Of a DNA stretch of 35,780 nucleotides, positions 1 through 35,780 are shown piece by piece. The notes under the pieces are model-generated. The model did not search any database, had not been told where the DNA came from, and saw only the letters and a list, made by a program, of their open reading frames with translations. The stretch is from Akkermansia muciniphila (GTDB lineage Bacteria > Verrucomicrobiota > Verrucomicrobiia > Verrucomicrobiales > Akkermansiaceae): contig CAMCCX010000024.1 of NCBI GenBank assembly GCA_945873305.1, positions 1 to 35,780 on the forward strand, written 5' to 3'. The position numbers and the translations under genes were made by a program. Every line of letters starts with the position of its first letter. Position 1 is the stretch's first letter.

Positions 1-1032
1 TGCGGAATGGCCTTCGGCCAGACGGCTTACACCACCCCGGTGGGGTATCTTACTGTGGATGTCCCAGCTAATGCCGACACGACCGTCACTCCAGGCCTTA
101 CGAGGTCTCCATTGCACGCGGGGGCTTCCACCGGCATTTCTGGAGACGATGTCAGTGTGACGGGGCTCACTGCGGGATCTTTTGCCAGTCCGAATCCAGC
201 ATGCTATCTCAAGGTTACTTCGGGACCGCTTGAGGGGGCGTTTTTTCCAATCACCGCCAACACGAGTTCCACAATTACCGTTGAAGCAGGGAATTCAACG
301 CTTCAAGCTCTTGGCTTTCTCAGTGGCAATAGCATCAAAGTGATCCCTTACTGGACCCTGAACACCCTCTTCCCTGCTGGTGCTGGCGTCGGCGGAACTG
401 CTGATGCTCTCGCTCCGACGTCTTTTGTTTTGGAATCTGATTTTTCAGGAACAGGACCAAACCGAGCCAGTGGTAAATTGTTTTTCTATTGCACAGGTGA
501 CACAGAGCTTGATTTGCCAGCCGGATGGTATGACAACGCCGATCCGTTTGCTGGCACCGTTAATGACACTCCGATTGATCCAACCATTCAATATACAATT
601 CGTTCAGTTGCCGCTGCCTCGGTAGTGGTCACCGGAGAAGTGCCAGCCACAGATGCTGTCGCAGAGATTGTAACTGCGGTTACTACTAATGACAATTACA
701 TGGCCGCTCCATACCCGATTGATATCAGTCTTCAGGAGTCCGGTCTCCAGTCGGTGATTGCCGCTACGAGCGATGCTTTAGCCCCGACAGAGTTCGTGTT
801 CGTGTATGATGACGCTGTAGCAGGCTTCAACAAGTCTGCCAGTGCGGCATATTTCTATTGCAGCGGCGATACCGAGCTTGACCTTCCCGCTGGCTGGTAT
901 GACAACGCCGACCCATTTGCAGGTGTTGTTACGACCAAGATTTTGAAGGCGGGGCGCGCATTTATCGTGCGGAAAGCGCCGGGCACAAGTGGTGTTCTTG
1001 ATTGGACAGCACCCGTTCCTTACACTCCGTGA
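1..1032 (+). CDS. TIGR02597-like secreted protein, 5' end outside window
   Basis: The reading frame is open from base 1, and the residues before the Met at base 7 continue in frame (Cys-Gly-Met-Ala-Phe-Gly-Gln-Thr), which looks like the end of a signal peptide. The real start therefore probably lies left of the window. The visible 343 residues have the layout I know from the TIGR02597 family of Verrucomicrobium paralogues: a 'PYWTLNTLFP' segment, then two related modules at about residues 133-184 and 256-306 (numbered from the Met at base 7), each with the segment GDTELDLPAGWYDNADPFAG, then 'WTAPVPYTP' at the end. No catalytic motif is visible. It is probably an exported or surface protein of unknown function. 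GC is lower than in the housekeeping genes to the right. The family call comes from memory of its layout. Confidence 0.7.
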   Translation, partial: CGMAFGQTAYTTPVGYLTVDVPANADTTVTPGLTRSPLHAGASTGISGDDVSVTGLTAGSFASPNPACYLKVTSGPLEGAFFPITANTSSTITVEAGNSTLQALGFLSGNSIKVIPYWTLNTLFPAGAGVGGTADALAPTSFVLESDFSGTGPNRASGKLFFYCTGDTELDLPAGWYDNADPFAGTVNDTPIDPTIQYTIRSVAAASVVVTGEVPATDAVAEIVTAVTTNDNYMAAPYPIDISLQESGLQSVIAATSDALAPTEFVFVYDDAVAGFNKSASAAYFYCSGDTELDLPAGWYDNADPFAGVVTTKILKAGRAFIVRKAPGTSGVLDWTAPVPYTP

Positions 1033-1049
1033 AATTGATAATAAACTTC

Positions 1050-1077
1050 TTGGAAACATCGAATAAATAATTATAAT
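1050..1077 (+). promoter_or_regulatory. Candidate sigma-70-like promoter
   Basis: TTGGAA at 1050-1055 and a perfect TATAAT at 1072-1077 are separated by 16 bases in a very AT-rich stretch. The start codon of the PEP-CTERM gene follows 19 bases after the -10 box. No Shine-Dalgarno sequence is visible. AT-richness raises the chance of a fortuitous match. Confidence 0.45.
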
Positions 1078-1096
1078 ATTAAAAAACATAAAAAAC

Positions 1097-1837
1097 ATGA
1101 GAACTACAATTAAAACCTTGGCACTTCTTTCCCTCCTCTCAGGCATGGGGCAAGCGGCAATAACAATTTCGGGCACTGTCGGAACTTCCTTCAAGGGTAG
1201 TGATGGCACGACCAACATCCCCGTTGGTTCGCTCTTTATGGTCATTGTTGACACGGGCGTTACGGGATTTCTCGAAGGCACACTCGCCAATCCCTATGTT
1301 GGCGTCACCCCTGGCTCCGGCGGTCTAACCACTACTGCTGATCCAGATGTTGTTGTAGCACAAGCTTCCATCACCGCTGGCCAAACCTTTGCAGGTGACA
1401 CGATCCTTGCAACAGGCGCGGTCACTTCTGCAGGAGTGATGCCTACCCTTCTTAGTAGCATCGCAATTGCGGGTTATGAAAGTGCTAAGTTTGCAGTGAT
1501 TTGGTTTGCTAAATCCTCAGCAACACTGGCAAGCGAAGGCCTCGCCAACCAATATTATGGAGCTATCTCCGGGGCCGACTGGACTTTGCCTGCTTCGGAT
1601 GCGGGCACATTTACCATGAGCCCAACCGATGCAGCTCCGTCTACTAACTACTACTCGTTCAGCAGTGCCATCTCGGCCGCTCAAGTTGGAGCCAACGGCT
1701 TCTTCACTGGCAGCGGCACTGCAGGTGACGCAACTACGGATATTAAGGCTGCGACTTTCCAAGTCATTCCCGAGCCTTCCGCCGCGCTTCTCGGAGCGCT
1801 GGGTGCACTCGGTCTCCTCCGCCGTCGCCGGAACTGA
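1097..1837 (+). CDS. PEP-CTERM sorting domain protein
   Basis: This 246-residue protein begins with a signal peptide (Lys/Arg-containing start, hydrophobic core, cleavage near GQA-A at about residue 20). It ends with the tripartite PEP-CTERM tail: PEPS at about residue 226, a hydrophobic Ala/Leu/Gly helix, then RRRRN. In bacteria with exosortase (EpsH/XrtA type), this tail directs processing at the envelope, often for surface or matrix proteins. The Ser/Thr/Ala/Gly-rich body has no domain I recognise. ATG at 1097 fits the signal peptide and the promoter just upstream. It lies 64 bases after the TIGR02597-like gene but probably has its own transcription start. The exosortase is not in this window. 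Confidence 0.85.
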   Translation: MRTTIKTLALLSLLSGMGQAAITISGTVGTSFKGSDGTTNIPVGSLFMVIVDTGVTGFLEGTLANPYVGVTPGSGGLTTTADPDVVVAQASITAGQTFAGDTILATGAVTSAGVMPTLLSSIAIAGYESAKFAVIWFAKSSATLASEGLANQYYGAISGADWTLPASDAGTFTMSPTDAAPSTNYYSFSSAISAAQVGANGFFTGSGTAGDATTDIKAATFQVIPEPSAALLGALGALGLLRRRRN

Positions 1838-1844
1838 TCCCCAC

Positions 1845-1894
1845 GTTGAACATCGAACGTCGAACGCTTAACATCGAACTTCGAAGTGAAGGGC
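1845..1894. repeat. Dispersed word-like repeat, copy A
   Basis: This stretch is built from repeats of the unit ACATCGAACGTCGAAC, directly after the PEP-CTERM gene, and is followed by GAAGTGAAGGGCTAGGCC. Related copies lie at 3137-3174 and 3389-3410; the last shares the GAAGTGAAG-GCTAGGCC flank. It belongs to a gene-free stretch (1838-2407) that also holds a terminator-like hairpin, a 16-base repeat at 2020-2035 and three hairpins at 2204-2275. I see no convincing gene there. Confidence 0.7.
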
Positions 1895-1965
1895 TAGGCC
1901 TCGCCTAGACGATTCATTCTGGCACTCCGAGTTAGACTTCCTCGTTCACCGTTCAGACCACTCCA

Positions 1966-1995
1966 AAGAGGCGGGCCCGCAAGGTCCCGCCTCTT
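1966..1995 (+). terminator. Terminator-like hairpin after the PEP-CTERM gene
   Basis: A perfect 10-bp stem (AAGAGGCGGG at 1966-1975 with CCCGCCTCTT at 1986-1995) closes a 10-base loop and is followed by CTTTG. It lies about 130 bases after the stop codon of the PEP-CTERM gene. The T tract is short, so termination is plausible but not certain. Confidence 0.5.
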
Positions 1996-2019
1996 CTTTG
2001 CGACCATCGAACGAAGAGG

Positions 2020-2035
2020 AAGAGCCTGCGGCGTC
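2020..2035. repeat. Partial copy of the 20-bp inverted-repeat sequence
   Basis: AAGAGCCTGCGGCGTC here matches the first 16 bases of the 20-bp repeat found at 2636-2655 and, inverted, at 3306-3325. The continuation differs (GGGAAGC instead of TGAAGG). Confidence 0.7.
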
Positions 2036-2203
2036 GGGAAGCTGGAGAGGTCTGGGTCTCTTTACTCTGAATGATTCGTCAGATTCGCAAGATTCGCGGT
2101 GCCTGAACTCTTTGATCACCGCAGCAACCAAGTTTCGTAATCCAGTGTAGAATGGCACGTAGTTAAGGCCGATTTCGTTGATCCTGGTTCTGGAACATGG
2201 AGC

Positions 2204-2275
2204 GTCGATATTCTATCGACTGTTTCAGGCCGACATTCTGTCGGCCGAAGGCTGGGCGGCGGACAGGATGTCCGC
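2204..2275. repeat. Three consecutive perfect hairpins with 3-base loops
   Basis: Three short palindromes lie in a row. GTCGATA-TTC-TATCGAC is at 2204-2220 (7-bp stem). GGCCGACA-TTC-TGTCGGCC is at 2228-2246 (8 bp). GCGGACA-GGA-TGTCCGC is at 2259-2275 (7 bp). All stems are perfect and every loop is three bases. The stems differ in sequence, so this is a shared design, not a simple tandem repeat. Similar triloop hairpins recur at 22887-22927 and near 33231-33254. Confidence 0.75.
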
Positions 2276-2407
2276 GGCAAACAGCGTTCAGAATGAACGC
2301 GCTCCTTGGAGTGTGGTTTCTGCCGGTTCTTTCCCTTGCTTGATTGCCCCGCCCGATTTCGCTCCGGGTTGGCTTGACCTTCCAGAAGGTCCGGTTAGGT
2401 TTTCGAG

Positions 2408-2620
2408 ATGCCATTACTGACCGTTGCCGCTCATTATGATGGATCGCACGTTCTTCTCGACGAGGCGGTTCAATTGCGTCCCAACGCCCGCCTGATCGTC
2501 ACCGTATTGGAGGATTCGGATCGGGAGCGGGATGAGTTCTTGGAGATGGCATCAGGCGCCCTAGGCATTGCCTGTGCGGATGACGAGGTGGAAGACTCGG
2601 AAGCCGATCTCGTGCGATGA
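2408..2620 (+). CDS. Small antitoxin-like protein
   Basis: This 70-residue acidic protein starts with an alternating beta pattern (LTVAAHYDGSHVLLDEAVQL, then RLIVTVLED). That resembles the short DUF104/AF2212-type antitoxins, in which a sentence-like 'target-DG-x-v-L-D-e-p-v' segment precedes a helical, acidic tail. The stop codon overlaps an ATG at 2617 (ATGA), a coupling typical of toxin-antitoxin pairs. The downstream frame reads MKTGA and then runs into the 20-bp repeat at 2636, so any partner toxin has been lost or replaced. The family assignment is a weak similarity by eye. It could instead be an unrelated small protein. Confidence 0.5.
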   Translation: MPLLTVAAHYDGSHVLLDEAVQLRPNARLIVTVLEDSDRERDEFLEMASGALGIACADDEVEDSEADLVR

Positions 2621-2635
2621 AAACCGGTGCCATGG

Positions 2636-2655
2636 AAGAGCCTGCGGCGTCTGAA
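2636..2655 (+). repeat. Left arm of 20-bp perfect inverted repeat
   Basis: AAGAGCCTGCGGCGTCTGAA is the exact reverse complement of 3306-3325. Inside the arm follows a diverged extension, GGTCTAAAAGTCGAAGGTC, which also has an inverted counterpart next to the right arm. The two arms enclose the RelE-like remnant and its antitoxin. Confidence 0.8.
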
Positions 2656-2710
2656 GGTCTAAAAGTCGAAGGTCTGAAAGTTGAAATTCGAATGACACAG
2701 AGGCGACCGG

Positions 2711-2860
2711 TCAGCCATTGTAGATGTCCCCACGCGGTCCGATGGCGTCCACGTAAAGCACTTCGTCGATTTCCATGAGCGTCAATTGCAGGATGGCGCG
2801 GTCCCGAGGCATGCGGCTCAGATAGCGGGCGGCGCGGCGATGGAAGACGATGGCCCGCAT
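2711..2860 (-). pseudogene. RelE/ParE-type toxin with central in-frame deletion
   Basis: Reading from 2860, the frame encodes 49 residues. The first part (MRAIVFHRRAARYLSRMPRD) looks like the first strand and helix of a RelE/ParE toxin. The last part (LYVDAIGPRGDIYNG) looks like the family's C-terminal strand, usually of the type 'LYV-x-x-I-G-x-R-x-D-x-Y'. Family members are usually about 80-95 residues. The middle, with the second helix and the 'RLRVGDYR' strand carrying most ribonuclease residues, is absent, yet the frame is kept. The start overlaps the antitoxin stop by one base (TGATG), as in intact pairs. It is very likely inactive as a toxin. The deletion is inferred from the family fold, not from an aligned relative. 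Confidence 0.7.
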
Positions 2861-3087
2861 CAGATTCCGAGTTCCTTTTCGAGGTCTTCCAGCGCGATGA
2901 AGTTCCCGCTCCGGCCCGCTTCGCGGTCGGCTTTGGCTTCGCGGATGGAGTCTTTCTCGTCGTCGGTCAGGTCGAGACCGCAGATCTCGATGAAATCGAG
3001 AAACTCTTCGTATGGGATCACGACTTCAAGCGGTTTTCCGCCCCGGTCATACCGGATGCTCTTTTGTAAGAGGACTTGCGCTGTCAT
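2860..3087 (-). CDS. Antitoxin of a RelBE/ParDE-like pair
   Basis: This 75-residue acidic protein runs from ATG at 3087 (MTAQVLLQKS). It has a basic/hydrophobic N-terminal strand region (SIRYDRGGKPLEVVIPYEEF) and a charged helical C-terminal half (DDEKDSIREAKADREAG, ending LEDLEKELGI), the usual layout of a Phd/YefM- or RelB-like antitoxin that binds DNA with one end and toxin with the other. The frame is open further upstream, but that extension is made of the TCGAACATCGAACG repeat, so I chose the inner ATG. It is followed by the deleted toxin with one base of overlap. It appears intact although its toxin is not. Confidence 0.7.
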   Translation of the reverse strand: MTAQVLLQKSIRYDRGGKPLEVVIPYEEFLDFIEICGLDLTDDEKDSIREAKADREAGRSGNFIALEDLEKELGI

Positions 3088-3136
3088 GATTGAAGGGTAT
3101 CGCTTCACCTCGATTTTGCGAGCCTTGGTTTCTAGG

Positions 3137-3174
3137 CGCTTCGAACATCGAACGCTGAACATCGAACGTCGAAC
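3137..3174. repeat. Dispersed word-like repeat, copy B
   Basis: CTTCGAACATCGAACGCTGAACATCGAACGTCGAAC occupies this stretch directly upstream of the antitoxin gene, with the same units as copies A (1845) and C (3389). The gene-free stretch 3088-3454 contains only this copy, the right inverted-repeat arm (3306-3325), copy C, and the short inverted element CGCCCTGAAGGGC. No gene is supported there. Confidence 0.7.
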
Positions 3175-3305
3175 ACGGGTAGGTTGCGCCGCCAAACTCT
3201 GGCTGGACCCTCTGGAGTTTGCTCACATCGACGGGTTCCCGATGTTCCCGGTCTCCTTCGCCGCCGCCGGATCGCCGCGACCTTCGACTTTAAGACCTTC
3301 AGACT

Positions 3306-3325
3306 TTCAGACGCCGCAGGCTCTT
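3306..3325 (-). repeat. Right arm of 20-bp perfect inverted repeat
   Basis: TTCAGACGCCGCAGGCTCTT is the exact reverse complement of 2636-2655. The inner extension at 3280-3300 (reverse complement GGTCTTAAAGTCGAAGGTC) also corresponds to the left arm's extension with small differences. The arms face each other across 650 bases, like terminal inverted repeats, but no transposase lies between them. Confidence 0.8.
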
Positions 3326-3388
3326 TGAGGAGACGCCGCTGCGGCTGAAGACGCCCTGAAGGGCTTGACTACTTGCGGAGCCGCAGGC

Positions 3389-3410
3389 GCTTCGAACATC
3401 GAACGTCGAA
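3389..3410. repeat. Dispersed word-like repeat, copy C
   Basis: GCTTCGAACATCGAACGTCG followed by AAGTGAAGAGCTAGGCC matches copy A at 1845-1894, including its flank GAAGTGAAGGGCTAGGCC. It lies about 45 bases beyond the end of exbD. Confidence 0.7.
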
Positions 3411-3454
3411 GTGAAGAGCTAGGCCACGCCAGTCCCAGGCGAGCGGGCCGGAGG

Positions 3455-3871
3455 CTATTTCGAAACCTTGATCCGCGCGGGAACTTCTTTGATCGGGATG
3501 CCGGCTTTGGTGAGGGCGTCCCAGACTTTCAGCAGGCGTTCGAGCGGGATGTTCTTGTCCGCCTCGAGTTCGAGTTTGCGGCCTGGATTCTGCTTCTGGT
3601 AGGCAGACAGGTAGGATTCCAACAACCCTTCCGGAACGGCGAGCGAATCCAGGGTGACGTTTCCAATGGCGTCCAAGGCGATGGTCGAGCGCGCGTCGGC
3701 CACCGTGTCGGAGGGGATTTCGCGGACGGTCGGCAGCTCGATTCTCAGCACGTCCCGCGGCTTTTTGAAGGCGGTGGAGACGATGAAAAAGACGAGCAGG
3801 ACGAAGAGGATGTCGATCATCGGGATGACCGCCACTTGGCTGCGGGTGGTTTTGGGGCGGTGGAAACGCAT
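3455..3871 (-). CDS. exbD: ExbD/TolR family biopolymer transport protein
   Basis: This 138-residue protein is the small subunit of an ExbB-ExbD or TolQ-TolR proton channel that powers TonB-dependent transport or envelope functions from the inner membrane. After a short basic cytoplasmic start (MRFHRPKTTR) comes the single membrane helix IPMIDILFVLLVFFIV, which carries the conserved Asp (MID) used for proton movement. The rest is the periplasmic domain, with the typical LELEADKNIPLERLLKVWDA segment. ATG at 3871 fits the family length. It is the last gene of the TonB-like/exbB/exbD operon, 7 bases after exbB. ExbD and TolR cannot be told apart firmly from sequence alone; the TonB-like gene in the operon favours ExbD. 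Confidence 0.9.
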   Translation of the reverse strand: MRFHRPKTTRSQVAVIPMIDILFVLLVFFIVSTAFKKPRDVLRIELPTVREIPSDTVADARSTIALDAIGNVTLDSLAVPEGLLESYLSAYQKQNPGRKLELEADKNIPLERLLKVWDALTKAGIPIKEVPARIKVSK

Positions 3872-3878
3872 GGGCGGG

Positions 3879-4553
3879 TCAGGCGTTCGGGGTGGGCTTT
3901 TCGCAAGCGGACGCCAGATCCGCCAGCAGGGATTCCAGGCGGGCCGTGAGCATTTCGATGCGGCGGATGAAGTAGCCGTGGGCGACCACGCAGGGAACGG
4001 CGATGGCCAGTCCGACGATGGTGGTGGTGAGCGCCTCGGAAATCCCGCGGGCGATGGCGAGGTGGTCCGAGTTGTCGCCGAGGCCCTGGAAAATCCGGAC
4101 CAGTCCGGAGGCGGTGCCGAGCAGGCCCAGCAGCGGCGCGATGGTGATGATGGTGTCCAGCACGGCGATGCCGGCGTGGAGGTGGAAGGTTTCCTCGCGC
4201 GCGGCGGATTCCACGGCGTGGGTGATTTCGGCGCGCGGTTTGCCGCGGTGTTTGACGACGATTGCGGAGAGGCGGGCGAGGGTGCTGGCACCTTTTTCAA
4301 ACTCCTTGAGAACGGGCTCCACCTTGTCCGCGACGATGCGTTGCGGGAACTGCTCCACCTCCCGCGCAAGCGCGCCCGGGACCACCCGGCTGTTTGATAG
4401 GGAAAGGAGTTTATACAGGATGGCCATCATGCCCGCGACCGAGGTGATGCCGAGTGGGATCATGAAAACCCCGCCTTTTTGGAGGAATTCCCAGACGATG
4501 TGGATGCCGGTGGGATTGGTCGCGGCGAGGATGAGGGTGGAGGATTCGAGCAT
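3879..4553 (-). CDS. exbB: MotA/TolQ/ExbB proton channel family protein
   Basis: This 224-residue inner-membrane protein is the large channel subunit that works with ExbD. The first helix lies at about residues 27-50 (GGVFMIPLGITSVAGMMAIL). A cytoplasmic helical region follows, then the conserved paired helices: VLDTIITIAPLLGLLGTASG at about 131-150 and EALTTTIVGLAIAVPCVVAH at about 170-190. The GLLGT and 'T-x-x-G-L-x-x-A-x-P' patterns are family hallmarks. It begins 9 bases after the TonB-like gene and ends 7 bases before exbD, so the three are almost certainly cotranscribed and made in matched amounts. Confidence 0.92.
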   Translation of the reverse strand: MLESSTLILAATNPTGIHIVWEFLQKGGVFMIPLGITSVAGMMAILYKLLSLSNSRVVPGALAREVEQFPQRIVADKVEPVLKEFEKGASTLARLSAIVVKHRGKPRAEITHAVESAAREETFHLHAGIAVLDTIITIAPLLGLLGTASGLVRIFQGLGDNSDHLAIARGISEALTTTIVGLAIAVPCVVAHGYFIRRIEMLTARLESLLADLASACEKPTPNA

Positions 4554-4562
4554 GGCGGTGAG

Positions 4563-5738
4563 TTAGAAGTAGAAGTTGAAGATGAGTTCGAGAGGTTCCT
4601 TGGCGAAGTCTTTGCGGACCGCGGCGGGCATCGGCGGGATGTCGGCGTCGCGGATGGAATTGAGGGTGAAGCCTTTCTGGACCTCGCCGGTTTCCATGTC
4701 GCCGACGAACTGGACCGAGCGCACCCGGCCGTTGGTCTCGACGAAGAAGCGGACGGTGAGGAATCCCGGGGTGATGAAGTCGCGGTGGCGGACGCAGTTG
4801 CGCTGCCATTCCTGCTCGACGGCGCGGCTGATGAGTGCCTGATAGCGGCCCAGCGGCGAGTCCGCCACATCGAGAGCGCTGCGGCCGGTGCGGGAAATCG
4901 AGCCGACGATGGCGGTCTTGCGCTGGTAACCGCGGAAGCCGGGATCGTGGTTGGTGGCGGCGGCTTCGGCGGGTTTCGGCGAGTCGCTGGCCTTGGGCTC
5001 GGGTCGGCCGTCCTTGGGGGATTTCGGCGGAGTGGGCTTGATCGCGTCGCTTGTGGCCGTGTCCTGCGGGACCGCGACATCGACCGGATTCGGTCCTTCC
5101 AACAGCGGTGCGCGGGGTGGGGGACTTGACTTGGAATCGTCCTTGCCGGGCATCTCGGTTTTTTCCCCGGAAGGCGCGGTTTCCGCAACTGCGGGATCGG
5201 CGGTGGCGGGATCGGCGGGAGACGGCGGTGTTGGTGTGGCGGGCAGTGGCTTTGAAATTGAATCGCTGGCCAATTTGCCGTCCTGGTAATCGCTCTCCGT
5301 CGTCTCGAAATCCTCGCGGTCTCTCGGCGCGATTCCCGCCTGCGAAGGCAGCGGCGGCGCGGTGGCGTCAGGGCTCCGATCACTCGTCGCCTGGGTATCG
5401 CGCTCGCCGATGAACGCGGGTTTCTCGGGAGCCGGCGCGAGCTGGTCTTCGGAGGTTCTGGCGAACGACGGCTTGCCGGACGCCGCCGAAGCCGCCAATT
5501 CGGCGGCCGTGGCATCTGCGGCTTTCGCGGCCGCCTGAATCATCTCCGGGAAAATCGTCACCGTCGTCTCGGTCGCCACGGCTGGCGGAACGGGACGCGC
5601 TTTTTGCAGCACCGCCGATTTCAGGGAGATGAAACCGATGGCCAGCAAAATCCCCGCGTTCACCAGCAACGACAAGCCGAGCGCGATCGCCCACAGGCGG
5701 GCGTCGCTCCGGGATGCGGTTGAAGCGGCTGATTTCAT
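4563..5738 (-). CDS. TonB-like energy transducer
   Basis: This 391-residue protein starts at the ATG at 5738 (MKSAAS). The frame continues upstream, but that part is Arg/Pro-rich and unlike a start. A cytoplasmic tail precedes one membrane helix (LWAIALGLSLLVNAGILLAI, about residues 15-37). A long periplasmic Pro/Ala/Asp/Lys-rich spacer follows (about 60-280), and then a C-terminal domain with the TonB-type pattern: GFLTVRFFVETNGRVRSVQF, later DIPPMP and a final LIFNFYF strand. In the cell it should reach from the ExbB-ExbD motor across the periplasm to outer-membrane receptors. It is the first gene of the operon. No TonB-dependent receptor lies nearby, so the substrate is unknown. TolA-like roles are possible. 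Confidence 0.8.
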   Translation of the reverse strand: MKSAASTASRSDARLWAIALGLSLLVNAGILLAIGFISLKSAVLQKARPVPPAVATETTVTIFPEMIQAAAKAADATAAELAASAASGKPSFARTSEDQLAPAPEKPAFIGERDTQATSDRSPDATAPPLPSQAGIAPRDREDFETTESDYQDGKLASDSISKPLPATPTPPSPADPATADPAVAETAPSGEKTEMPGKDDSKSSPPPRAPLLEGPNPVDVAVPQDTATSDAIKPTPPKSPKDGRPEPKASDSPKPAEAAATNHDPGFRGYQRKTAIVGSISRTGRSALDVADSPLGRYQALISRAVEQEWQRNCVRHRDFITPGFLTVRFFVETNGRVRSVQFVGDMETGEVQKGFTLNSIRDADIPPMPAAVRKDFAKEPLELIFNFYF

Positions 5739-5990
5739 GGGCGACGCTGCAACCCTTGTCGGGAAACGCGGCGGACGCAATCCGCGAAATTCGCATCTTA
5801 GTCGCGGGATTCCGATCCGAGACGGCGCTTTCTCGAAACGGGGGATCGGGTTTTTCATTGTTTTGTCACAAATCGACCATTTTCGCGGGGTGTTTGCGTG
5901 CGGATTAGGTGAACTTGTCGGGATTCCTGCAATTTTTGGTTGATCTCGTCGGGTGGATGTCGCAAGTTTCGCCCGCTAACTCCAATTTTC
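5739..5990. promoter_or_regulatory. Divergent intergenic region between tonB-like operon and ilvB
   Basis: This 252-base gap must hold the promoters of both the minus-strand transport operon and the plus-strand ilvBN genes. It becomes AT-richer near ilvB. I see no leader peptide with runs of Ile/Val/Leu codons and no attenuator hairpin ahead of ilvB, and no confident -35/-10 pair. Confidence 0.4.
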
Positions 5991-7718
5991 ATGAGCAAAA
6001 ACCAAATGGACGGCGCACAAGCGCTTATCAAGACCCTCGACGACCTCGGGATCGAATACATCTTCGGCTACTCCGGCGGAGCGGCCATCCCGATTTTCGA
6101 CGCGCTCGAGACGGTCAAAACCAAGATGAAGTTCATCCTCGTCCGCCACGAGCAGGGCGCGGTGCACATGGCAGACGGCTACGCCCGCGCCACCGGCCGC
6201 CCGGCCGCCGTGCTGGTGACTTCCGGCCCCGGCGCGGGAAACACCGTCACCGGTTTGATGACCGCAATGATGGATTCCGTCCCGATGCTGGTGATTTGCG
6301 GCCAGACGGTGACGTGGATGCTCGGCAAGGACGCGTTCCAGGAAGCCGACATTTTCGGCATCACCATCCCGGTGGTGAAGCACAACTACCTCTGCAAGGA
6401 CACCAACGCCCTGCCGCGGATCGCCCGCGAGGCCTATCACATCGCCACCACCGGCCGCCCCGGTCCGGTGCTCATCGACGTGCCGAAGGACATTTCCCAA
6501 GGCCCGTTCTCCGGTGACATGAACCCGACCTTCGACCTGCCAGGCTACGATCCGACCACGGCGTTCAAGATTTGTCCGCAAGCCATCAAGCAAGCGACCG
6601 ATCTCATCGCCAAGGCCAAGCGCCCGGTGATTCTCGCCGGCCAAGGCTGCATGATCGCCCGCGCGGACAAGGAACTCATGCACTTGGCGGAAACGCTCAA
6701 TTGCCCCGTCACCTCGACGCTGCTAGGCAAAGGCGTCTTCCCGGAAGACCACCCGCTCTCGCTCGGCATGCTCGGCATGCACGGCACCGCCTACGCGAAC
6801 AAGGCGATGGTCGAGTGCGACTTGCTCATCAACATCGGCTCGCGCTTCGACGACCGGATCATCGGTCAGCCCTCGAAATTCTGCGCCACCGCCAACATCA
6901 TCCACATCGACATCGACCCCGCGGAAATGGGCAAGATGGTCCGCGCGCACGTGGAAATCGTCGGCGACGCCAAGGCCGCGCTCACCGAGATCAACGAGAA
7001 AATCGGCCCGCTCGAAACCACCGAGTGGATCGCCAAGCTCGACGGTTATAAGAAGAAATTCCCGCTCACCTATAAGAAACAAGGCGGCCTCCGCATGCAG
7101 CAGGTGATCGACGAGCTCTATCAACTCACCGAAGGCAAAGCCATCGTCTCCACCGACGTGGGCCAGCACCAGATGTGGGCGGCGCAGTTCTACAAGAACC
7201 ACGAGTCCTATCACTGGCTCTCCTCCGGCGGCGCCGGCACCATGGGCTTCGGCTTCCCCGCCGCCATCGGCGCGCAACTCGCCTGCCCGGACAAAATGGT
7301 CATTTCCATCTCCGGCGACGGCGGATTCCAGATGACCTTGTTCGAACTCGCCACCGCGGCGATTCACAAGCTGCCGATCAAAATCGTCGTCCTCAACAAC
7401 CACTATCTCGGCATGGTCCGCCAGTGGCAGGAGCTGTTCTATGACGACCGCACCTCCGGCGTGGACCTCATCGGCAACCCGGATTTCTGCAAACTCGCCG
7501 CCGCCTATGGCATCCCGTCCGTGCACATCAAGCGCCCGGCCGATGTCACCAAACAGTTGGAAAAAGCCCTCGCCTACAATGACGGCCCCATCCTCATCCA
7601 CGCCGAGTGTGTGAAAACCGACAACGTTTTCCCGATGATTCCCGCCGGCGCCGCCCTCGAGGACATGATCACCGAAGCACCGAAAACCAAGATGGCCAAG
7701 CCCGTCGGTTCCACGTGA
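5991..7718 (+). CDS. ilvB: Acetolactate synthase, large (catalytic) subunit
   Basis: This enzyme joins two pyruvates, or pyruvate and 2-ketobutyrate, to make acetolactate or acetohydroxybutyrate, the first common step of valine, leucine and isoleucine synthesis. It uses thiamine diphosphate, FAD and magnesium in the cytoplasm. The 575 residues match the usual length. Visible motifs are the catalytic Glu in [19 protein letters not shown] (about residue 52), a central FAD-domain segment ([20 protein letters not shown]), and the thiamine-binding GDGGFQM followed by IVVLNN (about 442-470). I chose ATG at 5991 ([10 protein letters not shown]), because the 17 in-frame residues upstream do not resemble the family. 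The small subunit follows 117 bases later. Confidence 0.96.
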
Positions 7719-7732
7719 TGAAACAAGTGCCG

Positions 7733-7811
7733 AGTGATCAGTGAGCAGTGATCAGATCATTACTCACGACTGCCCGGTTCCCAATCGCCTCTTTTCTGAT
7801 CACTGATCACT
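7733..7811. repeat. Palindromic GTGATCAGTGA repeat between ilvB and ilvN
   Basis: The left arm at 7733-7756 is made of AGTGATCAGTGA plus CAGTGATCAGA. The right arm at 7795-7811 is TCTGATCACTGATCACT, the inverse of those units, with a 38-base loop. Transcribed RNA could fold into a long hairpin between the two subunit genes. It is probably a dispersed palindromic repeat, but it could affect stability or relative expression of the two cistrons. Confidence 0.65.
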
Positions 7812-7835
7812 TCCCACTTAAAACTTCATTTTCCC

Positions 7836-8381
7836 ATGCCTCAATCCATCGTCACCACCGACACGCCCGTTGCCGCCCCGGCGGTCCCTCGCGGCCCGAG
7901 CCACACCCTGTCCGTTCTCGTTAGCAACGAGCCCGGCGTCCTGATGCGGATCTGCCAGGTCTTCTCCCGCCGTGGATTCAACATCGACTCACTCGTGGTT
8001 TCCGAGGGCCGGAACGTGAACTTCTCCCGCATGACCATCGGCATTTCCGGTGATCCGCAGGGACTCTCACAGATCATCATGCAGGTCGGCAAACTCATCG
8101 ACGTGATCCATTGCTCGGAGCACACCTTCGACGACTCGGTGACCAAGGAGATGATCCTCATCAAGATCCAGTGCTCGCCGACCGAGCGCTCGCAGGCCTT
8201 GCAAATCGCCGAGCATTTCTCCGGGAAAACCGTCGATCTCACGCCCACCTCGATGATCGTGATGCTCAACGGCGACAGCCTGAAGATCGACGCCGCGATC
8301 ACCATGTTCTCGCAGTTTAACATTATTGAGACCGTCCGCACCGGCAAGGTCGTGATGGCCCGCGGCGAGCAGCCGACCTGA
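7836..8381 (+). CDS. ilvN: Acetolactate synthase, small (regulatory) subunit
   Basis: This 181-residue protein activates the IlvB catalytic subunit and usually makes it sensitive to valine. An N-terminal ACT domain is clear: HTLSVLVSNEPGVLMRICQV, then RRGFNIDSLVV and FSRMTI. A second regulatory half follows, with KEMILIKIQC and TPTSMIVMLNGDSLKIDAAI. About 25 Pro/Ala/Thr-rich residues precede the ACT domain. It lies 117 bases after ilvB, separated by a palindromic repeat, and ends 30 bases before a strong terminator, so ilvBN probably form one transcription unit. Family members are also named IlvH. Confidence 0.95.
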   Translation: MPQSIVTTDTPVAAPAVPRGPSHTLSVLVSNEPGVLMRICQVFSRRGFNIDSLVVSEGRNVNFSRMTIGISGDPQGLSQIIMQVGKLIDVIHCSEHTFDDSVTKEMILIKIQCSPTERSQALQIAEHFSGKTVDLTPTSMIVMLNGDSLKIDAAITMFSQFNIIETVRTGKVVMARGEQPT

Positions 8382-8411
8382 CGCCACTCGGCGGTCGCCG
8401 CTGGAATTCCA

Positions 8412-8450
8412 CTCCAGGCATCCCCCGGAATCCCGGGCGGATGCCTGGAG
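8412..8450 (+). terminator. Rho-independent terminator of ilvBN
   Basis: A perfect 12-bp stem (CTCCAGGCATCC at 8412-8423 with GGATGCCTGGAG at 8439-8450) has a nested CCCGG/CCGGG-type inner pairing and is followed directly by TTTTT. It lies 30 bases after the ilvN stop codon. Confidence 0.9.
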
Positions 8451-8574
8451 TTTTTCCGTTTGGACCCGGCGGCAAATCCCCAACTGTTGGGAAGGTCTCA
8501 CAATTGTGTTGCCTCCAAGGGGGTTTGTTACTAATGAATCAACTCTTATTGGTCTCAATCTATCAATCCCCCCC

Positions 8575-9303
8575 ATGAACCATTCACTTCTGCCTGTTAC
8601 CATTGCGTTTATATTAAACGCCGCGAATGCCGATGCTGCCATCGTATCGCTGGTATCGGGCACTTATTCCGAGAACTTCAATCTGATCACCACGACCGCT
8701 GCGGCCGGTTGGGATGTCAGGACCGGGGCGACGGCCGCTTCCTTGGGCACCGTCGGCACTTACACGACCTCCACTTGGGCCGATACTGGCGTTGCGTTTA
8801 AAAATTTCGCCGCGGCGAGCACGGGAGCTGTGAGCACATCCGCCGTGCAGGCGGCGGCATCAGACCGGGCACTTGGAATCAGGCAGGGCGGTTCATTCGG
8901 CGATCCGGGTGCCGCTTTCAATTTCAACTTCTCGTCGTCCGGCCTATCGGTGCAGAGCATCACGATCCATTTGCAGATGCTGAGCGTGCAGACCCGGTCC
9001 ACGGTGTGGAGTGTTCAATGTGGCATCGGCGCGTCACCCACTTCATTCATTCCGCTAGCCACATTCAACGATCCCGGGGCCTTTGGGTCGACGACCTTGA
9101 CGATCCAGTCCGCGACTTTGGAAACGGCTCTCGACAATCAGGCGCAAGCTTGGTTCCGCATTGTCGCGCTCTCCCAAACGACCAGTTCTGGCAACCGGGA
9201 TTCCTTCGCGATTGATAATTTCAGCATCACCGCCGTCCCCGAGCCCGCCGCCGCGGTTCTCGCCGCTCTCGGGCTTTTCCGGATTCTCCGCCGCCGCCGC
9301 TAG
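8575..9303 (+). CDS. PEP-CTERM protein with beta-sandwich-like body
   Basis: ATG at 8575 (MNHSLLPVTIAF) gives a signal peptide ending near ADA-A. The protein is 242 residues long and ends with a PEP-CTERM tail: VPEPAAAVLAALGL then RILRRRR. The body starts GTYSENFNLI and ends RDSFAIDNFSI, a pattern shared with the N-terminal half of the secreted protein at 31462-33192 (GNYSQNFDTL and HGLAIDDVSL). Such domains are common in exported verrucomicrobial proteins and look like a jelly-roll or LamG-type fold, which is my inference. It probably is processed by an exosortase. The frame is open 69 bases upstream of the chosen start, but only the inner Met gives a signal peptide. Confidence 0.85.
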   Translation: MNHSLLPVTIAFILNAANADAAIVSLVSGTYSENFNLITTTAAAGWDVRTGATAASLGTVGTYTTSTWADTGVAFKNFAAASTGAVSTSAVQAAASDRALGIRQGGSFGDPGAAFNFNFSSSGLSVQSITIHLQMLSVQTRSTVWSVQCGIGASPTSFIPLATFNDPGAFGSTTLTIQSATLETALDNQAQAWFRIVALSQTTSSGNRDSFAIDNFSITAVPEPAAAVLAALGLFRILRRRR

Positions 9304-9486
9304 CTGGGTGGTGCCGCACGGGGGCAACTGAAAGTGGCGGGTACCAAGGAGCGCGCGGTATCCGACCGCCGGGAGCATGGAAAGCCCATGTCTAGCGGCT
9401 TCCCTCATCTCATGGTCACCTCATGCGCGTGGGCGGACGGATTCCGCCCTTCCTTGCGACTGACCACACGTTCCGTCGCCCCCGCC

Positions 9487-10065
9487 TCACGCCTCGCGCC
9501 CGCCAAGAATCCGCTGGCCCTGGCGGATGTAGGCGATGCTCGACCAGACCGTGAAAAACGCGGCGACCGCGCACGGATAGGCCGGCGAAATGTCAGTGAC
9601 CCGCAACATCACCCAGCCGATCGCGAACATCTGCGCGACCGTGGTGATCTTGCCGGTCCAGTGCGGGACGATTTTCACCTCCCGGTGGTTCACATAAAGA
9701 ATCTTGATGCCGCCGAGGATGATGCAGTCGCGCACCACGACGATGGCCGCAAACCACAACGGCAGCCGCCAGCCCGGCGCGCCCCAATCGACGAGCGAAA
9801 GAGTGATCACTCCGGATAGAAGCAGCGCCTTGTCCGCGATGGGATCGATGTAGGCGCCGAATTTCGAGCACTGGTTGAAGCGCCGGGCGACCCAGCCGTC
9901 GATCCCGTCGGACGAGGCGGCGAGCACGAAAACCCCGAGCGCCCACCAGCGCAGCGGCTCGGCGGGCTGGCCGGCTTGCACGGTGTGGCCGTAGTAAAAC
10001 GCCAGCGCGACATACACCGGGACCAGGCAGATCCGGGCGATGGTGATTTTACTGGCGAAGGTCAC
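9487..10065 (-). CDS. pgsA: CDP-diacylglycerol--glycerol-3-phosphate 3-phosphatidyltransferase
   Basis: This 192-residue inner-membrane enzyme moves a phosphatidyl group from CDP-diacylglycerol to glycerol-3-phosphate, the committed step to phosphatidylglycerol. The CDP-alcohol phosphatidyltransferase signature is complete: DGIDGWVARR, then FGAYIDPIADK, giving the D-x2-D-G-x2-A-R-x8-G-x3-D-x3-D pattern at about residues 53-75. Several hydrophobic segments flank it, and the start (SKITIARICLVPVYV) is typical. The start codon is GTG at 10065. The window also encodes a cardiolipin synthase (23738-25180), which uses the product of this pathway. Phosphatidylglycerol synthase is the likeliest activity, but related enzymes share the motif. 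Confidence 0.88.
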   Translation of the reverse strand: MTFASKITIARICLVPVYVALAFYYGHTVQAGQPAEPLRWWALGVFVLAASSDGIDGWVARRFNQCSKFGAYIDPIADKALLLSGVITLSLVDWGAPGWRLPLWFAAIVVVRDCIILGGIKILYVNHREVKIVPHWTGKITTVAQMFAIGWVMLRVTDISPAYPCAVAAFFTVWSSIAYIRQGQRILGGREA

Positions 10066-10125
10066 GAGCTGATAAAATCAGAGTCGCCGCCCTTGCGAAA
10101 CCTGAAATTTTCCCGGGCGGGCAGT

Positions 10126-10281
10126 CTAATAGACCGGAGCGCCGGCCGAGTCGTCACTTTGCGTGCCTTGGATTTTGGCCTTGGTCCAGTTGTAACCCTG
10201 CACGGTGTCACGGCCGAGCCCGATGCAGGTGTTGCAGGAATTCAGAGCGAGTGCGACTGCCATCACGATGAGCAATTTCAT
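10126..10281 (-). CDS. Entericidin-like small lipoprotein
   Basis: This 51-residue product reads from ATG at 10281: a Lys, a hydrophobic core (LLIVMAVALAL) and a lipobox ending LNSC, so Cys16 should be lipidated. The mature part starts CNTCIGLGRDTVQGYNWTKA, close in style to the entericidin A/B family (C-N-T-x-x-G-x-G-x-D). Entericidins are tiny envelope lipoproteins of poorly settled function, with EcnAB described as an antidote/toxin pair. Only one such gene is visible here. It ends about 60 bases upstream of pgsA on the same strand. The short length and a natural lipobox support a real gene. Confidence 0.75.
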   Translation of the reverse strand: MKLLIVMAVALALNSCNTCIGLGRDTVQGYNWTKAKIQGTQSDDSAGAPVY

Positions 10282-10399
10282 GCCTGTGGCTTAATGGCCG
10301 CATTCGGATTCTGAAAGTCCAAAGTAAGGAAAAGTTTACCAACTGGCGGGCCTCGCCGCCCCCCTTCCACGAAAATGCGGATGGCGGGCGAAAAATGGC

Positions 10400-10427
10400 T
10401 TTACAAGGCAAGGCGGCTGGGTAGTTT
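10400..10427 (+). promoter_or_regulatory. Candidate promoter of the L36 gene
   Basis: TTTACA at 10400-10405 and TAGTTT at 10422-10427 are separated by 16 bases and sit about 50 bases upstream of the L36 start codon. The -10 box is a weak match. No obvious Zur-type palindrome is visible nearby. Confidence 0.35.
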
Positions 10428-10476
10428 TCGCCCCCCGGCGGCGCGTGCCACCACTCATTTTTACCTATCTAAAGCC

Positions 10477-10638
10477 ATGAAAGTTCTCTCATCCCTCGCC
10501 TCCGCCAAACGCCGTCACGCAGATTGCCAAGTGGTGAAACGCAAAGGAACGGTTTACGTCATTTGCAAATCGAACCCGAAGTTCAAGGCCCGCCAAGGCG
10601 CGACGGCTGGCACCCGGCTCTCGAAGAAGGGTCTGTAA
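10477..10638 (+). CDS. rpmJ: Ribosomal protein bL36, zinc-free (YkgO-like) type
   Basis: This 53-residue basic protein is the smallest protein of the large ribosomal subunit. The core reads [20 protein letters not shown], then [21 protein letters not shown]. Ordinary L36 has a C-x2-C...C-x4-H zinc site. Here only two Cys remain and the ligand pattern is broken, as in the E. coli paralogue YkgO, which replaces the zinc form when zinc is scarce. About 12 extra residues ([12 protein letters not shown]) follow the usual end. ATG at 10477 is clear from the family; the frame stays open upstream without similarity. A hairpin terminator follows at 10667-10690. Whether the genome has a second, zinc-binding L36 cannot be seen here. 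Confidence 0.9.
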
Positions 10639-10666
10639 TCGATCTTTCAATCCCTCTTTTTGAATC

Positions 10667-10690
10667 AAGCGGCCTTCGGGTCGCTTTTTT
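10667..10690 (+). terminator. Rho-independent terminator after L36
   Basis: AAGCGGCC-TTCG-GGTCGCTT followed by TTTT forms an 8-bp stem (one G-T pair) with a TTCG tetraloop, 28 bases after the L36 stop codon. The last bases abut the end of tcdA on the other strand. Confidence 0.85.
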
Positions 10691-11469
10691 CATGCCCGGG
10701 CGGCGATCTTGTCCAAGACCCGCCCGGCCGCGATCAGGCCGAAGCTGGCGATGAGATGCGCCGCCGAGCCGAAACCGGACGCGCAGTTGAGCCGCTGCGA
10801 GATTTCCTCCGGCTTGTCTTTCGAAACCGTGCCGTCGCACGCGGAATACCACGGCGCTTCATCGGAATAAACCGCGTCGATGCCGAACAAAATCGGCTCC
10901 TGACCTCGGGTGTTTTTCGGAAATCCGAAATCATTTCGCAGGCCGCGGCGGAGCTGGAGCAGCAGGGGATCCATGCCGCTGTATGCCAGATCGGTCACGC
11001 GGATGCGGGTGGGATCGCGCCGCCCGCCCGCGCCGCCGCAGGTGATGGCGTAGATGCCGCGCTGGTGGCACTCGGCGATGAGCAGCGACTTGTGGCGGGC
11101 GTAATCGATGGCGTCGATGACCGCGTCGAAGCCGGCGTCGAGGATTTCCGCGGCGGACTTCTCGTTGAAAAACTTCGGCACGATCTGGATGTCGCAGCCG
11201 GGATGGATCGCCAGCGCGCGGTCGGCCATGGCGTCGGTCTTCTGGCGGCCGATCTGCCCGTCCATCGCGTGGAGCTGGCGGTTGACATTGGTGATGCAGA
11301 TTTCATCCAAGTCCACCAGCGTCAGGTGGCCGATGCCGGAGCGTGCCAGCGATTCCACCGCCCACGAACCGACGCCGCCGACGCCGATCACCGCCACGCG
11401 CGACGCGTGGAAACGGTCCAGCGCCGCCTGGCCGTAAAGCCGCGCGATGCCTCCGAAGCGGTGATTCAT
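10690..11469 (-). CDS. tcdA: tRNA threonylcarbamoyladenosine dehydratase
   Basis: This E1-like enzyme uses ATP to cyclise t6A at position 37 of ANN-decoding tRNAs to ct6A. The start RFGGIARLYGQAALDRF is characteristic of TcdA (formerly CsdL/YgdL). The nucleotide-binding loop VAVIGVGGVGSWAVESLARS and DLDEICITNVNRQ, with the Arg used by ThiF/MoeB-type enzymes, follow at about residues 25-70. Later come DAIDYARHK and ITCGGAGGRRDPTRI, and the C-terminal AAGRVLDKIA. I chose ATG at 11469 (MNHRFGG). A GTG six codons upstream at 11487 is an alternative. With this start the protein has 259 residues, close to the family norm. The gene is divergent from the histone deacetylase homologue. Confidence 0.93.
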   Translation of the reverse strand: MNHRFGGIARLYGQAALDRFHASRVAVIGVGGVGSWAVESLARSGIGHLTLVDLDEICITNVNRQLHAMDGQIGRQKTDAMADRALAIHPGCDIQIVPKFFNEKSAAEILDAGFDAVIDAIDYARHKSLLIAECHQRGIYAITCGGAGGRRDPTRIRVTDLAYSGMDPLLLQLRRGLRNDFGFPKNTRGQEPILFGIDAVYSDEAPWYSACDGTVSKDKPEEISQRLNCASGFGSAAHLIASFGLIAAGRVLDKIAARA

Positions 11470-11590
11470 GGATTCGGTATCGGACACGCGGCGGATTTAT
11501 GAAGCGGGCGGCGGCGAGTCACGATCCGAATTTCACGCGACTCACTTCCCGCTTGGAATTCCGCGCGTTCCGCTGTTGCTTGGCTGCGGG

Positions 11591-12505
11591 ATGCGCTGCT
11601 TTTACTCACAGGAACTCGAACTGGATCTGCCGGCGGAACATCCGTTCCCGATGGAAAAGTTCCGGGTCTCCAAGGACATGCTGCTCGACGGCGGCATCCT
11701 CCGGCCGGAGGAAATCATCGAGGTCCGCGCGGCCGACGTCCACCTGCTCCAGCGCGTCCACGAGAAGGACTACATCCGCAGCATCGAGTCCGGCCTGCTC
11801 GGGCGGAAGGAACAGCTCCTGCTAGGCCTGCCGCTCACGCCCAAGCTCTATCAACGCAGCGTCACCGAGGTCGAGGCCACCCGCCTCGCCTGCCACGCCG
11901 CGCTGGCCGAGGGCGTCGGCGTCTGCCTCGCGGGCGGCACCCACCACGCGTTCCGCGGTCATGGCGAGGGTTATTGCGTTTTCAACGACGTCGCCATCGC
12001 CATCCGCGACCTGCAGGACAAGCAGCCTAACATCAAGATCATGGTCGTGGACACCGACGCCCACCAGGGCAACGGCACCGCCGCGCTGCTCGGCGACGAC
12101 CCGCGCGTTTTCACCTACTCGATCCACGTCGGCCGGAACTATCCGACGAAAAAAGTCACCGGCACGCTCGACATCGAAACGGTCCGCTACGTCGAGGGCG
12201 AGATGTATCTGAAGCAGCTCTTCGTCAGCCTCGCCGGCGCGCTTGACGCCTTCGCGCCGGACCTGGTCATCTGGATTTCCGGCGCGGACAACCACCGCAA
12301 CGACCGCTTCGGGCAAATGCACCTTTCGCTCAAGGACATCCAGCGGCGCGACGAGGTCCTGCTAGGCGCGTTCATCAAGAACCGCATCCCGGTGGCCGTG
12401 CTCTACGGCGGCGGCTACAACCGCCAGCCGGAGTTCACCGCGAAACTCCACCGCAACACCATCGCCACCGCCAAGAAACTCGCCACCGAGTTCCGCGGGA
12501 TTTGA
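11591..12505 (+). CDS. Histone deacetylase superfamily protein, class IV-like
   Basis: This 304-residue zinc hydrolase homologue has the arginase-deacetylase fold motifs in order. GGTHHAFRGHGEGYCVFND carries the paired His at about residues 118-119. VDTDAHQGNGTA carries the zinc ligands Asp and His at about 156-158. ISGADNHRNDRFG carries the third Asp ligand, and VLYGGGYN carries the catalytic Tyr. The Gln in DAHQGNG, where most classes have DxHHG, is a mark of class IV (HDAC11-type) enzymes. Bacterial members may remove acyl groups from proteins, polyamines or acetoin-related substrates; which applies here is unknown. ATG at 11591 (MRCFYSQELELD) is preferred over the open frame reaching back to 11468. 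Confidence 0.88.
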   Translation: MRCFYSQELELDLPAEHPFPMEKFRVSKDMLLDGGILRPEEIIEVRAADVHLLQRVHEKDYIRSIESGLLGRKEQLLLGLPLTPKLYQRSVTEVEATRLACHAALAEGVGVCLAGGTHHAFRGHGEGYCVFNDVAIAIRDLQDKQPNIKIMVVDTDAHQGNGTAALLGDDPRVFTYSIHVGRNYPTKKVTGTLDIETVRYVEGEMYLKQLFVSLAGALDAFAPDLVIWISGADNHRNDRFGQMHLSLKDIQRRDEVLLGAFIKNRIPVAVLYGGGYNRQPEFTAKLHRNTIATAKKLATEFRGI

Positions 12506-12550
12506 GAGAAGAGGAACCGCGGATGGACGCGGATCAACACGTGGCCACAA

Positions 12551-12583
12551 AAAACCCTGCAACCTTGTGAGTTGCAGGGTTTT
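12551..12583. terminator. Bidirectional terminator between deacetylase gene and tRNA-Arg
   Basis: AAAACCCTGCAAC at 12551-12563 and GTTGCAGGGTTTT at 12571-12583 form a perfect 13-bp stem with a 7-base loop, flanked by A and T runs. It can serve the plus-strand deacetylase gene (46 bases upstream) and the minus-strand tRNA (6 bases away). Confidence 0.9.
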
Positions 12584-12588
12584 AAGAG

Positions 12589-12665
12589 TGGTACACCCGA
12601 AGGGACTCGAACCCCTAACCTTCTGATTCGTAGTCAGACGCTCTATCCAATTGAGCTACGGGTGC
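12589..12665 (-). tRNA. tRNA-Arg (anticodon ACG)
   Basis: The minus strand folds into a complete cloverleaf: acceptor GCACCCG/CGGGTGT, D arm GCTC/GAGC, anticodon arm TCTGA-CTACGAA-TCAGA with anticodon ACG, and T arm with GGTTCGAGTCC. CCA is encoded at the 3' end (12589-12591). The first acceptor pair is G-T. A34 is probably edited to inosine, as in other bacterial tRNA-Arg(ACG). A terminator follows at 12551-12583. Confidence 0.97.
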
Positions 12666-12687
12666 TTTGCGCTAGGCGCGGGGCGGA

Positions 12688-12716
12688 AAGAAGCCGATTT
12701 TTCCAGCTCCTGTCAA
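12688..12716 (-). promoter_or_regulatory. Candidate promoter of tRNA-Arg
   Basis: On the minus strand a perfect TTGACA (12716-12711) lies 17 bases before a weak -10 candidate, CTTCTT (12693-12688), about 23 bases upstream of the mature tRNA 5' end. Only the -35 box is convincing. Confidence 0.4.
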
Positions 12717-12875
12717 GAATTTCGGCACGAATATTTTACGGGTGCCCCGGTGAGCCGTTTGATCTGGCGATGGAGGCGGGTTTCCCGGCTTCAAGAGAGG
12801 CGGAACATGCGGAAAACGATCCCACCCGAAAAAGAGAATTGCGGGGGGGCGTGCTTGGATTGCTAGAATCCGAGA

Positions 12876-14591
12876 GTGGAGCGACAGCACGGGAAATCGG
12901 CGGCAGACAAGGGCGGCGGGGCGTGGATGCCTTTGTTGTGGATCATCGGGGCCAGCGCGTTGGCGCATTTATGGTGTCTGAAATCCCAGTTCTTCCTCGA
13001 TGATTTCCCCCAGATCGCGGATAGCGATGCGGTGAGATCCGGGGATCTCGCTCATACGGGATGGCTTTTCTGGAGCTATCTTTGGTTTCACATCCAATAT
13101 CGGTGGTTCGGCACTTCGCCGATTGGGTTCCATGCGGTGAACTGGGTTTTACACACCGGGGTGGCGTGCGCGTTGTTCGGCTTCGGGCGGGATTTTCTGC
13201 GCGACCGTTGGCCGGCGGGAGGGGCGTTTTTCGGTGCGCTGTTGTTCGCGGTGCATCCGCTGGCGAGCGAAATCCCGAATTACGCGCGGTCTCAGGATCT
13301 GGTGTGGGTGACGCTTTTTTCGCTGCTGGCGGCTTGGGCGGTGCTCGGGTTTTTGAGGGACGGCGGTTGGTGGAAATTGGCGGGCTGTGTCGTTTTCATA
13401 CTCGGCGCGACGTTTTCCAAGGGGCCGGGATTGTTTCACGCGCTGATGCCGGTCGGCGTGGTGGCGGTGGCATTTTTCCAGCCCAAGCATGTCAGTCTGA
13501 TCCGGAAATATCCGTGGCAGAGTGCTGGAATCCTCCTGGTGGTCCTCGAGTCGCTGTGGGTGGTGGGACGGCTTGACCTGCGGTTGGACACGCTCAACCG
13601 CTGGACGGACTCGCGCTTCATCGGGCATGCTTACACGCTTTCGCGGGTGTTCTGGGAATTCGCGTGGCGCAGCGTGATCCCCGTGGGGCTGAGTGCGGAC
13701 CATCACATCGCGGAGACGCTGGTGCCGCCGGGATCGCCGTTTTGGAACATCCCGGACAAAGGGTCAATGCTGGCGGCGGCGGGTTTTCTGGCGTTAGCGG
13801 CCTTCAGCGTGGTGCTCGCGTGGCGGAAATCGACGCGGTTGTTTGGCGTCTGTTTGTTTCTGTATGTCGCAACGATCCTCTTCCGGGTCCTCTATTTCAT
13901 CCCGGAATTCATGCCGGAATACCGGATCTATCCGGGGCTGCCGTGGTTTTGTCTCGGCGCGGCCATCGGCTTTGCTGCGGCCTGGCGGGCGGCATGCGGG
14001 GGGATTTCCCCGCGACTGCCGGCGGCGCTGCTGTTGGGGGTTTTCATGCTGCTCTCGGCGAAGCGGTCGTTTGTGTGGCACGATCTGGACCGGCTGATGG
14101 CGGATGTGTTGGAGCAATACCCGACGCAGGCCCGGGCGTTGTGGGAGTTGGACAAGCGGGATATTTCCCGTGAAAACTGGCAGGCGGTGATCGACCGGCA
14201 GCGCAATGTATGGCCTGAAGTGGCGGCTAGATTTCATGCGGAAAACCGGCTGCTCGCCCCCGCGCGGGAGCTGCCGACGGGTCATTTCGCGCTGGCGGAG
14301 GTCGCGTGCGCCGGGCGCTACGCCATCGCCCTTGCCCATCAGGAAAGTCCGGCCATCGGCCTGCGGGAAATCAACCGCCTGGAAATTTACATGAAGCGCC
14401 TCGGCCTGGACCCAACGGCGCACGCGCTCCACTGGAGCTACTTTTCCCGCGACAAGGGGCTCGTCTTGGAGCTCGCCGGGAACTATCAGGCCGCCGCCGA
14501 GTGCTTGCGCGTGGAAAACATTTCCGGTCTCCGCAAGCGCGACCTCGAGCGCGTCGAGAAAAAGCTCGCGGCGCTCAAGCCAGGTTCGTGA
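12876..14591 (+). CDS. Polytopic GT-C type glycosyltransferase-like membrane protein
   Basis: This 571-residue protein has about ten hydrophobic segments in its first 400 residues. The first loop contains FFLDDFPQI, the acidic DD motif that in GT-C glycosyltransferases (PMT, TMTC, ArnT types) sits at the catalytic site. The next part, FHAVNWVLHTGVACALF, and the later FAVHPLASEIPNYARSQDLV closely follow the pattern of TMTC-like proteins (N-x-x-L-H and V-H-P-x-x-x-E). The C-terminal 150 residues are soluble and helical, in the place where TMTC proteins carry TPR repeats. It may move a sugar from a lipid carrier to protein or glycan outside the membrane. The start is GTG at 12876; ATG at 12927 is an alternative. 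It overlaps the convergent yebC-like gene by 17 bases. Confidence 0.75.
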   Translation: MERQHGKSAADKGGGAWMPLLWIIGASALAHLWCLKSQFFLDDFPQIADSDAVRSGDLAHTGWLFWSYLWFHIQYRWFGTSPIGFHAVNWVLHTGVACALFGFGRDFLRDRWPAGGAFFGALLFAVHPLASEIPNYARSQDLVWVTLFSLLAAWAVLGFLRDGGWWKLAGCVVFILGATFSKGPGLFHALMPVGVVAVAFFQPKHVSLIRKYPWQSAGILLVVLESLWVVGRLDLRLDTLNRWTDSRFIGHAYTLSRVFWEFAWRSVIPVGLSADHHIAETLVPPGSPFWNIPDKGSMLAAAGFLALAAFSVVLAWRKSTRLFGVCLFLYVATILFRVLYFIPEFMPEYRIYPGLPWFCLGAAIGFAAAWRAACGGISPRLPAALLLGVFMLLSAKRSFVWHDLDRLMADVLEQYPTQARALWELDKRDISRENWQAVIDRQRNVWPEVAARFHAENRLLAPARELPTGHFALAEVACAGRYAIALAHQESPAIGLREINRLEIYMKRLGLDPTAHALHWSYFSRDKGLVLELAGNYQAAAECLRVENISGLRKRDLERVEKKLAALKPGS

Positions 14592-15285
14592 AAACCGCCT
14601 GCACGTCGTCGTCGTCCTCGATCTTGTCCAACAGGTTTTCCACCTCCTCCATCTGTTCTTCGGTTAGCTCGACCGGCTGGGTCGGCAGGCGCTGGAGGCT
14701 GCATTTCGTCGGGACGATGCCGGCGGCTTCGACCGCGTGGCTGAGGCTGGCGAAGGCGCTGTATTCGCCGATGACCGAGACGACGCCTTCATCCACCGAG
14801 AGTTCTTCGAGTCCGGCGTCGATGAGTTCGAGTTCGAGCTCTTCCAGGTTGCGGCCGGCGGGCACGGGGAACTCGATGACCGACTTGCGGGTGAACATGA
14901 AATCGAGCTGGCCGGCATTCACCAGCTGGCCGCCGTTTTTGTTAAAGATGATTTTCAGGTTGCCGACGGTGCGGTTGGAATTGTCGGTGGCGCACTCGAC
15001 GATGAAGAGCGAGCCGTGCGGGCCCTTGCCCTCGTAGGTGACGGCCGTGATGTCGGCGGCGTCCTTGCCGGCGGCGCGCTTGATGGCGTTCTCGATGTTC
15101 TCCTTCGAGAGGTTCTGCGCCTTCGCGTTGTTGATGGCGACTCGCAGCGTCGCGTTGGATTCCGGGTCCGGGCCACCGCTTTTGGCGGCCATGGTGATGG
15201 ACTTGGCGAGCTTCGGAAAAATCTTGGACATCGTGGCCCAACGCGATTCCTTCGCCCGGCGGCGGCATTCGAAATGTCTTCCCAT
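14575..15285 (-). CDS. YebC/PmpR family protein (YeeN-like variant)
   Basis: This 236-residue protein belongs to the YebC/PmpR/TACO1 family. These proteins were long annotated as transcription regulators and are now also linked to ribosome function at difficult peptide sequences. Hallmarks are SKIFPKLAKSITMAAKSGG, NATLRVAINNAKAQNLSKEN, ITAVTYEGKGPHGSLFIVEC and the acidic C-terminus LLDKIEDDDDVQAVFTNLA. The start MGRHFECRRRAKESRWATMS differs from the usual MAGHSKWANIKHRK and fits the YeeN-like subgroup. ATG at 15285 matches the family; an upstream Met at 15321 adds unrelated residues. It converges with the glycosyltransferase gene, sharing 17 bases. Confidence 0.92.
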   Translation of the reverse strand: MGRHFECRRRAKESRWATMSKIFPKLAKSITMAAKSGGPDPESNATLRVAINNAKAQNLSKENIENAIKRAAGKDAADITAVTYEGKGPHGSLFIVECATDNSNRTVGNLKIIFNKNGGQLVNAGQLDFMFTRKSVIEFPVPAGRNLEELELELIDAGLEELSVDEGVVSVIGEYSAFASLSHAVEAAGIVPTKCSLQRLPTQPVELTEEQMEEVENLLDKIEDDDDVQAVFTNLA

Positions 15286-15434
15286 GGTTTTCGGTCGATT
15301 AGAGATTGGCCGGTGAGGCACCGGGGCGGAGATCTAAGCAGGCGGGCGGAGAGATGCAAGTGAAGTGCTCGCCCTGTGTCGCTTGAAACTTGCCAGCCCT
15401 CGCCCCTTCTGGGCAAGGTCATCACAGATTCACC

Positions 15435-16112
15435 ATGAAGCGTTTTCCCGTCGGCCTCATCCTCGCCATCTGGCTTTCCGCGATCGGCCGGGCTTCCGCC
15501 GGGATGACGGTGATCACTCTCACCGACATCGCCCGCGCGCGGATCGACGCGCTGTCGTTTTTCATTTTTCTCTATCTGGTCATTTCCTGGGTGGTGAAAC
15601 TCATTTGGAACCAGCTGGCGAAGTCCTTCGTTTCCCTGCCGCGGCTCAAGTATCTCCAGGCGCTGGGCGTGGTTTTCATGACCGGGCTGATGTTCTACGT
15701 CGTGCTGACGATGATTTCCGGAGCACGCGAATTGCTCACGCCCGGGGCTTGGGAAAAGCAGGGCGCCGGTTACCGGCTGCGTGAGGATGGCCCGGCACCG
15801 CTCGGCAAGGAAGAACGCCGGCAAGCGCTGCGGGAAATCCAGGAAGCCATCTGGGACTATGCGAAAGCCCATGGCGGAAACGCGCCTGCTAGTCCTTTGG
15901 TCGAGGGGATTGACCGCGCGCTTTGGAATTTCGAGGGCGGCGGACTTTACTGCCTGATGCCTGGTGTCCGGCCCGCGGTCGGCCGGGAAATTTTGGTTTA
16001 CGAACCCTCCGCAGCGGGCGGGCGGCGCTTCGTGCTTCTAGCGGACGGCAGCATCGAGGACCGCTCGGAAGGAACTCTCAAGCAGCAGCTCGACGACCAG
16101 TTGAATCGATGA
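15435..16112 (+). CDS. Unrecognised membrane protein, first of a three-gene operon
   Basis: I do not recognise this 225-residue protein. It starts with a signal-like segment (VGLILAIWLSAIGRASA), then membrane helices at about residues 38-55 (LSFFIFLYLVISWVVKL) and 75-95 (ALGVVFMTGLMFYVVLTMI). A soluble C-terminal domain follows: a helix (REIQEAIWDYAKAHGG), then short strands with YCLMPGVRPAVGREILVYEP and RRFVLLADGSIED. That order (helix, 'HG', strands, 'DGS') resembles the globular part of type II pseudopilins and of the next gene's product, but there is no prepilin-type N-terminus. ATG at 15435 is chosen for the signal segment. Its stop overlaps the next start (ATGA). Confidence 0.75.
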   Translation: MKRFPVGLILAIWLSAIGRASAGMTVITLTDIARARIDALSFFIFLYLVISWVVKLIWNQLAKSFVSLPRLKYLQALGVVFMTGLMFYVVLTMISGARELLTPGAWEKQGAGYRLREDGPAPLGKEERRQALREIQEAIWDYAKAHGGNAPASPLVEGIDRALWNFEGGGLYCLMPGVRPAVGREILVYEPSAAGGRRFVLLADGSIEDRSEGTLKQQLDDQLNR

Positions 16113-16888
16113 GTGAGAAATCCTCCACGCGCACCTGGATCATCCGCGGGGTTTTGTGGACCTTCGTGATCTTCGTCTTTTCGGTTTCGAGCAGTTGCAC
16201 CGTCCTCGTCGAAACTCCCGTCCACTTCGTTCTCGGCTGGCTTTTCCATGCGGTGAAAGCCCTGCCTCCGGTGTTGGGGAATTGGCGTCCGCTGGTGGCT
16301 CCGTTAGGATGCCTCGTCCTGGCAACTTGGTTGATCCACCGCTTTATCCGCTGGTCCCAGGTGGCGAAGGGGAACCCGCCGTCATGGCGAGTCCGGCACA
16401 CGGTTTCGGCGGTGTCGCTGCTGCTGTTGGGTTGCGGTGCGGCCATCGCCCTGAGCGGCGTCGTGCATCAAAGCGTGTGGCTCATGAGTGATCCTTGGAC
16501 CGAGAATCGGGGGAAACGGATGGAGCAGACGCTGGCCGTGAACAACGCCAGGCAGTTGGTCATGGGACTGTTTGAGTATCACGAAAAACACGGCCACTAT
16601 CCGAATTCACTCCGGGAGCTCGAATCCGAGTTGGATGCTCCGGCCCGACTTTTCTCGGTTCCGGTGGGCTACTCGCGGGTCAACGAGCCGTTCGTCCTGC
16701 TGCATCCGGGCGGAACCCGCGCCGTGAATCCCGACGAGCCGCTGATTGTCTCGCCGGTGATCCAAAGTGCCGGGAAAATCGTGGTGGGCTATGGCGACGG
16801 CTCAGTGACCAGCCTGCTGGCAAAAGACCTGGAACGGGTCATCAAAGGCGAGTCCCGGTTCAAAATCCAACAGCAGCCCTCGCGATGA
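16109..16888 (+). CDS. Membrane protein with pseudopilin-like C-terminal domain
   Basis: This 259-residue protein has membrane helices at about residues 11-30 (WIIRGVLWTFVIFVFSV), 60-77 (LVAPLGCLVLATWLI) and 95-118 (TVSAVSLLLLGCGAAIALSG). The C-terminal half reads NNARQLVMGLFEYHEKHGHY PNSL-REL, then GYGDGSV. The 'A-x-x-L-x-x-x-Y-x-x-x-x-G-x-Y-P-x-S-L-x-E-L' pattern is typical of type II secretion pseudopilins, but the cleavable prepilin helix is replaced by a multi-helix anchor. The C-terminal layout resembles that of the preceding gene's product, so the two may be paralogues. Start and stop overlap both neighbours by ATGA, a tightly coupled operon. The function is unknown. Confidence 0.75.
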   Translation: MSEKSSTRTWIIRGVLWTFVIFVFSVSSSCTVLVETPVHFVLGWLFHAVKALPPVLGNWRPLVAPLGCLVLATWLIHRFIRWSQVAKGNPPSWRVRHTVSAVSLLLLGCGAAIALSGVVHQSVWLMSDPWTENRGKRMEQTLAVNNARQLVMGLFEYHEKHGHYPNSLRELESELDAPARLFSVPVGYSRVNEPFVLLHPGGTRAVNPDEPLIVSPVIQSAGKIVVGYGDGSVTSLLAKDLERVIKGESRFKIQQQPSR

Positions 16889-17202
16889 GCGACCTCGGGG
16901 GATTCGATCTTTTGTTAGTGGAGTTGATCGGAGGCTTCTGGTTTTTCCTCCGCGAAAATCTCCCGGCCATCTCATTTGACGCCGGGACATGGGGGCCCGG
17001 ACTCGGGGCGTTCTTGTTGGCGATGATCTTCGCCCACCGCTTCCTCGCCGCATGGGCTGCCAGGACAAGCCGTCATTGGAGTTTCGCGACCACGTTCTGT
17101 CTTGTGCTCACGGTCCCCACGCTGTTTGTGATTTCGTTCATCGTCCCCGGCGTGTTGTTGCAGTGGGAAATGCTGCGGCAAACAATTTGGCTGACTTATT
17201 GA
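16885..17202 (+). CDS. Small unrecognised membrane protein, third gene of the operon
   Basis: This 105-residue hydrophobic protein has two or three membrane segments: about residues 8-22 (LLLVELIGGFWFFL), 38-58 (GLGAFLLAMIFAHRFLAAW) and 68-90 (TTFCLVLTVPTLFVISFIV). No family is recognised. The start overlaps the previous stop (ATGA), so translation is probably coupled. The last 7 bases overlap the convergent dihydrouridine synthase gene. Its presence in a compact operon supports a real gene. Confidence 0.7.
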   Translation: MSDLGGFDLLLVELIGGFWFFLRENLPAISFDAGTWGPGLGAFLLAMIFAHRFLAAWAARTSRHWSFATTFCLVLTVPTLFVISFIVPGVLLQWEMLRQTIWLTY

Positions 17203-18224
17203 GCCAGCGCCTCGAAACCGCAGAACAGTTTGGAGCCCGCCGGCGGCTTGGCGGGGAGCGGCAGGTCGTGGTCGAGGTGGCGGCGGCAGATTTGCTGGAA
17301 GTCGTCCGGGGTTTTCATCCGGCGCATGTCGAATTCGAAATCGCCCGCCAGGCCGTGGCTGATGTAGGCGAGCGTTTTTTTCATCCGCTGGACGTGGGCG
17401 AGGGGATTGAACTTCGGGGTCTCGCGGGCGATCTCGTCGGAGAGTTCGAGCACGTATTCCCAGAGATCGCGGTGGCTCGGGGCGGGTGGGGACGCGCCGG
17501 CGAAGGCGGCCGTTAGCTGTGAGAAAATCCACGGGTTGCGGATCGCGCCGCGGCCGACCATCAGGCCCGCCGCGCCGGTCTGCGCGAGGTAGGAAAGCCC
17601 GGTCTCGGGATCGACGACGTTGCCGTTGGCGATCACCGGGCAGGGCATCGCCTCCACCGCGGTGCGCACGCGGTCGGGGTGCACCGGCGTCTGATAGCGC
17701 TCCACCACGGTGCGGCCGTGGATGGTGAGGCCGTCGATGGCGTGGCTGCGGAAAATTTCCAACAGCGCGGGAAATTCTTCCGCCGTGGTGTAGCCGACGC
17801 GGGTTTTCACGGTGAATTTCCCGGGGATCGCTTCCCGCAGGGTGCCTATCAGGCGGTTCACCGTTTCCGGGTTGCGCAGCAGGCCGCCGCCCGCGTCCTT
17901 GCGGCAGACGATCGGCGCGGGGCAACCGAGGTTGAGGTCGATCCCGGCGACGGGCAGTTCCGCCAGCTCCCGCGCGGTGCGGACGAGGCTCGGCAAATCG
18001 CGGCCGATCATCTGGGCGAACACCGGCTTGCCGGTTTCGTTCTCAACGATCGAGCGGAGAATATAACGGTTCAGGCAGGAATCCGGGTGGACACGGAAAT
18101 ACTCGGTCACAAACCAATCCGGCGCGCCGCGCCGCGCGATGACCCGCATGAATGGCAGATCGGTCACGTCCTGCATCGGCGCTAACACCAAGGCGGGTCG
18201 GTTGACGGGAAGGAAATCGCGCAT
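17196..18224 (-). CDS. tRNA dihydrouridine synthase
   Basis: This 342-residue FMN enzyme reduces uridine to dihydrouridine in tRNA D loops using NADPH. The TIM-barrel motifs are in order: LVLAPMQDVTDLPF at the start, VTEYF, FAQMIGRD, then GIDLNLGCPAPIVCRKDAGG at about residues 88-107, KTRVGY, LTIHGRT, PVIANGNV and AGLMVGRGAIRNPWIF. The C-terminal helical domain follows (LAHVQRMKKTLAYI). ATG at 18224 (MRDFLPVNRP) is chosen; 14 in-frame residues upstream are unlike the family. I cannot say which Dus subfamily or tRNA position is involved. It converges with the membrane-protein operon. Confidence 0.93.
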   Translation of the reverse strand: MRDFLPVNRPALVLAPMQDVTDLPFMRVIARRGAPDWFVTEYFRVHPDSCLNRYILRSIVENETGKPVFAQMIGRDLPSLVRTARELAELPVAGIDLNLGCPAPIVCRKDAGGGLLRNPETVNRLIGTLREAIPGKFTVKTRVGYTTAEEFPALLEIFRSHAIDGLTIHGRTVVERYQTPVHPDRVRTAVEAMPCPVIANGNVVDPETGLSYLAQTGAAGLMVGRGAIRNPWIFSQLTAAFAGASPPAPSHRDLWEYVLELSDEIARETPKFNPLAHVQRMKKTLAYISHGLAGDFEFDMRRMKTPDDFQQICRRHLDHDLPLPAKPPAGSKLFCGFEALAQ

Positions 18225-18332
18225 GAAACAGGGCCGGATGGCACAGCGGCCCGCGCCACGGGTCAAGGAATTCCATTGACTTCCCCTGCTGGAAACGCCT
18301 TTTTGGATAGGTTAAATAACACTTCAAACAAC

Positions 18333-18542
18333 GTGGACACGGACTTATTACATACGGAAAAAATCCTCGCGGACCGGAAAACATTCTATCTGGATCTCAA
18401 AAAGAACGCGCGCGGCATGGTGGTGAAGATCACCGAGGACGTGGGCGGAAATCGCGACACGATCATGGTGCCGGCCGAAATTCTCGGGGACTTCATCGCG
18501 GCGCTGACGGATATCAAGGCCACGGCGGACGAGCCGCAGTGA
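18333..18542 (+). CDS. PUR-alpha-like DNA/RNA-binding protein
   Basis: This short basic/acidic protein has one PUR repeat: LLHTEKILADRKTFYLDLKK, NARGMVVKITEDVGG and RDTIMVPAEILGDFIAALTD. The order is strands with 'F-Y-x-D-x-K-x-N-x-R-G', then the 'T-E', then a helix ending 'F'. PUR repeats bind purine-rich single-stranded DNA or RNA as dimers. Bacterial homologues are usually under 100 residues. The start is uncertain: GTG at 18333 gives 69 residues starting just before the conserved part, while TTG at 18276 gives 88 residues with an unrelated Asn-rich leader; that TTGACT could instead be a -35 box. The PIN-TRAM gene follows on the same strand. Confidence 0.75.
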   Translation: MDTDLLHTEKILADRKTFYLDLKKNARGMVVKITEDVGGNRDTIMVPAEILGDFIAALTDIKATADEPQ

Positions 18543-18619
18543 AGCGGGAGGGGATCCCCGCCCGCTTTGGTCTTGCTGAAGAGTGGGGATTTCGAGAGTT
18601 TTCGCGCACAGGATTTTTC

Positions 18620-19705
18620 ATGGCAGCACACCCATCCGTCAACGTCGCGCGTCTCACTTATTTGTTGGTTTGTGAGGCCGCGGGCGTGGCGATCGCCCTG
18701 AGCACCAAGGGCACGCTCGACATCTCGATCGTCTTCGGATTGCTCGGCGGGCTCGGCGTGGCGGGCTTTTTCATCTGGGTGGAGTCGCTGATGAAGGGCT
18801 TCACCTTGCGCGGGTTTTCCACCGCCAGCTTCGGGCTCGGAGTGGGCCTGTTCTGCGCGTGGCTGCTGACGCGGGTGGAGATTTCAAACCTGCTAGAACT
18901 GGCGTTCCGCGACCAGCTCCAGGACGACAAGGGCGTCTCCGCCGTCCAGCTCGACGTGATGGTGAACGCGCTGCGCCTGGCCATCGATGTCACCTTGTTC
19001 GCGAGTCTCGGCTTTCTCGGGGCGGTGCTGGCGCTGCGGAGCAACCGCGACGAGTTCGCCTTCATCATCCCCTACGTGCGGTTCCGCCAGGACGCGTCTT
19101 CCGGGCAACCGGTGGTGCTGGACGCCGAGGCGGTGATGGATGGAAGGGCGTTAGGCATCCTCCGCTCGGGATTTCTCCATGGCCGGCTGATCGTTCCGCG
19201 CTTCGTGCTCGATGAGTTGCAGACGATGGCGGACGCGGGTTCGGGCGCCGACCGCCAACGGGCGCAGCGCGGCTTGAACAGCCTCGAACAAATGCAAAAC
19301 GCCGCCGACATCCAGATCTCGATTCACGACAGCCTGATGCCCGCCGAGCCGGAGCCGGTGAACACCCGCCTCATCGAAACGACCCGTTTGTTAGGAGCGC
19401 GGCTCATGACCTTGGATGAAAACCTCGCCAAGGTGGCCAAGATCCAAGGCCTGGACGTCCTCAACATCCATGATCTCGACGACGCGTTGAAACCCACCGT
19501 GGCGGTGGGCGAGAGAACCCGCATCGCGCTCGTCCGCAGCGGCAAGGAAGAGCACCAGGCGGTCGGTTATTTGCCGGATGGCACGATGATCGTGGTCAAC
19601 CACGCCGCAGCCAAAATCGGTTCCACGGCGGATGTCGTCGTGGTCAGCACCTTGCAAACGGCGAGCGGGACGATGGTGTTCGCCGAGCTCTACAAGGCCG
19701 GCTGA
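18620..19705 (+). CDS. PIN-TRAM domain membrane protein (YacL-like)
   Basis: This 361-residue protein has four hydrophobic helices in the first 155 residues (about 12-30, 34-55, 67-87 and 128-148). A PIN nuclease-like domain follows, starting VVLDAEAVMDGRALGILRSG and continuing with RLIVPRFVLDELQTMAD, RRAQRG-LNSLEQMQ and later ARLMTLDENLAKVAKIQGL. The conserved acidic residues of the PIN fold are present. The last 75 residues form a TRAM domain (YLPDGTMIVVNHAAAKIGST, VVVVSTLQTASGTMVFAEL), which binds RNA. The arrangement matches Bacillus YacL and its relatives, conserved but of unclear role, presumably RNA cleavage at the membrane. ATG at 18620 (MAAHPSVNVAR) is chosen. Confidence 0.88.
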   Translation: MAAHPSVNVARLTYLLVCEAAGVAIALSTKGTLDISIVFGLLGGLGVAGFFIWVESLMKGFTLRGFSTASFGLGVGLFCAWLLTRVEISNLLELAFRDQLQDDKGVSAVQLDVMVNALRLAIDVTLFASLGFLGAVLALRSNRDEFAFIIPYVRFRQDASSGQPVVLDAEAVMDGRALGILRSGFLHGRLIVPRFVLDELQTMADAGSGADRQRAQRGLNSLEQMQNAADIQISIHDSLMPAEPEPVNTRLIETTRLLGARLMTLDENLAKVAKIQGLDVLNIHDLDDALKPTVAVGERTRIALVRSGKEEHQAVGYLPDGTMIVVNHAAAKIGSTADVVVVSTLQTASGTMVFAELYKAG

Positions 19706-19711
19706 GACGAT

Positions 19712-20017
19712 CTAACCGCGCTTGGCGATTTGCTTGCGGAACAGCGGGATGAGCTCGGCGTCCATCCACGCGTTGGCGGCGGCGAGACCGCCTTCCAGAT
19801 AGAGCTTGCCGATCGACGCCTCGACCCGTGTCGGGTTGCCGAAGGCGCTGAGGAAATCATTGGAAGTCAGGCGGGTGAACCACTCGCCGTCCATGGCGTT
19901 GCGCTCGCGCAGGACAAATTGGCGGGCAAAAAGCGCGAGGACGGCGTCACCGACCCAGGCTGCTTCACGTTCTTGGCGGAGTTCTTCGTCTTTGCGGCTC
20001 ACGCGGGGAGAATGCAT
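19712..20017 (-). CDS. Minimal RNase III-domain protein (Mini-III-like)
   Basis: This 101-residue protein is essentially a bare RNase III catalytic domain. EREAAWVGDAVLALFARQFV corresponds to the RNase III signature (E-x-x-x-x-G-D-A-V-L), and VEASIGKLYLEGGLAAANAW corresponds to the second acidic motif (V-E-A-x-I-G-A-x-Y-L-D-G-G), with its Glu kept. There is no double-stranded RNA-binding domain. Mini-III enzymes of this type mature 23S rRNA ends in some bacteria; that role here is inference. ATG at 20017 follows the RbsD-like lipoprotein stop by 4 bases, so the two are coupled. It ends 6 bases from the PIN-TRAM gene. Confidence 0.8.
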   Translation of the reverse strand: MHSPRVSRKDEELRQEREAAWVGDAVLALFARQFVLRERNAMDGEWFTRLTSNDFLSAFGNPTRVEASIGKLYLEGGLAAANAWMDAELIPLFRKQIAKRG

Positions 20018-20021
20018 GATC

Positions 20022-20597
20022 TCAGCGCGGCCGCACGATTTTTTGCATCCGCTCGCGCTCCATTTTTTCGCGCAGCCGGGTTTCGGAATCGACGTCCCAG
20101 TATCCCGGCTGGAGTTCGAGGAAAACCGACGAGTAAGGCAGCGCGGTGGTGGTGCGGATCACCAGCACGTCGAAGCTGCGGTTGGCGTCCTGCAGCAGCG
20201 TGAGCAGCGATTGTTGTTCCAGCTCGGCGGCTTCATGGCCGTGGAGGGAATCCTTGAGGCGCTTGCGAAGCTCGTCGATTCCCGGGGCGAAGTCGTTTTC
20301 CACCGAGCGGAGTTCCCGCGGCACGTAGATGTGCGGCCGGACGTTTTCCGTTTGTTCGAGCGCGCTGAGCACGTAATCGAGGGCTTCCGGGACATCCACG
20401 GAAGCGGTCACCTGGCGGATTCCGGGCCGGCTTTGAGCTGGAAACGAAGCCTCCGCGATGACGATCCAGTTGCGGTATCCGAGTTGCCCCGCCTGCCGGT
20501 CCACCGCCGCGTGCCAAGGCGGGTCTTTCTGAATGCTTGCGCAGCCAAGCGAAAGAAACGCCGCCCCGAGGGCAAGAAAACCGCGACAAGAAACCAT
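20022..20597 (-). CDS. RbsD/FucU-like domain lipoprotein
   Basis: This 191-residue protein begins with a signal peptide and lipobox (FLALGAAFLSLGCAS), so Cys19 should be lipidated and the protein exported. The body resembles RbsD/FucU sugar mutarotases: RNWIVIAEASFPAQSRPGI near residue 43 matches the family's 'GHRN-x-I-V-I-A-D-x-x-F-P' segment with the catalytic-type region. Later come VDVPEALDYVLSALE, RPHIYVP, SFDVLVIRTTTALPYSSVFL and ELQPGYWD. Those enzymes normally act in the cytoplasm on ribose or fucose, so an exported lipoprotein form is unusual. The exact substrate cannot be inferred. It is the first gene of a pair with the RNase III-like protein, 4 bases apart. Confidence 0.7.
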   Translation of the reverse strand: MVSCRGFLALGAAFLSLGCASIQKDPPWHAAVDRQAGQLGYRNWIVIAEASFPAQSRPGIRQVTASVDVPEALDYVLSALEQTENVRPHIYVPRELRSVENDFAPGIDELRKRLKDSLHGHEAAELEQQSLLTLLQDANRSFDVLVIRTTTALPYSSVFLELQPGYWDVDSETRLREKMERERMQKIVRPR

Positions 20598-20701
20598 GCG
20601 TTTTTCCTAGGCCTTTGCCTGCCGACTGTCAACGCGCGGCCTGCGATGCGGGCGGAACAATCTTTCGACGCGTGGCGCTTGGCGTGTTACCGCTTCTCCG
20701 C

Positions 20702-22021
20702 GTGATTTGGAATCCGGCCATTTTCCTGCTGTTCGCGGCCTCACTCGCCGCGGCGGGCAATCCGCGGACCGACTTCGCGCTCGGTGTGTTAGCCGAGTCC
20801 CGCGGCGATGCGGCGGAAGCCGCTCTCCGCTTTGAAAACGCCCGCGCGGCCGATCCGCTCGCACGGCCTCTCGTGCAGCGCGCCGTCCGCGTCCGGCTGG
20901 CCGAGGGAAACCGCCCGGCCGCCGTGAAACTCTATCGGGACCTCGCCGCCGCGCGGCCGGACGATCTCGAAATCCAACTCGCCTGCGCCGATTTCCTCGA
21001 ACAACAAGGCGGCGGCGACGCGCTGGCTCTGAAGCTCGCGGACGACGCACTCGAGGCCGCGCTGAGGAAAAATCCCGGCCACCCCGAGGTCATCCGCCGC
21101 TTGTTCCCGCGCGCAGATGAGAAGACGAATCTGCTCGATCAACTCGCGCCGGACGATCCGGCGTCGGTGCTGCTCTACGCGTCGCTCTCCCGCAGTCTGT
21201 TTGATCCCGCGGACGCCGCCGCCCGGGAAAACGTGGACCGGCGTTTCCTCGACGCCGTCGAGTCTCATCCGGAAAATCCCGGCCTTGCCCGCGCGGCGTC
21301 CGAGCATTTCCGCGACACGGAGCGGGCGGACCAAGCCATCGACATTCTCCAACGCCACGTCGAGGCCGTGCCCTCGTCGCTGGATTTGCGGACGCGTCTG
21401 GGGATTCTCCATTTCGCCGCCAAGCGCGACGCGGAGGGCGAGGCCGCGCTCAAGCAAGTGCTCGCCATCCATCCCCGCCAGGCGCTGGCCCATCAGTCGC
21501 TGGCGAAATTCTATCGACTCCGCGACCAGCCCGGCCCCGCGCGTTTTCATGCCGGCGAGTTGCTGAAAATCCGCGGCGGCTCGCCTGCCGATTTCATCAA
21601 GCTCGCGGACGAATGGCTCGCCGCCGATGACCCGCGGCAAGCCCGGATTCTGCTGGAGAAAGCCGTCTTCGATCATCCGCAGAATTTCGAGCTGGCGAAC
21701 CAACTCGCCATCGCCACCCGCCGCGATCCGGCGACGCGCGATCTCGCCGCGCGGCTGTTCCGCGAGGCCGAAGCGCTCCGTCCCGCTGATAGAAAACCCG
21801 AGCCCGCGTTCCTCATCGAGTCCGCCGAAGCCTTGATCGCCCAAGGCCAAGGCCAGGCCGCCGAGGAACGGTTGCGGGCCGCCATCAAATCCTTTCCGCC
21901 CGAGGCGAAAAAGGAAACCGCCGCAGCGCTCCGCCGCCTGGCGCTGCTGTGGGAAACCGAAAGCCGCAACGCCGACGCCGCCCGCGCCCTGCGCCAGCGC
22001 GCGGACGCGCTGGATCGTTAA
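20702..22021 (+). CDS. TPR-repeat exported protein
   Basis: This 439-residue protein starts, with GTG at 20702, with a signal peptide (AIFLLFAASLAAAGN). It is then almost entirely helical repeats of about 34 residues: for instance FALGVLAESRGDAAEAALRF at the start, AIDILQRHVEAVPSSLDLRT in the middle and LRRLALLWETESRNADAARA at the end. These are tetratricopeptide-like repeats that usually mediate protein contacts. GTG at 20672 is an alternative start. No enzyme motif is visible. It is divergent from the RbsD-like lipoprotein and probably periplasmic or membrane-attached. Confidence 0.75.
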   Translation: MIWNPAIFLLFAASLAAAGNPRTDFALGVLAESRGDAAEAALRFENARAADPLARPLVQRAVRVRLAEGNRPAAVKLYRDLAAARPDDLEIQLACADFLEQQGGGDALALKLADDALEAALRKNPGHPEVIRRLFPRADEKTNLLDQLAPDDPASVLLYASLSRSLFDPADAAARENVDRRFLDAVESHPENPGLARAASEHFRDTERADQAIDILQRHVEAVPSSLDLRTRLGILHFAAKRDAEGEAALKQVLAIHPRQALAHQSLAKFYRLRDQPGPARFHAGELLKIRGGSPADFIKLADEWLAADDPRQARILLEKAVFDHPQNFELANQLAIATRRDPATRDLAARLFREAEALRPADRKPEPAFLIESAEALIAQGQGQAAEERLRAAIKSFPPEAKKETAAALRRLALLWETESRNADAARALRQRADALDR

Positions 22022-22090
22022 GAATTCCGAGGAAATCCCCGACACCAAAAGGCTTGCACAAAACTAGCCCCGGGACTAACTCCCTCTCCC

Positions 22091-22528
22091 ATGACTCCAG
22101 AAACAACTCTCATTCTTTTCAAGCCCGACGCGGTCGCCAAAAACATCACCGGCCAGGTGCTCGCCCGTTTCCAAGCACAAGGCTTCAAGATCCGCGGCAT
22201 CAAAATGATGCTCCTCAGCGACGAAATCCTCGCCGAGCACTACTCGCACATCGCCGACAAGCCGTTCTTCCCATCCGTCCGCGGCTTCATGCAGGAAACC
22301 CCGGTCATCGCCCTCGCGCTTGAAGGTGAGGACGTCATCGCCCGCGTCCGCGACCTGCTCGGACCGACCGATTCGATGGCCGCCGCCGCCGGAACCATCC
22401 GCGGCGACTTCGGCCACAAGGACGGCGACGCGAAAATGCGCAACGTCTGCCACGCCTCCGATTCCGTCGAAGCCGCCCAGGCCGAACTGAAGCGCTTCTT
22501 TGCGGAAGGCGAAATTTTCAACTACTGA
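22091..22528 (+). CDS. ndk: Nucleoside diphosphate kinase
   Basis: This 145-residue enzyme balances nucleoside triphosphate pools by moving the gamma-phosphate through a phospho-histidine. TLILFKPDAVAKNITGQVLA at the start, KPFFPSVRGFM, GPTDSMAAAAGTIRGDFGH and RNVCHASDS with the catalytic His at about residue 120 are all present. The length is standard. Many NDKs read 'R-N-x-x-H-G-S-D-S', so Ala in place of the Gly is a minor variation. ATG at 22091 is supported by the family. A VOC gene starts 4 bases after the stop and may be cotranscribed. Confidence 0.96.
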   Translation: MTPETTLILFKPDAVAKNITGQVLARFQAQGFKIRGIKMMLLSDEILAEHYSHIADKPFFPSVRGFMQETPVIALALEGEDVIARVRDLLGPTDSMAAAAGTIRGDFGHKDGDAKMRNVCHASDSVEAAQAELKRFFAEGEIFNY

Positions 22529-22531
22529 AAA

Positions 22532-22876
22532 ATGCAGGTCGAACGCGTCAAGTATGTCATCTGGGCAGCGGATTTGGCGCGGGCGACCCGGTTCTATCAA
22601 GAGGTTTTCGGCGCGGAGGTCATCCGCGCCAACAGCCACATTTCCGAGCTGGAAATCGCCGGGACCGTCATCGGCATCCACGGCGGCGGTGAGGGGAAAC
22701 GCACTTGGACGGGCATCAGCATCCAAGTCGCGGACGTGGTCGCCGGAGCGGCCGAGGTGGTGGCGCACGGCGGCGGATTGGTCCGCGAGCCACAAGAGGA
22801 AGATGGCGAAGCGCCGCATCTGGCGATGTGTTTCGACACGGACGGCAATGAGTTCATGCTCATCCGGAAGCGCTGA
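22532..22876 (+). CDS. VOC (glyoxalase/bleomycin-resistance) superfamily protein
   Basis: This 114-residue protein shows a beta-alpha-beta-beta-beta layout repeated twice: VKYVIWAADLARATRFYQEV and then AEVVAHGGGLVREPQEEDGE, ending CFDTDGNEFMLIRK, with the Asp/Asn-Glu pattern common in this fold. VOC proteins bind a metal and act as glyoxalases, dioxygenases, epimerases or binding proteins. This one cannot be assigned. It starts 4 bases after ndk. Confidence 0.82.
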   Translation: MQVERVKYVIWAADLARATRFYQEVFGAEVIRANSHISELEIAGTVIGIHGGGEGKRTWTGISIQVADVVAGAAEVVAHGGGLVREPQEEDGEAPHLAMCFDTDGNEFMLIRKR

Positions 22877-22879
22877 ATC

Positions 22880-22935
22880 CTAAGGGGCTGGGACGTCTCG
22901 TCCCAGCGCATGGACGAGACGTCCATGCCCCCTAG
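22880..22935. repeat. Compound palindrome with two triloop hairpins
   Basis: GCTGGGACG-TCT-CGTCCCAGC at 22887-22907 (9-bp perfect stem) and CATGGACG-AGA-CGTCCATG at 22909-22927 (8-bp perfect stem) are enclosed by an outer, imperfect CTAAGGGG/CCCCCTAG pairing. This would fold as a three-way junction. GACGTCTCGTC in the first is the reverse complement of GACGAGACGTC in the second. It lies between the VOC gene and the next gene and might end the ndk transcript, but no T tract follows. Confidence 0.75.
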
Positions 22936-22948
22936 TTCTCCAACCATC

Positions 22949-23698
22949 ATGTCCACTTACAGCCTGTTGCAGGTTTCGCTGGATCAAACCATCGACCGGG
23001 AATCGCTGGAAGAAGCGTCGGTCGTGGTTCCATCCATCGCCCGTGCGGATTGCGCCCACCTTCAGCGCGATCTCTTCGGCATCGTGGTTTCCAACCTGCC
23101 GCTTGAGGAGGCGAAGGCGTTTCAAGCGGAGTTGAAGCGGCGTGGTTTTCCAACGGACGTGGTGGCGGACGACGAGCTGCCGGTCTTGCACGAGCCGTTT
23201 ACCATCCAGCGGATAGAAACCGGGGCGGAAGCCCTGGTGTTCACGGACACGATGGGGCGGCAACAAACACGGACTTTGGATGACTTGGTTTTCGTGGCGG
23301 GTGGGTTTCTAACTCAGAGTAAATTGAAGCCGGTCATGGTGATGGAATCCGGCAGCCCTGCAAGGTTGCACTCATTCCAAGATCCGGCGCACCTCGAGAG
23401 GCGGCATCGCGTCCAAGATTCGCCCGAGTTCCGCCTCGATTTCTTTTTTTGCTCCGCGCCCAACCGGCTGCGAGCCTCGGTCTCGGCGGAGAGCATGATG
23501 TTTTTCCAAGGCCGTCCGCTGCGCTTGGGGGACACGGCGCTGCTGCTGGGCGCGATGATGGATTTGCAGGAATTGCTGCCACCGGAGCGAGTCGGCGCGG
23601 GCTTGAGGCGCTCCGACACGAAGACTTTCTATCCGTCTCTCAGAAGCTACGAGGAGGAAATACGCTGGCATTTCCACCGGCTGACGCCGCGGGGTTGA
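22949..23698 (+). CDS. Hypothetical protein
   Basis: I do not recognise this 249-residue protein. The start, STYSLLQVSLDQTIDRESLE, and the following FGIVVSNLPLEEAKAFQAEL, then GFPTDVVADDELPVL, suggest an alpha/beta domain of about 90 residues similar in shape to ferredoxin-like or ClpS/L7-like folds. The second half (about 115-249) has TIQR, FTDTMGRQQTRTLDDLVFVA and a Phe/Arg-rich end with no signal peptide or membrane helix. It is probably cytoplasmic. ATG at 22949 follows directly after the compound palindrome. Cardiolipin synthase starts 39 bases downstream. Confidence 0.7.
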   Translation: MSTYSLLQVSLDQTIDRESLEEASVVVPSIARADCAHLQRDLFGIVVSNLPLEEAKAFQAELKRRGFPTDVVADDELPVLHEPFTIQRIETGAEALVFTDTMGRQQTRTLDDLVFVAGGFLTQSKLKPVMVMESGSPARLHSFQDPAHLERRHRVQDSPEFRLDFFFCSAPNRLRASVSAESMMFFQGRPLRLGDTALLLGAMMDLQELLPPERVGAGLRRSDTKTFYPSLRSYEEEIRWHFHRLTPRG

Positions 23699-23737
23699 GG
23701 GCTTGTGACCGGCGGCTTTCGTGGTTAGCTTGCGGCG

Positions 23738-25180
23738 ATGTTTTTCCCTGATTTCGAGTTCAACACGTGGTTGGGACTGACGGCGCTGCTGACGTTCTAC
23801 GTGGTGGGAATCCTGCATGTGCTTCACGCGTTGATGCATGTGCGGACGTCGCAGGGAACGATCGCGTGGGTGGTTTCGCTGCTGACGGTGCCGTTTCTGG
23901 CGATCCCGATGTATTGGCTGCTCGGGCGGACGCGGTTTGCCCGAAACGTCGGCGGGAGGCGGGAAAACGACAGCCGGCTGGGACGGCTGGCGGCGACGAT
24001 GCGGCAGCGGCTGGGCCATTACGAGGTGGACATCCCGGACGACGACGCCTTCGAGCGGGCGGCGCAGTTTTTGGGCGGTTTGCCATTTACCCGTGGAAAC
24101 GAGCTGGAGCTGTTGATCGACGGCGAGAAAACCTTCGAGCGGATTTTCGAGGTGATCGCGGCGGCGGAAAATTACTTGTGCGTGAATTTCTTCATCGTGA
24201 AAAACGACACGCTCGGCACCCGCTTCCAAGAGGCGCTCATCGAGCGGGCGAAGGCGGGGGTGAAGGTGTATTTCCTGTTCGACGAGATCGGTTCGCACAA
24301 GTTGCCGCGGCGCTACTTGAGGGAGCTGAAGGCGGCGGGAGTCGAGTGCCACTTCTTCGGGATCAACCGGTTCTGGTGGTCGCGGTTTCAGCTGAATTTC
24401 AGGAACCACCGGAAGATCGTGGTGAGCGACGGCAAGACGGCATTCATCGGCGGCTTCAACGTGGGAGACGAATACATGGGCCGCGACCGGAAGTTCGGCG
24501 AGTGGCGGGACACGCATTTGAAGATGCAGGGGCCGGTGGTGCAGGCGGTGCAGCTGGTGTTTTTGGAAGACTGGTTCTGGGCGTCCAACCACGTGCCCGA
24601 GCTGCACTGGGACACCCGGCCGGAAGCGGCGGACCAAGTCGCGGCGGTCATCCCCACCGGCCCGGCCGATCCGGCGGATTCGTGGCAGCTGGTGGTGGCG
24701 GAAGCGGCGAATTCCGCGCGGAAACGGTTGTGGATCGCCTCGCCGTATTTCGTCCCCGACGAGGGCGTGCTCACCGCCCTGCAAGCCGCCGCGATCCGCG
24801 GCGTGGACGTGCGGATTCTCATCCCGGAGCGGGCGGACCACACGCTGGTCTGGCTGTCGGCGTTTTCCTACTACGAGCAATCGATTCCTTTCGGCGTGAA
24901 ATTGTTCCGCTATCACAAAGGATTTCTCCATCAGAAGGTCATGCTGATCGACGACCGGCTGGCGGCGGTGGGCACGGCGAACCTGGACAACCGGTCGTTC
25001 CGGCTGAACTTCGAAATCACGGCGTTTTCGGCGGACCCGAAATTTGTCGGCGAGGTCGGGGCGATGTTGGTTTCCGACTTCATCCACTCGCAGGAAGCGA
25101 AGGTGGGCGACTTCACCGGCAAGCCGTTTTTATTCCGCGCGGCCTGCCGGGCGGCGCGCTTGTTCGCGCCCATCCAGTGA
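23738..25180 (+). CDS. cls: Cardiolipin synthase (phospholipase D family)
   Basis: This 480-residue membrane enzyme condenses two phosphatidylglycerol molecules, or a related donor pair, to cardiolipin. Two N-terminal membrane helices (about residues 10-30 and 40-62, ending PMYWLLGRTRFARN) are typical of ClsA-type enzymes. Both HKD motifs are intact: FRNHRKIVVSDGKTAFIGG near residue 222, and YHKGFLHQKVMLIDD near residue 397, followed by AAVGTANLDNRSF. VNFFIVKNDTLG and RVWIASPYFVPDEG-type segments also fit. ATG at 23738. The start matches the family; a terminator for the opposite gene lies just after the stop. Confidence 0.93.
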   Translation: MFFPDFEFNTWLGLTALLTFYVVGILHVLHALMHVRTSQGTIAWVVSLLTVPFLAIPMYWLLGRTRFARNVGGRRENDSRLGRLAATMRQRLGHYEVDIPDDDAFERAAQFLGGLPFTRGNELELLIDGEKTFERIFEVIAAAENYLCVNFFIVKNDTLGTRFQEALIERAKAGVKVYFLFDEIGSHKLPRRYLRELKAAGVECHFFGINRFWWSRFQLNFRNHRKIVVSDGKTAFIGGFNVGDEYMGRDRKFGEWRDTHLKMQGPVVQAVQLVFLEDWFWASNHVPELHWDTRPEAADQVAAVIPTGPADPADSWQLVVAEAANSARKRLWIASPYFVPDEGVLTALQAAAIRGVDVRILIPERADHTLVWLSAFSYYEQSIPFGVKLFRYHKGFLHQKVMLIDDRLAAVGTANLDNRSFRLNFEITAFSADPKFVGEVGAMLVSDFIHSQEAKVGDFTGKPFLFRAACRAARLFAPIQ

Positions 25181-25188
25181 CAACAAAA

Positions 25189-25216
25189 AGGCCCGGCCGA
25201 ATGAACGACCGGGCCT
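25189..25216 (-). terminator. Terminator of the 3D-domain lipoprotein gene
   Basis: AGGCCCGG at 25189-25196 and CCGGGCCT at 25209-25216 form a perfect 8-bp stem with a 12-base loop. On the minus strand it is followed by TTTTG, so it best serves the lipoprotein gene ending at 25238. It may also stop plus-strand readthrough from cls. Confidence 0.7.
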
Positions 25217-25237
25217 GAGGGAAAATTTCGTGGGAAA

Positions 25238-25891
25238 TTACAGCTTGGCGACGCGGCCGAGATCCGGGCGCTGGCGGACGATGTTTGCGAGCATCTTGCG
25301 GCAGTGGTCGTAGCTGGTGCGCTGGCTGAGAAGCTCGGCGCTGCGGGTGAACGAGCCCCATTGGACCACGGTGAGCTCGACATTCCGGCGGCCCCACTGC
25401 GCCATGATTTCCTTGGTCGGCTTGTAAATATCGACGGTGCCGGTGCCGAGCAGCGCCGAGCCGTAGTCATCGACCACGTAGAGATAAGGCAGGCCCTTGA
25501 TCCGGAAAGTGGTGCCTACCGGGTAGAATGACCAGTCGGCGGCGGCGCTGCGGCCCCGGTTGTTGTAGCGGAGGACGGTGCCGGTGGCGTTTTTGCTGCC
25601 GTAAATCAAGTGGTCGGACTCGCCGCAGGTGTAGGCGGTGGTGCGGACAATCCGGTTGCGGTCGCTGAACGCGTAAACCGGCATCGAGTGCTTGTCGCGG
25701 GGCTTGCCGGCGGCGGCGGCCAGGACGACCGAGGAGGCGGGAGGGAGTGCGAAACTCTCGTTTTTCGAGTAAGTGCCGGAGCCGGAACCAATCGAGGATT
25801 TCGAGAGAATGTTAGGGCCCGGGCTGCCGCAGCTGGTGAAAAACGCCGCGATCACCGCGAGCGAGAGAAGGGAAAGGGATCGGTAAATCAT
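25238..25891 (-). CDS. 3D-domain lipoprotein
   Basis: This 217-residue protein starts at ATG 25891 with a signal peptide and lipobox (LSLAVIAAFFTSC), so Cys is lipidated near residue 21. The C-terminal part, after VRTTAYTCGESDHLIYGSKN, contains the double-psi beta-barrel features of the 3D (Asp-Asp-Asp) domain: ADWSFYPVGTTFRIKGLPYL, then VVDDYGSALLGTGTVDIY. This domain occurs in MltA-type lytic transglycosylases and resuscitation-promoting factor-like proteins, so a role in peptidoglycan turnover is likely but not shown. The frame is open upstream to 25993 without a signal peptide, so the inner ATG was preferred. Confidence 0.82.
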   Translation of the reverse strand: MIYRSLSLLSLAVIAAFFTSCGSPGPNILSKSSIGSGSGTYSKNESFALPPASSVVLAAAAGKPRDKHSMPVYAFSDRNRIVRTTAYTCGESDHLIYGSKNATGTVLRYNNRGRSAAADWSFYPVGTTFRIKGLPYLYVVDDYGSALLGTGTVDIYKPTKEIMAQWGRRNVELTVVQWGSFTRSAELLSQRTSYDHCRKMLANIVRQRPDLGRVAKL

Positions 25892-26169
25892 GCTTACAAA
25901 AAGGGAATGAGCATCCGCTCGGGCTAAACAAAGTCCGCGAGGGATAAGCGACATTGCTGACTTGAGCAAACCGAAAAAGCCAACCTGAGCCAATTTACAT
26001 TGTATGAGTATTTATAATCAGCGAGTTGCAAAAAATTCCGGTGAATATAATTGGTTCGAAAAGCCTCGGTCTTCGAGGAGTCCAGCGGGTTGTGGCTGGA
26101 GTGCGGGAAAGTGACAGGATCGGAAATCGACCGTCGTAAGGTGGTCCCGACACCGCTGAAATTTGATTT
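25892..26169. promoter_or_regulatory. AT-rich divergent intergenic region
   Basis: This 278-base gap separates the minus-strand 3D lipoprotein from the plus-strand DUF1549 remnant. It is clearly richer in A/T than its surroundings, especially 25990-26055. Perfect TATAAT boxes occur at 26013-26018 and 26046-26051, but neither has a -35 box at good spacing. It probably holds both promoters. Confidence 0.4.
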
Positions 26170-28616
26170 ATGAAATCCGCAACTCTCACCGCTTTTTTGC
26201 GTCTGACGGCTGGCGGGCTGGCGGGCAGGGGGGCAGGGGGGCGACGTTTCATTTTCCACCGAGATCCAGCCGATCCTGTCGAACAAATGTTATTACTGCC
26301 ACGGGCCGGACGGCTCGAAACGCGAGGCCGGCTTGCCGCTCGGCACCTTCGAAGGCGCGACTGCGGTGATCGAAGAATCCAAGGCCCGCGCCATCGTTCC
26401 CGGCGATCCGGCGGCCTCCGAAATGATCCGGCGGACGGACCCGAAGGAAATCATGCCGCCGCCGCAATCCCACCTCACGCTCGGCCCGGACGAGGCGGAG
26501 CTGTTGGAGAAATGGATCCGACAAGGCGCGAAATACGAGAAGCACTGGGCCTTCACCCCGCTGCCCGCTTCGATCTCACCGGGCTGCCCCCGACGCCGGA
26601 GGAAATTTCCGCTTTCGAGGCGACGAAATTCGAAACCGCCGTGGACCGCCTGCTCGCCTCGCCGCATTTCGGCGAGACGATGGCGCTCGATTGGCTCGAC
26701 GCCGCGCGCTACGCGGATTCTTACGGCTATCAGTCGGACTTGCTCAGCGGCCAGTGGCCGTGGCGGGACTGGGTGATCCGCGCGTTTAACGAAAATTTAC
26801 CTTACGACCAATTCACGACCTGGCAGCTCGCCGGCGATCTTTTGCCCAACCCCACCCGCGATCAGAAGCTCGCCACCGCCTTCAACCGCCTGAACTGCAT
26901 GACCCAGGAAGGCGGCTCGATTCATGAGGAATACCGCGTCGAGGGAGTTTCGGACCGCGTCCATACCTTCGGCACCACCTTCCTCGCTCTGACTCTCGAA
27001 TGCTGTCGCTGCCACGATCACAAATACGATCCGATCAGCGCGCGGGATTATTATTCCATCGGCAGCTTTTTCAATTCCATCGCCGAGCGCGGCGTTTACT
27101 CGGACCAGAAAATCACGCCTGGCCCGGCGCTCATGCTGCCCACGCGAGCCCAGGAAGTGGAAATCCGCGACGCCGAAAACGCCGTTTCAGCCGCACTGCC
27201 GCAGACGCCCGCCCCGCCGGATCGCGTCGCCTTGTTTGATTTCGAGCCAGCGGAAAAACCCGAGGTTTCCCCGAACGGTGTCGATGGCCCGGCGAAGGAA
27301 GCGAAAATCAACGGCCTGAAAACCACCGCAGTCCCCGGCGGCCGCGCCATGGTGCTCGACGGCGACCAGGGGATTTCCATCCCCGGCCTGCTCACCGCAG
27401 ACTGGCCGCAGCCGTGGACGGTGGATCTCGTGCTCCGCGACACCGCGGCCAATCCCGAGCCGGTCGTCCTCTGGCAGCGCACTTTCGGCACGGACGCCGG
27501 CTACAACGGCTACGACTGCACGCTCGCCGGCGGCCGGGTCGAGGCCCGCATCGCCCGCGACTGGCCGGGCTCGGCGGTGGGCGTCATCACCGCGCCGGTC
27601 GTCGGAAAAGACCAATGGCACCGCGTTTCCGTGACTTGGGACGGCTCCGGGCGCGCGGCCGGACTGGCGGTTTATGTGGATGGAAAACCGGTGCCAGTGG
27701 AAATCACCACCGACCGCCTCCGCCAATCGGTGATCGACCGGATTTATGGTTCCGGAGATTTCACCCTCGGCGAACGTTTCCGCGACCGTGGCTTCCGCGG
27801 CGGTGAAATCGATTCGCTCGGCGTCTTTGATAGCGCGCTCTGCCCCTCGGACATCGCGGAACTCCCACAGCCGGGAAAAACCGAGCTCGCCGTCGTTCCT
27901 CCACAAATCCGCGAGGCGCGGGAAAAACTTCGTGCCGCGCGGCAGAGGCTCGTCGAAATCGAAAGCAAGGTGCGGACCGTCGCCGTGATGGACGAAACTC
28001 CGGTGCCGCGGCCGACCTGGATTCTGCCGCGCGGAGATTACAGCACGCCGCACACGCCGGAAAACGACGTCGCCCGCGACACTTTTTCCCAGATCCTGCC
28101 GCCTTTCCCCGCCGACGCGCCGCGCGACCGGCTCGGCCTCGCCCAATGGCTCACGCAGCCGGACCACCCGCTCGCCTCGCGGGTGTTCGTCAACCGCGTC
28201 TGGCAGCGCTTTTTCGGCACCGGACTGGTCCCGACGTCTGATAATTTCGGCTTCCAAGGCACCGCGCCGAGCCATCCGGAACTGCTCGACTGGCTCGCCC
28301 GCGATTTCGTTTCGCACGGCTGGGACGTGAAACGCCTGTGCCGCCAGATCGTCCTCTCCGCCACCTACCGGCAGGACTCGCGCCTGCGCCCGGAGCTCCG
28401 GGAAAAGGACCCTGCGAATGTTTTGTTCGCCCGCGGACCCGCCCGCCGCCTCGCCGCCGAGCCGGTCCGCGACCTCGCGCTCGCCGCTTCCGGCCAGCTC
28501 GTTTCAAAAACCGGCGGACCTCCCGTTTCACCCTATCAGCCGGGGCCGGACCTCTGGCGCGAATCGAACTCGATGTCGCCCGCCTATCAGCAATCCAAGG
28601 GCGACGACCTCCGCCG
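26170..28616 (+). pseudogene. Broken PSCyt1-DUF1549-LamG-DUF1553 gene
   Basis: Intact members are about 1000-residue exported proteins of Planctomycetes and Verrucomicrobia, with a cytochrome-like domain thought to aid polysaccharide or sulfatase-linked metabolism. Three lesions are visible. First, the signal peptide (MKSATLTAFLRLTAGG) is in one frame, but the cytochrome part with the CYYCHG heme motif is in the next; the switch is at two runs of six G (26229-26241). Second, at about 26560-26568 HWAFTPLP joins directly to RFDLTGLPPTPEE in another frame, so about 45-50 residues are missing. Third, after [14 protein letters not shown] (about 28608) the DUF1553 end is missing and DUF1501 sequence follows. 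Between the lesions the DUF1549, LamG-like (about 27220-27850) and DUF1553 parts look well kept. Confidence 0.85.
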
Positions 28617-29705
28617 CACACCGCCGGCATCGCCGACGAGCTTTGCATCGTCAAATCGATGTTCACCGAGGCGATCAACCACGATCCGGCGATCACCTTT
28701 TTCCAAACCGGCTCCCAACTCGCCGGCCGCCCGTCGATCGGCTCGTGGCTCTCCTACGGTCTCGGCGCCGCCAACTCGAACCTGCCGTCGTTCATCGTCC
28801 TCGTCTCCGCCGGCCAAGGTGACCAACCGCTCTACTCGCGCCTGTGGGGTTCCGGTTTCCTCGACTCGAAATACCAAGGCGTCCAGTTCCGCCCCGGCAA
28901 GGACCCCGTTCTCTATCTGAGCAATCCCGACGGCATCTGCCAGTCCGGCCGCCGCGCGATGCTCGACCGGATGAACGAACTCAACCGCGTGCAGTTCGAA
29001 AAAGAGCTCGATCCGGAAATCGAGTCCCGCATCGCCCAGTATGAAATGGCGTTCCGCATGCAGACCAGTTTGCCGGACATCACCGATCTCGGCAGCGAAC
29101 CGGAAAGCACCTTCGCGATGTACGGCGAGGACAGTAAGAAACCCGGAACCTTCGCCGCGAACTGCCTGCTAGCCCGCCGCCTCGCCGAGCGCGGCGTGGG
29201 CTTCATCCAACTCTATCACCAGGGCTGGGACCAGCACGGCAACCTGCCTTCGTCCATCCGCGGCCAGTGCAAGGAAACCGACCAGGCCTCCGCCGCCCTC
29301 GTCCGCGACCTCAAACAACGCGGGCTGTTGGAAGACACGCTCGTCGTCTGGGGCGGTGAGTTCGGCCGCACCGCCTACTCGCAGGGCGCGCTCACGAAGG
29401 ACAACTACGGCCGCGACCACCATCCGCGCTGTTTCACCATCTGGATGGCCGGCGGCGGCGTGAAACCCGGCATCACCTACGGCCAGACCGACGCCTACGG
29501 CTACAACATCGTCGGTGCCGACGGGAATCCCATCTCACCGGACAAGCACCACTACGAACCCGGAGCCGTCCACGTCCATGATTTGCAGGCGACCATGCTG
29601 CATTTGTTAGGAATCGACCACACCATGCTCACCGCCACCCACCAGGGCCGGCGCTTCCGGCTGACGGACGTGCACGGGAAAGTGGTGAAAGAACTCCTCG
29701 CCTAA
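28617..29705 (+). pseudogene. DUF1501 protein gene lacking its 5' part
   Basis: From about 28617 the sequence reads [20 protein letters not shown], which in DUF1501 proteins lies well over 100 residues from the start. The twin-arginine-like signal and first domain are absent. The rest is well kept to the stop: [48 protein letters not shown] and the final [21 protein letters not shown]1501 proteins are sulfatase-like exported proteins usually encoded next to a DUF1549/DUF1553 gene, as here. The frame is open upstream to 28338, but only by running through the neighbour's remnant in a wrong frame. The last base pairs overlap the convergent SDR gene by 4 bases. Confidence 0.85.
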
Positions 29706-30703
29706 CGAGTCGCGGCCGGCAGCCAGGCGCGCGCGCCGGTGCTCCGCTCCGCCGCCGCCTTGAAAAACCCTTCCAGGCCCCGCCGCCCGTGCAGGTCCGC
29801 CACCGCGTCCACCGTGCGGCCCCAGCGCCAGCGGAACCCGGCGTCACGCAGCCGGACGGAATCCGCCCAGCGGCTTTTCGTGACGAGTTCGGTTTCCGTC
29901 CCCATGAAACGCGCGCCGATTTCCAACATCCACTTGGTGGCGGGCAATCCGAGCGGCATGCCCACCGCCTCGCGGAAGGTGCGCATCCACTCGCGGTTCG
30001 TCGGGAACTCCGGCGCGGTGACATTGATCGTGCCGTCGAGAAACGGATCGTTGATCGCGAAGTCCACGGCTCTTAAAAAATCCTCCATGTGGATCCAACT
30101 GATCCGCTGCTTGCCCCCGCCCATCGCCCCGCCGAGGCCGAGGGCGGTTAGTTTTCTCAGCACGTCGTAAACCGTCGCCTCCTCGTTCGCCAGCACCATG
30201 CCGATCCGCAATGCGAGCTTGCGTGTTTCCGCGGGGATCTCCGCGCCGAAAAACGCGTCCTCCCACGCCTGCGCCACCTCGCAGGAAAACCCCTCGCCGG
30301 GCTCGCCCAGCCAGTCGTTCTGCGGCTGGTCCTCGGCATGGCGATACCACGTCGCGGTGCTCGCGTTGAGCCAGGTTCTCGGCGGCGTCTTGCAGCCGGC
30401 GATGGCCTCGCCGATCACGCGCGTGGAGTCCACCCGCGAACCGATGATTTCCCGGCGGTTCTTTTCCGTGTAGCGGCAGTCCACGCTTTTGCCTGCTAGG
30501 TTGATCACCGCTTCCGCGCCTTCCAGCGCCAATGCCCACGGGCCGATGTTTTTGCCGTCCCATTCGAGAAACATCCCGTCGCCGCTCCAGCCCTCGCGGC
30601 TGCGGCCGATGGCGACAACCTCCTTGCCATTGCGGGCGCAGTGACGGGTTAGGTAACGGCCAAGAAATCCATTGGCTCCGAAAATCACGATCACAGGGTT
30701 CAT
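29702..30703 (-). CDS. TIGR01777-type NAD(P)-dependent epimerase/SDR protein
   Basis: This 333-residue protein has the Rossmann loop [20 protein letters not shown] at the start and the TIGR01777/YfcH/SDR39U1 hallmarks: [77 protein letters not shown] and [18 protein letters not shown]. The C-terminal DUF1731-type segment is also present. Substrates of this family are not settled. ATG at 30703 has GGAAG five bases upstream. ATG at 30736 (MDGNKNNTEAS) is an alternative, only 6 bases from the operator-like palindrome at 30743-30762. It lies downstream of the GbsR-type regulator gene and is probably controlled by it. Confidence 0.88.
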
Positions 30704-30742
30704 TGAGGCTTCCGTATTGTTTTTGTTTCCGTCCATCCCGGC

Positions 30743-30762
30743 TTTTCAGAAAACTCTGAAAA
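30743..30762. promoter_or_regulatory. Operator-like palindrome ahead of the SDR gene
   Basis: TTTTCAG-AAAACT-CTGAAAA has the same 7-base half-sites and the same 6-base spacing as the perfect palindrome at 31308-31327. Both sit directly upstream of a start codon of genes on the minus strand. It is a likely binding site of the GbsR/MarR-type regulator. Confidence 0.7.
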
Positions 30763-30783
30763 CAGGGCTTGAAAAAATTCAAC

Positions 30784-31305
30784 TCATCCGAGCAGTTTGG
30801 TGGCGAGTTGCAGGGCGAAGCCGTGCTTCATCGAGGCGATGCGGTCGGACATTTTCGACGCGAAACTCACGAAATCCTCGAGCGCCCGCATCTGGTCGTG
30901 GAACGCTTTTCCTTCCGGCGTTTCGATCCCCTCGCTCACCTCGGCGCACTTGTGAAGGAGCGCCAGCGCCGGCTCGATCTCGCGGCGTTTCCGCTCGCGG
31001 GCGACGATCGTGAAAATCTGCCAAACGTCCTTCTCCGCCTCGAAAAAGTCGCGGCGCTCGCCCTTTTTCACCACCGGGCGGAGCAGGCCCCAGGCGACCA
31101 ATTCCTTGAGATTTGAATGGGCGTTGCCGCGGCTGATTTCCAGCTCTTCCATCACCTCGTCCGTCGTCAGCGGTTCCGGCGCGGTCATCAGCAACGCGTG
31201 GATCTGGGCCATCGTCCGGTTGATGCCCCACTGCGAGCCGAGCGCGCCCCACTGGGCCACGAACTCGTCGCGGGCTTGTTTGAGTTTTTCGGTTTCGGCG
31301 TTCAC
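30784..31305 (-). CDS. GbsR/MarR family transcriptional regulator
   Basis: This 173-residue protein has a winged-helix domain in its first 95 residues: WGINRTMAQIHALLMTAPEP, LTTDEVMEELEISRGNAHSN (the recognition region) and LRPVVKKGERRDFFEAE as the wing. A helical C-terminal half follows, ending SMKHGFALQLATKLLG. The order and the 'G-x-N-R-T-x-A-Q-I-x-A-L-L' start match the GbsR subgroup, which in Bacillus controls choline/betaine genes. The ligand here is unknown. The start codon is GTG at 31305, two bases from a perfect 20-bp palindrome, so it probably represses itself. The SDR gene lies downstream with a matching palindrome. Confidence 0.88.
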   Translation of the reverse strand: MNAETEKLKQARDEFVAQWGALGSQWGINRTMAQIHALLMTAPEPLTTDEVMEELEISRGNAHSNLKELVAWGLLRPVVKKGERRDFFEAEKDVWQIFTIVARERKRREIEPALALLHKCAEVSEGIETPEGKAFHDQMRALEDFVSFASKMSDRIASMKHGFALQLATKLLG

Positions 31306-31307
31306 GG

Positions 31308-31327
31308 TTTTCAGTAATTACTGAAAA
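31308..31327. promoter_or_regulatory. Perfect 20-bp operator-like palindrome at the regulator start
   Basis: TTTTCAGTAATTACTGAAAA is a perfect palindrome ending two bases from the GTG start of the regulator gene on the minus strand. A TTGCCG-like -35 element lies about 15 bases upstream, so the TAATTA centre could overlap the -10 region. This fits autorepression. A second copy with the same half-sites is at 30743-30762. Confidence 0.75.
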
Positions 31328-31461
31328 TCCAGGAGCGGCAAGCTAAAATTGCACCGCTGCCAAAATCTCTCGCGGCCATCGCCAAAATCAGATACTAGCA
31401 AGTAATGGATAGATTTCGGCTTTTTGCCGTTCCATCCAGCCAGCACGACCCCCTAACCACC

Positions 31462-33192
31462 ATGAAACATTGCCACCACTCCGTTCCCGTTATCCGCATT
31501 TCCCCCCCTGAACGGCATGCGCGAGCATGGCTCGGCGTCTTGTGCGTCGTGGGAAGTGCCTTCACCCAAGCCGCTCCCGTCGCGATCACCGGAACGGGAA
31601 ACTACTCCCAGAACTTCGACACGCTGCCTGCCAGCGGGTCCGCCACTTGGGCCGATGACTCGACCGTTCCGGGATGGTATTCCCAACGAAGCGGCGGTTC
31701 CGGTAACTCCATCGTCGCGGACGCCGGCTCTGATACGGCGGGAAATCTCTACAGCTACGGCTCCGCCAGCACTGCGGAACGGGCGCTCGGTTCAATCGGT
31801 GCGGGCACCCCCACGGCGGGAAATTTCGCCCACGGCGTGCAGCTCCAGAACACCTCCGGCGAGGCCGCGACTCTCAATTCCCTGGCCTACACCGGCGAGC
31901 AATGGCGGAAGGGTGGCGAGACCGTGGCGCAGGTCGTCACGCTCTGGTATAAGATCAGCCCGACGCCTATCACTTTGCTGGTGCCCTCGGCCGATGCCGG
32001 CTGGACTGCTGTTGCAGCTGGAAATTTCAGCAGCCCGGTGAATACGAGCACTGGAACGTCTCTTGACGGCAACGACTCGGCCAACCGCACGGCGATTTCA
32101 ATCAATCCGAATATCTTCGTCCCGGCGGGCAATTACCTGATGATCCGTTGGAAAGACCTGAATCATGACGGCGACGATCATGGCCTGGCCATCGACGACG
32201 TTTCGCTCGCATGGATCGCCAGTCCGGTCATCAGCCTGAGCCCCGGCGCGATCGCCTTTGTCGGCTTCAGCGCGGATGGCAACGACGACCTCGCCTTCGT
32301 CGCGCTGGCTCCCATCGCGGAAAACGCTGTGATCCGGTTTACTGACAACGCGTGGAATGGCTCTCTGGTGGGGGCTGGCGGCGCATTTCCCGCCACAGAA
32401 GGCGTCGTCACATGGACGGCACCCGCCGGAGGCGTGGCCGCTGGCGAGGTGATCAGTCTCAACAACCTTTCATCATCGATCCGAAGTGCCAGCGTTGGAA
32501 CCGTCACCAGCTCCTCCGGGAATCTGAATCTCAATGTCGAAAATGAGACTGTTTACGCCTATCAAGGAGACGTGCTCACGCCCACGGGTTTCCTCGCGAT
32601 GATCGCCACCCATGACGGCGACTCCACGACGGGCACCGGTTTGAGTCCAACGCACATCATTCGTCTCCCGGACGATAGGGATGTCGCGGCTTACAACGGC
32701 TCCCGCTCCAATCAGGCAGATTTCGCGGCCTACCTTTTGCTACTCGGCGACACCGGCAACTGGCTAACCGAAGACGGCACCGGCGACCAAAATGTCAACG
32801 GCAACGCGCCGGACGTCCCGTTCTCCGCCACCGCCTTCACCGTGACGGGCGGAAATACCTTTGCTTCCTGGCTCGCCGCCAACGCCCCGAACGAAACCGC
32901 GGCGCAGGATCACGACGACGACGGCCTGCCGAACGCGGTCGAGTATTTCATGGGAACCGCGGGAAACGCCTTCACCGCCCATCCGGGAATCGTTGACGGC
33001 GCGGTTTCCTGGCCACGCGCCGCCGGCACGACGATCTCCGCGTTCAGGGTGGAAGTCTCGACCAGTTTGGACACATGGGAGGATGCGAACATCAGCTACG
33101 CGGCAAACCTGAGCATCGGTAACAGCCAGGTCGTCTTCACCCTGCCGGGCGGTCCGCAGAAAATCTTCGTCCGCCTCAACGTGGCTCCGTGA
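31462..33192 (+). CDS. Secreted multidomain protein without PEP-CTERM tail
   Basis: ATG at 31462 (MKHCHHSVPVIRI) gives a 576-residue protein with a signal segment (AWLGVLCVVGSAFTQAAPVA). The first domain (about residues 40-250) runs from GNYSQNFDTLPASGSATWAD to HGLAIDDVSLAW and resembles the body of the PEP-CTERM protein at 8575-9303. The second (about 255-455) starts ISLSPGAIAFVGFSADGNDD. The C-terminal part, TFASWLAANAP, AQDHDDDGLPNAVEYFMGTA, then GPQKIFVRLNVAP, is a module I associate with large exported verrucomicrobial proteins; its DHDDDGLPN is a calcium-binding-like loop. No enzyme motif was recognised. It probably is surface-bound or released. Confidence 0.78.
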   Translation: MKHCHHSVPVIRISPPERHARAWLGVLCVVGSAFTQAAPVAITGTGNYSQNFDTLPASGSATWADDSTVPGWYSQRSGGSGNSIVADAGSDTAGNLYSYGSASTAERALGSIGAGTPTAGNFAHGVQLQNTSGEAATLNSLAYTGEQWRKGGETVAQVVTLWYKISPTPITLLVPSADAGWTAVAAGNFSSPVNTSTGTSLDGNDSANRTAISINPNIFVPAGNYLMIRWKDLNHDGDDHGLAIDDVSLAWIASPVISLSPGAIAFVGFSADGNDDLAFVALAPIAENAVIRFTDNAWNGSLVGAGGAFPATEGVVTWTAPAGGVAAGEVISLNNLSSSIRSASVGTVTSSSGNLNLNVENETVYAYQGDVLTPTGFLAMIATHDGDSTTGTGLSPTHIIRLPDDRDVAAYNGSRSNQADFAAYLLLLGDTGNWLTEDGTGDQNVNGNAPDVPFSATAFTVTGGNTFASWLAANAPNETAAQDHDDDGLPNAVEYFMGTAGNAFTAHPGIVDGAVSWPRAAGTTISAFRVEVSTSLDTWEDANISYAANLSIGNSQVVFTLPGGPQKIFVRLNVAP

Positions 33193-33208
33193 TGTGAATG
33201 TGTTCCGG

Positions 33209-33254
33209 CTGTCTCAGTCGGGAGGCTCCGCTCCCGACTGAGACAGTCGGGACA
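33209..33254. repeat. Long perfect hairpin with nested triloop palindrome
   Basis: CTGTCTCAGTCGGGAG at 33209-33224 pairs perfectly with CTCCCGACTGAGACAG at 33231-33246 over 16 bp with a 6-base loop. The right arm continues into a second palindrome, CCCGACTG-AGA-CAGTCGGG. It lies 17 bases after the stop of the secreted protein and could end its transcript, though no T run follows directly. Confidence 0.75.
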
Positions 33255-33336
33255 CTTTATTTCAGCTGGCCCGTCGGGCTCCTGATTCCCCACCATCGCG
33301 CTGGACTCCGTCGGTTCGCCGACTCAAATTCCGCGC

Positions 33337-33939
33337 ATGAAACCCCGTTTTTCACCGACACACGGCACGCAAAACAAACAGGCCCGCGAAAACCGCCACG
33401 TCCAGACGGTGGAAACCGCCGTGCCCTCGCTGGATGAGGACGACGTGTTAGCCATCGTCGCGCAGCAGGCGGTGCCGTTTGTTTTGATCCTCGATTGCGT
33501 GCAGGACCCGCACAATCTCGGGGCCATCCTGCGCACGGCGGACGCGGCGGGCGTGCATGTGGTGGTCGCGCCGAAGGACAAGGCCGTCGGCATCACCGAG
33601 ACCGTGCGCCGCATCTCGGTCGGCGCGGCGGACCACGTGCCGTTCGCCCAAGTGACCAATCTCGCCCGGACGATGGAGAAGCTCAAGACCGCCGGGTTGT
33701 GGCTCGTGGGCACCTCGGATCACGCGAAGTCCAAGTCGATTTACGAGCTCGATCTCAAGGGCCCGCTCGCGCTCGTCCTCGGAGCCGAGGAAAAAGGCAT
33801 GCGCCGCCTGACCGAGGAAAACTGCGATTTCCTCGCCTCCATCCCGATGGCCGGAAAAGTCGAGTGCCTCAACGTCTCGGTGGCCACCGGCGTCTGTTTG
33901 TTCGAGGCGGTGCGCCAGCGCCGGGTCGCCGGTGAATGA
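33337..33939 (+). CDS. SpoU-family RNA 2'-O-methyltransferase (RlmB-like)
   Basis: This 200-residue enzyme belongs to the SPOUT/TrmH class, which methylates ribose 2'-OH groups of rRNA or tRNA using S-adenosylmethionine. The three motifs are present: VQDPHNLGAILRTADAAGVH (motif 1), ALVLGAEEKGMRRLTEENCD (motif 2) and IPMAGKVECLNVSVATGVCL (motif 3), which form the knotted cofactor site. Typical RlmB has an extra N-terminal substrate-binding domain of about 75 residues. Here only about 45 polar residues precede the catalytic domain. It acts on RNA, but the exact position is unknown. The stop overlaps the next gene by 8 bases. Confidence 0.88.
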   Translation: MKPRFSPTHGTQNKQARENRHVQTVETAVPSLDEDDVLAIVAQQAVPFVLILDCVQDPHNLGAILRTADAAGVHVVVAPKDKAVGITETVRRISVGAADHVPFAQVTNLARTMEKLKTAGLWLVGTSDHAKSKSIYELDLKGPLALVLGAEEKGMRRLTEENCDFLASIPMAGKVECLNVSVATGVCLFEAVRQRRVAGE

Positions 33940-34732
33940 GCCGGTCCGGATTCTGTCCGACCTCCACCTCGGCCATAAAATCTGCCGGATCGAGCAAGTC
34001 GCCGCGCTGCGGCCTTTGATCGCCGGAGCGGGCACGGTCATTTTCAACGGCGATATCTGGCAGGAACTCGCGCGTCCGTTTCTCGAACGCGCGACCGCGA
34101 TGCTCGTGGATTTGAAAAACCTCTGCCGCGAGGAAGGCGTTGAAGCGGTTTTTCTATCCGGAAATCACGATCCCGGCTGGCCCGGCCCCGGCTGGGTGGA
34201 ACTGGCCGGCGGGCGGATCGTCGTCACTCACGGCGACGCCTTGTTGTTCGACGGCTCGCCGTGGAAGCGCGAGATCCTCGTCAGCGGCCAGCGGGTGATG
34301 GAGCTTTGGGATGAGCACCCGCGCGCCGAGATTGATGTGGAGGAGCGCTTGCGAGTGGCGCGCAAAATCGCCCGCGAACTTTGCTCCGTCGAGTATCCGA
34401 CAGGCCGGAGATTTCTGCAGCGGGCGTGGGACGCGATCGTGCCGCCAAGGCGCGCGGTCAAAATGATCGAAGCCTGGATGACCCAGGGCCCGATGGGCGC
34501 GGAATTTTGCGAACGCTATTTCCCGCGGGCGGAAATGCTCGTCATCGGCCATTTCCACCGCGTCGGCAGCTGGCTGGAAAATGGCCGCCGCGTGATCAAT
34601 ACCGGCTCGTTCACCTCACCGGGGCGCGCCCATTGGGTGGAGTGGAGCGACGGCTGGCTGAGCCGCGGCGTGATCGACGAATCGCCGGGAATGTGCCGCA
34701 AGGGCGAGACGCTGGACGTCTGGCGGTTCTGA
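33932..34732 (+). CDS. Metallophosphoesterase (LpxH/YkuE-like)
   Basis: This 266-residue protein has the calcineurin-like phosphoesterase motifs: ILSDLHLGH near residue 8, FNGDIWQ near 39, LSGNHDPGW near 74, VTHGDALLF near 100 and VIGHFHRVGSW near 203, then VINTGSF. These bind two metal ions. LpxH, which splits UDP-diacylglucosamine in lipid A synthesis, has a similar layout, but here the metal motifs are the only firm match, so the substrate is open. The start is GTG at 33932, overlapping the methyltransferase by 8 bases and suggesting coupling. It ends 6 bases from the convergent tRNA-Val. Confidence 0.82.
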   Translation: MNEPVRILSDLHLGHKICRIEQVAALRPLIAGAGTVIFNGDIWQELARPFLERATAMLVDLKNLCREEGVEAVFLSGNHDPGWPGPGWVELAGGRIVVTHGDALLFDGSPWKREILVSGQRVMELWDEHPRAEIDVEERLRVARKIARELCSVEYPTGRRFLQRAWDAIVPPRRAVKMIEAWMTQGPMGAEFCERYFPRAEMLVIGHFHRVGSWLENGRRVINTGSFTSPGRAHWVEWSDGWLSRGVIDESPGMCRKGETLDVWRF

Positions 34733-34738
34733 AAAAAG

Positions 34739-34813
34739 TGGTACACGAGGACGGGATCGAACCGCCGACCAATCCGGTGTAAGCGGACCGCTCTACCGCT
34801 GAGCTACTCGTGC
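34739..34813 (-). tRNA. tRNA-Val (anticodon TAC)
   Basis: The minus strand forms a full cloverleaf: acceptor GCACGAG/CTCGTGT, D arm GCTC/GAGC, anticodon arm GTCCG-CTTACAC-CGGAT with anticodon TAC, T arm GGCGG/CCGTC around TTCGATC. CCA is encoded at 34739-34741. The first acceptor pair is G-T, as in the tRNA-Arg of this window. TTTTTT follows within a few bases on the minus strand and may help termination. The tRNA end is 6 bases from the stop of the phosphoesterase gene. Confidence 0.96.
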
Positions 34814-34913
34814 AGGGGCAGGGCGGGAAGCTGCCGGGAGATTTCGCGAAGATCAAGCCCGGAGTGTTGCAGGCTTGCGGGCGCGGCGCGGCGGTGGTTT
34901 GTTCCCCGGACGA

Positions 34914-35378
34914 ATGCATTTGCGCCTCTCAGATCAAGAACTCGCCACGTTGGTGGAAATGGTCAGCCTCGCGGCCAACGTCGCGTCATGGAACCAGAAG
35001 GAAACGGCGAACGACCAGGTTTCCGCGTTTGAGAATCTGGAAAGCAAGATCCTCGAAAAGGCCGGCCACTCGGGGCTCGGCGACTGGATCGAGTTCGAGG
35101 AGGAAACCCAGCGCTTCCGGGTGAAGGCGGAGCGGGAGGAAAACCTGTTCTATCACGAGTGCTACGAGGAATTCCGCAACGAAAGCTTCTGGGACGAGCT
35201 CGCCGTGCGGCTCGCGGACCGCGACCTCGCGCGCGCCATCGGTTTCAAAGTGTGGGAAAAACTCAGCGAGGAAGAACGCCGCGCCCGCACCGTGGCCTGG
35301 GAAAAGCGCTACTGGGAGGAATTCTCCAAGCGCGGCGTCGAGCGCGTGGTGGTGGTGACGCCGCCCGGCGAGGGCTGA
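34914..35378 (+). CDS. Hypothetical helical protein
   Basis: This 154-residue protein starts at ATG 34914 (MHLRLSDQELATLVEMVSLA). It is highly charged and helical, with many Glu/Arg residues (FEEETQRFRVKAEREENLFY, FWDELAVRLADRDLARAIG, LSEEERRARTVAWEKRYWEE). There is no signal peptide or membrane helix. I recognise no family. Its base composition and codon use match the neighbouring housekeeping genes, so it is probably real. The frame is open 39 bases upstream, but that leader is Arg/Gly-rich. Confidence 0.7.
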   Translation: MHLRLSDQELATLVEMVSLAANVASWNQKETANDQVSAFENLESKILEKAGHSGLGDWIEFEEETQRFRVKAEREENLFYHECYEEFRNESFWDELAVRLADRDLARAIGFKVWEKLSEEERRARTVAWEKRYWEEFSKRGVERVVVVTPPGEG

Positions 35379-35455
35379 GCCCCGTCTGGCAGGCAAGGTG
35401 GCAATCGCAGACAATCCGTTTGCCACTTGGGAGAATGTTTCCCAAACTCGCAGCC

Positions 35456-35680
35456 ATGTTCAAGACACCCTCCCGCATCCTGACCGCCATCGCCGCACTC
35501 TCCCTCATCTCCTGCTCGACGGGCGTCGACATGCCCAAGGGCACCAGCAAGGGCTACACCTCCGCCCGCCTCATCCAGCGCGACCCCAGCGGTCCGGCCG
35601 TCACCGACGCCACCGAGAAACAGGTCCACGGCACGGCGATCAAGCTAGGGAGAGTCGCGAAAATAGTTTGTATCCCATGA
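35456..35680 (+). pseudogene. Lipoprotein gene, apparently truncated at its 3' end
   Basis: ATG at 35456 (MFKTPSRILTAIAALS) begins a signal peptide and lipobox ending LISC. An upstream ATG at 35435 is an alternative. The mature part TSKGYTSARLIQRDPSGPAV then DATEKQVHG looks like the start of a small lipoprotein that I expect to be longer. After about 35632-35650 the sequence becomes AT-rich and the frame stops after VAKIVCIP. The change coincides with the region before the IS110-like transposase, so the gene was probably cut by that insertion. The exact breakpoint cannot be seen. Confidence 0.6.
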
Positions 35681-35725
35681 CATTTAGGGCTTGTACACCA
35701 TATCTAGTGGTCGAATCATGCCCGG

Positions 35726-35780
35726 ATGCCTCGCAATCCTAACAAATCCGACTGGTCCGGCGGCCTGCCCGCCTGCATCG
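35726..35780 (+). mobile_element. Start of a probable IS110-family transposase, cut by window end
   Basis: From ATG at 35726 the frame reads MPRNPNKSDWSGGLPACI up to the last base. The 'S-G-G-L-P-x-x-I' N-terminus resembles IS110-family (DEDD) transposases I know from Verrucomicrobia, which continue 'x-x-x-N-x-x-A-A-G-I-D-x-G'. Only 18 residues are visible, so this rests on a short pattern. The stretch 35650-35725 is AT-richer than its surroundings and is probably the element's left end. IS110 elements lack ordinary inverted repeats and are targeted by a bridge RNA; none can be identified in this fragment. Confidence 0.5.

Follow-up and report, generated by a model that had tools for sequence, protein, structure and literature searches.

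In a stretch of 35,780 nucleotides from Akkermansia muciniphila (hereafter the window, i.e. the whole stretch of DNA that was analysed), we have detected a GbsR-type regulator that we consider, with a probability of about 85%, to be the autorepressor of a small membrane and thiol regulon that extends beyond the two-gene circuit of the initial annotation. The protein would act as a dimeric repressor binding the sequence TTTCAG-N6-CTGAAA. One site would overlap the regulator's own promoter and confer autorepression, and the other would lie ahead of an SDR gene; the bound protein would keep both genes off until a signal releases it. As relatives across the phylum keep this arrangement, the on/off circuit is very probably real and part of a larger conserved regulon. 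In these relatives the regulon would comprise the SDR, a DCC1-like thiol-disulfide oxidoreductase, a 128-aa membrane protein and a desaturase, to which some lineages would add isoprenoid and other membrane genes. In the own genome of the window, it has seemingly shrunk to the SDR gene and a third site, which adjoins a degenerate gene.

A pattern scan of the window recovered two exact TTTTCAG-N6-CTGAAAA motifs, at 30743..30762 and 31308..31327, with the equal half-sites and spacing already described. The site 31308..31327 (TTTTCAGTAATTACTGAAAA), proposed as the operator of the regulator gene, is indeed a perfect 20-bp palindrome, and two bases separate it from the regulator's GTG start codon (31305-31303, minus strand). 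The site 30743..30762 (TTTTCAGAAAACTCTGAAAA), the proposed operator 5' of the SDR gene, has matching half-sites around an asymmetric 6-bp core (AAAACT). This second site is localized 21 bp past the regulator's stop codon and, as the initial annotation had stated, upstream of the SDR start codons: 6 bp ahead of the first in-frame ATG (30736) and 39 bp ahead of the ATG at 30703, the start favoured by homologues. The exact palindrome is present twice in the window and in none of 100 dinucleotide shuffles. When three mismatches are allowed the window count is still two, a value reached by 33 of 100 shuffles and not significant, and the case made from the window therefore rests on the exact matches.

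The own genome assembly (3,055,467 bases in 171 contigs, 95% complete) contains three exact sites, against none for the reversed control. Many copies scattered in coding sequence, which had been named as an argument against operators, are thus not observed. The looser pattern TTTCA-N8-TGAAA is found at seven places including these three (control, 0). The third exact site is on contig C14 (41555-41574), between lnt and a gene remnant, about 97 bp ahead of the former and about 30 bp ahead of the open frame of the latter. This frame (L001, region 1501-2170) matches the second half of PEMT and is weakly DCC1-like, all scores being below the cut-offs (PEMT, 24.2 vs 25 bits; DCC1-like, 17.1 vs 27.8 bits, E 0.013), and it was detected solely via its operator-like site. 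The latter seems to be an operator retained after the loss of its target gene. No DCC or small membrane protein was found in the own genome at E <=0.001. The circuit had been called complete with two genes; the site on C14, and the further genes found behind the site in relatives, extend it beyond that.

The regulator (30784..31305, minus strand; 173 aa, GTG start) displays a MarR-type winged helix domain (PF12802, MarR_2, 33.4 bits for a cut-off of 27). The protein MJ223 (1ku9) is the top hit both of its structure model with Foldseek (E 5.2e-9; mean pLDDT 91.2) and of its sequence with phmmer (E 6.7e-14), Bcav_2135 being the other nearest solved structure by sequence and fold. Domain and fold support the assignment to the GbsR type within the MarR superfamily. 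In the model, residue 58 would be situated just ahead of the helix 59-72, which we take as the recognition helix, and Cys120 towards the end of the long helix 94-124. The hope that the pairing of regulator and SDR would reveal the physiological signal was not borne out: the model of the choline regulator CudC (NF047500) gives 49.8 bits, far under its cut-off of 218 bits, and, among the regulators studied, the closest by operator is the cytochrome bd repressor CydE. Given this score, and as no osmoprotectant gene was noticed among the targets, both the CudC equivalog and choline or osmoprotectant control were rejected as labels.

The regulator does not adjoin cydAB or cydDC; the next gene in the window encodes a TIGR01777-type SDR with the NAD-dependent epimerase fold (29702..30703, minus strand, alternative start 30736; PF01370, 57.2 bits). 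Its TIGR01777 score of 205.6 bits (E 1.2e-60) is just under the NCBIfam cut-off of 207.35, and its nearest solved structure by sequence is SDR39U1 (4b4o, E 4e-25). The C-terminal DUF1731, which we take to be a feature of TIGR01777 SDRs, scores 21.4 bits in the window SDR for a cut-off of 27, a threshold reached by the relative L065 (32.8 bits). To our knowledge, neither the TIGR01777 SDRs nor their human relative SDR39U1 have a settled substrate. Downstream, the region 26170-29705 of the window contains frames that are presumably DUF1549/DUF1553-like and DUF1501-like. They overlap out of frame at about 28338-28920 and the frame switches again near 26.5 kb, which corresponds to a decayed or fused gene pair or to assembly errors. 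On the other side, a gene for a large secreted-looking protein (31405-33192) is divergent from the regulator, so that its promoter region could be reached by the operator of the regulator as well. Members of its cluster are present in 10 of 34 loci compared.

Binding, repression and promoter overlap are expected by analogy with the CydE footprint and from the positions of the sites. For the regulator promoter, a -35 hexamer TTGCCG (31336..31341, minus strand) and, after a 17-bp spacer, a -10 hexamer ATTACT (31313..31318, minus strand) inside the operator are proposed from reading by eye. The upstream stretches of 77 relatives aligned on the site reveal a modest CTTGC-like block about 15 bp ahead of it (T at -14 in 75% of sequences, the following T, G and C at 45-48% each), and at this spacing a -10 element would fall inside the operator. 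A protein bound at its own promoter and ahead of the SDR would hold both genes off. A strict promoter scan of the window gave no promoter on the right strand for either gene, and no good -35 hexamer was seen by eye for the SDR. With promoter positions so deduced and the SDR devoid of a good -35 by eye or by strict scan, one may suppose that the regulator is an activator or a dual regulator of the SDR gene rather than a plain repressor. We judge this clearly improbable, since the sites abut start codons or sit at the expected -10 position and since CydE, CioR, GbsR and OpuAR are described as repressors (PMC6096048, PMC11837568, PMC6207618).

At least 80 loci of named genomes were retrieved with an alignment of 17 rows, and the 80 listed, with 58-95% identity in the best segment, are referred to as relatives. 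In the whole order, 122 of 141 genomes match the regulator at E <=0.001, with many paralogues; 52 matches have >=50% identity, 30 of which were displayed. For each relative, the best match to TTTCAG-N6-CTGAAA was retained as a site when it had at most two mismatches in the 12 arm positions. The upstream interval comprised the 120 bp that precede the regulator match and its first 15 bp, and the downstream interval the 150 bp after the match. The intergenic regions, whose comparison had been suggested in the initial annotation, keep the upstream site in 77 of the 80 relatives listed (reversed control, 1/80) and the downstream site in 50 (control, 0/80). Upstream, 29 of these relatives have no mismatch, 39 have one, nine have two and three have more, the latter being the loci without site (L117, L161 and L173). 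The corresponding downstream numbers are 16, 31, 3 and 30. The rest of these loci yielded 50 hits in 814,698 positions vs 33 for the control. The sites are conserved, and associated with the regulator and with its putative target genes.

In the roughly 6 kb that follow the 80 listed regulators, on the same strand and with flanks that differ in length among loci, homologues of the SDR were found 34 times, of the small membrane protein 34 times, of the DCC1-like protein 32 times and of the desaturase 7 times. The second site was compared with the presence of a regulon gene within 160 bp, a crude cut measured to the start of the protein match, in 77 loci (L100, L152 and L174, with <300 bp of flank, were excluded). 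Site and gene are both present in 40 loci, the gene alone in 12, the site alone in 7 and neither in 18. The second site therefore accompanies 40 of 52 loci with a regulon gene and 7 of 25 without (Fisher p 5.7e-5), a p-value to be used as a guide only because closely related rows are not independent. The overlapping SDRs of L109 (without site) and L123 (with site) escape this cut, which places L109 among the loci with neither and L123 among those with the site alone. Among the seven loci with the site alone, L123, L159, L166 and L172 have a regulon gene overlapping or further on, and L141, L145 and L148 have none. In 11 of the 12 loci with the gene alone, this gene is within 47 bp, a distance expected inside one operon. 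The loss of the palindrome in relatives that keep the gene pair, regarded in the initial annotation as contrary to the circuit, does occur for the second palindrome: it is missing in nine of the 52 loci, where the regulon gene is an SDR within 43 bp, and in L109, a tenth case outside the 160-bp cut, whose SDR match overlaps the end of the regulator. The upstream palindrome is nevertheless kept in eight of these nine loci and in L109, which fits one operon under one operator.

Outside the regulator loci, a pattern with an AT core and at most two mismatches was searched in 18 genomes of the family. It is found at one to six places per genome, G106 apart (33 places), for a total of 92 vs 11 with the reversed control, or 59 vs 9 when G106 is removed. 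In G106, contigs C6 to C158 carry more than 20 identical or near-identical copies of TTTCAGAAATTAGTGAAA, on either strand and many near contig ends; these copies form a family of repeats in which an operator-like palindrome is present by coincidence. This repeat, together with the non-significant window count at three mismatches, is what could be advanced for palindromes due to chance, to a repeat element or to transcription terminators. Such an origin has a close to negligible likelihood: shuffles never gave the exact matches, the own genome has three copies, position and sequence are kept in relatives, and no terminator-like site was found in the window. Terminators or a repeat at the window sites were rejected from the terminator scan, the pattern search in the 18 genomes and the conserved position in relatives.

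Of the 27 places listed outside the regulator loci, G106 aside (G120 and G140 are not represented among them), 20 were examined in addition to the C14 site. Eleven of these 20 are localized ahead of DCC1-like genes (L195, L196), of a membrane protein and DCC (L199), of an SDR (L200), of a desaturase at 180 bp (L197), of a membrane protein of about 300 aa (L198, L202, L204) and of a polyprenyl synthase (L201, L203, L209). Three sites with two mismatches to the AT-core pattern precede ispH (L205, G129), a phosphatidylserine decarboxylase gene (L206, G077) and an NmrA-type gene (L210, G091), and six are inside other putative open frames (L207, L208, L211-L214). Conversely, in the 18 genomes, 11 of 13 DCC homologues (E <1e-10) have a site within 500 bp upstream; L325 has it at the operon head, 803 bp away, and no site was found for L330 nor for the weak homologues L332 and L333. 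The membrane protein of about 300 aa has a site with at most two mismatches in 4/4 homologues. The polyprenyl synthase has one (at most one mismatch) in 4/17 orthologues alone, which weakens it as a core target. The 141 genomes of the order contain 22 exact 20-mers. Ten of these have an AT-rich core (at most one G/C) and are found at a regulator, an SDR, a DCC gene or the C14 remnant; for the other 12, none of the genes sought is present in the stretch examined. In the next families, 16 genomes were scanned for exact arms and have zero to four places each. Through this gene set, delimited by the operator and conserved in Verrucomicrobiota, the TIGR01777 family is linked to a DCC1-like oxidoreductase, a desaturase, a membrane protein and some isoprenoid steps, and the role of the family is therefore open to test in cultured relatives.

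A sister GbsR clade mostly carries TTTCTG-N6-CAGAAA. Among 28 paralogues of Verrucomicrobiota with Ala at the position of residue 58, 16 have TTTCTG in both halves and five have TTTCTG with a G-type second half. We have compared residue 58 with base 5 of the operator half-sites over 133 regulators. Ser58 is found with A in both halves in 77 regulators and with G/A in 10, and Ala58 with T/T in 20, with T/G in five and, against the pattern, with A/A once (L293). The remainder consists of five regulators with mixed halves, 14 without site within one mismatch (11 Ser, 3 Ala) and one row without the residue. A quick tree, which gave long-branch warnings, included from the relatives every third of the 75 (of 80) having a site within one mismatch, L231 and L295 being dropped. 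In this tree, residue 58 changes twice and the operator three times, and the CydE-type rows (Ser and A/A) are separated from the window clade by Ala rows. Only two independent pairs are available, on average 1.8 agreeing and none being opposite (p 0.5); the agreement is therefore suggestive and does not constitute a test. The paralogue pair, which differs by one base per half-site and by residue 58, is possibly a small natural case of co-change of regulator and operator.

These data bear on the alternative that an unlinked regulator, other than the adjacent one, controls both genes through the palindromes. MarR-type sites of this size are common, and for this clade the binding of the adjacent regulator is a prediction. 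We nevertheless hold an unlinked regulator to be very improbable, as the site accompanies the regulator gene in all but three of the 80 relatives listed, a change of base 5 of the operator mostly goes with one of residue 58 in the adjacent protein, and the GbsR-type CydE is reported to bind the same palindrome (PMC6096048).

The Ala-type loci have an SDR homologue downstream in 16 of 28 cases, and a T-type palindrome (at most one mismatch) in the 300 bp past the regulator in 11 of 28, nine of them with the SDR, in a count made without control. Layout and target thus seem common to both clades. By eye, similar-looking multi-pass membrane proteins, presumably wax-synthase-like, are encoded behind the T-type regulators of L218, L219, L220, L226 and L234 and behind the A-type regulator of L159, and targets may therefore move between the paralogue systems. 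In L227-L229, which belong to small genomes of this family (genus g2), the SDR-like protein encoded behind an Ala-type GbsR regulator is a different one, palindrome-like sites are seen before and after this regulator, and the frame after the SDR-like protein is one that we take to be IspG-like. L230 also has the SDR-like protein, with a different next gene.

Cys120 is conserved in 78 of the 80 relatives listed and is the sole cysteine in 52 of them. It is also found in 8 of 11 further Ser-type rows; in the other group, which includes L231 (not Ala-type by residue), 23 of the 29 rows have it. Regulators of the OhrR kind are single-cysteine thiol sensors of the MarR superfamily with a conserved reactive cysteine. 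The conservation of Cys120 and the DCC1-like thiol-disulfide oxidoreductase among the targets suggest that a thiol signal is possible for the regulator. A broader and tentative reading, rather unlikely in our opinion, is that Verrucomicrobiota possess two sister GbsR systems sharing the operator-regulator-operator-target layout and the SDR target, with half-sites TTTCAG or TTTCTG set by the Ser or Ala ahead of the recognition helix. The Cys120 members would respond to a signal that is thiol-reactive or a lipid peroxide, and would induce a module for membrane repair made up of the SDR, the DCC1-like oxidoreductase, the membrane protein, the desaturase and isoprenoid steps. If true, it would give the TIGR01777/SDR39U1 family a physiological role.

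In the open-licence literature searched, we found no description of this clade, of its target set or of the paired half-sites, no paper joining TIGR01777 with DUF393 and none joining GbsR, operator and palindrome. The operator itself has a precedent in one GbsR-type repressor, CydE of Alishewanella sp. WH16-1. Its reported DNase footprint covers TATTTCAGAAATTTCTGAAAGTTCA, which contains TTTCAGAAATTTCTGAAA, the same TTTCAG-N6-CTGAAA palindrome as the window sites; a second footprinted site is unlike the first, and the effector is sulfate (PMC6096048). CydE and CioR of Chromobacterium violaceum are GbsR-type proteins like the window regulator; unlike it, they control cytochrome bd and not SDR or DCC genes. 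As in the window, the regulator gene is reported to head its own operon (PMC11837568). The CydE type was represented in our comparison by seven plasmid proteins and not by the CydE and CioR sequences: six are annotated beside cyd genes and L236 was assigned by clade alone. Of 182 plasmid records with a match, 13 were examined. The same palindrome is found with regulators 34-50% identical to that of the window, beside cydAB or cydDC, in L237-L240, L243 and L297, and with one mismatch at the unannotated locus L236, whereas L235 (beside DUF4166/SDR genes) and the unannotated L241 and L242 have TTTCTGTCATGACAGAAA. The seven CydE-type proteins all have Ser at the position of residue 58, as the window regulator, and unlike it none has a cysteine at position 120; in the quick tree, the window protein falls in another clade of 37 rows (SH-aLRT 100). 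GbsR, OpuAR and OpcR of Bacillus belong to the same family and their fold was modelled on MJ223 (PMC6207618); their context, unlike that of the window regulator, is glycine betaine synthesis or transport. Finally, CrtR of Corynebacterium glutamicum is reported to be a MarR-type (pfam12802) autorepressor of an isoprenoid operon that is released by isoprenoid pyrophosphates (PMC5401885). It resembles the window regulator by its MarR-type autorepression and differs by its requirement for a TTAA-containing site. With isoprenoid pyrophosphates for CrtR and sulfate for CydE, the effectors vary among such regulators.
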